From a virus, in the IMG/VR virus record IMGVR_UViG_3300030090_003512, positions 1 to 55,451 of that record: DNA of 55,451 nucleotides; one strand, 5' to 3'. Position numbers and translations under genes: made by a program. The notes under the pieces were generated by a model. It was not told where the DNA came from. It made no database searches and was given only the letters and a program-made list of their open reading frames with translations. Positions 1-55,451 of this stretch are shown here, one piece after another (the first letter of the stretch is position 1; every line of letters starts with the position of its first letter).

Positions 1-4
1 AAAT

Positions 5-367
5 ATGAACAACGAAGATAGAAACCGAATAGCTAAACAACATTGCAATAAACTAATAGCAGAATTTATGGGTGCTGTGGGTACACCTAAATACAATCCT
101 ACTGAGTGGGATGTGTACATCACAGGGTGCTTAGACGTTGATTCAGATGATGAAAACGCACAACACTTTTATACACCTGATGAAATGAAATACGACACAT
201 CATGGGATTGGTTGATGCCTGTACTTAAGAAGATTACTATCGGAAAACTAAACCCAAGCAACTATCGTAAATGGAGAATGATTAACACACCTACAGAGTA
301 CAACATAGAGGAGGTGTACAAAGCAGTAGTACGATTTATTAAAAAATATAACGATGGAAAACAATAA
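5..367 (+). CDS. Small conserved phage protein, paralogue A
   Basis: 120-residue acidic protein of unknown function. It shares three blocks with the next gene: NKLIAEFMG near the start, a central SWDWLMPV, and a C-terminal YKAVVxFIKxYN. The pair therefore arose by tandem duplication. Hypothetical proteins with this pattern are common in Bacteroidota phages; no function is known to me. The frame is open upstream to base 1 and matches the frame of the truncated gene at the right end of the window. If the genome is circular, this ATG may therefore be internal to a longer gene. It overlaps the next gene by 14 bases, as expected in an operon. Confidence 0.75.
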   Translation: MNNEDRNRIAKQHCNKLIAEFMGAVGTPKYNPTEWDVYITGCLDVDSDDENAQHFYTPDEMKYDTSWDWLMPVLKKITIGKLNPSNYRKWRMINTPTEYNIEEVYKAVVRFIKKYNDGKQ

Positions 368-388
368 ACTAATAGCAGAATTTATGGG
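46..388 (+). repeat. 27-base direct repeat, two copies (46-72 and 362-388)
   Basis: CAATAAACTAATAGCAGAAT followed by TTATGGG is identical at 46-72 and 362-388. Each copy codes for the NKLIAEFMG segment of one of the two paralogues. Identity at the DNA level, not only the protein level, points to recent duplication or gene conversion. Confidence 0.9.
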
Positions 389-632
389 GCTTGAAGTCTT
401 GTATAGACCAAACTCAAATGGGTTTATAGAAATATCAGATACAGAACTTTGTGATGTTGATGACTTGATATACCACAGATCATGGGATTGGCTGATGCCT
501 GTAGTACAGAAGTGCTTTGAAGTTGCTGAGCATGAAGATGACTTTTTCGCAATAAGCGGTAATCTACCCTACATGGATAGCACATACAAAGCAGTAGTAG
601 AATTTATTAAACAATACAACGATGAGCAATAA
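354..632 (+). CDS. Small conserved phage protein, paralogue B
   Basis: 92 residues, sharing NKLIAEFMG (residues 5-13), SWDWLMPV and the final YKAVVEFIKQYND with the preceding gene. The middle has diverged and is shorter. Starts inside the end of paralogue A and overlaps the next small gene by 11 bases, so the three are translationally chained. Function unknown. Confidence 0.75.
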   Translation: MENNKLIAEFMGLEVLYRPNSNGFIEISDTELCDVDDLIYHRSWDWLMPVVQKCFEVAEHEDDFFAISGNLPYMDSTYKAVVEFIKQYNDEQ

Positions 633-768
633 ACTATGGAGAATAATCGATAGGCACAACGATACTATCAAAACACAAGGTAAACTAATTACACAACTGC
701 GTGCAGAAAACGAACAGCTAACAATAGAAATCAATAAACTTAAAAACACAGATGAGCAAGAAACGTAA
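622..768 (+). CDS. Small coiled-coil protein
   Basis: 48 residues (MSNKLWRIIDRH... ending EQET). The centre, KLITQLRAENEQLTIEINKL, has the heptad spacing of a short coiled coil. The ATG lies within the end of the upstream gene and the stop lies within the next gene, the compact overlap typical of this block. It resembles the N-terminus of the gene at 54009, which has a QGRLITELRGELE motif. Function unknown. Confidence 0.55.
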   Translation: MSNKLWRIIDRHNDTIKTQGKLITQLRAENEQLTIEINKLKNTDEQET

Positions 769-904
769 AACACAAATCGGATATGAGTCATTCCCATTCG
801 ATGAGTTCGCTGACATGCTAACGATCAACCCAAGCGAATCACAGAAGCTGTTGCGTAAACTAGCAACGGAAAGTAAAACGAAAGTAAAACACAATAATGG
901 ATAA
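752..904 (+). CDS. Small hypothetical protein
   Basis: 50 residues, starting MSKKRKTQIGYESFPFDEFA and rich in lysine at both ends. It overlaps the genes on both sides by 17 and 8 bases, which supports translation as part of the chain. No family recognised. Confidence 0.5.
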   Translation: MSKKRKTQIGYESFPFDEFADMLTINPSESQKLLRKLATESKTKVKHNNG

Positions 905-1124
905 GAGAGAGGTGTTATTTGAATTAGGTTGTGGTATTGAAGCTACATTGGTTTACTATGTAGTCGATTACCCTGAAGGTTTAAGTATAGATGTAGATTA
1001 TGTGTACTATGGGTACGGCAAGAACAAGCACGAGATGACTTTCTTACTAGACGATAAGCAATTCTATGACTACATGCAGGAGTTGGCCAATGAAGACTTT
1101 GAAGAACCTACATACGATGAATAA
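897..1124 (+). CDS. Small acidic hypothetical protein
   Basis: 75 residues, acidic and rich in tyrosine (VYYVVDYPEG, VDYVYYGYGKN). No membrane segment or known motif. Probably a small beta-rich cytoplasmic protein. It lies in the dense rightward operon, six bases before the next gene. Confidence 0.6.
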   Translation: MDKREVLFELGCGIEATLVYYVVDYPEGLSIDVDYVYYGYGKNKHEMTFLLDDKQFYDYMQELANEDFEEPTYDE

Positions 1125-1130
1125 ATTCAC

Positions 1131-1358
1131 ATGAAAAGACTAATAGGAGTTAAAGAGTTACGCACTCTGTTAGAATCAAATAAATCTCTCTATGAGATCA
1201 TGGATGACCTGAACACTAGGGCTAGGGTGTACGCTATTGAAGAGAGTATCCAAATTCTACACGGTCATTCAGGTAAGGCTGAAAAACAACGAGCTGAGTA
1301 CATTAATAAGCAATCAGCTGCAAACCCACCTAGGTATGGGACCAAACACACATATTAA
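1131..1358 (+). CDS. Small hypothetical protein
   Basis: 75 residues, predicted mostly helical (LIGVKELRTLLESNKSLYEI, then ARVYAIEESIQIL), with a polar tail ending RYGTKHTY. No recognised family. Last gene before a 63-base spacer that holds a promoter-like element. Confidence 0.6.
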   Translation: MKRLIGVKELRTLLESNKSLYEIMDDLNTRARVYAIEESIQILHGHSGKAEKQRAEYINKQSAANPPRYGTKHTY

Positions 1359-1405
1359 TTCCTTGAAAATTATTAACAACGGTTGCAATTAAAGTTTGTA
1401 ACACA

Positions 1406-1413
1406 TATATTTG
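1406..1413 (+). promoter_or_regulatory. Bacteroidota-type -7 element, plus strand
   Basis: TATATTTG matches the TAnnTTTG -7 consensus of Bacteroidota sigma factors. A TTGC lies 19 bases upstream (1383-1386) at -33 spacing. The ATG at 1422 follows eight bases after the element, so the leader would be a few bases at most. Confidence 0.5.
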
Positions 1414-1421
1414 TCAACGCT

Positions 1422-1901
1422 ATGGGAAAAATGAAGGAAGTATTTATCAAGGATATTGAAGATTTTGGGGAGCATCGTGATCACATTGACGATCAGTACC
1501 AATACAAGCAGTATCTACAAAAAAAAGCTATGAAAGAATTTAAAAACACACTAAAAACACTATCGTTAGTAACGTTTATGTTACTCACTACGATATCGTA
1601 TGGACAGCATATTGTCGACACTTTTTCTTTAGAATACATTCCTTGGGGGTGTGGATCACAAATTGTTTCTAATGAAAACCCACGACAAGATTGGTGGACA
1701 TTCGAGCAACCTGCACCACCTACTAAATGGATTGTAACACAAAATAACGTGACATTAAACGTCAAAGAGATGTCGTTTTACAACAACCTACCATATATGT
1801 GTATAGATGTTACAGAATACGGTGAGTACAGTTTTCAAATAAAAAATTCTCTTACTGATGAAACTCTAGGTGAAGGATTGTTTTACATAACAAGACCATG
1901 A
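1422..1901 (+). CDS. Fused small protein plus secreted domain (possible frameshift merge)
   Basis: 159 residues from ATG 1422. Residues 1-36 (MGKMKEVFIKDIEDFGEHRD...) look like a separate charged mini-protein. From the internal ATG at 1530 the sequence is a textbook signal peptide (basic MKEFKNTLKTL, then LVTFMLLTTISYG, cleavage near YGQ) followed by about 105 beta-rich residues. The junction is a run of eight A (1519-1526). With seven A the first part would end at a TGA overlapping ATG 1530, the ATGA arrangement used elsewhere here. Two genes are therefore likely: a cytoplasmic mini-protein and an exported protein beginning at 1530. The next gene starts inside the stop codon. Function unknown. 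Confidence 0.55.
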   Translation: MGKMKEVFIKDIEDFGEHRDHIDDQYQYKQYLQKKAMKEFKNTLKTLSLVTFMLLTTISYGQHIVDTFSLEYIPWGCGSQIVSNENPRQDWWTFEQPAPPTKWIVTQNNVTLNVKEMSFYNNLPYMCIDVTEYGEYSFQIKNSLTDETLGEGLFYITRP

Positions 1902-2125
1902 TAGTAGAAGAAGTAACAAAAATCACTGGTGCTACTGGTGACGAAGCATTACGCTTAGCTATAGCATACTTAGCAAAGCACAAGGACATGAGCTATACAG
2001 CCATATCCGAGGCTGTTAATGTGCATAAAGATCCTTTGTTTATGCATTGGATTATGACAGATAGAGCTATGGATCACAGACCAGCATTTAGAAAACAATA
2101 TCAACTATTAATTCAAACCCTTTAA
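1898..2125 (+). CDS. DnaA domain IV-like DNA-binding protein
   Basis: 75 residues. The pattern ALRLAIAYLAKHKDMSYTAI...VNVHKDPLFMHWI resembles the C-terminal DNA-binding domain of DnaA (helix, basic loop, helix-turn-helix, then a signature helix near an H/D pair). There is no ATPase domain. Small stand-alone copies of this fold occur in Bacteroidota phages. It probably binds duplex DNA near the origin or a promoter; it sits directly before SSB. Overlap with the previous gene is ATGA-type. The family call rests on pattern only. Confidence 0.45.
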   Translation: MIVEEVTKITGATGDEALRLAIAYLAKHKDMSYTAISEAVNVHKDPLFMHWIMTDRAMDHRPAFRKQYQLLIQTL

Positions 2126-2135
2126 ATTTAAAACT

Positions 2136-2429
2136 ATGGGATCATTAATCAAAGGTTCAATTAATTTGAACAAACTGCCGAAAGAAAAACTTATCAAAGG
2201 CAAAAACGGAACGTACTATGACTTCACTATTTCAGTGAACGATGAGACGGGAGATTATGGTGACAACTGCAGCATGTTTGATTCACAAACAAAAGAAGAG
2301 CGTGAGGCAAAGACACCTAAAAATTATGTAGGTAATGCAAAAGTTATCTGGACTGATGGAACTATCACTACTGCTGAAAGGCGAGAAGAGGTAGAGACAG
2401 AAGCAGAAACTTCTGACTTACCATTTTAA
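2136..2429 (+). CDS. ssb: Single-stranded DNA-binding protein
   Basis: 97 residues. Short OB-fold-like protein (INLNKLPKEKLIKGKNGTYY, then a conserved core ending NAKVIWTDG) with an acidic linker and the hydrophobic tip DLPF. That tip is the hallmark by which SSB proteins recruit replication and repair partners. It is shorter than cellular SSB, as in related phages. Immediate neighbours (ERF annealing protein, RecE-like exonuclease) support a role coating ssDNA during replication and recombination. Confidence 0.75.
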   Translation: MGSLIKGSINLNKLPKEKLIKGKNGTYYDFTISVNDETGDYGDNCSMFDSQTKEEREAKTPKNYVGNAKVIWTDGTITTAERREEVETEAETSDLPF

Positions 2430-2432
2430 TTA

Positions 2433-2528
2433 ATGCGGCCTTGTGCCGCACACCTCCTGCTACCCACTGGGATGGGCTCGTGTTTAATTGGTTTTCCGAG
2501 AGTGTAGGTTCGAATCCTACGCAGGAGT
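2433..2528 (+). tRNA. tRNA-like element with non-canonical middle, preceded by a hairpin
   Basis: CTCCTGC (2454-2460) pairs perfectly with GCAGGAG (2521-2527) as a 7-bp acceptor stem. GTAGG-TTCGAAT-CCTAC (2504-2520) is a perfect T arm with a consensus loop. Total length of 75 suits a tRNA. The middle does not fold normally: CCCA-CTGGGA-TGGG follows where the D arm should be, then CTCG and CGAG enclose a 16-base loop containing AATTGG. No 5+7+5 anticodon arm is visible. A separate hairpin (TGCGGC/GCCGCA, 2433-2450) lies just upstream. It may be a degenerate tRNA or a tRNA mimic. No CCA is encoded. Confidence 0.5.
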
Positions 2529-2555
2529 CTAATTTTTAATTTAATAAAATATATC

Positions 2556-3125
2556 ATGGTAGATAAACTAAGCCTTATTCAAGGCAACCTCAAAGCTCCG
2601 AAAGGGCAAATGAACAAGTTCGGTGGATACAAATACAGATCTGCTGAAGACATTTTAGAATCGGTAAAACCTTTACTATCAGAACATGGTCTGATCCTAA
2701 CATTGTCAGACGAAATGGTAATGGTTGGTGACAGAGTTTACGTCAAGGCTACAGCTAGGCTTACTGACGGTCAGTCTGAGGTTCAAACAACAGCATTCGC
2801 TAGAGAAGAGGAAAGTAAAAAAGGTATGGACGGTAGCCAGGTAACGGGAGCGTCGTCTAGTTATGCAAGAAAGTATGCACTTAACGGACTGTTTTGTATT
2901 GATGATACAAAAGACAGTGACGCTACAAACACAGGCGCTGGTACTCCAGCTAAAAAGAAAGCTCCTGCAAAGAGTATTTACGAAAAGAGCTTAGCTCACA
3001 TAAACAATTCTAAAGACAAGGCGTCTGCAGTAAAGCTTATACTAGGTAAGTATGAATCTGAGCTTACAAAAGATCAAGTTAAAAAGTTAAAGGCGTTAGG
3101 AAATCTTGCTGAAGTAGTTAAGTAA
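2556..3125 (+). CDS. erf: ERF-family single-strand annealing protein
   Basis: 189 residues. N-terminal YKYRSAEDILESVKPLL and the motif SQVTGASSSYARKYAL (residues 94-109) followed by GLFCIDDTKD are the signature of the ERF recombinase superfamily. ERF proteins anneal complementary single strands, acting with an exonuclease during phage recombination and concatemer formation. A lysine/alanine linker (about 130-140) leads to a small helical C-terminal domain, probably for partner binding. Lies between SSB and the RecE-like nuclease, with the stop overlapping the next ATG: a complete recombination module. Confidence 0.85.
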   Translation: MVDKLSLIQGNLKAPKGQMNKFGGYKYRSAEDILESVKPLLSEHGLILTLSDEMVMVGDRVYVKATARLTDGQSEVQTTAFAREEESKKGMDGSQVTGASSSYARKYALNGLFCIDDTKDSDATNTGAGTPAKKKAPAKSIYEKSLAHINNSKDKASAVKLILGKYESELTKDQVKKLKALGNLAEVVK

Positions 3126-3880
3126 TGGATCTAGCACTTAAGTTATCAGAAAAATATGGGAAGGGATACCTCTCTTACTCGTCGATAAAATACGCATTAA
3201 AAGACATGCAGTTGTTTGAGATGAAGATGAGGGACCAGCTCAAAATAGAAAGTCCAGCCCTTGCTTTTGGTAAGCTATACGACTGTCTGCTCCTCACTCC
3301 TGAGTCGTTTAGCGATCAGTTCGTGGTCGCAGACGATACAGCTATCTGTTTAGAGATAGGTGGTAAAGCTCCACAGAGGACCAAAGCTTACTCAGAATGG
3401 AAAGATTCTTTAGCCGAGCCAGGAAAACAAATAGTTTCTGTTGAAGACAAGGTGAAGGCTGAGGAAATGATACAGAGGTTACAAGAAACTGGAGTCCACG
3501 AAATATCACTACAGGGCAATGCTCAATATGAGTTCAACGACTTTATTGGGGACGTCCCTGTACGTGGATTCCTAGACATCTTAAATGATGAATACATAGC
3601 TGACTCAAAAACCACACAAAAGTTAGATAAGTTTAAGTGGGCTGTGCGAGACTTTGGTTACGATATACAGGCATATATCTATACAGAAGTTTTAGGGATA
3701 AAAGATTTTAGGTGGGTAGCACAAGAGAAAGCATACCCATATGCAGTAGGATTATACTTTGCTTCGGATCAAACGCTAGAGTATGGGAAGCAGAAGTTTG
3801 ATACTGCTGTAGCTAGGATACGTGAACACTTAGATAGTGGAGTTAAAGCAACGACATACTACGAAACATCATACATATGA
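3125..3880 (+). CDS. RecE-like PD-(D/E)XK 5'-3' exonuclease
   Basis: 251 residues. Early AFGKLYDCLLLTPE (47-60) matches the start of the exonuclease VIII/RecE fold. The metal-binding core is GFLDILNDEYIADSKTT, with D151, D160 and K162, and the downstream QAYIY (182-186) matches the conserved QxxxY. Such enzymes resect linear duplex DNA to give 3' single strands for annealing. Partnered here with ERF and SSB. Overlaps the upstream stop by one base and the next gene by four. Confidence 0.8.
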   Translation: MDLALKLSEKYGKGYLSYSSIKYALKDMQLFEMKMRDQLKIESPALAFGKLYDCLLLTPESFSDQFVVADDTAICLEIGGKAPQRTKAYSEWKDSLAEPGKQIVSVEDKVKAEEMIQRLQETGVHEISLQGNAQYEFNDFIGDVPVRGFLDILNDEYIADSKTTQKLDKFKWAVRDFGYDIQAYIYTEVLGIKDFRWVAQEKAYPYAVGLYFASDQTLEYGKQKFDTAVARIREHLDSGVKATTYYETSYI

Positions 3881-4146
3881 GCACGGAAAGTAAAATTAAG
3901 TCAAAGCTTAAAAGCCTACATGATTTATTGATACAAAAAAATAGAAACTATGGAGACAGCGCTTTAATACCTGCCAATATATTTTCTAAACTTACATCTG
4001 TGGAGGCGATAAAAATACGCATTGATGATAAACTTAAAAGAATAGAGAATAAAGGTATCAATGATGACACAGAAGATTCTGTTATGGATCTCGCTGGTTA
4101 TTTAGTACTGCTAATGATAGCAAGAGATAATGAGAAAGTTAAGTAA
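3877..4146 (+). CDS. DUF1599-like nucleotide-modification-associated domain protein
   Basis: 89 residues. KNRNYGDSALIPANIFSKL and the later DDKLKRIENKG...DSVMDLAGYLVLL resemble the DUF1599 family (nucleotide-modification-associated domain 1), an all-alpha domain often found beside phage DNA metabolism genes. The exact activity is not established. ATGA overlap with the exonuclease upstream and a 17-base overlap with the next gene. Confidence 0.55.
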   Translation: MSTESKIKSKLKSLHDLLIQKNRNYGDSALIPANIFSKLTSVEAIKIRIDDKLKRIENKGINDDTEDSVMDLAGYLVLLMIARDNEKVK

Positions 4147-4486
4147 AATACGCAAGCCAAAACATAAAGGATATTCTTTTGAAACTGTTGAGCAATTGAA
4201 AAAAGAGTATGTGGATCTAGTTTTTCCTGCAGATATGCAAAAAGATATAGCTACACGTAAGCATGAGTCTGTGTTTTTGCGTTATGCTTTTATCAATGCT
4301 TTTAAAACATACTGTCACCACAATGTGCTGGCGCAGACATGGGATATGGCTAGAACAACAATGTATCATGTGTTTGATAAGCATGAAGACAATCTAAAGG
4401 CACATCCTTTATACAGGGTGTGTTACCAAACAGCATTAGGTCTCAAAGAAAAGAACGACTCTCAAAATGCTGACGATATATCGTGA
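4130..4486 (+). CDS. DnaA domain IV-like DNA-binding protein (second copy)
   Basis: 118 residues with a strongly basic start (MRKLSKIRKPKHKGY). The segment KHESVFLRYAFINAFKTYCH...WDMARTTMYHVFDKHE resembles the helix-turn-helix and signature helix of DnaA domain IV, with RTTMYHV in place of RDHSTVxHA. No ATPase domain. It directly precedes and overlaps the primase-helicase, suggesting a role in origin recognition or helicase loading. That is inference from fold resemblance and context. Confidence 0.45.
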   Translation: MRKLSKIRKPKHKGYSFETVEQLKKEYVDLVFPADMQKDIATRKHESVFLRYAFINAFKTYCHHNVLAQTWDMARTTMYHVFDKHEDNLKAHPLYRVCYQTALGLKEKNDSQNADDIS

Positions 4487-6257
4487 TCTATACAGCAAAG
4501 ACTCTCCTAACTATATTTCTTTAGAGCAATGCTTAGAAAGAGTAAAGTCTGGTAAGCAAAAAGATGCTATAGAAAAAATAAGAGGGGGAGACAAATCTTT
4601 AAAGTCAAAGCTGCCTGTTGTTTTATTTAGTGGGAAGTTCAATGAACGCAAGGACTCTTCGCTGATAAAACACAGTGGCTACATTGTCCTGGACTTCGAT
4701 CACATTGATGTAGACAACAGCAAAGCTGTGCTTGCTCTAGATCCTTTTGTCAAAGCCTGCTGGGTTAGCCCTTCTGGTGACGGGTTAAAAGCTGTTGTAA
4801 AGGTTACAAACTCAGAGAATCATAGAGATCATTTCAGAGCTCTTGTAGAATACTTTGATAACAAGTATAATCTAGAGGTTGATAGCACAGGTATCAATGA
4901 AAGTAGGGCATGCTTTGAAAGCTATGATCCTGACGCTGTTATCAAGATAGAGTCAGAGCCTTTTGGGAAGATGCTTTTTGAAGATATCCCTAAGACTCAA
5001 GTAGCTGAGGTAAAGGAAATATCTACAGACTACACTAAGCTACACCTTGCAGCTAGGATGATACGCAACGCTCCTGACGGAGAAAAGCACAACGTACTTC
5101 TGAAAGCTTCTATACTTATGGGTGGGTACATATCTGTGGGTAGGGTAGATGAGCTTGAAGCATATCGTGTTTTAGAGCGTGAGATAGAGCTCCGTGAAGT
5201 TGACGATATGTACGTCGCTAGGAATACTATTCGTGACGGTATAGAGCGTGGCAAGATGGCGCCTATACATGAAACGATAGAGGCAGAAGAGGAAGCGCAA
5301 AGAGAGTTACTACTATCAGACGGCGACATGTCGTTTATGAGTTCCGATGTAGAAGATCTAGACTGGATTATTAGATACAAAAACGGAGAAATAGAGAAGG
5401 GGTGTGGTACAGGCAATGTCCTGTTTGATAAAAACTTTATCTACAAAAAAGAGTTTGTTATGATCTCAGGTCATAGCTCTGTAGGTAAAACTACCTTTAT
5501 GCTGTACATGATGGTTACTATAGCAGTAAACCATAGTTGGGTATGGGTTATTTATTCCTCTGAAAACAAAACTGCTAACGTCAAGATCAAACTTATGCAG
5601 TTTGCTTGTGGCAAGTCTCTAGACGAAATGACTGAGGGGGAGGTAAGGTACATGATGAAGTGGGTGTCAAAGCATTTTATCCTTATAGACAATACTAAAA
5701 TGCTTAGCTACGCAGACCTACTTGTTTATACTGAAAAGATAACTAGGCACAGGAAGATAGATGGATTACTAATAGATCCATACAATTCGCTCAAGGTTGC
5801 TCTTACATCGAACAAGTCAGGATCTGCCTTCGAGTACCACTACGAAGCCGCTGGTGCGTTCCTTACATTTTGTAATAGGTTAGACATAGCTGTATGGGTA
5901 AATGCACACTCAATTACATCAGCTCAAAGGCAAAAAGGTGACGACGGTCAACCTGTTGCACCTCTAGCCCCTGACACAGAGTACGGTGGTATGTGGGTTA
6001 ATAGAGCCGACTGCTTCTTAACAATACACAGAAAGATACATCATCCAGACGTAGAAAAGCGTAGTAGGACAGAGTTTCATGTACGTAAAGTCAGGGAGCA
6101 AGAAACTGGTGGAGAGCCAACAGCAATAGACGATCCATTCTACTTTGACTTCAATGCAAATCACGCAGGATTTACTATGACAGGCCCCTTCTCATCACTC
6201 TATCAACATATTAACATAGAAGATGTTGATAAACAGCTAGAGTTTGAACACTTTTAA
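4467..6257 (+). CDS. Bifunctional primase-helicase (BT4734-like primase plus RecA-type helicase)
   Basis: 596 residues. The N-terminal half has the archaeo-eukaryotic primase features of the BT4734/VirE family: YIVLDFDHID with D76 and D78, and SPSGDGLKAVVKV (101-113). The C-terminal half is a RecA/DnaB-type ATPase with Walker A GHSSVGKT (335-342) and Walker B IDGLLIDPYNSL (aspartate about 437), then an NAHS sensor-like motif. It should unwind DNA at the fork and make primers. No DNA polymerase is visible here, so it probably works with the host polymerase. Starts 20 bases inside the DnaA-like gene. Confidence 0.8.
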   Translation: MLTIYRDLYSKDSPNYISLEQCLERVKSGKQKDAIEKIRGGDKSLKSKLPVVLFSGKFNERKDSSLIKHSGYIVLDFDHIDVDNSKAVLALDPFVKACWVSPSGDGLKAVVKVTNSENHRDHFRALVEYFDNKYNLEVDSTGINESRACFESYDPDAVIKIESEPFGKMLFEDIPKTQVAEVKEISTDYTKLHLAARMIRNAPDGEKHNVLLKASILMGGYISVGRVDELEAYRVLEREIELREVDDMYVARNTIRDGIERGKMAPIHETIEAEEEAQRELLLSDGDMSFMSSDVEDLDWIIRYKNGEIEKGCGTGNVLFDKNFIYKKEFVMISGHSSVGKTTFMLYMMVTIAVNHSWVWVIYSSENKTANVKIKLMQFACGKSLDEMTEGEVRYMMKWVSKHFILIDNTKMLSYADLLVYTEKITRHRKIDGLLIDPYNSLKVALTSNKSGSAFEYHYEAAGAFLTFCNRLDIAVWVNAHSITSAQRQKGDDGQPVAPLAPDTEYGGMWVNRADCFLTIHRKIHHPDVEKRSRTEFHVRKVREQETGGEPTAIDDPFYFDFNANHAGFTMTGPFSSLYQHINIEDVDKQLEFEHF

Positions 6258-6284
6258 CATTTATTTGTTTATATATTCCCATAC

Positions 6285-6743
6285 GTGGGAAAGAAAGTAA
6301 AGAATAGATCTAAGGCTAAAGGCCATAGAAGAGCAGGGAACAAACTTAAAAGCGCTCTTGAGGCATACTGTTATGACAGACTCAAGGATGCTAAACTAAA
6401 GTTTGGATATGAAACAGATGTCTTTTATTTAATGGATGGTTTTAGATACAACGGTATCTACCATAAGATGACAAAGGGTAGGGATGTTATGAGAGATAAC
6501 ACTCAGAAGGCAATACAAGGAATTAAGTACACTCCTGATTTTGTTTCCCACGATCACAAGTTTATCATCGAAACAAAAGGGTACGTGCATGGACAGCACA
6601 CCTTTCCGTTACGGTGGAAACTTTTTCTTAGGTATCTAATTGATAATCAGATGGATGACTACATGTTGTTTATCCCTAAGAATAGAAAACAAGTGGACGC
6701 AACAATCAAAATTATTCAGGATGAACTCAAAGGAACTAAGTAG
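6285..6743 (+). CDS. T7 endonuclease I-like Holliday-junction resolvase
   Basis: 152 residues from a GTG start. PD-(D/E)XK core: ALEAYCYDRL (E26), YTPDFV (D85) and FIIETKGY (E96, K98), with spacing like T7 endonuclease I. Basic N-terminus (GKKVKNRSKAKGHRR) for DNA binding. Such enzymes resolve branched DNA and can degrade host DNA. The GTG sits at the edge of a small hairpin, CCCA-TACG-TGGG (6278-6289). No in-frame ATG gives a sensible alternative start. Confidence 0.75.
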   Translation: MGKKVKNRSKAKGHRRAGNKLKSALEAYCYDRLKDAKLKFGYETDVFYLMDGFRYNGIYHKMTKGRDVMRDNTQKAIQGIKYTPDFVSHDHKFIIETKGYVHGQHTFPLRWKLFLRYLIDNQMDDYMLFIPKNRKQVDATIKIIQDELKGTK

Positions 6744-6945
6744 ATTGTACTTCGTCACCTGCGATGAGATACAATCGATAACGACACAGCTGTACGAAGA
6801 TCTACACAAAGACAATGGAGAGCCAATAAACAACTGGGAAACCGTTATAGATCTAGCGCTAGACTACAGAAAGGGAGTGCTAGCAGAAATAGAGGGTATA
6901 CGAACAGCATGTGAGGAATACAACGAAAATAAAGTAAAGCTGTAG
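6721..6945 (+). CDS. Small hypothetical protein
   Basis: 74 residues from the ATG at 6721, chosen because it overlaps the upstream gene by only 23 bases; a more upstream ATG (6640) would overlap by about 100. Acidic and mostly helical (ELSRLYFVTCDEIQSITTQL, later GVLAEIEGIRTACEEYNEN). No family recognised. Lies between two nuclease-like genes. Confidence 0.6.
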   Translation: MNSKELSRLYFVTCDEIQSITTQLYEDLHKDNGEPINNWETVIDLALDYRKGVLAEIEGIRTACEEYNENKVKL

Positions 6946-6946
6946 G

Positions 6947-7390
6947 ATGTCAGCTCGAAAGCCTTTCGATAAAAAGTTATATGAAAAGTATGACAAGCTA
7001 GCCAGAGTGGCTACAAAAGCTCACCTTAAAAAGAAAGGATTTACTGCTGTAGATCATCACGATAAGTACGCACAGGATCTTATAGCTTCTAAAACAGATG
7101 AGTGGGGAGTTAACTATAGCGATCCCTTTTGTGTAGAGTGCGAAGTAAAAATAGTGTGGTCTGGCGCAAACTTCCCTTACGATACAGTACAATTACCGCA
7201 ACGCAAAAAAAAGTTTTTTAAAGAGCTTACTTTGTTTTACATTTGGAACAAACAATTAACGCATGCCGTTATGTTCTGGAGTCAAAAGGTAAAGCACCTA
7301 AAACCTGTAGAAGTAAAAAACAAATACGTAGGAAGGGGTGAGTACTTCTATCAAATACCTTTAGATCTTACGACAATTATAAAAAGATAA
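6947..7390 (+). CDS. PD-(D/E)XK-like nuclease or conserved phage protein
   Basis: 147 residues. YAQDLIA (D44) followed by FCVECEVKIVW (E64, E66, K68) has the order and spacing of a PD-(D/E)XK active site, with a lysine-rich N-terminus. Beyond this no homology is certain. It may be a second DNA-processing nuclease next to the resolvase. Last gene of the rightward block, meeting the leftward block tail to tail after about 75 bases. Confidence 0.5.
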   Translation: MSARKPFDKKLYEKYDKLARVATKAHLKKKGFTAVDHHDKYAQDLIASKTDEWGVNYSDPFCVECEVKIVWSGANFPYDTVQLPQRKKKFFKELTLFYIWNKQLTHAVMFWSQKVKHLKPVEVKNKYVGRGEYFYQIPLDLTTIIKR

Positions 7391-7465
7391 TGTACGTAAC
7401 CACATCTACAATAAGTCACGAATGTATTATAGAACCACACTATGATTCTACATACACTTTACACT

Positions 7466-7894
7466 TTACTTTTTAGCCTTTTCAATCGTACGTCCAGCAA
7501 AGTAAGCTCCGAAGGCAGTAAGCATGAGGATTTGAAGTAGGTCTACGTAAGAGTCCTTTACGTTAAAAGGCACGTTATCCATGCTGTCAATAAACATTGT
7601 CACCATAAACATGCTCATCAAAGCAATCAATGTTACAGGGCGGATAAGCTTTGCTAGCTTTACATCGCTACCCATATCAGCTTTCCAACGCTCCGTTACA
7701 TTTTCTTGAAACCTTACCTCAGCATCGATCTGAGCTTGAGCATCTACAGAGTCTACCTCTGGATCTTTATCGATAAGATTTTTTACTACACCCAATCCAC
7801 CGCTATCTGGTAGCAAGTCTCCTACTACATCCAAAACCTGTGGGGCTTTGCTAGCAAGCCAGCTGCCTAGTTTTGTCTCTTTTATCTTTTTCAT
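7466..7894 (-). CDS. Holin of the three-TM type
   Basis: 142 residues from ATG 7894, which overlaps the endolysin stop as ATGA; an upstream start at 7927 is less likely. After a helical N-terminal half come RPVTLIALMSMFMVTMFI, a short polar loop with FNVKDSYVDL, and LLQILMLTAFGAYFAGRTIEKAKK. The pattern is that of the holin family described for gene-transfer-agent release (three TM helices). It would permeabilise the inner membrane so that the adjacent M15 peptidase can reach the wall. Last gene of the leftward transcript. Confidence 0.7.
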   Translation of the reverse strand: MKKIKETKLGSWLASKAPQVLDVVGDLLPDSGGLGVVKNLIDKDPEVDSVDAQAQIDAEVRFQENVTERWKADMGSDVKLAKLIRPVTLIALMSMFMVTMFIDSMDNVPFNVKDSYVDLLQILMLTAFGAYFAGRTIEKAKK

Positions 7895-8358
7895 AGTACT
7901 ATATTTTCTTTCACCTCTTTGTAGCACGTATCTCCATCATTGTCTTTGTATGCTTCGAGGATTCTGTTTCTATTGTCTTTGTCTTTTAACGATATGTGTA
8001 TCCACGAGAAGTCAAACTCGTTAATCATCTGATCAAACTCAACTCCGTTTTGTACAATGTAATCGTATATAACTTGGTTTTTCATAACGCCTTTGTCCCA
8101 GAACTGGATGTCTACAGCTTGGCCTTTGCAGTGCTGCGACTTTGTACTACCTCCGATAGAGCGATTTAATTTAGGTGATCTGTATCCGCTAGTTACACGG
8201 ATAGGACCTAACTGATCACGCATAGGCTGTAGTATCTCTGTTACAATACGTTGTAGATTTTTCTTATGAGCTTCTGTAGGCTCATTTTTTATACCCTTTC
8301 TTTTTGCTGTACTACTGCGTGTAAGCTCAGAAAGAGTAAAGTTTTTGCTTAGTCTCAT
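7891..8358 (-). CDS. M15-family peptidase endolysin
   Basis: 155 residues. Zinc-peptidase M15 motifs: PIRVTSGYRSP (52-62), SQHCKGQAVDI (H76, D83), and WIHIS (H121). These match the D-alanyl-D-alanine or L-alanyl-D-glutamate peptidases used as endolysins. The N-terminal NFTLSELTRSSTA is typical of the family. No signal peptide, so export depends on the holin. Overlaps both the holin and the giant virion gene by four bases. Confidence 0.85.
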   Translation of the reverse strand: MRLSKNFTLSELTRSSTAKRKGIKNEPTEAHKKNLQRIVTEILQPMRDQLGPIRVTSGYRSPKLNRSIGGSTKSQHCKGQAVDIQFWDKGVMKNQVIYDYIVQNGVEFDQMINEFDFSWIHISLKDKDNRNRILEAYKDNDGDTCYKEVKENIVL

Positions 8359-11300
8359 TCTACTGTGTTTATATCCAACTCTATCAGCACGTTGTTAAAC
8401 GTTGCTTCAGAGTTTAAAGCGATGTAATATAGTAAGAAATTGTTATACCTTTTGAAGTCATCAGGATTCATCTCACCTTCCTTACCTCTGATAACAGCCG
8501 CTATTTCTTTTGGGGAGCGTCTAGATATTCTGCGCACCTCTGCAGAATATTTCTTGTACTCTTGAGGGAACATCATCTCCGTTACCTTGTCTCCTACAGC
8601 TCCCTTTAACGCTGACTTAAATTTAGCCTGGCTTAACCCTCTAGCTAAAGTCACTGGATCTTCTTCAGCTTGCTTCTGTAGTATGCTAAGCAACCTTCCT
8701 GGTCCTGCACTTTCTGCACCCTCAATGGTAGCTTTGATTTCAGGATCGTTACCTATCGCAATCAATATGGTTTCAAATGCTGCAAGCTGTTCTTCTGAAG
8801 AAAGCGCCCTGTCTTTTGGCATATCATCTAATGCTTTAGCTACGTAGTCAAGCTCCTTAACTCCTACACCTGCCAGGTTAGCAAAAGATAAAAGCGTTCT
8901 TAATGTGTTACTCAACATAAAGTCTGCTCGATCTTCTGGTCTAATAAACCTTTCACGCCCTGATCCTGTGGTATATGAAGTACCACCGTTAAGTGTGGGC
9001 TCAAGCATCTTTTCTAAGTCCATTGCAAACTTACCACCAGGTCCAAGCACACTAAGCGCTGTTAGTATAGCGTTTTGTACTGGCCCTTTTTTGTCTGTTA
9101 CTCCTGATCCGTAAGTTGTTACAGCATCACCGTATTGTTTAAACAATTCAAAAGCATCTTTATCTTCAAGCCCTGGAGCATCATAGTCCGAAGCGTTAAA
9201 GAATAAGTAGTAGTTAAAAAAGTCTTTTACTTTGTTATCAATAGCAGGTGTAGACGGAAGTGGAATTGCGTCTAATACTGTTTGTACAGCAGACTCCCTT
9301 ATTGTTTTAGTATCTGTAAGTATTTCATCTAAGTTCGATTCATCGTCGTCATCTCCGAAGCCTTTAACAAACTCAGATATTAGTGCGGTCATAACTCTTG
9401 AAATGTAAGCAAACACAAACAAAGAAGCTGTTGTTCCTGCTAATCCTCTCAACCCATCTTTTCTAGCTTGAGCATTAGAAGGATCAATAATACGACCAAC
9501 ATCACCAGTAATCGATCTCTTTGTATTGATAGCAAAGCTTTGGAATGGGAGCATAGTCTGCACTAAAAATCTTACAAACGCACTTTTATTTTTATAAACA
9601 TTCGCAGCAAGTCTAGAGCTAGAGACGTTTTGGTCTTTGCTAACTATGTTTTCTGCATAAGCTATAGCCTCCATGTTTGGATTAGCAGCCTCTTGCTCCC
9701 AATTGATTTCTGAGATATCATTAACTACACCCTCAGATAATAAGAAGTCTGCATAGAAAGCATAGAAAGAACTTATAGCAGCTACTTTGTCTGTCGTTGT
9801 TAGCGTCCACATAGACTTGTCTTGCAGCCAGTCACGAGTTTTATCAAGTCGACTCTTATCAAATTCTACCCTACCTGTAAACGGATCTATGTTACCAGCC
9901 TTGTAGTCTCTTAAGAATAAAGTGGTGTGACGCAATAGCTCATATCTTCCGTCGTTAATTTTTACTTTAGGATCGCTAAGAACTTTGAGTTTCCCATCTC
10001 TATCCTTACCTACAAAAGTCAGAGCCAGCATCTCCCCAAAAGTTCTTATAAGGTATGCTTTACCTTGTAGTGTTTTAGTGTTTGCAAAAGCAGATAGCAT
10101 AACAGTAGACTGTTTAAAGAACTGTACAAACACACCACCAAAAGCATTTATTACAGCAGCAACCCTAAACATCTCAAATGGGTTACGTATCGTCTTTCCT
10201 GCTACCTTTATATTTTTTTGGAATATAAACGGAACTTCTGTAGCGTCAGCAACAAGGTAGTTGTCTATCATCTCTGACAGCTTAGCCTTTATGCTTTTAG
10301 GCATAAGGCCTTGCATAGCTTCAGTTTGGAAAGCATACTTCATAGCAAGAACATCCTCAAGCGACATCATAATAAACGAGTTCTGCCTTAGCGTTGATTC
10401 GTTTATCTTCAAGAAGTTTAGTCCTAAAATAGAATCACCACCGACAGCTCTTGCTTCCCTTTCAAATGTAGCGCCAGGAGTCTTTGTGTAATTGCTGTTG
10501 CCTGCACTACTCAGAGCACTTATCAGTTGTCTACGTATCTCCATAACAGAATCTAACTGATCATCAAAGCCTTTTTTCCTAACCTTAAACGGCGTGTAGT
10601 TTTCTAATACCTCTAAAGTTTTTCCTAGATATCTTTCTGTAAAGTTTTCAAAATCTGGGCGCATAGACTCATGCATCTGAGATAAAAACTCTACGATTTC
10701 TACGATGTCTGTTCTTTCGTTTCTAACTTTATCTAACAGCTCTTGCAGGTTATTAGTCTGCCCAAACAAATATTCACGGGCGTCTTTAAACTCTTGTATA
10801 GTTTCTGGATCGTATATATCTGACTGCTCTACCTCGTACTCTTGAATCGTAGAGTCCATAGCGTCACGTAGATTCATAAACCACTCTGCTTCAGATAGAG
10901 CCTCTGGCTTTTGATTAGCCATAGAAAATATCTGTGCTATAGCATTGGATAGATCTGATGTTATTTCCCCACCTTTTTCTGTTATTTCATCGATCTTGTT
11001 TTGTAGGGCAGTGACTCTTTCCATATGAGCCTGCTCATGAAGGTTTACGCTAGACATAACATCTTGGAAGCCTATAGCTACTAATATCTTAGCTACGTCA
11101 ACGTTACTTACTTTAAATACGTTACGTATAAATGAAGGAACGTTATCGGCAAAGCTTCCGTAAGATTTGTTTTTAGATCTAACACCTTTTGCTACAAGAG
11201 CTTTGATATCACTAGCTAAAGATATCTTACCCCTTACTATAGACGCTAAGTATCCAAGACCTACAGTAGAAGAGTTTACTAAGTAGTCATTGATCTTGTA

Positions 11301-14300
11301 CTCCAAAGCAGCTAGATGTCTCATATCGAGCTGCATAAGTCTAGCCTTAAGTTCTGGCACAGAAACGTTTTCTATACTAAACAAACCTAGTATTGTTCTA
11401 AACGACTTGTCCCGCAGCAACTCCTCAAGGTTAGCTATAACTCTTGGTATGATGGCGTCAGATAAAATAAGTTCTTTTTTATCTTCTGCTAACTCAGCGC
11501 TATCCTTAGCTAACTCATCAAGTATAATCTCTAGATCTTCCACGTTGTTTACATCAAGGCCTAGCTTCTTTGCTGTATCCTCAATCTTCTTACGTGTAGG
11601 GCTTAGTCTACTTCTCTGATATTTCTCCAGTAGAGCTGTATATTCTTCTGCAAACGTCGTTGACTTCCCAGCTTTTTTTGCTGCTTCAACAGCTTTTGTT
11701 GCCCTAGCTCTAAAGTTTGCATCCCTCTCTGTTTCTTCTATAGCTTTAAAGTTTGTAGCTATAGCCATCAGAGATTTTACTTCTTTAAGGTTAGACTCTG
11801 TTACAACAAGATTACCCTCTTCGTCTTTGCTAAACCTAGCCCTCTTCATACTGTTGTTGATGTCGTTAACAAAGTCAGAGAACGACTGCATCTGATCAAC
11901 AGGTATAAGCGAAGCATCTATTCCAGCTACAATTCTTGCAAGAGATCTGTATGCCCCAAAATCTTTTTGTCTAGACTTTCTAAGCAAAGTCTTTTGCAAC
12001 TTACGCATACTCTTAACAAGGTTAAGGTGATCGTCCATCGCTTTCCTTGCATCTTGCTTATCGAATATAGTAGCTAGTTTATCGAGGAATGAGTCTATAA
12101 TATCGAGATCGCTTTCCGATAGTTTTTTAGCTGAAGTTCGTGCCATCTGCCCAGCTATAGCGAAGAAGCTCTTTAGCTGTGTAGCACTAAACTTGTTAGA
12201 CGTCTTCCTATCTTTCATACGCTCTTTGATAAGAGCTTGCGCTTTCTTAAAAAATTCTTGCAAACTCTTAGACTTGTCCTTAAGTTCTTGCAATTTCTTA
12301 CGTAGATTTTTAGCCTCTGTAGATAGTTTACCTTGTCTACGTTTAGCCTGTGCAGCTATCTTAGCTGATTCTTTTCTAGCAGCTCTTCTCCCCCTAGCAA
12401 ACTGAACAGCATTTTTATATGTCTTTTCTGCTTGCTCTTTCTTCATACCGCTATCCTGAAGAACTTTAATTATCTCATCCTTCTTCATCTTAAACAAGTT
12501 GACTTGCTTAGATGGTTTAAGAACAAGCTTTTTGTTCTTACCCTTGCCCTCCATAACCAAGGTAAATCCATTCTCTGTAAGCATATCAGCTACAGTTTCT
12601 ACAATCTTCTGTGCGCTTTTACCCTCCTCTGCTGTGTTGTCATTTGATTCAGACTCATTTAAAGACTCTACCTCAGAAGCTATTGCTGGATCAGGTGTCG
12701 GCTCTGCTTGAGCTTCCTCAGCCTCATCATCAGTGGTTACTGTTGGTACATCTTTAAGACCTTCTGTAGCATCAGCTAGCGATTGCATACCTGCAAGACC
12801 AAAGCCACCTTCTATAGTGTTAGTAACAAACTTGATAGCATCAACTACGTTCTTCAACGTAGGGTTTTTAAATTCTGTACCAAACAACTTGGCTACATAA
12901 TTTTTTAGTGACGAGATAAGACCTTGCTTATACTCCGCTGACAAATCACCGTTAGTAATGTCAGCGAGTATTTCCATAACAAGTTCCTGAGCAGCTTGTG
13001 GGTTTTGCTCTACGATTTGTGACAACAACTTTCTAGCAAGCGCATCTGTTACAGCTACCTCTGCTAAAGCTTGTTGCTCTTTAGTAAGATACTCACTAAC
13101 AAAAGCTAAATATCTTTTAGCATTAGGTAAAGCCATAGCAAACTGGCGTGCAAGCTTACGCAACGCTGTTCCTGCACCTTGCTTCTCATCGATCTGCATA
13201 GCAGCAGAGTGGAAAGCTTCGTGGTATGGCGTGTTTGCTTTTAAAGCAGGTAAGAAAAGGTGGACTTGATTGCCGTCTTTTATATGAATACCTCTTGATA
13301 CATCTGCCCCTGTAGCTTTTTCAAAAGCTTTAGCTGTACCATGAATGAAGACCTTACCTCCCTGACCTACAACAGTCTGTATTATTTTCTTTACGTTTTG
13401 TAATCCACGTATAATTTCTTCACGACTAGAAAACTTAGTAGATATAATTTTACCAGCGTTGATAATTCTATCTATAACGCTGTTGGCATTTTCACCAGTA
13501 AGCTCTACTGAATTACCTCTGCTTACTCTTCCGTAATCTGTTATATCTGGATCTACTCTACCTACCTCATCTATAACAGCTTGAGTTTCAGGATCTTCTA
13601 AGTTTTGCTCTAGGAAAGATTGATTCTGTGAGTACTTACCCTCTATATTAAACTTAGCTTCAAAAGCTTGTTTTGTATCTGCTTGTAAAGCTGAAAGCTC
13701 TGCTTCGTACACAGCAACAGCATCCTCGTTACCTTGCTTTCTTGCGTCCTCTAAATTTTTTCTAGTATCAAAAGCTTTCCTTCTATTTTTTCTGATACGA
13801 GTATTTAACCCACTTATCTGTGTAAGATCCTCATCAGTAATATTTGCTAAAAAAGCCATGTCTCTAGCCGAAACCCTCCACATTTGATCTTGCGTCTCAA
13901 GCATCTCTTGCTTTATCTGAGCTTTCTTTTCAGAGTTTGTTTCTTTGGCTAATCTTTTTTGTAGAGCTTCATATTTACTTTCTAAAGCTAGTTGATCTTT
14001 AAAATTAAACTTCGAAGCTATATAAGAGGGTGCTCTTACAATACCCATTTGTATACCTCCTGCTGCAGTACCTATAGCAAAAGCATCAAGGGTTTCAATA
14101 TAGTTATACTTTATATTGGTTTTCTCTATTTCTTTACCCGCTATCTGTGATCTTAAATTAGACGCTACGTCATCAGCTATATCTTCTGTATTTAACCTCG
14201 TTTGTAAACTTGAAATTTCCCTATCTAAAGCTGTACGTTCAGCATAATTAGTAAGGTGCTGACTTGCAAAAGAAACTAACCCCTCCTCTATACCTTCTTC

Positions 14301-16391
14301 AAAAAACTTAAACACTCTATTGCCCGTAGTTTTTTTCCAACCTGTCTGTATGCTTCCTAACAACCCCCTCCTCGCTGTCGTCTGCGCTGTTTCTTGAGCA
14401 ATATCTTTTACCCCTATACCAAACATTCTACGTATAGCATTGGCAGAGATAACCTCTTGCTTCATAAATATTTTTTCTGACACATACTCAAACCCACCCA
14501 TCAGAGAAGAGTATAAAATCTTTTCTGCCATAGTTAAATTTGGATTGTCTTTCATATCGCTATACGCACTTCCTGTAGTACTTCCAGCAAAACCAACTAA
14601 CGCTACCTCTGGAGCACCTGCAAGCGTCATAACTATTGTTCCAGCAATTTGAGGTACAGCAGCTGCAACGCCATCTAAAAATAATGTAGCGGCTGCACTT
14701 TCATTACGATAAGGTCCAATTTCAAGGTTTCCAAAAATACCTCTTTCTATTTCTTCAAGACTTAAACCTTCTCTTAGTTTTTTGTTTTGATCCATAGCTG
14801 CAGCTAACTCATTCCAAGTAAACATGCCAGGCTCAAACTCCCTTCCGTATATGTCTTTATACCCTCCTTCTGCTAGCACAACCCCACCGCCAATTCTTTT
14901 TCGCAGAAGCACACTTTCAGAAGTTGAGTCAGTAAGCCCTATCATATTAGCCAAATCGATAAACCCATAAAGAATCATACCCCCAGTCGCATATGTGTTT
15001 TTCCAATATGTTTCGTCATCTAACTTCCTCCCAAAGTATTCAGCACTTTCTCTATATCTATTTATTGCAGTATCGCCATTCATAAACACCTCGTCCATAG
15101 ACATTTGCATAACCACATCAAAAATATCGTAAGCTCTTCTCTCTATTCCTAACACTTCATTTGCTTCGTTATATAGCGATATAACAGTAGCCTCTTTTTC
15201 TGCTTCCCTTCTTAACACATCATCTTGTTGAGCTCTAGTTGTAGCTCCAGAAAATTCATCTACAAAAATTGCTATGTGACTTTTAAGCTTACGCTTGTTA
15301 TCCAAAGCTTCTATAACCTCAGATCTAGCTGTGTAATAACCAGCCACTTTATTGTACTCCTCTGTTGTTAACTCTTTTCCAAAAGCACTATAGTACTCAG
15401 ATGCCTTTTCAAAAGTATTTATTTTTTCTGGCATCCTTCCCTGAGCTATACTTAACTCATCTTCATTTGTAGGTATGTAAGAAGTGTTAAATTGATCTAA
15501 GTGTGGCTCATAAAAAAAACTTGCTCCCTCTTCAGTATCTATTGTAGGGACCTCATTCAAAGCATCAACAGTATATGTGCCTATATCAAACGTAGAAGAA
15601 ACAATAGCTGTCTTCCTCATCTCTACATTTAACGTAGAGTTAGGATCTTCTATAAGCAACCCACTATTTTTTATAATAGCTTCAAAGCTATCTGCCGTTG
15701 TACCTGTGTTGATTATATAAGCGTTAGCTCTAAATGTATCATAAATTTCACTACTAAAGCTAGCAATATCACCAGGTCCTACGGGAGTGCCTAACTCTAT
15801 ACCTCTGCTTGTTAACCATTTTTTTGCTAAGTGATAGTTTTCGTAGTCTACATTATTTAAGTCTCCCTCTGTGGCAACAAAACCTTCACCAACGGATTCA
15901 GCAGAAAACTGTTCGGCAATGTCCAACCTAGACTGCTCATGGAATCTATCCTTTTCTTCTGGCCTTAAGCCCCCTGTTCCAGTAAGGTTATTACCGTCTA
16001 TGGGATCTGTTCTACTCCCGAATATACCCTCAAAGAAATCACCCTGTAGTGTCTCTTGTTGTGACGCCAATCGTGACAGTTCGTTCTCCCTTTCTATAGG
16101 TGGCACAGTAGTGTCCGTTGGAACATCTAAACCTCCACCTTCTACACCATATCCTAATAGAGTAGAGTACTCTTCCGATAGCGCTGAATCTTTTTTTTTT
16201 GGGGCTACGCCAGCTAAGAAAATAAAATCTCTTTCGTTACCCTCAAAGCCAGCTTGTCTAACTAGATTGAACGTGCTGTCAAAATATGTCTGCTGTTGCA
16301 TCATATCAAACAGTTGCTCTTGAGTACCTACGTATCCAGCGTCCCTTACAATATTAAATATATTGTTTTGATATTCTGTAAATCCGTTCAT
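8355..16391 (-). CDS. Giant internal/ejection virion protein with two HExxH motifs
   Basis: 2678 residues, the largest gene. The N-terminus has two tandem copies of a short motif (NIVRDAGYVGTQEQLFDMM and NLVRQAGFEGNERDFIFL). Then a hydrophobic glycine/alanine segment (about 565-615), HEAFHS (H1057) preceded by TPYH, an acidic linker (about 1220-1250), long lysine/glutamate coiled coil (about 1330-1460), HEQAH (H1785) and another hydrophobic stretch near 2315-2335. HExxH suggests metallopeptidase activity, perhaps in DNA ejection or virion maturation. Size, position before lysis genes and architecture fit an ejected internal protein like T7 gp16 or the large polyvalent phage proteins. An A10 run encodes the KKK at about residue 64. 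Confidence 0.7.
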   Translation of the reverse strand: MNGFTEYQNNIFNIVRDAGYVGTQEQLFDMMQQQTYFDSTFNLVRQAGFEGNERDFIFLAGVAPKKKDSALSEEYSTLLGYGVEGGGLDVPTDTTVPPIERENELSRLASQQETLQGDFFEGIFGSRTDPIDGNNLTGTGGLRPEEKDRFHEQSRLDIAEQFSAESVGEGFVATEGDLNNVDYENYHLAKKWLTSRGIELGTPVGPGDIASFSSEIYDTFRANAYIINTGTTADSFEAIIKNSGLLIEDPNSTLNVEMRKTAIVSSTFDIGTYTVDALNEVPTIDTEEGASFFYEPHLDQFNTSYIPTNEDELSIAQGRMPEKINTFEKASEYYSAFGKELTTEEYNKVAGYYTARSEVIEALDNKRKLKSHIAIFVDEFSGATTRAQQDDVLRREAEKEATVISLYNEANEVLGIERRAYDIFDVVMQMSMDEVFMNGDTAINRYRESAEYFGRKLDDETYWKNTYATGGMILYGFIDLANMIGLTDSTSESVLLRKRIGGGVVLAEGGYKDIYGREFEPGMFTWNELAAAMDQNKKLREGLSLEEIERGIFGNLEIGPYRNESAAATLFLDGVAAAVPQIAGTIVMTLAGAPEVALVGFAGSTTGSAYSDMKDNPNLTMAEKILYSSLMGGFEYVSEKIFMKQEVISANAIRRMFGIGVKDIAQETAQTTARRGLLGSIQTGWKKTTGNRVFKFFEEGIEEGLVSFASQHLTNYAERTALDREISSLQTRLNTEDIADDVASNLRSQIAGKEIEKTNIKYNYIETLDAFAIGTAAGGIQMGIVRAPSYIASKFNFKDQLALESKYEALQKRLAKETNSEKKAQIKQEMLETQDQMWRVSARDMAFLANITDEDLTQISGLNTRIRKNRRKAFDTRKNLEDARKQGNEDAVAVYEAELSALQADTKQAFEAKFNIEGKYSQNQSFLEQNLEDPETQAVIDEVGRVDPDITDYGRVSRGNSVELTGENANSVIDRIINAGKIISTKFSSREEIIRGLQNVKKIIQTVVGQGGKVFIHGTAKAFEKATGADVSRGIHIKDGNQVHLFLPALKANTPYHEAFHSAAMQIDEKQGAGTALRKLARQFAMALPNAKRYLAFVSEYLTKEQQALAEVAVTDALARKLLSQIVEQNPQAAQELVMEILADITNGDLSAEYKQGLISSLKNYVAKLFGTEFKNPTLKNVVDAIKFVTNTIEGGFGLAGMQSLADATEGLKDVPTVTTDDEAEEAQAEPTPDPAIASEVESLNESESNDNTAEEGKSAQKIVETVADMLTENGFTLVMEGKGKNKKLVLKPSKQVNLFKMKKDEIIKVLQDSGMKKEQAEKTYKNAVQFARGRRAARKESAKIAAQAKRRQGKLSTEAKNLRKKLQELKDKSKSLQEFFKKAQALIKERMKDRKTSNKFSATQLKSFFAIAGQMARTSAKKLSESDLDIIDSFLDKLATIFDKQDARKAMDDHLNLVKSMRKLQKTLLRKSRQKDFGAYRSLARIVAGIDASLIPVDQMQSFSDFVNDINNSMKRARFSKDEEGNLVVTESNLKEVKSLMAIATNFKAIEETERDANFRARATKAVEAAKKAGKSTTFAEEYTALLEKYQRSRLSPTRKKIEDTAKKLGLDVNNVEDLEIILDELAKDSAELAEDKKELILSDAIIPRVIANLEELLRDKSFRTILGLFSIENVSVPELKARLMQLDMRHLAALEYKINDYLVNSSTVGLGYLASIVRGKISLASDIKALVAKGVRSKNKSYGSFADNVPSFIRNVFKVSNVDVAKILVAIGFQDVMSSVNLHEQAHMERVTALQNKIDEITEKGGEITSDLSNAIAQIFSMANQKPEALSEAEWFMNLRDAMDSTIQEYEVEQSDIYDPETIQEFKDAREYLFGQTNNLQELLDKVRNERTDIVEIVEFLSQMHESMRPDFENFTERYLGKTLEVLENYTPFKVRKKGFDDQLDSVMEIRRQLISALSSAGNSNYTKTPGATFEREARAVGGDSILGLNFLKINESTLRQNSFIMMSLEDVLAMKYAFQTEAMQGLMPKSIKAKLSEMIDNYLVADATEVPFIFQKNIKVAGKTIRNPFEMFRVAAVINAFGGVFVQFFKQSTVMLSAFANTKTLQGKAYLIRTFGEMLALTFVGKDRDGKLKVLSDPKVKINDGRYELLRHTTLFLRDYKAGNIDPFTGRVEFDKSRLDKTRDWLQDKSMWTLTTTDKVAAISSFYAFYADFLLSEGVVNDISEINWEQEAANPNMEAIAYAENIVSKDQNVSSSRLAANVYKNKSAFVRFLVQTMLPFQSFAINTKRSITGDVGRIIDPSNAQARKDGLRGLAGTTASLFVFAYISRVMTALISEFVKGFGDDDDESNLDEILTDTKTIRESAVQTVLDAIPLPSTPAIDNKVKDFFNYYLFFNASDYDAPGLEDKDAFELFKQYGDAVTTYGSGVTDKKGPVQNAILTALSVLGPGGKFAMDLEKMLEPTLNGGTSYTTGSGRERFIRPEDRADFMLSNTLRTLLSFANLAGVGVKELDYVAKALDDMPKDRALSSEEQLAAFETILIAIGNDPEIKATIEGAESAGPGRLLSILQKQAEEDPVTLARGLSQAKFKSALKGAVGDKVTEMMFPQEYKKYSAEVRRISRRSPKEIAAVIRGKEGEMNPDDFKRYNNFLLYYIALNSEATFNNVLIELDINTVE

Positions 16392-16401
16392 GCTTATTTA
16401 A

Positions 16402-19400
16402 TTATCTAGTTGACTCGTCTAGTATTTCTGTTTCCCCACCTCTTGCTACAATTAAAGTACTTATCGCCTCTGCCTCTGCTGGGTTAAGCAAAGGAACAGA
16501 CACTCTTCTTATAGACTCTACTCCACCATTCCTAACTTTTGGTTTTGCCCCGTTATCCTTAGTTCCCTTTGTTCCATCTGGCAAATCTTCATAACCTATA
16601 ACTGTTTGTTCTATTATAGGGTATGTTGAAATTTTTACTCGGTCGCCTTGATTACCGCCAATTACCATAACCATATCATTTCCATCTGCATCTTGAGTAA
16701 ATCCAGCGAATAAACCAACGTGCTGTTGATAGCTCCAGCTTTTTCTTGTAATTTCAGTTGCACCATTATCTTCTGTTCCTGGAGTTCCGTCTGGTAAATC
16801 TTCATAACCTATAACCTCTGTCTTGCTAACCCACTTACCTTTTACAACAATATCTCCTACTCTTGCATCACTTAATTGTTCCTGCTGAACATTGCTGCCA
16901 AGCACCATTCCTACATTATTAAAAACATTTGTGCCTAGTTGAGTATAGTTTCTAGCTCTGATCGCACCCCAACCTTCAGGAACTTCTTCTTCTGCACCAG
17001 CTTCAATTAACAAATCTGCAATAAAAGCAGCACACCATGGCGGCACAGGATCATCATATTGAGCTTTAGATTTTTTCACTGCCTTTCCCCACCAACTTTT
17101 AAAGTCTGGATCGCTTTCAATTTGCCCAGATGTGCTCAAACTGCTTCTAAACATTTCTTTTATTGTAGCTACTATATCATCTTCAATAGAACCAAAATCA
17201 ATAATGTTTGACAGCAAACTCATAGCTTGATCTTCTTTAGAATCATTGAAGTCTACAAAATCACTTAATGGAGCTCCTCTATTAATTAGAGTAGATGTGT
17301 TTGGTATTGTAGCTCCTGCTTCTGCTGTTGTTATTCCATACTTGTTTATGTCAAGAGCTTGCGCAGCTTCGTAGTGTTTTGTCCCTTCCCCTGGCATACC
17401 AAATCTTAAAATCATATTAGCTAAATCAAACTCATAAGTATCTGAGCCTTCAACTAAAAGTTCTGCATTAGCATATGGCTCTTGATTTTTTTCGTCAGGA
17501 TTAAATGGGTTTGGTACAAGCCCTTGTAAATAGCCCCCCATAAACTCAGCAATTTTTTCATCAGACGCTGTTAACCCATCTGCAACTCGTGCTTTTTCCT
17601 CTTCAATACGCTTTGCTTCAGCTTCAATTTCAAATTTGTTTTGCTCAAGTTCTCTAGCAACTTTCTCTGCTAAAGCCTCTTCAGTTTCTCGCTCAAACTC
17701 ATCAATAACTTCCTGGCCTCCTAGCTGCTTTGTCATTTTAGCTATGTCCTTTTCGTCTCTTTTCTTACGCCTTTTTTCTCTTCTTTTTTCTTTTTTTGTA
17801 GGCTCGTTATAAGAAACTATTTGAGCAAAAAGGCTTGGAGTTTCAACACCAGTATCTATAGGACCAGCTTCCTTACCTGGTAGTTTTTCCATAGTTCCTT
17901 CCTTCGATTGTGCAAGGTCAGTTAGCTCCACAAATGTATTATTTACAGGATCATACCTTAAGTTTGGATTTACAGCAAATTCTAAAACTTCTGAGTCTTC
18001 TTCCTCTACTGGAACCATTTTCTGTAAAACGGGATCATACTTCATCTTCTGATCACCGTTTTCTTTCTGATCACCGTTTTCTTTCTGATCACCGTTTTCT
18101 TTCTGATCACCGTTTGTTTCGTCGTCACCATTGGTACCTCCAGGAACTACTCCCCCTTGATCCATTTGAATTTTTCCCCCTTGAGCATTATTGTTTTGAT
18201 TTCCTCCTCCAGCTCCTTGGTTTAAGTTATTTACGTTTGAATTTGCTTGACCTTGAGCTTGAGCTTGAATAGACGATCCAAGTTGACTCATAGCTTGAGC
18301 TAGTAAAGTGTTGTACGTAGAAGCTTTACCCGTTCTTTCTTGCCCCTCTAGCTGCTGCTGTATGTTAGTAAAGGCAGCGCTATCTGTTGCAGAGTTTACG
18401 TATATATCAGCTTCTTCTGTAAGAAGCGCTAATAAATCCGTTTGACTTTGGCTACGGTTTTGCATACCCTGTAATCTATCTATAAGCTCTTGATCTTTAG
18501 CAATCTTATAACCTATTACTTCTCCTGTCTGTAAGTTTATAATAGCTTTTTCTACATCTATCTGAACGTTACTTACTGTTACTTTTTTAAAGTTACCACC
18601 GTTAGCTATACTACCTACACTCATGTTTGAATATGCATTAGCTAAAGTAGGATCTGCAGCTGGTTGATCATCAGCATATGCTGTAAATATTGTTCTAGTA
18701 AGACCAGTAGGACCTGTCGTTACTCCCGATAGCATTTCTGCTACAGCATCTTCATCCACCTGCGGGAACTGACCACGTATAGTATTATAGTATTCTCTTG
18801 CGTGAATAGTCTGTCCATTTCTAAAGTTCTTTATGTGATCCATGGTTATACCTGAAGGAGAACTTGGCTGTCCACTTGCAGGATCAATAAACTGCATTTC
18901 ACCACTTTTAATACCTGTTTCTATGTCCTCTATGCTTATAGCATATATAGGAGTTCCGTCAGTTTCAAAGCCTGTAACTTTAGATATAGAAACACTATCT
19001 TGGTTTCGTAAATTAAACAGCTCTGGGTGCATTGTGTTGTTTATAGATTCTAAATCCCCAGACTGCAAGTCTCTATTGCCAGCATACATAAACTTATACC
19101 CCTCCATAGCAGCGGCGTTCCACATAGTACGGTTGTTGCTAGCAAATACATTGTACTGATCTGCTACGTCTGCAGAAAAACCCTCTTCGTCAAAACCAAT
19201 AACAACAGGTTGGCTAATGCCTTGTATAACTTGCGTTTCTTGATACCCTCCTTGCGAGGCGCTCAAGCCTTTTTTAGTAGCAAACTGCGAGTTAAAAACT
19301 TCTTTACCTACTGCGCTACCTAAAAACTTATAATCACCTACTATAGATCCTGTTTCGTAAAACAGATTGTCTGCATTCGATGCGGTAACACCAGAGTTAA

Positions 19401-19923
19401 AATAATCTTTTGCGTCAACACCCTGTCCAACCATAACAACGTTACCTTGCCTTGTATATATAGGAGGCATAGCGTACTCAGTAATAGCATTTATGTTAGC
19501 GTCTAAAAGTCCTGACTCAGCGAGCTCTGTATTGCCTTTTATTTCAGCAGTTTTTTTAGCTATAAACTCCGTCCCAAACTTAGCGTCTTGAACGATACTT
19601 AAATATTGATTTTTAGCCTGTACAAAAGCAGCTTCGTTAGCACCGCTAGGATCTAACTCAAAATTTGTAGCAGCTTCTTGATAAATATCTAAAGCCATCT
19701 GTGCTGCACCCTGATACTTTTGATTGATCTGTCCTGGTACAGCTTCCCCTGCAGCAGCTTGAGGGTTTAACGATTTCATTTTAGCGTCCCTTTGTGCGGC
19801 TCTTTCTTGAGCTACAGCAAGGATAGGGTTGGTAAATTGCTCTGCAACATTTCTTCCGATAGCCCCGTAGTCTATGTTGGGTGCTAAAAACCCTGTTTTA
19901 AATCGTGTACCTTGTTCAGACAT
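16402..19923 (-). CDS. Internal virion protein with NlpC/P60-CHAP-like peptidoglycan hydrolase domain
   Basis: 1173 residues. The first ~550 are helical and alanine/glutamine-rich, as in ejection proteins. A low-complexity region holds four GDQKEN repeats (about 601-624) and a highly charged KRREKRRKKR stretch (about 710). The C-terminus carries a cysteine-peptidase-like domain: PPWCAAFIADLLIEAG (C964), a later ARVGDIVV, QQHVGLFAGF (H about 1070) and GGNQGDRV (about 1090). This is the C-H-N order of CHAP/TIGR02594 enzymes. Two copies of VIGYEDLPDGT flank the H and N motifs as insertions. It probably opens the wall during DNA entry. Confidence 0.7.
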   Translation of the reverse strand: MSEQGTRFKTGFLAPNIDYGAIGRNVAEQFTNPILAVAQERAAQRDAKMKSLNPQAAAGEAVPGQINQKYQGAAQMALDIYQEAATNFELDPSGANEAAFVQAKNQYLSIVQDAKFGTEFIAKKTAEIKGNTELAESGLLDANINAITEYAMPPIYTRQGNVVMVGQGVDAKDYFNSGVTASNADNLFYETGSIVGDYKFLGSAVGKEVFNSQFATKKGLSASQGGYQETQVIQGISQPVVIGFDEEGFSADVADQYNVFASNNRTMWNAAAMEGYKFMYAGNRDLQSGDLESINNTMHPELFNLRNQDSVSISKVTGFETDGTPIYAISIEDIETGIKSGEMQFIDPASGQPSSPSGITMDHIKNFRNGQTIHAREYYNTIRGQFPQVDEDAVAEMLSGVTTGPTGLTRTIFTAYADDQPAADPTLANAYSNMSVGSIANGGNFKKVTVSNVQIDVEKAIINLQTGEVIGYKIAKDQELIDRLQGMQNRSQSQTDLLALLTEEADIYVNSATDSAAFTNIQQQLEGQERTGKASTYNTLLAQAMSQLGSSIQAQAQGQANSNVNNLNQGAGGGNQNNNAQGGKIQMDQGGVVPGGTNGDDETNGDQKENGDQKENGDQKENGDQKMKYDPVLQKMVPVEEEDSEVLEFAVNPNLRYDPVNNTFVELTDLAQSKEGTMEKLPGKEAGPIDTGVETPSLFAQIVSYNEPTKKEKRREKRRKKRDEKDIAKMTKQLGGQEVIDEFERETEEALAEKVARELEQNKFEIEAEAKRIEEEKARVADGLTASDEKIAEFMGGYLQGLVPNPFNPDEKNQEPYANAELLVEGSDTYEFDLANMILRFGMPGEGTKHYEAAQALDINKYGITTAEAGATIPNTSTLINRGAPLSDFVDFNDSKEDQAMSLLSNIIDFGSIEDDIVATIKEMFRSSLSTSGQIESDPDFKSWWGKAVKKSKAQYDDPVPPWCAAFIADLLIEAGAEEEVPEGWGAIRARNYTQLGTNVFNNVGMVLGSNVQQEQLSDARVGDIVVKGKWVSKTEVIGYEDLPDGTPGTEDNGATEITRKSWSYQQHVGLFAGFTQDADGNDMVMVIGGNQGDRVKISTYPIIEQTVIGYEDLPDGTKGTKDNGAKPKVRNGGVESIRRVSVPLLNPAEAEAISTLIVARGGETEILDESTR
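16551..16815 (-). repeat. Two ~50-base direct repeats inside the wall-hydrolase domain
   Basis: The blocks at about 16551-16604 and 16765-16815 encode near-identical peptides VIGYEDLPDGTxGTxDNGAxx. They lie on either side of the putative catalytic histidine and asparagine, as duplicated loops in the domain. Confidence 0.75.
18051..18116 (-). repeat. 18-base tandem repeat, four units (GDQKEN)
   Basis: GATCACCGTTTTCTTTCT begins at 18051, 18069 and 18087, with a fourth, partly diverged copy at 18105. In the coding frame each unit reads (N)GDQKE, a charged linker in the internal virion protein. Unit number could vary by slippage. Confidence 0.9.
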
Positions 19924-20791
19924 CTCTTTCGAATCTTAGTAATAATTTTAATAAATATTTATGCAGTGGAGTATCACCTTCCTTTGCTAACTTAAATAAT
20001 GTTTCAGACTGCTCTGGGTTGAATACATACTCACCCCCAGTAAGCTCCGCCTCCTTCACTCCGCTTTCCTCATCGACAACAGCTTTTTTGTTTGTGTCGT
20101 GATCGAACTCCCCTTCTGTAACAAATGGCGCTTCTTTAGTTTTTCCGCCCATTCGATACCCTACTTTCATGCCTTTTTTGCCTGTACCTATAGCAGCCCC
20201 AGTAATACCTCCAGCAAGCCCTGCAATACCCCCAGCTATATTAGCAAAGTTTTGTATTCTTTGCTGATCAGCTTGCGCTACTTGAGCTTCTGCTAAAGCT
20301 TTAGCGTCGTATCCAAACTCTATATTTCTTGCGCTACGAGCTTCTTGTAGCTGAGTACTTCTTTCTTCAGCAGCCCCTAACTGCATAAGAGCTTCGGATT
20401 GTAGCCTCTGTTGAGTAAGAGCTTCTTCTCTTTGCGACCTTTGCGCTTGTGCTGTAGCTCCAGCTAAAGCACCCAACCCTCTAGCACCAAACTGTGTAGC
20501 AGCTTGCGCTGTAGTAGCTAGCGACCTGTTTATATCATCCATCCTCATCTGCAAAAGCCTTTGATCATACGCTCCTTTAACACCCTCGTAATATGCTGAC
20601 GGTGTAGATAGAGATGGTTGCGAAGCTCTAAGGTCTGCCAGTTCTTGTAAAGCAGTGTCTAAATTTGCTGATGCTCGTTCCTCTAGCTCTTCTTGATTTG
20701 CCATACCAACAATACCACCTACAAGTTGGCCTATGCCACTTGCTGCTGAGCCTATTGATTGAACTTGTGCGACTGTTAATGGATTTGACAT
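19916..20791 (-). CDS. Internal virion protein (T7 gp14-like role)
   Basis: 291 residues. N-terminal glycine/alanine-rich helix (VQSIGSAASGIGQLVGGIVG), a long glutamine/alanine helical core (ATQFGARGLGALAGATAQAQ), a second glycine-zipper segment (IAGGIAGLAGGITGAAIG), and a C-terminal TGGEYVFNPEQSETL motif seen in other phage structural proteins. Such amphipathic, small-residue-rich proteins usually form part of the ejected core or membrane channel. Lies directly between the nozzle and the two larger internal proteins, overlapping the latter by eight bases. Confidence 0.6.
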   Translation of the reverse strand: MSNPLTVAQVQSIGSAASGIGQLVGGIVGMANQEELEERASANLDTALQELADLRASQPSLSTPSAYYEGVKGAYDQRLLQMRMDDINRSLATTAQAATQFGARGLGALAGATAQAQRSQREEALTQQRLQSEALMQLGAAEERSTQLQEARSARNIEFGYDAKALAEAQVAQADQQRIQNFANIAGGIAGLAGGITGAAIGTGKKGMKVGYRMGGKTKEAPFVTEGEFDHDTNKKAVVDEESGVKEAELTGGEYVFNPEQSETLFKLAKEGDTPLHKYLLKLLLRFERDV

Positions 20792-20794
20792 ATT

Positions 20795-23700
20795 TTACTT
20801 TTTATCTTGTGATGGGACTGATGAATTATTATGCAAAGGAGAAGACTTGTACACCATGTTTACAGCAAACAACTCTACTGGTGTAGTAGCTGTATTTGTC
20901 AAAGCAACTTGAGCATGATAGTCTCTCATTTTATCCCCGTTTATACTAGCCGTTGATACAGCCATAACTGTATCGCCTGCTGAAAGGCCAGAAACAGTAC
21001 CACTAGCGGTAATCTGTTTTCTGCCTGATATAGAAGCAATAGTAACACTTAAACTTGTTTCTGATGAACTTTCTAATTTAAACAAGGTATCTCCAATTCC
21101 AAACGGCAAGTTACTAATTTTTGAGGTAAACGTTATAGTAGATCCGCTAACAGAGTCTACTTGACCTAACACAACTTTATGTGATGTATTGTTTGTAGAA
21201 TTTGCTGTAGTATCTTTTTCTATTTGCCTATAATACATACCCTCTCTTTCTTCAAACTCCGTCGAAGCCATCGTACCTGTAGTCTGTTCTGTATTAGAAA
21301 CTACGGCACTCCAAGAAGAGTTGCCTTCTAAACTCATAGCATCATATACCTTTACATCGCTAGGATTAGCTCTAGATACTAGCGTAAGTGTAGAATTGTT
21401 TTGACCTCCATAGAAGTTGTTTCTAGTTTCATTAACATTGTGCCTGTACATAACACCATCAAAAAAAGAAAAGAACCTATCATGAAGTTTTTCATACATC
21501 TCTGGCTGGAAAGAGTAAAACGTCAACCAAAAATCCTTAGTTGTAGAATAAGCTATTGTTTCTGCTGTTACATGAGCACTTGTTGATGTTAGCGTCAAGG
21601 ATATAGAAGATCCGTCAGATTGTTTTGTTACAGATGACGGTAAATTAACACTACTGTCTTTTAAAGAAACTGTAGCTGTACCACCTAAACTGCTATTGCT
21701 TGTAGTAAGTTTTACATTGATGCTACTTGTAGAACTTCTTAAAGCACTATCAACAACACAGCTTCCTCTATCAGCTAGTTTATCTAAAACAATAACGCCA
21801 TTACCAGAGTTATCCCACTCTTGATCTTCTAATTGAAAGTTATCTGAAAGTTTTTCCCAAGTGCTATTGCCACCATCTTTAAAAATAATATCGCATAAAG
21901 CATCACTAAAAGTAGTGGTACTAGACTTTTCTACGTTACTTAAAATTCCTCCATTTACTGAGGGCACACTGACTGCATTTTTATCTATAGCCTGGATAGT
22001 AACGATATACTCATCGTTGTCTGGATCTAATCCACATGGTATATATGCAGTTTGAACTATGGAGTTTATATCAGAAAATTTAGTTCCGAAATAAGAATCC
22101 ATATTATTTGCGCTTACAACTTTTATTCCTTTACCACTTATTTCTACAACAGCACCCTTTGCCACATCACAAAAGTATATTTTACCAAAACGCTCTACTA
22201 CGCTTTCTGGTTGTTTCCCTGGACCATAGTCACCACCAAAAAAAGTTTCTGTACCCATAACATTCATGGATGTTACAAGCTGCCCTCCGCCAGCATCTTC
22301 AATGAGCGTACGACCTATAGGTGTGCTAGAAACTTTGTTTTCTTGCATTACCATAAGAGTTTCACTGTTATCTAGCATAAAGCATATATCTCCATCACGA
22401 CTATTGTAATCTTTAAATGGAAATAAAGATGGGTTGAAAGACGATAGGTTTAGTCTACTAGAATCTAAAGCAAACGCATCGCTATACGTAACAGAAGAAG
22501 TCCTTTGTATTTCAGCTTGCTCTGGCATTTCTACATGTGGTCTTCCTATAGCAACAGCCTTAGAGTCGAAAAAATCGCTAACTGACTCGTCTTCAATGTA
22601 ATACCTTTTATAAAGCTGATCAGAAGGTTTAGCAGGGTTTGGTTGGTTGTTAATAGCAGAATCTCTGACATTAGATAAAAGACTTCTTCTTCTAAAATAT
22701 ACATCCCCAAAAGTTAAAGTGATAGCCCCAAAAAACATTCCATTAGCACTGTTTAAAGGTATGCTTTGCCCTATTAAAGATACCAATGGTTGAGGTAAAT
22801 TTGGTTGGAAAGTGTATGTAAAACCTCCGTCCTGAACAGGAAGAACTTGAGTGATAAAAACATTTTGATTAGCTAGTTGTTGAAAAAAAACTTGATCTCC
22901 TACATACAACCTCTGATTACTAAAAAATGTATTAAGTGAATCTACAGTTAAAGAAAACGGATCAGGGCTTGTGTTCGGCCTATCTCCTGCGTGTGTTCTT
23001 ACACCATTCACTTCTACTATATCAAATGCTTTTCCTACCTCATAAAAGATTTGATTTTCTACTTGAGACTTAGGTCTGTAAATTTCTACAATACAATCAT
23101 TATGAAAAAAATCTGTGTTTGATAATACAGAAGCAGCATTAAAATTATTGATTCCCTCATCTCGTATACCTAAATACCACCCTGTTCTTCTATAATTATT
23201 TTCGTTATCTAAAAGACTACTTGAGGACAAACTTATTGGGTTCGTTTCATCATCAGGAAAGTACTTGTAAAAGCTTATAGGAAACTCTACTAGCGGTCTA
23301 ATTATATTTAGATTAATATCTAAGCATTGCAAAATACGCAACATATCGCCCTCTTTATATTCATAAGAAAGCAACGATCCTTTTGATTCTTTATGAGAAT
23401 TATTTTTCCCCTCCAAAGCCCTCATAGAAAGATAAATTGTTCCTTGAGTAGCATTAGCTAAAGCAGATTCTATAGGCCTAGTAAGAGGAGCTGAATCCCC
23501 TGCGCCAGTTGGGGCTAATGGATCAGAGTATGTTTCTGTCTTACCTAAAGCCGCCTCCATAATCGATGTATGAAGTATTTTTTCATACGTTGTATTTTTC
23601 GAATATACAGGCGCCCATTTGCTAGCCCAGTAAGGAGGATCGTGAAGTACTTTTATATCTATATGTGTCTTCCCGTTATTGCCAAACCTGTCTTCTTTCC

Positions 23701-26071
23701 CAAAATGTGATACACTAACGCTATTTAATTTCTGAACTGCTGACGGTCTATTTTTTTCATCATAGTAAACTATCCCAAATTCATGATCTGCACCCGCTTT
23801 AAATGAAGGTCCTGAAATACCGTCTTCTGTAACATAATCTATACTAGAAAATGCTACACGAAAACCTTCATATCCTGTTACTATACCATTAGAAAAACTA
23901 TCTATTAGGGTATGCGAATCGTTATTTGAAGTAAAGTTTTCACTTCCTATATTGATTGGAACAAACTGAAAATTATCATAAAATTGACTTAGTGGCTCTG
24001 CTGTTTGTAAAATAGCATCTGCATCAAAAGCTGTTTCTGCAAATCCAAAACTAAAAAGCTCAAGTAACGCCTGACTAAAATTTTGATCGTCCTCAACAAC
24101 CGATTCAGAATAGATATTTCCTGTAAAACTACAGCTGTTAATAGCAAGATTACTTTCAACAACTCTCATGTGAAATCTAACTTTATCAACCCCGTTATCA
24201 TTAACATAATGTCCTTGATAAAGCTCAAATATAATAGGGCCGTCTATATTTAAGTGTACGGATTGACTGAACAGATTTGTCAATACAACTACCCCTCCTT
24301 GATTAATATTTGATTGGGGAGAAACTTCTGGAGGTAAAGCATTCGAAGTACCCCGTGCATTTATTCCTTCAGCTTCGAAAAGCCCAATACCCGTAAGACC
24401 ATTTAAAGAGTTTGCTATTTTGTTAGCAAAATTTTCTATTGCACTATTTCCTCCTCCAGATGCACTTGATGTAAGGAGAGATACTGTTTCAAAATTTATA
24501 CTGCCTTGAGGCGTTAAGCTGTTTATGCAGCGATCTGGGCTTGAAAAGCTTCCTTGATCGTAACGTGTTAAAAAATCAAATGCAAATGAGCTTGGTAAAT
24601 TCACATACCCACTTAAAGTTTCAATTAATCCTGGATTACTACCATCTTCATTAACAAAATTTGCTATGGCAGTAAAACCTCCAGAGTCGTCACTAAACAA
24701 ACCCATTGCTAAAGAATCACAAATTACACCTATACTACAAACAAAATTTCCTCCTGGTATAACAGCTAAATCAGAAAATTCACTTATGTCTATATCAACT
24801 GTAACTGGAGCGGTTGTAGGTGCAGAAGATGTAAGAGCGCTATTATTTGCATTTGGCGTTGATAGAAATTGAGAAAAAGTATTAGAGGTAAATGATAAAC
24901 TGTCTTGAGCAGGAATACCCTTAAAATACTTATATACCGTATTTTCATCTATAGTACCGTCAGCCCCAAAACTTTCTAAAAGCAAGGCTTCATCTGCGAT
25001 GATATTAAAGTCTTGTGGTGTAGTATTATACAAAGGGTTAATATCAACTCTAGCTTCTATGTTATCAAAGCCCTCTAAGTAATTGCCATAAAATAATCTG
25101 TTGTTACTTATTGCTTGTGCAAAAGCTCTTCTAGGCACAGAATCAAATAATTTATTAGCTTCCTGATCAGGCAAAAAAGTGTATATCCCATCATTAGTAA
25201 AGTCTATAGTTTGAGTACCAACTATATGATCTACCTCATCAATCCTAAAAAATGCACCCTCATTATTACGTCTAGCAAAAACTCTAATTTTTTCTATTGG
25301 AGCTTGTAATCCAGTTAGAGTAAGTCTTAGTGTATTATTTTGATTTTCAAAAAAGTTTTGCGTTGTAATGTTGTGAGCCATGTTAGTTCTACTGACAGTA
25401 AGCTCCGAGTATTGTGATAAAGCACTTACCTCTCCGTCATCATACACATATTGATATGCAAACTGAAAGCAGTTGTTTTTTAAAGCGTTAGAAGAAATAC
25501 CTTCTGTACTTAAAAACTCAAACGTAATAGGAGTTTGCGGAGCAGCCTTACATACAGTCAAATAATTGTCTGCTGTAGCAGTATTATCTACACCTGCATC
25601 ATAGTTATTTTCTAAAGCTTTGGTAGCATTTATCTTTCGTGGTTCGTTTCTGTTATCTGTAAAATACAGAAGGTGCTCCCCAAACTGATTTATAACCACA
25701 TCAGCTTTAATAAAACTACTCAAAGAAAAGTTTAACGCACTATTTTCATATATCTTGATGTATGTATTTGTAGCATGGCTATAATGATATATACCGTGAT
25801 TGCCGTTTGAGTTGTATAAAAAAAAGTATATGCATTTACCAGCTTCTGAAGCAACTGATCCTAACACACTATTCGTGCCAGTAGGATATGCTTCGCTAAG
25901 TCCCGAAGCTGCTATAGCAGTGTTACCAAGAACGTTTTTTAATATACCTTGATCTCCATCAGACTCATGAGATACACGCACATTAAGTGCGTCTGACATT
26001 TCTACTCCCTTAATAAGCCTAGCATCCTCATCTTTATTGAGGTACTGCGGTATGAGTTTATCAATAGCCAT
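20795..26071 (-). CDS. Tail nozzle / stabilization-type protein
   Basis: 1758 residues. The N-terminus (MAIDKLIPQYLNKDEDARLI, then KGVEMSDALNVRVS and GILKNVLGNT) resembles the stabilization or tail-tube B proteins of crAss-like and related Bacteroidota podoviruses, which form the tail nozzle. Repeated beta motifs (YFFLYNSNGNHGIYHY, LLYFTDNRNEPRKIN) suggest a propeller-like body; the distal part is Ser/Thr/Asn-rich and fibre-like. It follows the tail tubular gene, overlapping by one base. Much longer than T7 gp12, so extra distal domains are present. Confidence 0.6.
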   Translation of the reverse strand: MAIDKLIPQYLNKDEDARLIKGVEMSDALNVRVSHESDGDQGILKNVLGNTAIAASGLSEAYPTGTNSVLGSVASEAGKCIYFFLYNSNGNHGIYHYSHATNTYIKIYENSALNFSLSSFIKADVVINQFGEHLLYFTDNRNEPRKINATKALENNYDAGVDNTATADNYLTVCKAAPQTPITFEFLSTEGISSNALKNNCFQFAYQYVYDDGEVSALSQYSELTVSRTNMAHNITTQNFFENQNNTLRLTLTGLQAPIEKIRVFARRNNEGAFFRIDEVDHIVGTQTIDFTNDGIYTFLPDQEANKLFDSVPRRAFAQAISNNRLFYGNYLEGFDNIEARVDINPLYNTTPQDFNIIADEALLLESFGADGTIDENTVYKYFKGIPAQDSLSFTSNTFSQFLSTPNANNSALTSSAPTTAPVTVDIDISEFSDLAVIPGGNFVCSIGVICDSLAMGLFSDDSGGFTAIANFVNEDGSNPGLIETLSGYVNLPSSFAFDFLTRYDQGSFSSPDRCINSLTPQGSINFETVSLLTSSASGGGNSAIENFANKIANSLNGLTGIGLFEAEGINARGTSNALPPEVSPQSNINQGGVVVLTNLFSQSVHLNIDGPIIFELYQGHYVNDNGVDKVRFHMRVVESNLAINSCSFTGNIYSESVVEDDQNFSQALLELFSFGFAETAFDADAILQTAEPLSQFYDNFQFVPINIGSENFTSNNDSHTLIDSFSNGIVTGYEGFRVAFSSIDYVTEDGISGPSFKAGADHEFGIVYYDEKNRPSAVQKLNSVSVSHFGKEDRFGNNGKTHIDIKVLHDPPYWASKWAPVYSKNTTYEKILHTSIMEAALGKTETYSDPLAPTGAGDSAPLTRPIESALANATQGTIYLSMRALEGKNNSHKESKGSLLSYEYKEGDMLRILQCLDINLNIIRPLVEFPISFYKYFPDDETNPISLSSSSLLDNENNYRRTGWYLGIRDEGINNFNAASVLSNTDFFHNDCIVEIYRPKSQVENQIFYEVGKAFDIVEVNGVRTHAGDRPNTSPDPFSLTVDSLNTFFSNQRLYVGDQVFFQQLANQNVFITQVLPVQDGGFTYTFQPNLPQPLVSLIGQSIPLNSANGMFFGAITLTFGDVYFRRRSLLSNVRDSAINNQPNPAKPSDQLYKRYYIEDESVSDFFDSKAVAIGRPHVEMPEQAEIQRTSSVTYSDAFALDSSRLNLSSFNPSLFPFKDYNSRDGDICFMLDNSETLMVMQENKVSSTPIGRTLIEDAGGGQLVTSMNVMGTETFFGGDYGPGKQPESVVERFGKIYFCDVAKGAVVEISGKGIKVVSANNMDSYFGTKFSDINSIVQTAYIPCGLDPDNDEYIVTIQAIDKNAVSVPSVNGGILSNVEKSSTTTFSDALCDIIFKDGGNSTWEKLSDNFQLEDQEWDNSGNGVIVLDKLADRGSCVVDSALRSSTSSINVKLTTSNSSLGGTATVSLKDSSVNLPSSVTKQSDGSSISLTLTSTSAHVTAETIAYSTTKDFWLTFYSFQPEMYEKLHDRFFSFFDGVMYRHNVNETRNNFYGGQNNSTLTLVSRANPSDVKVYDAMSLEGNSSWSAVVSNTEQTTGTMASTEFEEREGMYYRQIEKDTTANSTNNTSHKVVLGQVDSVSGSTITFTSKISNLPFGIGDTLFKLESSSETSLSVTIASISGRKQITASGTVSGLSAGDTVMAVSTASINGDKMRDYHAQVALTNTATTPVELFAVNMVYKSSPLHNNSSVPSQDKK

Positions 26072-26880
26072 TAATACTTAGGTGCTTGTTTAAAGTTTTT
26101 ACGAATAGTTTTAAGAGCTTCCTCTTTACTAAATGCTTTCAGTCTAGCGTTAGCTTTTCTACGCTCGTTATAGTACTCTGAGCGTGCCCTAGCTTTTTCA
26201 GCCATGGGGACATTGCTTTTCCTTTCTATAATCTTGTAGTATATATATGATCGCAAAGCTTCCTCTGCCTCTATATGTACAGTAGGATTTACAGATCTAG
26301 CTTCGTCAGCAATATATTCTATAACAATTTCGTTAACACTACTGTTAGAAGAAAACTCTATTCTGTTTTGATCGAGGTTAAGTCTATACTCCCCCTCGTA
26401 AAAGCCTCCGCCTAAACCGTAGATCTGACCAATATTGTTTTGGTATATGTAGTTAGAGAACACAATAAAGTCGTCAGCACCGAATACACCGCCAGTGGCT
26501 ATACTGCCTTTAGAATCTACTCTATCAAACACTCCGTCTCCATCGCTATCGATAGAATTACCTGCTGCATCAGTTCTATAAGCTTGAGAGTAGTTTATGT
26601 TTTTGTTTTCCCCAAAGACATGTACAAGTCCGTCGCTACCTACGATACCTACCTTTACTAAACTCACAAAGTCGTCAGGTAAATCAACAGTATTGTTGGT
26701 TCCTGCTGCAAGCTTTATAGAGCGTACTCTCTGCAACAAATCGAAACCCATTTCTCTAATACCACGCAAAGCATAGTTGTGAATAAGAGTATCTGAGGCG
26801 TTGTTTGCATAATCGTCACCCTCTAGTGTAAGAACAAAGTCATTGACTACTTGATCTACTGTAACTAAATTTCTTGCCAT
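26071..26880 (-). CDS. Head-tail connector / tail tubular protein (P22 gp4-like)
   Basis: 269 residues. Helical start (VVNDFVLTLEGDDYANNASD, then ALRGIREMGFDLL), a beta middle with VDLPDDFVSLVKVGI, and a helical end with EAEEALRSYIYYKIIERKS. This resembles the adaptor/tail tubular A proteins that sit below the portal. In crAss-like phages the gene is next to the nozzle, as here. Only three bases separate it from the upstream gene. Confidence 0.6.
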   Translation of the reverse strand: MARNLVTVDQVVNDFVLTLEGDDYANNASDTLIHNYALRGIREMGFDLLQRVRSIKLAAGTNNTVDLPDDFVSLVKVGIVGSDGLVHVFGENKNINYSQAYRTDAAGNSIDSDGDGVFDRVDSKGSIATGGVFGADDFIVFSNYIYQNNIGQIYGLGGGFYEGEYRLNLDQNRIEFSSNSSVNEIVIEYIADEARSVNPTVHIEAEEALRSYIYYKIIERKSNVPMAEKARARSEYYNERRKANARLKAFSKEEALKTIRKNFKQAPKY

Positions 26881-26883
26881 CTC

Positions 26884-27624
26884 TTATCGTCTTTGTTGTG
26901 TTTGTTGTCCCCCTGTAGCATATGCATATACATCTCTATCACGAAGGTTTACTCCTATAAGTTTGCCCATCTCTAAAACCAACTCAGAGGTATAGTGTTC
27001 TGGTAACTCAAAGTCTACCGATGTTGATGCTTCGTAAGTTTCTTTACCATTTGATAAAGTAAAGCCAAACCTAGGAAGAGCAACAGTTTTTGCGTCAGTA
27101 CGAGGATCTAACCCTTCTGGTTGCTTGTAGTAACGCATGGTAATTCTGTTTACGCTTGTCGGGAATACAGTGATTGTATCCCTCACAAGCGCAACAGGCT
27201 TTGACTTAGTAGGAGCAGAAAGACTACTTAAAAGTATTCTGTCGATCTTTTCTTCGTCATATACTGAATCTATCATAACAGAGTTTGTTACGTCGAGAAG
27301 GACATCACCAAACGTCTTAAGGCTAATCAGTCTAGCAAAGTCGTCAGGTTTAGCAAACGATCCACTTGCCTTAGTGATGTTTGTCTGTACAGAAAAGACA
27401 GCGAGGTCTTCCTTAATCTGTTTACTTCTAGACTTATCTCTTGCAGGATCTACGTTTCTTTTACGTAGAGCCTCTACATTGGTAAGCTCTTGAAACAGCC
27501 TGTTAAAAATATTCTGTTGTGCTATAGGAGCAAAAGAGTTGAACTCCGTAGGAGTAACAAACCCTCGCTCATCTTTGTTAGCTAAATCGCTTAATGCGTT
27601 GTATACCTCTCTTACGCTTGCCAT
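26884..27624 (-). CDS. Structural connector/ring protein
   Basis: 246 residues. Helical N-terminus (VREVYNALSDLANKDERGFV, then AQQNIFNRLFQELTN) and a middle with KPDDFARLISLKTFGDVLL, VFPTSVNRITMRYYKQPEGL and LPEHYTSELVLEMGKLIGVN. The pattern is that of phage head-tail connector or ring proteins in Bacteroidota podoviruses. First gene after a terminator/promoter pair, so it leads the tail/ejection/lysis transcript. Confidence 0.55.
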   Translation of the reverse strand: MASVREVYNALSDLANKDERGFVTPTEFNSFAPIAQQNIFNRLFQELTNVEALRKRNVDPARDKSRSKQIKEDLAVFSVQTNITKASGSFAKPDDFARLISLKTFGDVLLDVTNSVMIDSVYDEEKIDRILLSSLSAPTKSKPVALVRDTITVFPTSVNRITMRYYKQPEGLDPRTDAKTVALPRFGFTLSNGKETYEASTSVDFELPEHYTSELVLEMGKLIGVNLRDRDVYAYATGGQQTQQRR

Positions 27625-27643
27625 TACATTTATAGTTGTATGG

Positions 27644-27651
27644 CAAATATA
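27644..27651 (-). promoter_or_regulatory. Bacteroidota -7 element for tail genes
   Basis: TATATTTG on the minus strand (CAAATATA on plus), 19 bases before the ATG at 27624. It directly follows the U-run of a terminator, a clean transcript boundary. No clear -33 TTTG was seen. Confidence 0.55.
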
Positions 27652-27654
27652 AGA

Positions 27655-27677
27655 AAAAGGGAGCAGTGCCCCCTTTT
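27655..27677 (-). terminator. Intrinsic terminator before the tail operon
   Basis: On the minus strand AAAAGGG and CCCTTTT form a 7-bp stem, extended inward by a GC pair set around a three-base loop, followed by TTTTTCTTAT. It ends transcription of the gene at 27707-28561 just ahead of the promoter at 27644-27651. Confidence 0.75.
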
Positions 27678-27706
27678 CCCATTAGCTATGAAGAAATGAA
27701 ATGTAT

Positions 27707-28561
27707 TTAAGCAATCTCTTCGAGTTGCCTGTTTATTTCATTGAGAACAGATGAGCCCTTGTCTGTTAAACAAAAGCGTGTCATGGTATCAATTGCATCC
27801 TGTCCTACAGGAACCGAAACTACGAGTTTTCCTGTATCTGACCAAACAATTACTCCCTTTTTTTCTGATATGATCTGGAAGTCCATGGCTTGCATAACGC
27901 TAGTTCGTGCGTGAACAAGTGGGTTATCGAACATCTCGATAAACTTTTGTGGCTTTTTCTTTGCGTATAATACCAAAGCTCTTTTTACCTGCAAGTCTTT
28001 TTGATTCGTATTGATTTTCAAAGACATAGCTACAGGTAGAAGCTCCTCTATAGGTCTAGCTTTAATTAAAGATATAGCATCGTGTACTAAGAACTCGTCT
28101 TCTATTTCTTTTTCTACATCTACAGTTTTATCTATAAGCTTAAATGCCCCACCACCATTTGCATAGTTATCTGGGTGCTTATCTAAAAACTCTCTAAGTG
28201 TAGGTTGATCGTAACGAACAAGAAGCATTTTATTTCTAAACACTACATGTTCCCTAACAGCTTGATCTGATTGCTCGTCTACATAAATAGATGGCTCTCC
28301 TGGGCAGTATCTAATTGCTCTTCTTTGCCCTGTCTCATCATCAAATACAGTAAGCCTGTTTGCTCTTAGTTTAAAAAACACACCTCCCTTTCCGCCGATA
28401 GTTTCATACAGCTTAGGTAGTTTTTCTTCATTAGGAAGTGTTCTTTTGATTGTAGACTTTTTAGCTTTTACAGCTTTCTTTGGCGCTGCCTCTGGAGCAG
28501 GGCTAGTCTCTTTGCGAGCTATAGGACGGCCTCGCTGTACCGTGGTTTTTTCTTGTGTCAT
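27707..28561 (-). CDS. Conserved hypothetical head-region protein
   Basis: 284 residues. Basic, disordered N-terminus (about 1-45, lysine/alanine/proline-rich, as in SPAPEAAPKKAVKAKKS), then a mixed alpha/beta body with KLYETIGGKGGVFFKLRANR, DDETGQRRAIRYCPGEPSIY and a C-terminal helix. No enzyme motif seen. It lies between the capsid terminator and the tail promoter, enclosed by two terminators. A virion or assembly role is inferred from position only. Confidence 0.55.
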   Translation of the reverse strand: MTQEKTTVQRGRPIARKETSPAPEAAPKKAVKAKKSTIKRTLPNEEKLPKLYETIGGKGGVFFKLRANRLTVFDDETGQRRAIRYCPGEPSIYVDEQSDQAVREHVVFRNKMLLVRYDQPTLREFLDKHPDNYANGGGAFKLIDKTVDVEKEIEDEFLVHDAISLIKARPIEELLPVAMSLKINTNQKDLQVKRALVLYAKKKPQKFIEMFDNPLVHARTSVMQAMDFQIISEKKGVIVWSDTGKLVVSVPVGQDAIDTMTRFCLTDKGSSVLNEINRQLEEIA

Positions 28562-28585
28562 AATTAAATCGTATTAAATTAAAAG

Positions 28586-28617
28586 GAAAGTGGGGAGAGC
28601 CATTCCCTCCCCCTTTC
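28586..28617 (-). terminator. Strong intrinsic terminator after the capsid genes
   Basis: On the minus strand GAAAG-GGGGAG pairs with CTCCCC-CTTTC (11 bp, one bulged A) around a nine-base loop, followed by CTTTTAATTTAAT. It lies 20 bases after the stop of the gene at 28637-29014 and would end the highly expressed capsid transcript. Confidence 0.8.
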
Positions 28618-28636
28618 GGTGTAGTATAAATTTAGT

Positions 28637-29014
28637 TTATGCTTGAGCAGCAGAAACTGAGAAGTCACCAACAGAGGTAATGCCTGAAACAGCATATTCT
28701 GCAGCATGATCATCAGCTACAACAATAAACTTGCTTCTAGAATTAGCAAATAATTCTACTAAATCTTTCATTACTGTTTTTTGAGTATTAGCAGTTGTTA
28801 TAGTAATAACAACTGAATCGTTTAAATAATCAGCATTTGCTCCTTCACCGCCACTGTAGGCATTTACTTTAGGTTTAAAGTAAAGTGTCATAGTGCTATT
28901 ACCAGTAGACTCCATTCCTAAGAATGATGATAACGGGTAAATGTTAGATCCTTTAGCATTATCATCGTCTTCAGCAAGAGTTGCATCGCTACGGAAGTAT
29001 AGATATTTTTCCAT
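28637..29014 (-). CDS. Small head-associated protein
   Basis: 125 residues. Begins MEKYLYFRSDATLAEDDDNA, with beta-rich middle (STMTLYFKPKVNAYSGGEG, VVITITTANTQKTVMKDL) and a short C-terminal alanine tail. Follows the major capsid gene by 20 bases on the same transcript and precedes the strong terminator. It may be a capsid decoration or vertex protein. That role is inferred from position and size; the sequence shows no decisive motif. Confidence 0.55.
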   Translation of the reverse strand: MEKYLYFRSDATLAEDDDNAKGSNIYPLSSFLGMESTGNSTMTLYFKPKVNAYSGGEGANADYLNDSVVITITTANTQKTVMKDLVELFANSRSKFIVVADDHAAEYAVSGITSVGDFSVSAAQA

Positions 29015-29034
29015 TTTTTCTATTAATTAAAAGA

Positions 29035-30528
29035 TTAAACAGTACCTTGAATAAGAACGTGCTGGTTAGCAGATCTTGTTACTAGACAACACTCTGAACG
29101 GTAGTGGAACTTAGCAACGTCTTGCGTATCGTTAGTGAAACCAAGAACGCCACCACCAGTTACCCAGTGCTCCATCTCACGGTCATAACCGCCAGCAGAC
29201 TTAAAGTTCATTTCTAGAGCAGGAGCTCTTTCACCTGAACGTGGATCTACTACGTTAGCAAGAGGAATCATCACACCAGCAGCTAGTCTGTTGTGAACGT
29301 CATCATTACCAAGAAGTGTTGGATCGTTAAGAAGCTTGAAGCTGTTCTTGTGGAACGTGTATCCGCCACGAGAGAAAGACTTAAACCCAAGGTTTAGAGC
29401 CATGTCTCTGTCGTTGTTGAAAGCTCCAAAGCTTGCAGCAACACCTGCAGTAACGTTAGTACCAGCACCAGCACCAGCAACCATATCGTCAAGAAGAAGG
29501 TCTTGGCGAGTAGCTGAGTAAACAGCGTATTCAGCAGGACATCCGTTCTTATCCATCTCCTTAATTAAAGCGTCAAGGTCAGTAAGACCGTTGCTTCCAA
29601 GAAGATCTGAAGTTACCATACCACGATCCTCTAGTGCTGAGAAGTATCCCTCAGTACCGTCGATATTAGTGATACCGTTTGTACTATCGATGTTAGTTAC
29701 CTTTTGTCCAAGAAGCATTACCATCTCACGCTTATCCATAAAGCGCTGACGAGTATCCATCTCAGACTTGATGTAGTAACGGTAGTCACCACCACCTACA
29801 TCGATGTAACCGATGTTAGTAGCTTGTGATCCAGAAACCTCGAAAGACTCCTTTACGATAGCGTAAGGATTAGTTCTCTTAACAACGTTAGACTCTAGGA
29901 AACGATCTGGTTGATCAGAACCTTGAGCGAACATGTTACCGATGATAGGCATTGTGTATGCCGTCTCATCATTTAAAGCTACAGTTGGGGCAGCAGCACC
30001 GTCATCAGCGTTAGCTCCAAGAAGAGGCTTTGTAGTAAAACCCGTGCCAGTAGCAGCAGTAACTAATAAGCGGTCAACACCGTTGATAAGAAGAATATCT
30101 CCTACACGACAAACAACTTGAGCAGAAGAAGTATCATTAAAAGATCCTCCATCAGCAGTAAGCACTGTGTCAAAGATTAATCCTCCAGCGATATCTGAAA
30201 GGTCAGTTGCTTGAGCACCTCCATCTTTGTCAACAGCACTAGCAATAGTAGCAGTTTGCGTTTGGTGTAGACGAGCTTCTTCGTAATACTGAACGTTATC
30301 AGCAGTACCGTTAGACTTAATAGCTCCAGTCATTTTTAAAAATCCAGAAATGCCTTGGTTACCGAAAGACTTCGATAGTTTAGCACGTACGTCTGGGGCG
30401 TTTACTTCATCAATGAAGTCGTACAACGAAGTATACTTCGTTGGATCAGCCAAATTGTACAGGTTGTTGTTGATGCCTTTAGGGGCAGAGCTAAACGTAC
30501 CTGTACTTTGTGAAACATTAATCGACAT
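29035..30528 (-). CDS. Major capsid protein
   Basis: 497 residues. Preceded by a scaffold-like gene and followed by a small head protein and a strong terminator. Disordered start, then LYNLADPTKYTSLYDFIDEV, a helical segment, YYIKSEMDTRQRFMDKREM (spine-helix-like) and a beta-rich C-terminal half with GGYDREMEHWVTGGGVLGF. Base composition is visibly GC-richer and the codons more uniform (GCA, GTT, ATC, CTT) than neighbours, as expected for the most expressed gene. HK97-type fold is inferred. Confidence 0.7.
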   Translation of the reverse strand: MSINVSQSTGTFSSAPKGINNNLYNLADPTKYTSLYDFIDEVNAPDVRAKLSKSFGNQGISGFLKMTGAIKSNGTADNVQYYEEARLHQTQTATIASAVDKDGGAQATDLSDIAGGLIFDTVLTADGGSFNDTSSAQVVCRVGDILLINGVDRLLVTAATGTGFTTKPLLGANADDGAAAPTVALNDETAYTMPIIGNMFAQGSDQPDRFLESNVVKRTNPYAIVKESFEVSGSQATNIGYIDVGGGDYRYYIKSEMDTRQRFMDKREMVMLLGQKVTNIDSTNGITNIDGTEGYFSALEDRGMVTSDLLGSNGLTDLDALIKEMDKNGCPAEYAVYSATRQDLLLDDMVAGAGAGTNVTAGVAASFGAFNNDRDMALNLGFKSFSRGGYTFHKNSFKLLNDPTLLGNDDVHNRLAAGVMIPLANVVDPRSGERAPALEMNFKSAGGYDREMEHWVTGGGVLGFTNDTQDVAKFHYRSECCLVTRSANQHVLIQGTV

Positions 30529-30546
30529 GATTTACAATTTTTGTAG

Positions 30547-31623
30547 TTATACTTTAAATGTCATGCCAGTACCACCTCCGAGTGCGTTTAATAATTGTTC
30601 TTCAAGTTTATTTCTTTGATCTGGTTGTTGATTGATATTTGGTCTGCTTGCGTCAACATTAGCTGCTTGTGCTACAACACCTTTTCTCCCATCGCTCAAT
30701 CCTTGATTATAGATTGACGATACGATACTATCTATGTTGTCTACAAGAGCCCTGTGTGCATTAAGCTTATCAAAGTTCCAATCTCCAGAATCACTTACGT
30801 AATCGTTGAAGTACTCATCAAGCTTTGAGTTTTTTTGTACAAGCTGCTTTCTATAGTTGTCGTCAATACCAAACTTAAACGTTTCGTTTCCTGGTAGATC
30901 AAACTCTAGATAACCGAAGTTATTTGTTCTAGCAGACATGCTATTAACCCAATCCTCGTCGATAGGACTATCCATGTTGCTCGTTTCTACTGCAGGAGCT
31001 TCATATGAAGACCTTAATTCTGTAATAGATTTACGAGCTTTTTCCGCATCCATCTTAAGCTGAAGCGTAGACAACTTTATTTCATCTTCACTGTGGTAAT
31101 CCTGGTCTAGCTTGTACTTGTTTTTAAGTAATAAAGCTACATCGTCAGATGTAAGACTAGGGTTTTCAGCGGAAACCTGCAAACGCACTAAGGACATCTC
31201 ATCCATTTCGGATGGATCTAATGATTGGTATCTATACCACTCCTCTGGAGTTCTACCAGTTTCTACGACGAACTTGTTGATCGCTGCTACACGCTCATCA
31301 ATTTCTACGGGTTTATAAGAAATAGCTTCAGAAATAGAATCAAAACTATCGAAGTCTTTACCAAGCCTTTCGCTTAGGAATTCAAGAACCTCTTGGTCTA
31401 CATTTATATCTTCTGCTTTCGCTTCCTGTTGAACAGGCTGTTCTGCCTGTGGTGTTTCTACCTGTTGAGTTTGTGGCTCTGGGGTAGGTGTTGAAACCTC
31501 GGCGTCAGGTTGTGCCTGAACCTCGGTTTCTTGTGGCTCCTGCGTAGGAGCTTCTTGCGTAGGTGGCGCATCGCTAATAGCGAAGCCAGCTGACGCCATT
31601 GCTTCTTCTAAGTCTTTATTCAT
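30547..31623 (-). CDS. Scaffolding protein candidate
   Basis: 358 residues, very acidic. Residues about 18-70 are a Pro/Gln/Glu/Thr-rich disordered region with repeated TQE and PQ pairs. The rest is helical with charged segments (DQEVLEFLSERLGKDFDSF, QLKMDAEKARKSITELRSSY) and a short C-terminal amphipathic end (LLNALGGGTGMTFKV) that could bind capsid. Acidic, helical, immediately upstream of the major capsid gene: the usual scaffold position. Confidence 0.65.
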   Translation of the reverse strand: MNKDLEEAMASAGFAISDAPPTQEAPTQEPQETEVQAQPDAEVSTPTPEPQTQQVETPQAEQPVQQEAKAEDINVDQEVLEFLSERLGKDFDSFDSISEAISYKPVEIDERVAAINKFVVETGRTPEEWYRYQSLDPSEMDEMSLVRLQVSAENPSLTSDDVALLLKNKYKLDQDYHSEDEIKLSTLQLKMDAEKARKSITELRSSYEAPAVETSNMDSPIDEDWVNSMSARTNNFGYLEFDLPGNETFKFGIDDNYRKQLVQKNSKLDEYFNDYVSDSGDWNFDKLNAHRALVDNIDSIVSSIYNQGLSDGRKGVVAQAANVDASRPNINQQPDQRNKLEEQLLNALGGGTGMTFKV

Positions 31624-31650
31624 ATTACATTAAATTTATTTATATACGTT

Positions 31651-32187
31651 TTAGTACTCTACGTGGAATACTATTCTAAGATCGTCTGTTGCAGTAAAGT
31701 TTAAAGTACCTACATCTAAACCTGCTACATAACAAGTGTTTCCTACGCCTGTACTCATATCACCTTGCAATACAATTCCTAGATCTCCAATATTCATATT
31801 ACCTACAGCCAAAGTGTTTTCTGCTCTGTGGCCTATCATAAATCTTACTTTAGGGATTTCATTATTCATTGCATCCGCCTCATCAGTAAGCTTGCATAAC
31901 CCTAAAAATTTATTTTTAACAAAATTAGGTGCAGTAATATCTGCTGCCGCATGGGCTGTTCCTAAATCACCCCCACTATTATCTTTAAAAAACAAAAGAT
32001 GCATTGAGTCTCCATCAACTGTTGTCGGAGCAGCCGTTCCATTTTGATCACCTACGTAAGCAAAGACACTTAAAAGTTTACAATGCTTGGCAGGTAGACT
32101 TATTGCTGTTAAGTTAAAAACAACATCTTTAGCGGTGTGCGCTCCTGCTACTACTGTTGGTTGTATTTCTATTGTTGCAAATCCCAT
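31651..32187 (-). CDS. Small beta-rich structural protein
   Basis: 178 residues, beta-rich (TIEIQPTVVAGAHTAKDVVF, SLPAKHCKLLSVFAYVGDQN, ending LNFTATDDLRIVFHVEY). No enzyme motif. It sits in the capsid transcript between another small structural gene and the scaffold. Possible capsid decoration or fibre-associated protein; function inferred from context. Confidence 0.5.
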   Translation of the reverse strand: MGFATIEIQPTVVAGAHTAKDVVFNLTAISLPAKHCKLLSVFAYVGDQNGTAAPTTVDGDSMHLLFFKDNSGGDLGTAHAAADITAPNFVKNKFLGLCKLTDEADAMNNEIPKVRFMIGHRAENTLAVGNMNIGDLGIVLQGDMSTGVGNTCYVAGLDVGTLNFTATDDLRIVFHVEY

Positions 32188-32200
32188 AGTTTCTTAATTT

Positions 32201-32563
32201 TTAAACAGACCAGAATCCGTATTCTACAGATGTCGCCCCTCCGTATGATTCAGCTGTAATAGCTAAAGCGTTATACAGTGGGAAGAAAGCAAACTCTCCG
32301 ACTCTAATTTTAAAGACTACGTTACCATCAATCTTTACTTGCAAGAAGTCCGTACTGTTAGCTCCAGAAACAACTTTTATATATGCATATGAAAAAGCGC
32401 TGTTTGACGCAATTAATGCTTGCGCAGAGCCTGTAGCAATACTTGTTCTAGCAATATCAACCGTAGGGGCTGTTACAGTTAAGTTAGTAGTCACAGAAAA
32501 ACTCAGAGTATCTGATGAAGTATCTGAACTTGAAAATGATAAAGTCGGTGTTAGTGTCGCCAT
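32201..32563 (-). CDS. Small Ser/Thr-rich structural protein
   Basis: 120 residues. Ser/Thr-rich start (LSFSSSDTSSDTLSFSVTTN) and a beta-sandwich-like remainder (FLQVKIDGNVVFKIRVGEF, ITAESYGGATSVEYGFWSV). First gene after the TATATTTG element at 32593-32600, so it leads the capsid transcript. Probably a virion surface protein; no specific family recognised. Confidence 0.5.
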   Translation of the reverse strand: MATLTPTLSFSSSDTSSDTLSFSVTTNLTVTAPTVDIARTSIATGSAQALIASNSAFSYAYIKVVSGANSTDFLQVKIDGNVVFKIRVGEFAFFPLYNALAITAESYGGATSVEYGFWSV

Positions 32564-32592
32564 CTTATTTTAATTTCTTCTTTTATATAGTG

Positions 32593-32600
32593 CAAATATA
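32593..32600 (-). promoter_or_regulatory. Bacteroidota -7 element for capsid genes
   Basis: TATATTTG on the minus strand, 29 bases before the ATG at 32563, in the 53-base gap that separates the envelope cassette from the capsid transcript. Confidence 0.55.
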
Positions 32601-32616
32601 GGGAATCTAGGAAATC

Positions 32617-32940
32617 TTATTTTTTACCGTATGTCTTCTTCTGGCTCTTCGGTGGGCGCTTACTGTGCCCTCCTGCTTTCCATAAAAATCTATTAGCCCA
32701 ATATGCGGCACTACCTTTACGTTTAATATTTTTTGCGTGTCTACTCTTAAAAGCTTTTCGTGCTTCGGGGCTGTAATTGTTCCCCATCTTCTGATCACCA
32801 AAACGTACGACAACACCCTTCTCTTGTCCAGGCCCTATCGTAGAAAGAACCACAGCCTTTTTAGTAGGGTGGTTTCTTGTGAGCTTTGGTTTGTTAACTC
32901 CTTTAAGACCAAGCTTTTTTAATTTGTCTTTTATAGCCAT
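32617..32940 (-). CDS. Small very basic phage protein
   Basis: 107 residues, strongly basic (ending SKRPPKSQKKTYGKK). Contains NYSPEARKAFKSRHAKN followed by AAYWANRFLW. This F-x-x-RH ... YW pattern recurs in phage virion and packaging proteins of many hosts. Probably nucleic-acid binding or associated with the capsid interior; exact role unknown. Start overlaps the stop of the exported thioredoxin-like gene by one base. Confidence 0.5.
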   Translation of the reverse strand: MAIKDKLKKLGLKGVNKPKLTRNHPTKKAVVLSTIGPGQEKGVVVRFGDQKMGNNYSPEARKAFKSRHAKNIKRKGSAAYWANRFLWKAGGHSKRPPKSQKKTYGKK

Positions 32941-33308
32941 TAGAAGTCGCTCATTATAATTTCGTCAATAGCACCCTGCACATCACTCTTGCTCGCCTCC
33001 ATTGTCATCATAATGTTTGCCTGGAAGCGATCCACCTCCTCTCCGTTGTTGAACACAACGATTGTTGGGACCACGACGATCTTGTGCTCCATTTGTAACT
33101 CTGGAGCAACGGCAATGTCTACACGAGTTGTTGTGCAGTCGTTTAGCTTTTCTATCCAAGGCACACTGTTTTGAGAGTTGAACGAAGCGTTAAACTCTGC
33201 AACACATATGCCGTCTTTATTAATTTCTGGGGCACTCTCCAGAGGAGATACATGCACCACCATTAATAATGATAGAAGCGATAATACAGATACTAGAACA
33301 GTTTTCAT
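32940..33308 (-). CDS. Exported thioredoxin-fold protein lacking CXXC
   Basis: 122 residues. Signal peptide (MKTVLVSVLSLLSLLMVVHV, cleavage about 20-26). The mature part follows thioredoxin topology: CVAEFNASFNSQNSVPWIEKL (where WCxxC would lie there is SFNSQ), an internal VDIAVAPELQMEHKI, then VVVPTIVVFNNGEEVDRF with the cis-proline. The absence of CXXC argues against oxidoreductase activity; such folds can act as binding or chaperone modules. Part of the envelope cassette at 32617-37412. Confidence 0.6.
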   Translation of the reverse strand: MKTVLVSVLSLLSLLMVVHVSPLESAPEINKDGICVAEFNASFNSQNSVPWIEKLNDCTTTRVDIAVAPELQMEHKIVVVPTIVVFNNGEEVDRFQANIMMTMEASKSDVQGAIDEIIMSDF

Positions 33309-33317
33309 TTTTCATCA

Positions 33318-33599
33318 TTACAGGTTATCTATCTTTTCTTCGATACGTTTCATATCGTCTTTAATTTCTGTTACATCTTCTTGTGTTGTCATAATAGTCT
33401 GACGGATCAGCTGATCTTTCATATCAAACTCCATACGAGTAACTTCTGCAGGTAATGGCTCAGGCAGCTCTTTAGCTAAAGCTATGTCTGCTTGAAGAGC
33501 AAACCACATCCCAATAAGGGCTGCTAGCCCTGCTACGCCCATTCCTATTGTCTTTAGATCTAGTGTTACTTTAGTATCTTCTCCAATTTGTTTTGCCAT
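33318..33599 (-). CDS. Membrane-anchored coiled-coil protein (spanin/holin-like)
   Basis: 93 residues. One membrane segment (TIGMGVAGLAALIGMWFALQ, about 17-36) followed by a charged helix ending in a clear coiled coil (TEIKDDMKRIEEKIDNL). The shape suits an inner-membrane spanin or a pinholin-like accessory. Overlaps the next gene upstream by one base. Situated between the outer-membrane-type and periplasmic-type proteins, so it may link inner membrane to envelope. Function inferred. Confidence 0.5.
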   Translation of the reverse strand: MAKQIGEDTKVTLDLKTIGMGVAGLAALIGMWFALQADIALAKELPEPLPAEVTRMEFDMKDQLIRQTIMTTQEDVTEIKDDMKRIEEKIDNL

Positions 33600-34696
33600 T
33601 ATAGTATCACATAATTTAGTCCTACAGTAAAGTCATGCCATTCTCTATTCCAATACTTATTGTATTTGCCTTCTAAGAAAACACCAAGACTTTTATTTAA
33701 TCTCCATCCAAAGATAAGGCCTGCGCCGTAATCGATCCATTGAGCCCCGTCAGTGGTTTCAAAGTAAGAGTACTCACCCTCTGTCTTTAAATGGTACGGC
33801 ATAACACTAACCCAAGAGTGCAGCCAGTAATCTTTTGTAAAGTGGTAATAGTCATAACCTAAAACAACAGAATAGTTCCATTGATTGGGTAGCTCGCTAC
33901 GCTTACGATCTACATAGTCATCTATCACTTGAGGGATAACAACCTGCTCCCATACATCAGAACTATTTGCAATAAGCTCTCCGTTAGGAGTAAAGTATTC
34001 TTCTGCCTGTACGTCAACAGTATATCCCTCTTGTATAGCTAAACTTGTGTAGTGTAAATTCCCGTTAGGTAGTACCCACTCGTCTAAGGGATTGTAACCA
34101 TATGGCTCTGATATACGCTGAGCTATACCTACATTAAAACTAAACTTACTATTGACGTTTAAACGTAAACGTTGAGAACCCTCAAAGTATTCGACGTCAG
34201 CAAAACCATCTTGCAGATACTCAGCTTTAGCGATCCAGTTTTTTGCAACGTAACGAAGGAAGTAATCTTGATCTAAAAAGTTTCTACCCTGCTGTCTTCG
34301 CCAGTCAGCTTCAAACAAAAACTCAAAGCCTTTTACCTTACCGATGTTTGCAGCATCACTATACGATCTTTCAGTACCGTTGTAAAAAGTATTTGCTCTA
34401 TTCTCATATCCAAACCTAGCAATCTTTCTTACACCCAAAGTCATGGAGTAATCAAAAGGTGTTTCTACAACATCGGTTTGTAAGCCATTTGTTACAGAGT
34501 AGATATTGTCGTCAGCAACAGAATTACCACCGCTAACAGCGGCATAAAAGGTAGCGAACTTAAATGTCTTTTTTAACGTCTGTCCTTTTGCATCTAAAGA
34601 CGCACCCAAAATAAACACGACAAGCATTATTGTCATGTAAAGAAAAAACTGTAATCTTTTGTACTTACGGCAGTTATTTAATTGGTCTGGTGACAT
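33599..34696 (-). CDS. Predicted outer-membrane beta-barrel protein
   Basis: 365 residues from ATG 34696, which overlaps the upstream stop as TGATG. N-terminal signal segment (LQFFLYMTIMLVVFILGASL then DAKGQ). The mature part is rich in alternating aromatic beta strands (FEFLFEADWRRQ, WNYSVVLGYDYYHFTKDYW, WIDYGAGLIFGWRLN, LGVFLEGKYNKYWNREWHDF) and ends FTVGLNYVIL, the hydrophobic terminal strand expected for Bam-dependent insertion. A phage-encoded outer-membrane protein could block receptors or alter permeability. Barrel assignment is from pattern; no specific family. Confidence 0.55.
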   Translation of the reverse strand: MSPDQLNNCRKYKRLQFFLYMTIMLVVFILGASLDAKGQTLKKTFKFATFYAAVSGGNSVADDNIYSVTNGLQTDVVETPFDYSMTLGVRKIARFGYENRANTFYNGTERSYSDAANIGKVKGFEFLFEADWRRQQGRNFLDQDYFLRYVAKNWIAKAEYLQDGFADVEYFEGSQRLRLNVNSKFSFNVGIAQRISEPYGYNPLDEWVLPNGNLHYTSLAIQEGYTVDVQAEEYFTPNGELIANSSDVWEQVVIPQVIDDYVDRKRSELPNQWNYSVVLGYDYYHFTKDYWLHSWVSVMPYHLKTEGEYSYFETTDGAQWIDYGAGLIFGWRLNKSLGVFLEGKYNKYWNREWHDFTVGLNYVIL

Positions 34697-34845
34697 CACA
34701 CTTCAAATCCTACATTTAAAATCATAAATCTAAACTTTTTTGCGTAACGTATTTCTAGGATGGTGATTGTTCCTAATCTCCATTCTAAATGATACTTTTC
34801 TTTTTTGTTGTTAGCGTTCCAGCTATTAATCCAATTAACTTTCAT
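34696..34845 (-). CDS. Small hypothetical protein (49 aa)
   Basis: 49 residues (MKVNWINSWNANNKKEKYHL... ending LNVGFEV). The TGATG overlap with the beta-barrel gene start and its fill of an otherwise empty 158-base gap support it as real. Beta-rich, basic; function unknown. Confidence 0.55.
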   Translation of the reverse strand: MKVNWINSWNANNKKEKYHLEWRLGTITILEIRYAKKFRFMILNVGFEV

Positions 34846-34857
34846 AATTTAACAATT

Positions 34858-35199
34858 TTATTTTTTTCTTTTTTGTCTTCTATACTCTCTCATAGCTTTA
34901 CGTAAATCTTTACCTTTTTTCCACGATCCAGCTGCAAACTTTTCTGCCTCTTCTGCACTATCAAATTCATACAATTCTCCAGCTTCTTTTGCTTGTTCAA
35001 AGCTTTGTGTCTCATAACCTTCTTTAGTTGTAGTTATCGTTGGTGCTACAAAATATTTTTCATCAGCTTCATACGTGGCCATTAAATGCGTAGATTTCGA
35101 ACCTTCGGGCTGCCCTTCTACATAATGAGCGTACTGTCTAGATTCTCTAGCATGTTTTTTCATATCACGCAAACTTCTTTTTTTTTCTACAAACCTCAT
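34858..35199 (-). CDS. Conserved phage domain protein (STHLMATxE type)
   Basis: 113 residues. Contains KSTHLMATYEADEKYFVAPT, then SFEQAKEAGELYEFDSAEEA and EKFAAGSWKKG, flanked by very basic ends. This arrangement recurs in phage structural and large polyvalent proteins as a small alpha/beta domain of unknown role. ATGA overlap with the T9SS-sorted protein gene, placing it in the same transcript. Confidence 0.55.
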   Translation of the reverse strand: MRFVEKKRSLRDMKKHARESRQYAHYVEGQPEGSKSTHLMATYEADEKYFVAPTITTTKEGYETQSFEQAKEAGELYEFDSAEEAEKFAAGSWKKGKDLRKAMREYRRQKRKK

Positions 35200-37412
35200 G
35201 ATTTAATAATTTTCTTTTTAATAATTCTAGAGTTGTATTGTATAACGACCTCATACACACCGTTTGAAAGGTGTGAGAGGTCTATTGTTTTATCAGAAGT
35301 TTGTATAACGACTTGACCTAAATAGTTATACAAAGATATCATAGCTGTTGATGGAGCTTGTATATACAATAATCCGTTTGTCGGGTTAGGGTATACACCA
35401 TATACATCATGTATATCATATACACCTTGCGGCCAACCTTGCTCACAGTAAGAGTATAGATCTACACACGCTTCATCCCAAGCTACTTCGCAGCAGTAAG
35501 GATCTATATCGATAATCCATGCATAACACCCATCGTTAAGCCAGTAAGGCTCGCCAGGTCCCGTGATACAACCTGCGTCATATAAGCAAGATTCTTCATC
35601 TGAAGTGTTTGCTAACTCATTGTAGTTAAATGCATCAGGATCCATACAATCTGCTACTACCTCTATACAAGAATCTTCAAGCTCTGTGTTAGCGTCTTCG
35701 TTATAGTTAAATGCATCTGGATTCATACACCCATATATATAAGGTATACAACTTCCGTTTTCTGTATTTGCATCTGGATTATAATTAAACTGAGTTGGAT
35801 CAGTACACCCAAATATTACTGGGACACAATCTCCAGCGTCTGTTGCTAAGGCGTTGTAATTAAATGCTGTTGGATCTTGACAGCCAATAACTTCTAACTC
35901 ATCACATACTCCGTCGCCATCAGCGTCGTTGACACACATATTTGCACAATCATAATACTGAACAGGATAACTACAGTCTAAATCTGTATTAGCTTCTGGA
36001 TTGTAGTTACATGCAACTTCATCTGTGCAACCATATATATAAGGTATACAACTGTCTCCGCAATACGGCATAAAGTGATATACCGTCCAGTTAGGTCCAG
36101 TAAATGGTTGAAGAGCCCCCTGACCATTATTTATAAATGGGTTACTGCCTTCAGACAATAAAGTGTCCCCAGCTTCGTTAAGGACATATACAGAGTTATG
36201 TAAAGTCTGGAAAGCTAGCTCTTGAGATGATTGCTGTTGATTACCAGCTTGGAAGTAGTATATATCGACTTCTTCATCAGAGTCTAGCACAATATCCCAT
36301 GACTGAAAGAACTCGCCAGGACCTACGGTAAACAGCCACTGCTGCTCACCCTGTACCATACCTATGGTAGAATTACCCCACCCGTCAGCTGCGTCATCCT
36401 CAAGTACGATATGTAGTGTACATGGGCCAGTAAGATCTGCTATAGTTGCAGTGCTATCGTAATTCAAAGCATTTGGATTTGTACAACCCCAAGTGTGTAA
36501 AGTTTCGCAAGTATCTGGAAGTGTAGCCTCTGGATTATAGTCTACATAATCATCATCCATACAACCAACTACATCTGGTTCAGGCTCACATGGCTCAGTA
36601 AATATAGCTCCAGAGTACATCGTATTACCATCATCAAATGTGGTGAATGCTAGGTCTTCTAACTCCCATAACACACTATCGCAAGCAGTAATAACACAAG
36701 CTCCATCTTCGCCGCCTGAAGCATAACCGTTTAGTCCGTCACCAAACTCGTCTACTAATATTAATTCAAAACCTAAACTAACACAAAAGTTATAAGTGTA
36801 TGTAACTAATTGATCTCCAAAATCAAACTCTCCTGGTATTACCTGATCATAAAACTGACCAGTAGCTATATCTACTAATGTAAATCCAGTTTCTCCTGGC
36901 CACGTATCTAAAGTAAGATCCATAGAAACCAAAGTTTCTGTAGAGTCACACTCAAATACATTACAGCTTCCGTTGTCTATGTTAGCCCATGGGTTGTAGT
37001 TGTTAGCAACAGGATTAGTACACCCAGGAAGAGGAGGTATGCAAGGGTTTAGTGTAAATGGTATGGTGTCTAAAGCTGTATCAAAATCATACACTGCTGT
37101 ATCTAACCCACATGTATTGCTTATCCTATACCAGCCCTCTCCAAATTGACAGCATATACCGTCACCAAAAGCATCCATCATTACAAACTCGTAATCTCCA
37201 GACGGTAGAAACACCATGTGATTTTGAAAGGTATTATTTTGATATGGAGGGCTTACTGCTACAACTTCAGAGTTTTCATTAAGTATTTCCCAAGAAGTCT
37301 CCCCAGCATACTGATCTGTTTGAACCTGCACATCCAACCAACTTCCTTGACCTAGCACATATGATGCTAACACCCAAAATAAAAAAACCAATAAGTAAGA
37401 TTTGTTTTTCAT
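35196..37412 (-). CDS. Secreted repeat protein with T9SS type A sorting domain
   Basis: 738 residues. Signal peptide (MKNKSYLLVFLFWVLASYVL, then GQ). The body has D-x-F/A-GDG-type modules (MMDAFGDGICCQFGEGWY, LVDEFGDGLNGYASGG) and eight cysteine-bounded repeats of GCxDPxAFNYNxxAN...SC. This style is common in surface proteins of marine flavobacteria. The last ~75 residues (VYGVYPNPTNGLLYI... then LGQVVIQT, LSNGVYEVVI, IIKKKIIKS) are a type IX secretion C-terminal sorting domain. It should be carried across the outer membrane and anchored or released by the host T9SS. A TATATTTG element ends four bases before its ATG. Confidence 0.85.
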   Translation of the reverse strand: MKNKSYLLVFLFWVLASYVLGQGSWLDVQVQTDQYAGETSWEILNENSEVVAVSPPYQNNTFQNHMVFLPSGDYEFVMMDAFGDGICCQFGEGWYRISNTCGLDTAVYDFDTALDTIPFTLNPCIPPLPGCTNPVANNYNPWANIDNGSCNVFECDSTETLVSMDLTLDTWPGETGFTLVDIATGQFYDQVIPGEFDFGDQLVTYTYNFCVSLGFELILVDEFGDGLNGYASGGEDGACVITACDSVLWELEDLAFTTFDDGNTMYSGAIFTEPCEPEPDVVGCMDDDYVDYNPEATLPDTCETLHTWGCTNPNALNYDSTATIADLTGPCTLHIVLEDDAADGWGNSTIGMVQGEQQWLFTVGPGEFFQSWDIVLDSDEEVDIYYFQAGNQQQSSQELAFQTLHNSVYVLNEAGDTLLSEGSNPFINNGQGALQPFTGPNWTVYHFMPYCGDSCIPYIYGCTDEVACNYNPEANTDLDCSYPVQYYDCANMCVNDADGDGVCDELEVIGCQDPTAFNYNALATDAGDCVPVIFGCTDPTQFNYNPDANTENGSCIPYIYGCMNPDAFNYNEDANTELEDSCIEVVADCMDPDAFNYNELANTSDEESCLYDAGCITGPGEPYWLNDGCYAWIIDIDPYCCEVAWDEACVDLYSYCEQGWPQGVYDIHDVYGVYPNPTNGLLYIQAPSTAMISLYNYLGQVVIQTSDKTIDLSHLSNGVYEVVIQYNSRIIKKKIIKS

Positions 37413-37416
37413 GTCA

Positions 37417-37424
37417 CAAATATA
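37417..37424 (-). promoter_or_regulatory. Bacteroidota -7 element of the envelope cassette
   Basis: TATATTTG-TGAC-ATG on the minus strand: only four bases separate the -7 element from the start codon at 37412. The transcript would start at or next to the ATG, giving leaderless or near-leaderless mRNA. Confidence 0.55.
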
Positions 37425-37430
37425 ATTTAT

Positions 37431-38102
37431 TTACACTCCTATTATTTTGTCAATATTCGCAGTAGCTACATTATTAACCTCACCTATGTTAGCACTAGCT
37501 ACGAGATTAACGTCATTACCATATCCTGCTAACGTAACCACTAAAGTTATTGTCCCAGAAAAATCTATACCTACAGTTGTATTTCCATTACCAGAAAGAC
37601 TGTCAGTGTCTTGGAAGTCACTATCATGATCTACAACAGCACATATAAAACTATTATTATTTTGAATAGCTGTACGAGCTGCCGCATTTAATGTAATAGC
37701 ATTATTTGCTCCGTTATCATTCCAAGTAGAAACTTCACTTGAATATGCAGTACTAAAATCTACATTATTAAAATCGTCATTTATAAGATCATCACTTGCC
37801 CCACCAAAAGCATCACTTGCACAAACTATAACATCAGCAGTGTCAGATGTACCTTCACTCTCTATATTTAAAACAGCAGCACCTACTGCAGATGTAATAG
37901 ATGATGAATCAAATTGTAAAAAAGATCTTATATATCTAAATGTACCTGAACCTCTACCTGTGCTTTTAAAGTATTGAACAGCACTGTTTTGAGCTGTGCC
38001 TTGTGCTGTAGATGTACCAGAAGCTTCATCTCTAGCTGCTGCTTGAGTTGTATCAACTGTACCTATAATGCTACCACCTTTATTTAAGTTTATAGTAGAC
38101 AT
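37431..38102 (-). CDS. Virion fibre-associated beta protein
   Basis: 223 residues, Ser/Thr/Asn/Asp-rich. Contains a DNRLRE/CBM-like stretch (TFRYIRSFLQFDSSSITSAV, then GAAVLNIESEG) and ends with SANIGEVNNVATANIDKIIG, a terminal motif seen in phage fibre-region proteins. No catalytic residues. It lies at the end of the fibre group, one base after the methyltransferase start region, and probably decorates the tail or binds glycans. Confidence 0.55.
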   Translation of the reverse strand: MSTINLNKGGSIIGTVDTTQAAARDEASGTSTAQGTAQNSAVQYFKSTGRGSGTFRYIRSFLQFDSSSITSAVGAAVLNIESEGTSDTADVIVCASDAFGGASDDLINDDFNNVDFSTAYSSEVSTWNDNGANNAITLNAAARTAIQNNNSFICAVVDHDSDFQDTDSLSGNGNTTVGIDFSGTITLVVTLAGYGNDVNLVASANIGEVNNVATANIDKIIGV

Positions 38103-38669
38103 TTAAAATATTTTTTTAGGGAGATAATATGTAGTGGAGTTAAAATACATATTAGGTTCAGGGTTTACAGAAATAGCTTCATATGAAACACCGTCTATGT
38201 TATGAATAGTATTAGCAGAAGTATTTGTGTTCCACCATGTAACTTTTGCTCCAGACTTACATAATGATGCTATAGTAGTAGCAAACAAACTCCAGTCATC
38301 TTCCCCCCACGTATCGTAAAATACTCCATCGTAAGTAGACAAAGAATCTTTTACTTCATACCAGTCTCCCTCTACTATAGTGACATTAGGTTTATCCGCA
38401 GCCCAAGCTTTAGCTTTTTCTATAACTTGAGGGTGGTTTTCTACTATAGTGTGAGATGATATAGAGTTAGCTTGAATGTGTCCAGCGGATATACCCATAC
38501 CAAATCCTATCTCTAATATATCTCCACCTCCTTCACACACATAATCAGCAGATGCTTTCATTATAGGATCTTCCCAAGACATCATGACCTGCATTTCCCC
38601 TCCAAATGCCTCATCTGTATAATATATTCTATCAGACAGAAATACTAATGTTTCATCTATATAACCCAT
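38103..38669 (-). CDS. SAM-dependent methyltransferase (RMT2/GAMT-like)
   Basis: 188 residues, a compact Rossmann methyltransferase: motif I ILEIGFGMGISAGHIQ (51-66), acidic HTIVENHPQVIEKAKAW, NVTIVEGDWYEVKDSL and YDGVFYDTWGEDDWSLF. The preceding MMSWEDPIMKASADYV resembles guanidinoacetate and protein-arginine methyltransferases. The substrate is unknown: perhaps fibre protein, host protein or a small guanidino compound. Placement between two fibre genes, with start and stop overlaps, suggests co-expression with the virion receptor-binding proteins. Confidence 0.7.
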   Translation of the reverse strand: MGYIDETLVFLSDRIYYTDEAFGGEMQVMMSWEDPIMKASADYVCEGGGDILEIGFGMGISAGHIQANSISSHTIVENHPQVIEKAKAWAADKPNVTIVEGDWYEVKDSLSTYDGVFYDTWGEDDWSLFATTIASLCKSGAKVTWWNTNTSANTIHNIDGVSYEAISVNPEPNMYFNSTTYYLPKKIF

Positions 38670-41020
38670 TATGCTATTTTCACAAATGTGTTATCTGGGT
38701 TAAGGAACATTTTTTTGCTGCTTACATTAAAGGAATATCCAAGTATTCTAACAAATTGACCAGTAGAAGATGGAGCCGTAAGTGTAGCTTGTCCAGCTGT
38801 TGCCGATGCAAATACTATTGCTCCTTCAGCGTCACTCCCTGCGGTATACGCAGAAGCTAATGTTACACTCCCTTTTATAACCATACCGTCTGAAGAGTTT
38901 CCAGCTCCCGCAGCAATTGTAGCAACACCAACTAATTGACTAACTGTACTTAAAGTATCAGCATCCATTAATGTCCATACGCCATTTCTTAAAACATATA
39001 TGGCTCCAGCAGTAACGCTGTCATTACTTATGCCATATAGTATTTCAGCACCAGTTCCGTAATCACCAGCGTTATTACCACTAATAGTATGTTTAATAGC
39101 TGTGGGGGTAATTACTCCTGTGCTCACATCGCCCGTAGTGTCAAATGTACTAGAACCTATATCTATATTGCCAAAACCAGAAGTTATGCTACCACTATTT
39201 AAAGCGCCAGTAGCAACAATATTTGCTTGAGTAAAGTGTTCGTCTGCTGAAAAGTTTGCTAATGAATCATGATCAATAGTGCCTTGAGTAGCTACTTGTA
39301 TTACACCACTATTGTTTACAAATGCTGTACTACCCATAGTAAGAGTGCCAGCTATAGTAGTTGTTGAAGCAGCACCTGCTCCTATTGTAACATCTACCTC
39401 ACCACTTGCATCTCCATCTTCTATTGTTAGTCCAGTAACTGCACTTCCGTTATGAGAGGCAACTTGTAAAAATATTTTTCCACCCTCTTGGCCGCTACCA
39501 GTTTCTTTAGAATCACACTCTATTAAACCATACGTTTGCCCTGTATTACCAGCATCATCATGACCAATAAAAAAGATTTGCCCAATTCTATCTCCATCGG
39601 CAGAAGTACCTGCTGCTCTACTTTTTTGAAATATTATATTACCTGAAAGTGCGCTATTATGAGTATTTTCTATTTGTAATACAGGCTGAAAACTATCACT
39701 ATCTGTAATCTTAAAAATACTACCATCATATGTTAAGTTGCTTGAACTTTGTATTGCGCTTGTTCCATTACCAAAAAGTAATTCATTAGCTGTAAAACTT
39801 GTGGCACCTGTACCTCCATTAGCAACAGGTAGCGTTCCTGTTACATTAGATGTTAAATCACAATATGTTGTAGAAGTACTACCCGTACCTCCGTTAGCAA
39901 CAGGCAGCGTTCCTGTTACATCAGCGGTCAAGTCGATTTGATTTCTTGTAATCTCTTGACCTGATATAGTAATATAGTCTGGTGTACCAGCTAGAGTTAC
40001 AGCTGGAGCGTCTGCAAGAATTTGATCTTGAATAGCGGCAGACGTCATCAAGCTAGTGTCGTTATTAGCAAATGATTCAGCAGAAGTCTGTATCGTGGTT
40101 ACATCAACGCTATCCAGTATAAGCCCTGTTGTTACTGAAAGATCCCCAGACACCGTAGTAAGCGAAGCAGCACCGTTACCTATAATAACATCTACTTCGT
40201 CCTCAGCATCACCGTCCTTTATAACCAATCCTGGTTGTATTTCAGCATCGTGTGACGCTACACTTAAAGTGAGCTTACCTCCCTCTTGACCGTCTGCAGC
40301 TACCTCTACCTCCCCTAAAATATAAACAAACGTAGTTTGGGTTTGCCCTGCATCGTCAGCAGTAAAGCTGATATAACCTATATCATCACCATCAGCGCCA
40401 GCAGCACCCTTGTCTTTTTTAAACTGTATAAATGAAGGGCCAGCGTTAGACGAGTCTTCATTTTCTAAAACTATACTAGGTTCACCAGTTGCGTCACCAA
40501 TTAAATGCAACTGATTACCGCCTGCTATATCATAAAATGCAGAAGTTTCAGCGTTTAAAGTACCGTCAGAATTTACTGTAACAAGCCTTCCATTAAGACC
40601 GCTACCTAGATTTACAGCTATTTCAGAAGCATCTATATTAAAAGAGTCTGAGTCTAAGCTTACGTTAACAAAGTTTCCTGACGTAGCATCATAAGCTAAC
40701 ACTTGATTGTTAGCAACAGAAGATATTGTTACATCAGTTAAAGCATTTAAGTCAAAGTCAGAAGCTATAAAAGTATCACTAGAAGAGTCAAATTGTAAAA
40801 TTTGAGTATTCGTAATAGACGATGCATTTACATCGGTAAGACCTAATAAGCTTGTCGGAGTAACAGAACCAACAAGATCTATAGATAAAGTATTCTGTGT
40901 TTGTATAGCTGTAGTATGCACATTAGTAGTGCTAGATAAAGCTAAGTTTACCTCATCACTGCCTACGGCCTGAGTAAGCACATTAGTGCCTGTCGATATG
41001 CTTAAGTTTATATCGCTCAT
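38669..41020 (-). CDS. Tail fibre protein with internal duplication
   Basis: 783 residues, Ser/Thr/Gly/Asp-rich. Two copies of VTGTLPVANGGTG (the phage tail-fibre motif) and two ~110-residue units with parallel features: FKKDKGAAGADGDDIGYISF ... GQEGGKLTLSVASHD ... IKDGDAEDEVDV, against FQKSRAAGTSADGDRIGQIF ... GQEGGKIFLQVASHN ... IEDGDASGEVDV. C-terminal domain ends KKMFLNPDNTFVKIA. Likely the main receptor-binding fibre. ATGA overlap with the small Ig-like gene upstream, and its stop abuts the methyltransferase start. Confidence 0.75.
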   Translation of the reverse strand: MSDINLSISTGTNVLTQAVGSDEVNLALSSTTNVHTTAIQTQNTLSIDLVGSVTPTSLLGLTDVNASSITNTQILQFDSSSDTFIASDFDLNALTDVTISSVANNQVLAYDATSGNFVNVSLDSDSFNIDASEIAVNLGSGLNGRLVTVNSDGTLNAETSAFYDIAGGNQLHLIGDATGEPSIVLENEDSSNAGPSFIQFKKDKGAAGADGDDIGYISFTADDAGQTQTTFVYILGEVEVAADGQEGGKLTLSVASHDAEIQPGLVIKDGDAEDEVDVIIGNGAASLTTVSGDLSVTTGLILDSVDVTTIQTSAESFANNDTSLMTSAAIQDQILADAPAVTLAGTPDYITISGQEITRNQIDLTADVTGTLPVANGGTGSTSTTYCDLTSNVTGTLPVANGGTGATSFTANELLFGNGTSAIQSSSNLTYDGSIFKITDSDSFQPVLQIENTHNSALSGNIIFQKSRAAGTSADGDRIGQIFFIGHDDAGNTGQTYGLIECDSKETGSGQEGGKIFLQVASHNGSAVTGLTIEDGDASGEVDVTIGAGAASTTTIAGTLTMGSTAFVNNSGVIQVATQGTIDHDSLANFSADEHFTQANIVATGALNSGSITSGFGNIDIGSSTFDTTGDVSTGVITPTAIKHTISGNNAGDYGTGAEILYGISNDSVTAGAIYVLRNGVWTLMDADTLSTVSQLVGVATIAAGAGNSSDGMVIKGSVTLASAYTAGSDAEGAIVFASATAGQATLTAPSSTGQFVRILGYSFNVSSKKMFLNPDNTFVKIA

Positions 41021-41376
41021 ACTGTAACATCCTCATTTACTTGCAACACACCTTGAAGCCATGTTTGAGTTACACCAGCTACTATAGTTTGTAAATCGTA
41101 CGTGTACAATCCGCTAGTAATACCAGCCATAATGTTTGCTGGGATAGTAATCGTAATAACACCGCCAGATGTTCCAGTAATAGTCAACTGATCATTTGTT
41201 ATAACAGAGTCCTCAGAAGTATCTGTAGCACGCACCTCCATTTTAAAAGAGTACGTAGTAAGATCTACTGCTGCGCCAGCAGCGTCAGTAACATTTATAA
41301 CAAGATTAAACGTATCGCCTTTTCTGCAGGTAATATCTAATCTTTTGGATACATCGAGGTTTACTACTGAACTCAT
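41017..41376 (-). CDS. BppU/Ig-like small virion protein
   Basis: 119 residues, all beta. RKGDTFNLVINVTDAAGAAV followed by SFKMEVRATDT and GLYTYDLQTIVAGVTQTWLQ has the pattern of the N-terminal domain of phage baseplate upper proteins (BppU/DUF2479). Probably an adaptor linking the fibre to the virion. Overlaps portal and fibre genes by four bases on each side. Confidence 0.6.
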   Translation of the reverse strand: MSSVVNLDVSKRLDITCRKGDTFNLVINVTDAAGAAVDLTTYSFKMEVRATDTSEDSVITNDQLTITGTSGGVITITIPANIMAGITSGLYTYDLQTIVAGVTQTWLQGVLQVNEDVTV

Positions 41377-43823
41377 ATCATTGATTGTAAAAAGTTTTGT
41401 ATATCTTGATTGTCAGACTCTACATCTGCTAAGGGAGCACGCTCACCTTTTCTTTGAGAAATAAGTTTAGACTGCTCTACAGCTTGCTTCTTTACCCTCT
41501 GGTCTTTTCTATCGTCCTTCATTGTTTCAAGCTTCTCTCTAAACATCTGCTCCCCAGAGCGAGTTCCTCCAGAAACTTGAGCCTTTAACTGCTCTAGCTG
41601 CATACTCATCTGATGCATAGCCTGAGCTACCTGAACGTCTACCTGTCCTTTAAGCTGTATTTTTTGTGCTTCAAGCTGAGCCTGCATCTGCATCTCTTGC
41701 TGCTTAGCTTGAGAAGCAGCTTGAGCCGCTTGAGCGTTAGCTTGAGATTGAGCCTGGATGTTTTGCTGCTGCTGCTGCTGAAGCATTTTTATCCTTCTCT
41801 TTCTTCTTACGATAAGAAGCTTTTGAGCTTGATCGATATCTTTCAACTGACGTACGGCCATAGCGTCCTCTAGATCTATCTCCTTTTGAGCCAAAGAAGC
41901 TTGAAGATTTTGCTCTAAGAAGATGCGGTCATCATCAGACATCGTTTTAACAACCCTTACCCCAAAGTTGTACATAGGTAAATCTTTAAACGACGTAAGG
42001 ATCTCCATACTGTGTTTACCTATAGCCTTTTCATATACACCATAAAGAATAGATTCCTCTGGGATAATTTGTAGGCACTTAACAATATCAGAGCATACCT
42101 TCTTATATAAAACAAGGGATGCGTTAGTGATATCGTACAATGCGTTATTACCTGCAGCGATAGCCTGCTGCTGAACACCAACAAGAGCGTCACCTTTTGG
42201 AGTAGAAGCATCCATAACTTCGTTAACACCAGTAGCGTCACGAATCATACGTAGGTAGTGATTGTATAAACTAATAAAAGAGTTTATGTTTCTTATCTGA
42301 TTTTCTATAGCACGTATCGGTGGGTTTTGGAAACCTCCCTCTGGATTCTTAGAGCGATAGTACATAATACCTGTCTGCTCGTATATATCTTGAATCTCTA
42401 AAGGACTAAGCTCACCACCCCTGCCTAGCTGCACGTTTTCTAAACCTTCTATATCTATAATCAATCCATCAGGCTTAGCTTTAGCAATAGCTTGTTGGAT
42501 CTTGCAATGTGTTAATTGTAGTTGATCAGCAAATCCAGTAACGCTACCTACCAAAGACTTAGGCATCATTCTCCTAATATTTGTGCAGGCTATACTATAA
42601 GAAAGTGTACACTTAGATATATCATGAACATTTTTAGGGACGTTCTTTTGTTGACCGTAGTTAAACAGCCTGCCAGTATCTACAATATAGCACCCTCCAT
42701 ATACCGTTTCTACGTCCATCTTGTATGGCTGCCTTTCGTATACAGAATCAGAAACTGGTTTATACTCGCTACCCTTAAAGTAGAATCCTACATTACCAAA
42801 CTGAGATTCTTTACTCTCATAAAAAACTTCGTCTACGCTTTTAAACTCAAACTGTAAAACATCGATAAGGTAATCGTCATACCCATACGTCATCTTTCTA
42901 CCACTCCTATCGTAACCTCCGCTAGCAAACTTACCAGAATCGTTATAGCTTTTATGCATAACCTTTCTAGCCATTTCTTCATACTCCTTTTCTGTAAACT
43001 CATCGCCAGCCATACGCTTTAAATCCATAATAGACATGCGTTTTACATGACCTGCATAAACGATGTCATTCATATTAGGATCTTCAGTGTAGCTATGTAC
43101 GAAGAATGAAGGATCTACATACTCTTCAGTAATACCGTAGTTAGGATCGTTGTTTCTTTTTACAACACCTATACCGCATGTAACAAGATCGTTTACCGAG
43201 CGTCTATATATATGCTCGTCGAAATCATTCCAATCTAAAGTAAGAGACGTAGCTAACTGCGCCGCTATCTCTGCGCTAGTCTTTATGTTTTCGTCTAAGA
43301 ATATTTCTGCTTCCTCAGTAGTATCTGGTACACTTTCTGGATCGAGCTCCATAGTTAACCCAAGCTGCTTAGCCTCTGTAAACTCTGTTTTGTTTTTTAT
43401 CGTAGAGTTTATCTTAGCCTTCTGCATTTCTTTTTCTTGCTTAGATATTGGATCTATAGCTTCGACAGCAGGGTACGGCTTACGAGAAAGTATTCTGTTT
43501 ACAACGACCTTTACAAACTTAGGTACGATAGGTACAGGGGACCAATCTATATTAAGTAACGTCCCATCACCATTGTTGGGATCAAGAGAGTTAAGTATCT
43601 GTTTATAGATAGAGGTATCCTGCGTTCCGTTAGCGTAGTCTCTATTTTTCTCAAACTCATACATCCTGCGATTTAGTAGAGATGAAGAGTCTTCGCCAGA
43701 GCCCCACTGACCGTGGATAGCTTTAGCGTATTTTAGTCCGTATTCATTTGAAGCCTTTTCTATGGGACTTGCAAATGGATCTGGGAAGTTGCCGTATGTT
43801 CCTTTACTTTGTCCGTACTCCAT
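41373..43823 (-). CDS. Portal protein
   Basis: 816 residues. N-terminal disordered stretch, then WSPVPIVPKFVKVVVNRILS, a stem/wing core with FVHSYTEDPNMNDIVYAGHV and NQIRNINSFISLYNHYLRMI, and a C-terminal Q/A-rich coiled coil (QQQQQQNIQAQSQANAQAAQ) that suits the barrel seen in long podoviral portals. Directly downstream of terminase and preceded by its own TATATTTG. It forms the dodecameric vertex for packaging and ejection. Confidence 0.75.
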   Translation of the reverse strand: MEYGQSKGTYGNFPDPFASPIEKASNEYGLKYAKAIHGQWGSGEDSSSLLNRRMYEFEKNRDYANGTQDTSIYKQILNSLDPNNGDGTLLNIDWSPVPIVPKFVKVVVNRILSRKPYPAVEAIDPISKQEKEMQKAKINSTIKNKTEFTEAKQLGLTMELDPESVPDTTEEAEIFLDENIKTSAEIAAQLATSLTLDWNDFDEHIYRRSVNDLVTCGIGVVKRNNDPNYGITEEYVDPSFFVHSYTEDPNMNDIVYAGHVKRMSIMDLKRMAGDEFTEKEYEEMARKVMHKSYNDSGKFASGGYDRSGRKMTYGYDDYLIDVLQFEFKSVDEVFYESKESQFGNVGFYFKGSEYKPVSDSVYERQPYKMDVETVYGGCYIVDTGRLFNYGQQKNVPKNVHDISKCTLSYSIACTNIRRMMPKSLVGSVTGFADQLQLTHCKIQQAIAKAKPDGLIIDIEGLENVQLGRGGELSPLEIQDIYEQTGIMYYRSKNPEGGFQNPPIRAIENQIRNINSFISLYNHYLRMIRDATGVNEVMDASTPKGDALVGVQQQAIAAGNNALYDITNASLVLYKKVCSDIVKCLQIIPEESILYGVYEKAIGKHSMEILTSFKDLPMYNFGVRVVKTMSDDDRIFLEQNLQASLAQKEIDLEDAMAVRQLKDIDQAQKLLIVRRKRRIKMLQQQQQQNIQAQSQANAQAAQAASQAKQQEMQMQAQLEAQKIQLKGQVDVQVAQAMHQMSMQLEQLKAQVSGGTRSGEQMFREKLETMKDDRKDQRVKKQAVEQSKLISQRKGERAPLADVESDNQDIQNFLQSMI

Positions 43824-43845
43824 TATGCTTCAGTTGTCATATCTG

Positions 43846-43853
43846 CAAATATA
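43846..43853 (-). promoter_or_regulatory. Bacteroidota -7 element for portal and fibre genes
   Basis: TATATTTG on the minus strand, 22 bases before the portal ATG and inside the 37-base gap after the terminase stop. A five-codon ATG...TAA lies between element and start and shares bases with the portal ATG region; it may be an upstream mini-frame. Confidence 0.5.
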
Positions 43854-43860
43854 CTGTTTT

Positions 43861-45999
43861 TCACTTTTTTAGAATTGAGGGGCCAGAAGAGTTGTATTTG
43901 TATTTTCTGAAAAAAGTTTTCTCGTTAAAATTACTCTTTTTTATTTTCTTTTCTATTTTTTGAGAAGCTAGCAAAGCCAAGCCAGAACTTATTGTAAGGT
44001 CATACTTTGTTCTATCGTTTATTTTAAAACCTATCCAGTCTTCTAAGGTGCGGTTAAAATACATTTTTCCCATATCCCCTTCCTCATTATACCCAACATG
44101 TTGATGGATATAATCTTCTACAGCTTGAGCATGGGCTTGGAGTACGTCTTGTGAGTTAGACGGAATGCCTTTTGTTTTAACGTTGCTACTGTAACTAGAT
44201 GATTTTAAGTGATCTGGTCTATCCAACACATAACCGTCATAACCACGTTCTTCAAAATATCTAACGATCCCATATTTATTATTCTCTATAAGTAATGGAT
44301 ACCCATAAAAGAAAGAAGCCATAAGTATATCTTCATAAAAGATCTTGGCCATAGGAGGGCGGCTTACATATTCTGCAACAAACATATTAGACGGATGCAC
44401 CATATTGAACTTGTTAAATAAATGGCATGCACCTTTCGAACCTCTACCGTCAACAGTAGCGTCAAGATCGTAAGAGTCGACACCCCCACAACCGAATGAA
44501 GCGTTTGGTGCTATAAGCTTACCCTTTTCTAAAACTCTTTTGTTCTGCATTTCCGCTGGAGGCATCCATGCTACCCTCCACCTTCCGTCAGCCATAGGCC
44601 TAAAGGCAACCTTTCCATCACGCTTTCCACCTACCCATACAAAGTTTCCTTGAACTATAGGGTTAGGGTACAGCCCATCATTGTGTTCTATCTGCTCATA
44701 GATCTTTCCTATATTAAACAGGCTACCCTCTATACTATCCCTAAAAGCTTCTTCAGGAGAAAACGGGAACTGACGTATAAACTCATTAAGTTCCCTAGCA
44801 TCAGTTTTCATAGCAGACCTTTCGTTTTTTAAAAAAGTCTTAGAGCCAAAAGCTACTACCTCTCCATCGATACCTTCGACTGGAGACTTAGGATCTTCTA
44901 TAACGGGATCTCCGTGAATATCAAAGAATCCTTCTAGCGCATCATAAGCTGGGATAAACAGTCTATACAACCCAGACACAGTTCTTCCGTTAGCGTTACG
45001 CATACACGGATCAGAATCTTCCCATAACTTTTTATACTGCTTACCACCTTTGTCCATGGGGTTTACTGTACTACCAACCAAAGACTTACCCACTATCTTT
45101 CTACCTACAATAAGGCAAGTCCTCTGTATCCTCCAAGCCTCCTTTATATCAGTAGGCTTTTCCCACTTACCTGCCTCATCGAGATACAGTAGATGCAGCT
45201 TTTCTCCGTCATACGCATTATTAGTGGTGTTCTTCCAATTGATAATCGTATTTAACGCCTCACCTTTTGCAGAGGTTTTATTGTTTTTTGTTATACGTTT
45301 TGATGGCTCTCGGAAAGCTAGTTCCATACGTGGGTTTGTAGTACCGTCCTGTATAGGCTTAAAGAAAAAAGGGTACGATTTAAAAATCGGGACTACCTTT
45401 TTCATAAATATGTTTTCCTGAGCGTCTTTACCTGTTTTTGACTGAATCCCCAAAAGCTTGTCTTTAACCTGTGTAGCTTCGTCCACAAGAACAGAAGCAC
45501 AGATATTGGTATAGCCAGAGCGACGACACTTAGTATATAACTGACCGATACAACGAGGATCAGACTCGCACGCAGCCATGTGTAGATAGATTTCACGTTG
45601 GTAAGAAAGATACGACGGATAGCCGATATCTATTCTGGACCACTGTAGGAACATGTAATGACGCCCCGATATATATACAGGTGTGCCGTTATTATAAAAC
45701 CAAAAACCCTGACGCCTACGTCTATATTCTTCTTCGATATACGGACGAAACCTTTTTCTAAATTCGCTCGGCGCCTCCATCCACTCGTCCATACTGCGAA
45801 TCCTAAGCAGCTCTTTGGGTAGTTCTTGACGCCTCCAATATTGATCCTCCTGCGGAAGGTCGTGGAAGGCAATATCGGAATCGGCTGGTTGTTCGGGAAG
45901 CATAATGTGTAGACCACTGATTGTGATAACTTTACCCTGCGTGCCATCGGGGCATATGCCAACAGCTTGTTCATTATATTCATTAACATCGATAAGCAT
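43861..45999 (-). CDS. terL: Terminase large subunit
   Basis: 712 residues. ATPase domain with a degenerate Walker A-like LYTKCRRSGYTN (about 154-165), Walker B HLLYLDEAGKW (D274, E275) and coupling motif LVGSTVNP (308-314). C-terminal nuclease with FGCGGVDSYDLDATVDGRG (metal-binding aspartates) and later YDGYVLDRPDH. It powers genome packaging and cuts concatemers. The Walker A lacks the canonical GKT/S, as in some terminases where the P-loop is atypical. TAATG-type overlap with the small gene upstream. Confidence 0.85.
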   Translation of the reverse strand: MLIDVNEYNEQAVGICPDGTQGKVITISGLHIMLPEQPADSDIAFHDLPQEDQYWRRQELPKELLRIRSMDEWMEAPSEFRKRFRPYIEEEYRRRRQGFWFYNNGTPVYISGRHYMFLQWSRIDIGYPSYLSYQREIYLHMAACESDPRCIGQLYTKCRRSGYTNICASVLVDEATQVKDKLLGIQSKTGKDAQENIFMKKVVPIFKSYPFFFKPIQDGTTNPRMELAFREPSKRITKNNKTSAKGEALNTIINWKNTTNNAYDGEKLHLLYLDEAGKWEKPTDIKEAWRIQRTCLIVGRKIVGKSLVGSTVNPMDKGGKQYKKLWEDSDPCMRNANGRTVSGLYRLFIPAYDALEGFFDIHGDPVIEDPKSPVEGIDGEVVAFGSKTFLKNERSAMKTDARELNEFIRQFPFSPEEAFRDSIEGSLFNIGKIYEQIEHNDGLYPNPIVQGNFVWVGGKRDGKVAFRPMADGRWRVAWMPPAEMQNKRVLEKGKLIAPNASFGCGGVDSYDLDATVDGRGSKGACHLFNKFNMVHPSNMFVAEYVSRPPMAKIFYEDILMASFFYGYPLLIENNKYGIVRYFEERGYDGYVLDRPDHLKSSSYSSNVKTKGIPSNSQDVLQAHAQAVEDYIHQHVGYNEEGDMGKMYFNRTLEDWIGFKINDRTKYDLTISSGLALLASQKIEKKIKKSNFNEKTFFRKYKYNSSGPSILKK

Positions 46000-46283
46000 T
46001 ATTTAGAAAAACGTTCTGCAAAGCCGCTACTGTAATCAACCTCTTCTTCTATCTTTCCGTTGCTAGAAAGATCTTTTAACATCTGCTCTAGCTTCTGGCG
46101 TTCTATAAGAAGCTCCTTACAATCAATAGCAGTTTGCTTTATAGATTGTAACTCAGCTTTACGTGCGCTACCATTTATTTCTTGATCAACAGGTTTTTTA
46201 ATTTCACTAATCATATTATCTATGGCCTGCTCCATAGAAGACATAAGCCTTTTAGCTGCACTCGCTGTCGTAAACTTTGACAT
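45999..46283 (-). CDS. Small coiled-coil protein, terminase small subunit candidate
   Basis: 94 residues, nearly all helical (AAKRLMSSMEQAIDNMISEI, CKELLIERQKLEQMLKDLSS). Its stop touches the start of the large terminase gene, the usual small-subunit position, and its length is plausible. No clear DNA-binding motif, so the call is positional. Starts 32 bases inside the GroES-like gene. Confidence 0.45.
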   Translation of the reverse strand: MSKFTTASAAKRLMSSMEQAIDNMISEIKKPVDQEINGSARKAELQSIKQTAIDCKELLIERQKLEQMLKDLSSNGKIEEEVDYSSGFAERFSK

Positions 46284-46857
46284 AGCTTATATCATCTACC
46301 CTCATTCTATAAACAACATCGCCGTTATCTAGCTTTATTTTATAGTCAGAGTTTTTATCAAAACCTATAATATCACCTGGCTTTACACCTTGAGCTTCTA
46401 ACTCTGGATGAGGCATATATACTTCTGCCTCATCAGCAAGTTCTTTCTGTGTGGCAAGTTCCATTATGATACCGCCTTCAGAAACCTCATCCTCTCTTTC
46501 GTCGACAGGTAAAACAAACAACCAGTCACAAAGCATATGCAACTCATCAGAGTCTTTATCTCTATATGCTATTGCTTGACTCATCCTTCCGTTTACTGGA
46601 TCGTAAAGAACGAGATGCCTTTTGTCCCCTAAGCTTAACGCTGGGTTTGTCGTTACGTGATGGTGAAATATAAGGGTATCTCCAGGCTTACACTTTAGCT
46701 CTGGATGTTTCATAGGTGTAGCTACAATTTCTCCGTAGGAGATCCTATGCTCAAACTCGTTAAATTTATTTTCTAGGAATATCTCTTTATCCCCAAGCTT
46801 TAAAGTGTCCTCAAATTTCTTTGGGACACTTACAATAAAATGATATACGGCATTCAT
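46252..46857 (-). CDS. Tandem GroES-like co-chaperonin
   Basis: 201 residues, two related halves. The second half reads like GroES: WLFVLPVDEREDEVSEGGII, then GVKPGDIIGFDKNSDYKIKL and VVYRMRVDDISYV, matching GGIVL...KVGDIVIF...VLIMxESDILAI. The first half repeats the plan with HRISYGEIVATPM and KCKPGDTLIFHHHV. Phage GroES analogues (T4 gp31, RB49 CocO) replace host GroES when folding the capsid protein. A fused double domain could cap GroEL with altered symmetry. Located upstream of terminase and portal, fitting head assembly. Confidence 0.6.
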   Translation of the reverse strand: MNAVYHFIVSVPKKFEDTLKLGDKEIFLENKFNEFEHRISYGEIVATPMKHPELKCKPGDTLIFHHHVTTNPALSLGDKRHLVLYDPVNGRMSQAIAYRDKDSDELHMLCDWLFVLPVDEREDEVSEGGIIMELATQKELADEAEVYMPHPELEAQGVKPGDIIGFDKNSDYKIKLDNGDVVYRMRVDDISYVKVYDSECS

Positions 46858-46859
46858 GT

Positions 46860-47099
46860 CTATTCAAATTTACAGTCATATTCAATTAATACTGGTTGAT
46901 TCTCAACCGTTTTCCAAAGGTAAGTAGAATCTTGGTCTTCTATATACACTTCGTATCTACGAACATTGTATTTGTATAAAGACCTTTCGTTTTCCATAAT
47001 AGCTGACACCTTGCCGTCTCCTGCACGCATACCTAGATAGTAAGCCATAGCGTCTTTAGGATTTGGGCCAACAACTATTTTTCTAATAATGTTTGCCAT
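46860..47099 (-). CDS. Small conserved hypothetical protein
   Basis: 79 residues, beginning with IRKIVVGPNPKDAMAYYLGM and continuing VSAIMENERSLYKYNVRRYE. Alpha/beta, no motif of known function. Sits two bases before the GroES-like gene in the head-assembly transcript. Confidence 0.55.
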   Translation of the reverse strand: MANIIRKIVVGPNPKDAMAYYLGMRAGDGKVSAIMENERSLYKYNVRRYEVYIEDQDSTYLWKTVENQPVLIEYDCKFE

Positions 47100-47111
47100 A
47101 TGTAATTAATT

Positions 47112-47390
47112 TTAATTTAGTGATATATTATTTAATAACTCCCACTTTCCATCATCACGGCTGTGGTAAGCGTTTTCTAGTATAGTAAGGATAGCATTAA
47201 ACTCTGTTTTACCCATTGTGCTCCAAGAGTATCCTGCTGTATATTCTGTTTCAAAAACATTAACTCCTATAGGTACAGCACAACAGAAGATATATGCAAA
47301 GTCATCTTCTAGTTCGTACTTAGATATAATCTCATTTAATGTATCTAATACTTCAGCTATCTCTTCTATGGCGTCGTGCTTGCTACTCAT
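47112..47390 (-). CDS. Small acidic hypothetical protein
   Basis: 92 residues. Helical N-terminus (HDAIEEIAEVLDTLNEIISK), a central FAYIFCCAVPIGVNVFE and a helical C-terminus. No family recognised. One-base overlap with the fibre-like gene upstream suggests translational coupling. Confidence 0.55.
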   Translation of the reverse strand: MSSKHDAIEEIAEVLDTLNEIISKYELEDDFAYIFCCAVPIGVNVFETEYTAGYSWSTMGKTEFNAILTILENAYHSRDDGKWELLNNISLN

Positions 47391-48262
47391 TATGAAGCGC
47401 CTATTACTGCAATACTAGATGGGTTAGCATTTGTTGTGGTTAGCCTTGCATCAACAACCCATGTCGCTACACTAGAAATAGTGCACCCATAAATTTCTAT
47501 TATATCACCTTCGATTCCACCGCTTGTTGCGGAATCTCCATCAAGAGACAAGGTATCGTTGTCATATGAATTTCCCGTATTTGTTACACGCTGAACAGCT
47601 ACTTGATCGTCAGTAGTACTTCCTACAACTACTTTACCTATAAACCTCTCTACTGTTCCTGACGTCCCAGCGTTTGCTGTAACAATATTAAACTCCGTTC
47701 CTTTTGTTGTAATAAATAAAAACTTAAAGTATAATCCTTCAGCACATGTAGGTAACGTTATTGTATTACCGTTTATTGCATTTGCATCTAGCAAGTGAGT
47801 TTTATGAGAGTCTGCAGCTGTTAGTGTAACTGCTCCTGTTATAGTATTTACCGTTGCTGCAGTTTGAGTAAACGTAATTGTATTGCCTGATTGTGTTACA
47901 TCTAAACCCTTGCCTCCACTAAAAGTAATTGCAGTAGAGTTTCCTGCTCTATCAGCTATTGTGACTGTAGGATCTGTAGCGCCAGTCACAGTAGTTGTTA
48001 TGGGATCAAATATTGGGAGTGGTCTTTTCGATACTGTTTTACTAGAACTATCCCAAACAAGAACAGTGCTAGACGATCCATCATCTACAGTATTTATTTG
48101 CAAAGACTCTGCTTTTACGGTGGTGGTAGAAAGTGATAAAGCACTATCTACTCCAGTACCATCTTCTATAACCTTTAGTGATGATGTTAGAGCAGCTGCA
48201 TCAGAAGTCTTTAATAAACCCTGATAAGTATTTTTTATTGCATTTCCAGAAAGAGTTCCCAT
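47390..48262 (-). CDS. Fibre-like virion protein
   Basis: 290 residues. Starts GTLSGNAIKNTYQGLLKTSD and continues with Ser/Thr/Gly/Asp-rich beta repeats (SLSTTTVKAESLQINTVDDG, AVTLTAADSHKTHLLDANAI). N-terminal pattern typical of fibre/appendage proteins in environmental phages. First gene of the terminase-side transcript, 16 bases after a TATATTTG. Probable head or tail fibre; no enzymatic motif. Confidence 0.6.
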   Translation of the reverse strand: MGTLSGNAIKNTYQGLLKTSDAAALTSSLKVIEDGTGVDSALSLSTTTVKAESLQINTVDDGSSSTVLVWDSSSKTVSKRPLPIFDPITTTVTGATDPTVTIADRAGNSTAITFSGGKGLDVTQSGNTITFTQTAATVNTITGAVTLTAADSHKTHLLDANAINGNTITLPTCAEGLYFKFLFITTKGTEFNIVTANAGTSGTVERFIGKVVVGSTTDDQVAVQRVTNTGNSYDNDTLSLDGDSATSGGIEGDIIEIYGCTISSVATWVVDARLTTTNANPSSIAVIGAS

Positions 48263-48278
48263 ATTCTTATTTTTACAG

Positions 48279-48286
48279 CAAATATA
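48279..48286 (-). promoter_or_regulatory. Bacteroidota -7 element for fibre/terminase transcript
   Basis: TATATTTG on the minus strand, 16 bases before the ATG at 48262. It lies in the 29-base gap shared with the divergent winged-helix gene, so that regulator could affect this promoter. Confidence 0.55.
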
Positions 48287-48291
48287 ATCAA

Positions 48292-48723
48292 ATGAGTAGA
48301 TATCATAAAGGACGTAAGATACGAGAGTTTAGTTATCTTAATGATAGGTATGTCGGGAAGAACTATATGAAGTACTATAAGCATGCTATACGTGACATAT
48401 CTAATAGTACAGATCTTACCATGAACGAGATCAACGTTTTAATATTTATGTACGACTACGAGTTTTTTACAGCCGACCATATGGCTAATGCGTTATATCA
48501 GAGCCCACGTAAGTTCAAACAAAAAGTTCTGTATCCTTTACAGAAACGTGGGTGGATAGAAAAAGCATTCGACAGAACCAAAGTTAACGAGATGTCTTTT
48601 TCTGAAGCTTTATTCCATGAAAGGAAAAACTATAAAAACAGATACACTATAACCCAGCGTGCTAGGCTTACGATACAAAAGTTCTACAGGAAGCTAGAGG
48701 GGTTAGAGCAGATTGTTATTTAG
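48292..48723 (+). CDS. Winged-helix (MarR-like) DNA-binding protein
   Basis: 143 residues from ATG 48292; earlier in-frame ATGs would run back through the divergent gene's start. TMNEINVLIFMYDYEFFTAD begins the helical core, SPRKFKQKVLYPLQKRGWIE is the recognition-helix region, and RYTITQRARLTIQKFYRKLE the wing and last helix. Very basic. Likely a transcription factor. It is transcribed divergently from, and 29 bases away from, the fibre/terminase transcript, so it may control early-to-late switching or itself. Confidence 0.65.
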   Translation: MSRYHKGRKIREFSYLNDRYVGKNYMKYYKHAIRDISNSTDLTMNEINVLIFMYDYEFFTADHMANALYQSPRKFKQKVLYPLQKRGWIEKAFDRTKVNEMSFSEALFHERKNYKNRYTITQRARLTIQKFYRKLEGLEQIVI

Positions 48724-48922
48724 CTTTTGGGTGAGTTACAACTTTAAACTTAGCTTTCTCTACAGCTCCGTCATGTGGTTGGTACTCTCCTTCCATAAGA
48801 TAAAATCTACCTGACTCTTCCATCCAGTGATATCCTTTTGGTGGATCTACCTTAACACTTTTGTTTGTTACGGTTAGCTTACCGCCTTCCTTTAATTTTT
48901 TACTTTTCTTACCGTACCTCAT
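48716..48922 (-). CDS. Small conserved hypothetical protein
   Basis: 68 residues. Basic start (MRYGKKSKKLKEGGKL) resembling the KxGGK ends of phage structural proteins, then PPKGYHWMEESGRFYLMEGE and a closing KFKVVTHPKAK. Converges on and overlaps the regulator gene by eight bases. Function unknown. Confidence 0.55.
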   Translation of the reverse strand: MRYGKKSKKLKEGGKLTVTNKSVKVDPPKGYHWMEESGRFYLMEGEYQPHDGAVEKAKFKVVTHPKAK

Positions 48923-48967
48923 TTGTTAAAAACATTTAAAAACTTGACTCGTATTAAATAAAAACCA

Positions 48968-48975
48968 TATACTTG
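48968..48975 (+). promoter_or_regulatory. Possible promoter of the secreted-protein gene
   Basis: TATACTTG differs from TAnnTTTG by one base, with TTGA 20 bases upstream (48944) at -33 spacing. The ATG at 49001 follows after 25 bases. Moderate support only. Confidence 0.35.
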
Positions 48976-48984
48976 AATCAAACA

Positions 48985-48992
48985 CAAATATA
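48985..48992 (-). promoter_or_regulatory. Bacteroidota -7 element, minus strand
   Basis: TATATTTG on the minus strand, 62 bases before the ATG at 48922. It overlaps the leader of the divergent gene at 49001. Confidence 0.45.
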
Positions 48993-49000
48993 TAAAAGCT

Positions 49001-49348
49001 ATGAAGAATTTATTTTTAACACTCGCCCTAGTATTTAGCGGCACACTTTTCTGTCAAGAAACAAATGTTAGCGTCACTCTAAAAGGAGTAGAAGACTCTA
49101 TGTGGATGTTTGGACTCTTAACCGACAACTACTACAAAGGATATAACTACCAAGCAGCAGACTTTACTGGTGAAGGATTAATAAGAGAAGGAAAAACAAT
49201 AGACTTTAATATCACAAAGCCAGGTGCTTACTGTGTAACAATGAAGACTTCAAAGTTTCAAAAAGTAACTTTAGTACACATCATTGTTGAAGAAGGCGAA
49301 GACTACAAAATTGTACAAAGAGTACGCAATAAGCAGTTGTACTTATGA
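49001..49348 (+). CDS. Secreted/periplasmic beta protein
   Basis: 115 residues. Signal peptide (MKNLFLTLALVFSGTLFCQ) ending in the FxQ style usual in flavobacteria. The mature ~96 residues are beta-rich (TNVSVTLKGVEDSMWMFGLL, KPGAYCVTMKTSKFQKVTLV, HIIVEEGEDYKIVQRV). The LFCQ is not a convincing lipobox. Encoded on the plus strand as a single-gene island with its own promoter-like element, like a moron. Its stop overlaps the converging gene by six bases. Possible envelope-protection protein; function unknown. Confidence 0.6.
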   Translation: MKNLFLTLALVFSGTLFCQETNVSVTLKGVEDSMWMFGLLTDNYYKGYNYQAADFTGEGLIREGKTIDFNITKPGAYCVTMKTSKFQKVTLVHIIVEEGEDYKIVQRVRNKQLYL

Positions 49349-50512
49349 TCTAGGGAACCTAAAGACAGTACGTCTAGCCATCTTTGCCCCTTGATTAGCC
49401 ATACGAAGCCTACCCCCAAAATTCATTTTCCCCTGATAAGGAACAGCGCCTTCTCTTATGACATCAGGGTTTGTTGAAGGAACACCCTCACCGAACCCTG
49501 GTGTTTGTACAGCGTCTGGGTTTACCTGAATAGTTTCTCCTTCAGGAGTAATTATAGTTTCTCCAGGCTTATTAGGATCTTCAGCAAATGCTTGTGTACG
49601 AATTATATTAGATGGCCCATACATTTTACTCCCCCCCTTTTCGTATTTTCCTGTTTCTTCATTAGTGGAACCATCTTGAAATACTTGAGAACGGAAAGTA
49701 ATACCTGCCTGTTTTACTTCTCCTGTTTCTGGATCTTTAGTAGTTTGTGTATTTTCAACTCTGTCGATACCATAAGGTGTAACACCTGATATTACATTTT
49801 TTGTTTTATCCTCATAAGGATTTAAAACAAGCCCCATAAGCTTTGGATCCCCAGTATTCAAAGCTGTTTCTATAATATCTAAAACTTCATATTTTTGACC
49901 AGTGAATGTAGTACCCTTCTTAAAAACTCCCTTTTCTGCTAGCTCGTCTTCACTTATCACTTTACCCTGACCATCAGTAGGTTGACCTTGAAAATTAGTT
50001 TTGTATCCTCGTAGCCCAACATATTTCATCAATGTCTCTTCGTCAATACCCTGTTGAGCTAAACCTACACCTTCCTTACCTGCATTTTCTACAAGGTAAT
50101 TATATACAATACCTGGGTTTGTAATTTTTTTTGAGAACGTTCCTTCCCGACCTTCTTGTACTTGGAAAAAACCAGCAGCGTCTGCGTCAAAATATATCTC
50201 ACCTTCTGGTCTATCTCCAGGATCACTACCCTCTTGCTTTTCTACTTTCCTTCCTTTTTCACCATACTTCATCCCCTCTTCGCCTAGTTTGATAACAAGC
50301 ATAGGCTCTCCATTATTCATGCCTCCGTGCCCCATAGTCTTACCTCCGTACTCCATCTTTCCAATACCGTCGTCAGCATAAAAGGGAACCAAGTCACCCT
50401 CATCATTTCTTACCATTTTTAGCTTACCGCCCTGTTTCATGTAATCGTAAAGGCGTCCTCCACCTGGCATTTTTAGGTGTCCTCCACCTGGCATTAATTT
50501 TCCGTGTTTCAT
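49343..50512 (-). CDS. Gly/Lys-rich structural protein
   Basis: 389 residues. N-terminal MPGGGHLKMPGGGRLYDYMK, repeated KxGGK/YGGK motifs, and a C-terminal MNFGGRLRMANQGAKMARR. The middle is polar and probably extended (DPETGEVKQAGITFRSQVFQ). KxGGK-rich ends are common in virion proteins of Bacteroidota phages and may bind DNA or capsid. Two bases after the DUF5824-like gene. Confidence 0.5.
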   Translation of the reverse strand: MKHGKLMPGGGHLKMPGGGRLYDYMKQGGKLKMVRNDEGDLVPFYADDGIGKMEYGGKTMGHGGMNNGEPMLVIKLGEEGMKYGEKGRKVEKQEGSDPGDRPEGEIYFDADAAGFFQVQEGREGTFSKKITNPGIVYNYLVENAGKEGVGLAQQGIDEETLMKYVGLRGYKTNFQGQPTDGQGKVISEDELAEKGVFKKGTTFTGQKYEVLDIIETALNTGDPKLMGLVLNPYEDKTKNVISGVTPYGIDRVENTQTTKDPETGEVKQAGITFRSQVFQDGSTNEETGKYEKGGSKMYGPSNIIRTQAFAEDPNKPGETIITPEGETIQVNPDAVQTPGFGEGVPSTNPDVIREGAVPYQGKMNFGGRLRMANQGAKMARRTVFRFPRS

Positions 50513-50513
50513 A

Positions 50514-50936
50514 TTATAAGTCTGTATCGTGTTTTTTAGATCCTCGAATAAAGCTATTTACTCTGCCCATAGCCCAAGCAGCCATCGGTATACCTTTTCT
50601 ACTACCGCCAGACATCCAAGCTCCTTGGCCCCTGCGGTACACCTTTACTAAGGTGCTATATGATTTACCTGACTTCTTAGCTTTAGCTCTTAATGTTTTC
50701 TTTACTGCAGCACTCAAAGCTTTACGTGCAACCTTACCACCCTTCTTCATCTCCCCAGTCACTACCTTCATACCTAGATTGGCTACTTTTTTTAGGTCGA
50801 TCATCTCACCTTTTTCGTATGCTTCTTTTCGTTTATTCATTTTTGCTGCATGTGTTGCATCAGAAACAGAATCATCGCCCTGTGTAAAATATCTTTCAGG
50901 GAAACCTAGTCGATATGGCTGTGTTCTTTTGCCCAC
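50514..50936 (-). CDS. DUF5824-like basic protein
   Basis: 140 residues from GTG 50936. Basic middle (MKKGGKVARKALSAAVKKTL) then KVYRRGQGAWMSGGSRKGIP and AWAMGRVNSFIRGSKKHDTD, the signature of DUF5824, a short domain of unknown function found in phages and large viruses. The start is GTG because the nearby ATG (50938) is out of frame. TATATTTG ends only four bases before it, so the mRNA is probably leaderless. Confidence 0.6.
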   Translation of the reverse strand: MGKRTQPYRLGFPERYFTQGDDSVSDATHAAKMNKRKEAYEKGEMIDLKKVANLGMKVVTGEMKKGGKVARKALSAAVKKTLRAKAKKSGKSYSTLVKVYRRGQGAWMSGGSRKGIPMAAWAMGRVNSFIRGSKKHDTDL

Positions 50937-50940
50937 ATCG

Positions 50941-50948
50941 CAAATATA
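50941..50948 (-). promoter_or_regulatory. Bacteroidota -7 element four bases before a GTG start
   Basis: TATATTTG-CGAT-GTG on the minus strand, the same four-base spacing as at 37417-37424. Confidence 0.5.
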
Positions 50949-50959
50949 ATGATATAATA

Positions 50960-51280
50960 TTAATGCGGAGAGTAGATATGACCAGACACGTAATCGCCTT
51001 GAATAGTAAAATATCTATTTACATTATAGACTTCGTTTTTTGTAAACAGGTACATAAACTTATCGAGTAAAGAGATCTGTCTCCATAACGAGTTAGCGTT
51101 AGTTTCTACAAACGTATCCATAAGCTCCCTCCTCCTATTTTGCACTAGAGACTTAAGAAGCTTTCTTTCCGTGTCACTCATATTTAAGTATGTCGTTTGA
51201 AGATCTTTATGTCGCACCTTTTTACCGTTGCGCAAAGCATAAAGAGTTTCTTTAATACTTTTTGCTTTTAGCTCAGCCAT
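50960..51280 (-). CDS. Small basic hypothetical protein
   Basis: 106 residues, helical (KSIKETLYALRNGKKVRHKD, SDTERKLLKSLVQNRRRELM) with an aromatic C-terminus. No recognised family. Stop-start contact with the next gene upstream. Part of the first genes of the leftward block; function unknown. Confidence 0.55.
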   Translation of the reverse strand: MAELKAKSIKETLYALRNGKKVRHKDLQTTYLNMSDTERKLLKSLVQNRRRELMDTFVETNANSLWRQISLLDKFMYLFTKNEVYNVNRYFTIQGDYVSGHIYSPH

Positions 51281-51483
51281 CAGTTCGCATCTTTAATACG
51301 TGAGTAAAATTCTTCGTCGATATCTTTTATAGGGTTGATAAAGTTTACCCTACAGTATCTATTGATCTCTTTTCTTTTGGTCTTAGAGTTCGTCATACAA
51401 ACATTAGCTGCCTGATATGACGCATTCTTAGAAAGCAAAGCATCAATCTTTTTCTTGGTTGTCTTGTTCGTTTTGTAACTCAT
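51280..51483 (-). CDS. Small very basic hypothetical protein
   Basis: 67 residues. KTNKTTKKKIDALLSKNASY followed by RKEINRYCRVNFINPIKDID. Overlaps the upstream gene by 41 bases; a later start (residue 29) would remove the overlap but lose the basic half. Possibly nucleic-acid binding; unknown. Confidence 0.45.
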   Translation of the reverse strand: MSYKTNKTTKKKIDALLSKNASYQAANVCMTNSKTKRKEINRYCRVNFINPIKDIDEEFYSRIKDAN

Positions 51484-51694
51484 CTTTATTTATTTTAAAA
51501 AATTCTTCAACACGCTCTTTATCTATAGACTCTTGATCCTTTTGAAGATCGTCTAATTGTTTTTTGTATTGTCCAGCCATGATCTCCCAAGCGATAGCTT
51601 TTTCTAAGAGCTGGCTTTTTGTATGTGCCTTCAGTAACGCTTTGACCTGATCTTTCTCTAAAACGTTTTTAAGCTTAAACTCTTGATCACTCAT
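51443..51694 (-). CDS. Small coiled-coil hypothetical protein
   Basis: 83 residues, charged and helical throughout (VLEKDQVKALLKAHTKSQLL, YKKQLDDLQKDQESIDKERV). No family recognised. Eight-base overlap with the upstream gene. Confidence 0.5.
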   Translation of the reverse strand: MSDQEFKLKNVLEKDQVKALLKAHTKSQLLEKAIAWEIMAGQYKKQLDDLQKDQESIDKERVEEFFKINKDELQNEQDNQEKD

Positions 51695-51965
51695 CGCTAC
51701 CTTCTATTGTAAATGCTGGATCAGTGCAGTAAACAAAGATCGGTGTCTTTGGTCCTACATAACTACCAGCAATGTTGTAATCAAAATGCTCCATGGCATC
51801 TTCACGAGTCATACCATCTTCTCTTTGAAGGATATCTAAAACCTGATCTATATCATAGACAGCTCTAGTCTCTAACCCATAAGTGAAACCTATAATAGCT
51901 TCATCAAACCCAGTGGCGACAAGGGATTCATTGTCTTCTAGGATCTCTAGTAAGTATTTATTCAT
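51687..51965 (-). CDS. Conserved phage protein of unknown function
   Basis: 92 residues, acidic. DEAIIGFTYGLETRAVYDID, then QREDGMTREDAMEHFDYNIA and PKTPIFVYCTD match a recurrent small phage protein pattern (an aspartate-rich helix-turn followed by EDAxExxDYN). Role unknown. First gene of the leftward block, next to the intergenic control region. Confidence 0.6.
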   Translation of the reverse strand: MNKYLLEILEDNESLVATGFDEAIIGFTYGLETRAVYDIDQVLDILQREDGMTREDAMEHFDYNIAGSYVGPKTPIFVYCTDPAFTIEGSDE

Positions 51966-52008
51966 ATGTATTTAATTAAAGTATATAGCTAGCCCTAGTC
52001 ACTACTTA

Positions 52009-52122
52009 TCATATACTAGACAAGTAATATAAGACTCTAATCGGTAGTAGGAGGACCTGTAAGTTACTTACGTAATCTCCCTCTGAACAACCAAGGTCAA
52101 AGTCCTCAAGACCTTTGGCCAT
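52009..52122 (-). CDS. Candidate 37-aa ORF, uncertain
   Basis: ATG 52122 opens 37 codons (MAKGLEDFDLGCSEGDYVSN...). The first half has protein-like composition, the second is hydrophobic (VLLLPIRVLYYL). The same bases form hairpins, so it may be structured RNA instead. No overlap or promoter supports it. Confidence 0.25.
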   Translation of the reverse strand: MAKGLEDFDLGCSEGDYVSNLQVLLLPIRVLYYLSSI

Positions 52123-52130
52123 AAGGTTGT
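52087..52130. other. Nested hairpin
   Basis: ACAACC (52087-52092) pairs with GGTTGT (52125-52130), enclosing AAGGTC (52093-52098) with GACCTT (52110-52115). It is an imperfect two-step stem next to a second palindrome, GTAAGT-T-ACTTAC (52059-52071). Confidence 0.5.
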
Positions 52131-52185
52131 GACTAAAGTCGTAGCAAAGTTACTACAAAAAATTTAAAAAGTCAAGCCCTAAGAA

Positions 52186-52233
52186 AAGAATCTGCGTGGT
52201 CGGCACGTTTTAGGTGCCTCCACTACGATTCTT
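52186..52233 (-). terminator. Long hairpin, probable minus-strand terminator
   Basis: AAGAATC/GATTCTT, GTGG/CCAC and GGCAC/GTGCC stack into an imperfect ~16-bp stem with a seven-base loop. On the minus strand it is followed by TTTTCTT. It overlaps the stop of the micropeptide at 52223 and would end that transcript. Confidence 0.6.
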
Positions 52234-52300
52234 CTCTGCACCATAACGTCATTCCTACACCAAGTATTGCATAAATAGAAAATACAATTAAAGCTGTCAT
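52223..52300 (-). CDS. 25-aa membrane micropeptide
   Basis: MTALIVFSIYAILGVGMTLW plus CREES: a single membrane helix with a charged end. A TAAATTTG element lies 20 bases before its ATG and a terminator hairpin begins at its stop, so promoter, frame and terminator form a self-contained unit. Too short for homology to decide. Confidence 0.45.
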   Translation of the reverse strand: MTALIVFSIYAILGVGMTLWCREES

Positions 52301-52320
52301 ATCTATTGAATTAGTATATG

Positions 52321-52328
52321 CAAATTTA
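52321..52328 (-). promoter_or_regulatory. TAnnTTTG element for the micropeptide
   Basis: TAAATTTG on the minus strand, 20 bases before ATG 52300. Confidence 0.4.
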
Positions 52329-52824
52329 GTGAAAACACCGCTTCCTAAGTGTTAAAAAAAATCTGAGCTATACAGATCCTGGGGATTATACATACATGCA
52401 GCCGTTGGCGCACGCAAACCGAAACGCATCTGCAACCCTACCACCCTCTGCAATACTGGTAACTTGTCAAAACTTTCAGCTTTTTGCCTATACGATTTTA
52501 CAGCGACTTATACAAGTTTATTATGTTAACAAACGCAAAGACAAAAAAGTCTGTGACAATCCCCACCCCGAACACGGGCAACGCACCAAGCCACCCCCGA
52601 CGGGGTACGCTATACAAAACATTTACGACTTCTGCAACTATTTAACAACTCTTTGCATTTGCCACCTTATACAATTTTTTTTTGACATATGCAAGGCCGT
52701 TAACATCTATTAACGTGATATCGCTATATATCCCTTCAAATGTTAAAATACTGTTAAAGTGTCGATAATATTTGCTTTTATCGAAGTGACTAACGTATAT
52801 TAGTACCAAGAAACAAACAAAGAA

Positions 52825-53022
52825 ATGAAAGTTTTAAATACCATACTATACGACAAGCGCTACCGCCGTGAGTACTCAAATAAGACTTACAGTAGTAGCA
52901 AAGGTCAGAAGACTAGCCGAGCGATGGCATCGACTGACCGCAAAGTTGTAGCGATATCTGACCGCATCGAGCGGAAAGACGCCCGCAAAGCATTTAACGA
53001 GATGAGACGCAAAAGAGCGTAA
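52825..53022 (+). CDS. Small basic hypothetical protein
   Basis: 65 residues, very basic (LYDKRYRREYSNKTYSSSKG, then RIERKDARKAFNEMRRKRA). First gene of the rightward block after the control region. Likely RNA or DNA binding by charge; could be an early host-takeover protein. No family recognised. Confidence 0.55.
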   Translation: MKVLNTILYDKRYRREYSNKTYSSSKGQKTSRAMASTDRKVVAISDRIERKDARKAFNEMRRKRA

Positions 53023-53092
53023 CGCCTCACAACGTACGAGCCCATTGAAATACGTGGGATAAGTGGCAGAGAACACACTGAATTACAACGGC

Positions 53093-53110
53093 GCACGGGT
53101 AAAGCCGTGC
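53093..53110 (+). terminator. Small GC hairpin, possible attenuator
   Basis: GCACGG (53093-53098) and CCGTGC (53105-53110) form a 6-bp stem with a six-base loop, followed by CCTAAATTTT. It lies between the first and second small genes. The U-run is short, so termination is likely partial. Confidence 0.4.
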
Positions 53111-53142
53111 CCTAAATTTTAATAAATAAAACCTTTTCAATA

Positions 53143-53247
53143 ATGAACGAAAACCAATTACCAAACGTGCAAGATTTAGCACTACAACAGGCTCTCCTAG
53201 ATATGGGAGCGGAGTTCGACCTAATTAATTTCGATAATGTACAATAA
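53143..53247 (+). CDS. Small acidic hypothetical protein (34 aa)
   Basis: 34 residues (MNENQLPNVQDLALQQALLD, ending INFDNVQ). Helical, acidic. Its stop overlaps the next micro-gene by 11 bases, which supports translation. Function unknown. Confidence 0.45.
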   Translation: MNENQLPNVQDLALQQALLDMGAEFDLINFDNVQ

Positions 53248-53320
53248 TGCCGACAACCCAAGCGTTCTAGAAATGACGCTACTATTTATAATCATGTTAC
53301 TATGCTGTTGTGTATGGTAA
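53237..53320 (+). CDS. 27-aa membrane micropeptide
   Basis: MYNNADNPSVLEMTLLFIIM followed by LLCCCVW: a short polar start and one membrane helix. Overlaps the upstream frame. Single-helix micropeptides are common in early phage regions; function unknown. Confidence 0.4.
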   Translation: MYNNADNPSVLEMTLLFIIMLLCCCVW

Positions 53321-53336
53321 CGAAAACCAATAAGAG

Positions 53337-53555
53337 ATGAAAGTAATAAATAACAACCTAAGCTTAAGAAACTTTGACGCTTGGTCAGGGGCAAAGGACA
53401 CCAAGCAGTTAATTATTGAGAACGACAAAGAATCAGACTTCGAGTTTTTGATGGAAGATCTATACCCTGACGGCATGACAGAAACTCAGCTAAACGATAT
53501 CCTATGGTTTGAAACCGATTGGATATGTGAAACACTTGGAATTGATAACCAATAA
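53337..53555 (+). CDS. Small conserved phage protein
   Basis: 72 residues, acidic. LSLRNFDAWSGAKDTKQLII, then LYPDGMTETQLNDILWFETD and WICETLGI form a pattern shared by small hypothetical proteins of Firmicutes and Bacteroidota phages. Function unknown. Preceded by the repeated leader. Confidence 0.6.
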   Translation: MKVINNNLSLRNFDAWSGAKDTKQLIIENDKESDFEFLMEDLYPDGMTETQLNDILWFETDWICETLGIDNQ

Positions 53556-53567
53556 AATTAATAAGAG

Positions 53568-53714
53568 ATGAAAGACGTAAGCAAAAAAGACGTATTACTA
53601 ATTATCAATACATACCAAAACCATATCAATGATTTTGTAAACGTATCAGATAAAGATTTAGATGCTATCTACTTAGAGGTAGCAAAGAAGGACTTTGAAA
53701 ACCTATTTTTCTAA
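53568..53714 (+). CDS. Small hypothetical protein (48 aa)
   Basis: 48 residues (MKDVSKKDVLLIINTYQNHI...VAKKDFENLFF), helical and charged. Has the repeated leader just before its ATG and 12 bases to the next gene. Function unknown. Confidence 0.55.
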   Translation: MKDVSKKDVLLIINTYQNHINDFVNVSDKDLDAIYLEVAKKDFENLFF

Positions 53715-53726
53715 AACCAATAAGAG

Positions 53727-53858
53727 ATGAAATATTTAGTATGGGTGGGCGGAACGCCTAACGAATTTGATAACATTCTAGACGCTATGATAGAGCAGAT
53801 AGAATGGGAAAGTAAAGGGTACGATAATGTAATAATTGAAACAGAACGTAAAATATAA
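53727..53858 (+). CDS. Small hypothetical protein (43 aa)
   Basis: 43 residues (MKYLVWVGGTPNEFDNILDA...NVIIETERKI). Beta start, acidic helix, beta end; resembles short phage proteins that begin YxVWVGG. Preceded by the full repeated leader. Function unknown. Confidence 0.55.
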   Translation: MKYLVWVGGTPNEFDNILDAMIEQIEWESKGYDNVIIETERKI

Positions 53859-53862
53859 TATT

Positions 53863-54012
53863 ATGAAGAAATTTATTATCATCAGAATCGCTAGACTTAT
53901 TAGAAGAAAGGTGCACGTTGCAAAGAATATGCAACTAAAACACATAAACTATATGTATGACTACAACTATTTTAAGCTACTTAAATCTTACTATAAAGCA
54001 TTAATGTTATGA
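53863..54012 (+). CDS. Small basic tyrosine-rich protein (49 aa)
   Basis: 49 residues: basic amphipathic start (MKKFIIIRIARLIRRKVHVA) and a tyrosine-rich helix (YMYDYNYFKLLKSYYKAL). ATGA overlap with the next gene. Might associate with membrane or nucleic acid; unknown. Confidence 0.5.
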   Translation: MKKFIIIRIARLIRRKVHVAKNMQLKHINYMYDYNYFKLLKSYYKALML

Positions 54013-54308
54013 GCAAGGAATTATTCAAAACAATTGAAGCACAAGGTCGTTTAATTACTGAACTGCGTGGCGAATTAGAGAATAGGAAAGTGTATGCTGT
54101 CCACGTAATGGACTCACTATTGGACTACTCAGAACAAAAACTATTTACAAACTATTCAGATGCTTTACATGAGTTTCAATGTGCTGTTAATGAAGCAAAA
54201 AGCGACGATAGGATAAAAGAAATCTATACATATGAGGAAGGTGCGCTATACTATCAAGGCGATGAAAGTTCTGTAAAGATATTTATAGAAGAACTTATAA
54301 TAAACTAA
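54009..54308 (+). CDS. Small acidic hypothetical protein
   Basis: 99 residues. N-terminal coiled coil (IEAQGRLITELRGELENRKV) similar to the gene at 622. The rest has a helix with SEQKLFTNYSDALHEFQCAV and a beta end (KIFIEELIIN). Function unknown. Followed by a structured RNA-like spacer. Confidence 0.55.
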   Translation: MSKELFKTIEAQGRLITELRGELENRKVYAVHVMDSLLDYSEQKLFTNYSDALHEFQCAVNEAKSDDRIKEIYTYEEGALYYQGDESSVKIFIEELIIN

Positions 54309-54310
54309 AT

Positions 54311-54384
54311 AACAAGGCGAGCACACTGCCTAGACGTAGGAGGAAGGAGAGTGTTAGGGTTTGGAGCCAGCCTTGTTGTTTTTA
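54311..54384 (+). ncRNA. Putative structured RNA, about 74 nt
   Basis: AACAAGGC (54311-54318) pairs perfectly with GCCTTGTT (54370-54377), followed by a GTTTTT run. Inside, ACACT (54323-54327) pairs with AGTGT (54350-54354), enclosing CCTA-GACG-TAGG (54329-54340). The result is a closed, branched RNA ending in a U-run, in a 93-base gap between genes. It could be a small RNA with its own terminator or a cis-acting leader element. Confidence 0.5.
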
Positions 54385-54401
54385 ATTAAAACCAATAAAA
54401 C

Positions 54402-54674
54402 ATGGATATTAAGAAAGAACTTATTGAGAATCTTGCTCAATGTATGACAAAAAATCCAAGCGTATATGCGCATCAATTACTTACTCTGCGCTATCAATTA
54501 AATGACTTGCAGTCGAACTACGATTGGCTAGAGGCTGAGATGGAAATGCATCGTGATAGCTATGAAGGTATGGACGCAAGCCATAGAGCCGAATTGAGAG
54601 ACAAACATCACACAGCAAGGCGTGACTATTACGAGAATTTAAGGCAGTTAAAAGCACAATACTTAGAATCATGA
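54402..54674 (+). CDS. Small coiled-coil hypothetical protein
   Basis: 90 residues, nearly all helical (TLRYQLNDLQSNYDWLEAEM, ARRDYYENLRQLKAQYL). No family recognised. Preceded by the short form of the repeated leader; four-base overlap with the next gene. Confidence 0.55.
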   Translation: MDIKKELIENLAQCMTKNPSVYAHQLLTLRYQLNDLQSNYDWLEAEMEMHRDSYEGMDASHRAELRDKHHTARRDYYENLRQLKAQYLES

Positions 54675-55306
54675 AACAATTTACAAAAACACAAAAGCTA
54701 GTGTATGCTATGCTTACAGAAAGCACAGGTATTCACTTCTTAGATAGTGGAGGTACAAAAAATAGAATGTGGCAACGTAATAAACTCAAGACTATCGAGG
54801 ACTTTGATAATGAACAAGAGCAAACTATTGAGAAGTCTGAATGGACTGACAAAGACGGAAAGGTACACACCGAGTACGAGCGCACCGTTTCAGTATTCCA
54901 TTACCTGAGCGAATTAGAATTGGATCACGTGTGTGATAAGTTCAACGAACTCAACACGGACTGCCTAGAATGGGGTGGGGATATATCGTGGGGAGTATGT
55001 CAAGCAGGTGCTGACTTCTTAGAACTAATCAATATGGAAAGCAAACATCAATTCAATACATACAATGGAGATAGCGACCTATCCCAAGTGTTACAGGGTT
55101 CGTGGCTAGAGATGGACGGAGAGCCGTACCTACTCTTACAAATACATGGAGGTGCTGATGTCAGGGGCGGTTATACAGATGCTAAACTATTCAAACCAAG
55201 TGATGATTGGATAATACACCCATACTTACAAGAGTACATAGATAGCAATGAAATTGAGGAAGAATACGAATTATACCATGAAGAAAACCAAACCAAAACA
55301 AAATGA
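54671..55306 (+). CDS. Conserved phage protein of unknown function
   Basis: 211 residues. AMLTESTGIHFLDSGGTKNR, MWQRN, TVSVFHYLSELELDHVCDKF and LLLQIHGGADVRGGYTDAKL are conserved landmarks of a hypothetical family seen in phages of several phyla. The HGGADVRGGYT stretch suggests a folded alpha/beta domain, but no activity is known to me. C-terminus acidic. Overlaps genes on both sides by four bases. Confidence 0.65.
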   Translation: MKQFTKTQKLVYAMLTESTGIHFLDSGGTKNRMWQRNKLKTIEDFDNEQEQTIEKSEWTDKDGKVHTEYERTVSVFHYLSELELDHVCDKFNELNTDCLEWGGDISWGVCQAGADFLELINMESKHQFNTYNGDSDLSQVLQGSWLEMDGEPYLLLQIHGGADVRGGYTDAKLFKPSDDWIIHPYLQEYIDSNEIEEEYELYHEENQTKTK

Positions 55307-55451
55307 CAAAGCAAGAACGAATAGAACACATAAGCAACGCACTAAATGAATCTGGTGCATACAAGAAACTTGAATACTTCCTCGTGTATGAAGATGAAAC
55401 TAATGACTTCTTACTTACAGACATGGAGAACTTTGCATACGATCTCGAAGA
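55303..55451 (+). CDS. Small acidic protein, truncated by window end
   Basis: At least 49 codons (MTKQERIEHISNALNESGAY...MENFAYDLEE), running off the end. ATGA overlap with the previous gene. If the last base is joined to base 1, the frame continues without a stop into the gene at 5-367. Function unknown. Confidence 0.55.
   Translation, partial: MTKQERIEHISNALNESGAYKKLEYFLVYEDETNDFLLTDMENFAYDLE

Follow-up and report, generated by a model that had tools for sequence, protein, structure and literature searches.

What might a compact structured RNA do in a gap between two small phage genes? The question is raised by a virus record of 55,451 bases, analyzed whole and referred to here as the window, which carries genes for a terminase, a portal protein, an ERF-type annealing protein, and a primase-helicase. 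The window terminase is 39 to 48% identical to those of the best-listed named records, mainly Flavobacterium elemo phages (∼39%), and 73 to 95% identical to those of five IMG/VR records. The small-gene region that holds the element is likely to be expressed early, as judged from its place and strand beside replication-type genes. An earlier note, made from the letters alone, had described a closing stem around two nested stems, considered it more elaborate than a terminator, and suggested a regulatory RNA made early in infection.

The closing stem is as the note described it: AACAAGGC (54311–54318) is perfectly complementary to GCCTTGTT (54370–54377) and GTTTTT follows directly, while at full length the stem (P1) has 11 pairs (54308–54318 with 54370–54380), one U.G included. 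The gap, likewise held to be too short for a gene, is real; it measures 93 nt from the ORF end at 54308 to the ORF start at 54402 and is mostly taken up by the element (table below). It is one among three long gaps in a tightly packed, same-strand row of ten ORFs, picked by a gap script at 52.8 to 55.4 kb, in which successive gaps are 120, 89, 12, 12, 4, −4, 93, −4, and −4 nt. A 211-aa protein of unknown function (54671–55306; PHROG 11344) is encoded nearby, and its relatives (34 to 37% identity) occur in Mycobacterium, Gordonia, and Erythrobacter phages.

Features of the element and its neighbors in the window (the RNA parts are predicted)
Feature	Position	Strand	Remarks
Upstream small ORF	54009–54308	+	99 aa; no Pfam or PHROG match
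P1, 5′ strand	54308–54318	+	11 pairs, of which 54311–54318 is the perfect 8-bp part; starts at the final base of the upstream ORF's stop codon
Junction strand GAGC	54319–54322	+	GAAC in L151 and L301; alignment A5
P2, 5′ strand ACAC	54323–54326	+	Extra fifth pair, 54327–54350, in the window copy
Inner 2-bp helix of the P2 arm, 5′ strand CC	54329–54330	+	One pair double-changed versus relatives; RNAalifold
Inner 2-bp helix of the P2 arm, 3′ strand GG	54346–54347	+	Three-copy pair count; RNAalifold
Conserved AGA preceding the P2 3′ strand	54348–54350	+	Alignment A5
P2, 3′ strand GTGT	54351–54354	+	Three-copy pair count
Conserved AGG, junction between the arms	54356–54358	+	Alignment A5
P4 arm	54359–54367	+	3 weak pairs in the window versus 6 in L151 and L301; alignment gap of 9 nt
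P1, 3′ strand	54370–54380	+	Complementarity; 11-pair stem
U-run at the foot of P1	54379–54383	+	In all three copies
AAAACCAATAA leader	54388–54398	+	Common to other early genes of the same phage group
Downstream small ORF	54402–54674	+	90 aa; no Pfam or PHROG match

As a single sequence the element is only modestly unusual. The fold energy of 54311–54384 has a z score of −1.13 and is equalled by 23 of 200 shuffles, and that of 54308–54380, with the full closing stem, has a z score of −2.85 and is equalled by 1 of 200. Stems of at least 8 pairs enclosing 30 to 75 nt arose in 20 of 2,000 dinucleotide shuffles of the 93-nt gap; the whole window has 12 (6 on each strand), fewer than the 15.2 averaged over 20 shuffles, and the 8-pair stem by itself is therefore unremarkable. 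Such a stem followed by TTTTT occurs once in the window, against a shuffle mean of 0.25.

Comparison with relatives is more informative. Copies with the same layout occur in two related virus records: L151 (5322–5405), found by short-word blastn among 226 fetched loci, and L301 (1426–1509), found by a gapped pattern derived from the window and L151 copies. These two differ at 3 of 84 positions, all within P1, where one A-U/G-C pair is changed on both sides and there is one G-C/G-U change. Their interior of ∼60 nt is identical, and the surrounding 299-nt block is 93% identical. The identity of the interior suggests something more than a plain hairpin, but because the sequence farther downstream is 98% identical, it could also reflect a recent exchange. 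The interior of the window copy diverges strongly from both. A covariance model built from L151 and L301 only (R2), with the window left out to avoid circularity, recovered the window copy at 33.1 bits (E of 2.9e-6; 17 sources, 221 kb) and otherwise only its own parents; its E-values are rough, and the match is somewhat weakened by the choice of L151 for its likeness to the window.

Compensatory changes in related phages, named in the earlier note as one way to check the fold, were found in these three sequences, and no stem is broken. The structure in alignment A5 has 20 consensus pairs (P1, 11; P2, 4; inner helix, 2; P4, 3), with standard pairs in all 59 cells of the three copies and changes on both sides in 5 pairs, where shuffles average 1.6; when the partners are slid, pairing drops to 23 to 40%. 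An alternative count, with a P1 of 12 pairs and a P4 of 6 and without the inner helix, gives 4 pairs changed on both sides. In P1, all pairs are standard where present, one being changed on both sides and two on one side. The P2 pair 54323–54354 is A-U in the window and G-C in L151 and L301, and one pair of the inner helix is changed on both sides between the window and these two. Unpaired positions kept in all three copies include GA.C after P1, AGA before the 3′ strand of P2, AGG between the arms, and the U-run. Because the covariation comes from three sequences, two of them near-identical, from which the structure was also derived, and because their alignment is interrupted by 9 nt in P4, the predicted arms are suggestive and P1 is better supported; the P4 arm is the weakest part of the structure model. 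As to the two inner stems of the earlier note, the three-copy comparison favors two arms, whereas for the single sequence the minimum-energy structure is one irregular hairpin (−22.7 kcal/mol), with the branched alternative (−21.8 kcal/mol) only ∼1 kcal/mol away. A pseudoknot of the a-b-a′-b′ type (CCTA with TAGG after P2), considered by eye, was rejected, the order of the strands making the linker too short to span both helices.

The family appears small within the sequences searched. A model of all three copies (R1), run over 182 sources (90 and 92; 1.26 and 0.87 Mb), returned these three and no further convincing one; the other matches were an echo on the reverse strand of L301 and two taken as chance, at L217 5063 (within an ORF) and L289 6552 (E of 2.7). 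In 50 whole related records, R1 matched two, the known L151 and L301; this set corresponds to 54 loci less L121, L123, L125, and L233, with the record of L121 covered through L223. Among the four contigs from the gapped pattern, L299 and L302 were taken as chance. Another 28 contigs retrieved by patterns (4 viral and 24 genome contigs) yielded no convincing copy, a weak match in a bacterial MAG (L317) being taken as chance. The exact core pattern had no match in viral contigs, and the stem-only pattern had at least 119 unspecific matches and was discarded as evidence. Blastn of the element region against named phages found no match, and that of the L301 copy found only short chance matches. 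Rfam 15 gave no match at gathering score in the whole window, two weak matches in 54200–54500 at E up to 10, both outside the element, and three weak matches, far below cut-off, in the L301 copy; "unmatched" is used here for absence from Rfam 15 and makes no broader claim of unpublished status.

A functionless hairpin that travels with gene cassettes would be compatible with this rarity (2 of 50 whole related records), with the weak single-sequence fold of 54311–54384, and with a stem length no commoner than chance in the window. We nevertheless consider it very unlikely: compensatory changes occur with no broken pair, the R2 model matches a copy that it was not built from, and the element is kept at two different sites. 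The branched fold of ∼75 letters is a real, evolutionarily kept RNA, and its conservation in three copies bears out the impression that it is more elaborate than a plain terminator.

The sites themselves vary among relatives. The site GGTAACGAAA/ACCAATAA is empty in the window, L134, and L227 and filled in L301 and L151, and the site ATAATAAAC/CAATAAAA is empty in L151 and L152 and filled in the window. The genes 3′ of the element differ in each of the three records, and the one relative found of the downstream 90-aa protein (51%) has no element in front of it; the element is therefore not bound to one protein. Cassette exchange at the AAAACCAATAA leaders is a likely route of movement.

The pattern TTG-N17-23-TAnnTTTG, which we take to be the flavobacterial-type promoter, is absent from the plus strand at 52.7 to 55.4 kb, where other promoter types were covered by a generic sigma-70 pattern. 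Elsewhere in the window (1383–1413), TTG-N20-TATATTTG, a pattern of this promoter type, stands directly before an ATG, and a similar stretch precedes an ATG in L122, L151, L152, and L158. Many bacterial small RNAs have a size and U-run like those of the element, and it might accordingly act in trans as a small regulatory RNA whose own 3′ end is formed at the U-run. This is highly improbable given the lack of a flavobacterial-type promoter nearby, the embedding in an operon, and an interior that differs strongly between the window and L151/L301. The early regulatory RNA of the earlier note is therefore retained only in its timing, which is likely, and not as a separate RNA; a cis-acting role fits better because of the promoter result, the operon position, and the varying neighbor genes.

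The reading that we prefer, at about even confidence, is that the element is a cis-acting cistron-boundary RNA of the presumed early transcript. It joins what is observed (the fold, its homologues, the U-run, and presence or absence at sites) to an inferred polycistronic transcription and an inferred 3′ end formed by partial termination or processing. The element would be transcribed within a polycistronic early message and fold after the upstream gene, so that the upstream message would end in a stable structure through partial factor-independent termination at the U-run, RNase processing, or both, and the downstream gene would retain a AAAACCAATAA leader of its own. These phages would draw on a set of exchangeable boundary RNAs, in which the element stands beside long A-U hairpins, tRNA-like RNAs, and hammerhead-like ribozymes. 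Against this, strong termination at the element would silence the genes behind it, for which the gap shows no promoter, and neither termination nor processing needs an interior conserved as in L151 and L301.

A simpler proposal is a plain intrinsic terminator or attenuator with a large branched head, of which only P1 and the U-run matter. The U-run does touch P1 in all three copies and is mirrored by an A-rich stretch on the 5′ side, but P1 has an A-U-rich foot, and a simple terminator scan, limited to loops of 3 to 8 and thereby excluding the element, does not list it. The terminator half of the boundary mechanism is weak on the same two grounds. A plain terminator also leaves unexplained why the interior is identical in L151 and L301 and why both partners of a P2 pair have changed. 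In relatives, a U-run is lacking from several of the structured RNAs that occupy similar gaps. We regard a plain terminator as unlikely.

In the stretches examined of 13 relatives, strong folds are frequent in the long gaps that separate small early genes: long A-U hairpins, a tRNA-like RNA, and hammerhead-like motifs. A scan for the last, requiring all core bases and three stems, gave 29 matches in 17 of the loci scanned (2.13 Mb in all), whereas a single shuffle of the whole set gave 1; two loci were re-fetched copies, and 27 matches in 15 records remain after their removal. All lie on the operon sense strand, and most are predicted to be type I with an open stem I. They occur at L125 4257, L126 3802, L265 4039, L151 4995, and L230 2732 and 4960, as well as in L218, L224, L251, L252, L262, L268, L271, L277, L278, and L290. 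In L151 (∼4985–5125), stem III carries a structured insert of ∼90 nt; kinship of the element to this insert was considered by eye, and R1 gave no match there. In L227 (4377–4497), stems I and III and the insert are kept and the catalytic core is gone, leaving a plain hairpin.

Further folds accompany these. Long A-U-rich hairpins in early-gene gaps (L124 3172–3258 and 4448–4532, L125 5619, L228 741, L265 6004, and L126 7354) are near-identical in L124 (both copies), L125, L228, and L265 and similar in L126. A tRNA-like RNA at 2454–2528 of the window, preceded by a hairpin, has a 7-bp acceptor, a canonical T arm, and an odd middle; ARAGORN does not call it, and the same or a similar RNA occurs in 12 sources from 9 records. 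The leader at 53023–53142 has a hairpin whose stem is double-changed among relatives (AGCCCG/CGGGCT versus AGCCAA/TTGGCT), then a second hairpin, replaced by a larger fold in L121, and an A-T-rich tail. A 47-nt AGCGGAG...CTCCGCT element, with five copies in the stretch of L128 that was read (2944, 3253, 3674, 4818, and 5215), apparently forms two hairpins inside a closing stem, with compensatory changes and no relevant Rfam match.

Hammerhead-like ribozymes in the same genetic setting, and the conserved, unpaired, purine-rich joints of the element, raise the idea that it may belong to an undescribed class of self-cleaving ribozymes and, like hammerheads, cut the early transcript at cistron boundaries. 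Among eight loci scanned, Rfam Hammerhead_II exceeded the cut-off in L230, whereas L126 stayed below it for both RAGATH-1-hammerhead (35.8 bits; cut-off, 56.3) and Hammerhead_1 (25.2 bits; cut-off, 34). The window, however, has no match to RF00163, none to type P1 twister (RF03160) at E up to 10, and none by motif script to the core CUGANGA...GAAA with stems I, II, and III; no conserved candidate cleavage site was found in the element, an HDV-like reading fails for want of a P1 strand 5′ of the closing stem, and a conserved U-run would be unexpected. A ribozyme thus seems quite improbable, and we are very doubtful of a new small self-cleaving class, with a three-way junction and purine-rich joints, that would replace hammerheads between early genes of flavobacterial-type phages. 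Were the element catalytic, interest in it would rise sharply.

The boundary RNA that we propose adds a small, unmatched fold to the structured RNAs known from gaps between small genes of phages; in the group concerned, hammerhead-like motifs are common. Should the fold cleave or set RNA ends, these phages would be handy for studying why RNAs sit between genes. Like intrinsic terminators, it has a U-run directly after a stem, but it differs in its large branched head, A-U-rich foot, and conserved interior. T7 has RNase III sites between its early genes, and these are likewise structured RNAs that lie between early cistrons and could set the ends of mRNAs, but the element lacks a long double strand. 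Theta ribozymes, as a part of their description has it, are small RNA elements of gut phages, mostly with Bacteroidota hosts, that have an HDV-like fold, adjoin tRNAs, and act on phage transcripts (PMC10879173); the element, by contrast, lies between protein genes in a window where ARAGORN calls no tRNA or tmRNA. Hammerheads of phage and prophage gene clusters likewise are compact RNAs set in gaps among small phage genes, and a genome often has several; in prophages they cluster around single genes, and transcript processing has been suggested, with phage hammerheads proposed to cut long transcripts into shorter mRNAs (Perreault et al. 2011, PMC3088659, in part). The element, known here from sequence only, differs in its joints and its U-run and has no CUGANGA/GAAA core. 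What structured RNAs between phage genes are for is left open in the portion of that 2011 survey drawn on here (PMC3088659), and a literature search combining hammerhead ribozyme, phage, and Bacteroidetes found nothing relevant. The element has no match among the RAGATH families of Rfam 15 (E up to 10), but like RAGATH RNAs, the majority of which have no known function according to part of one source (PMC11061315), it is a candidate structured RNA in the same kind of gene neighborhood. By the RAGATH-type criterion, it is a conserved structured RNA in a hammerhead gene neighborhood, L151 carrying both the element and a hammerhead-like motif (4995). The new candidate family is real but small and lies in a familiar kind of setting.
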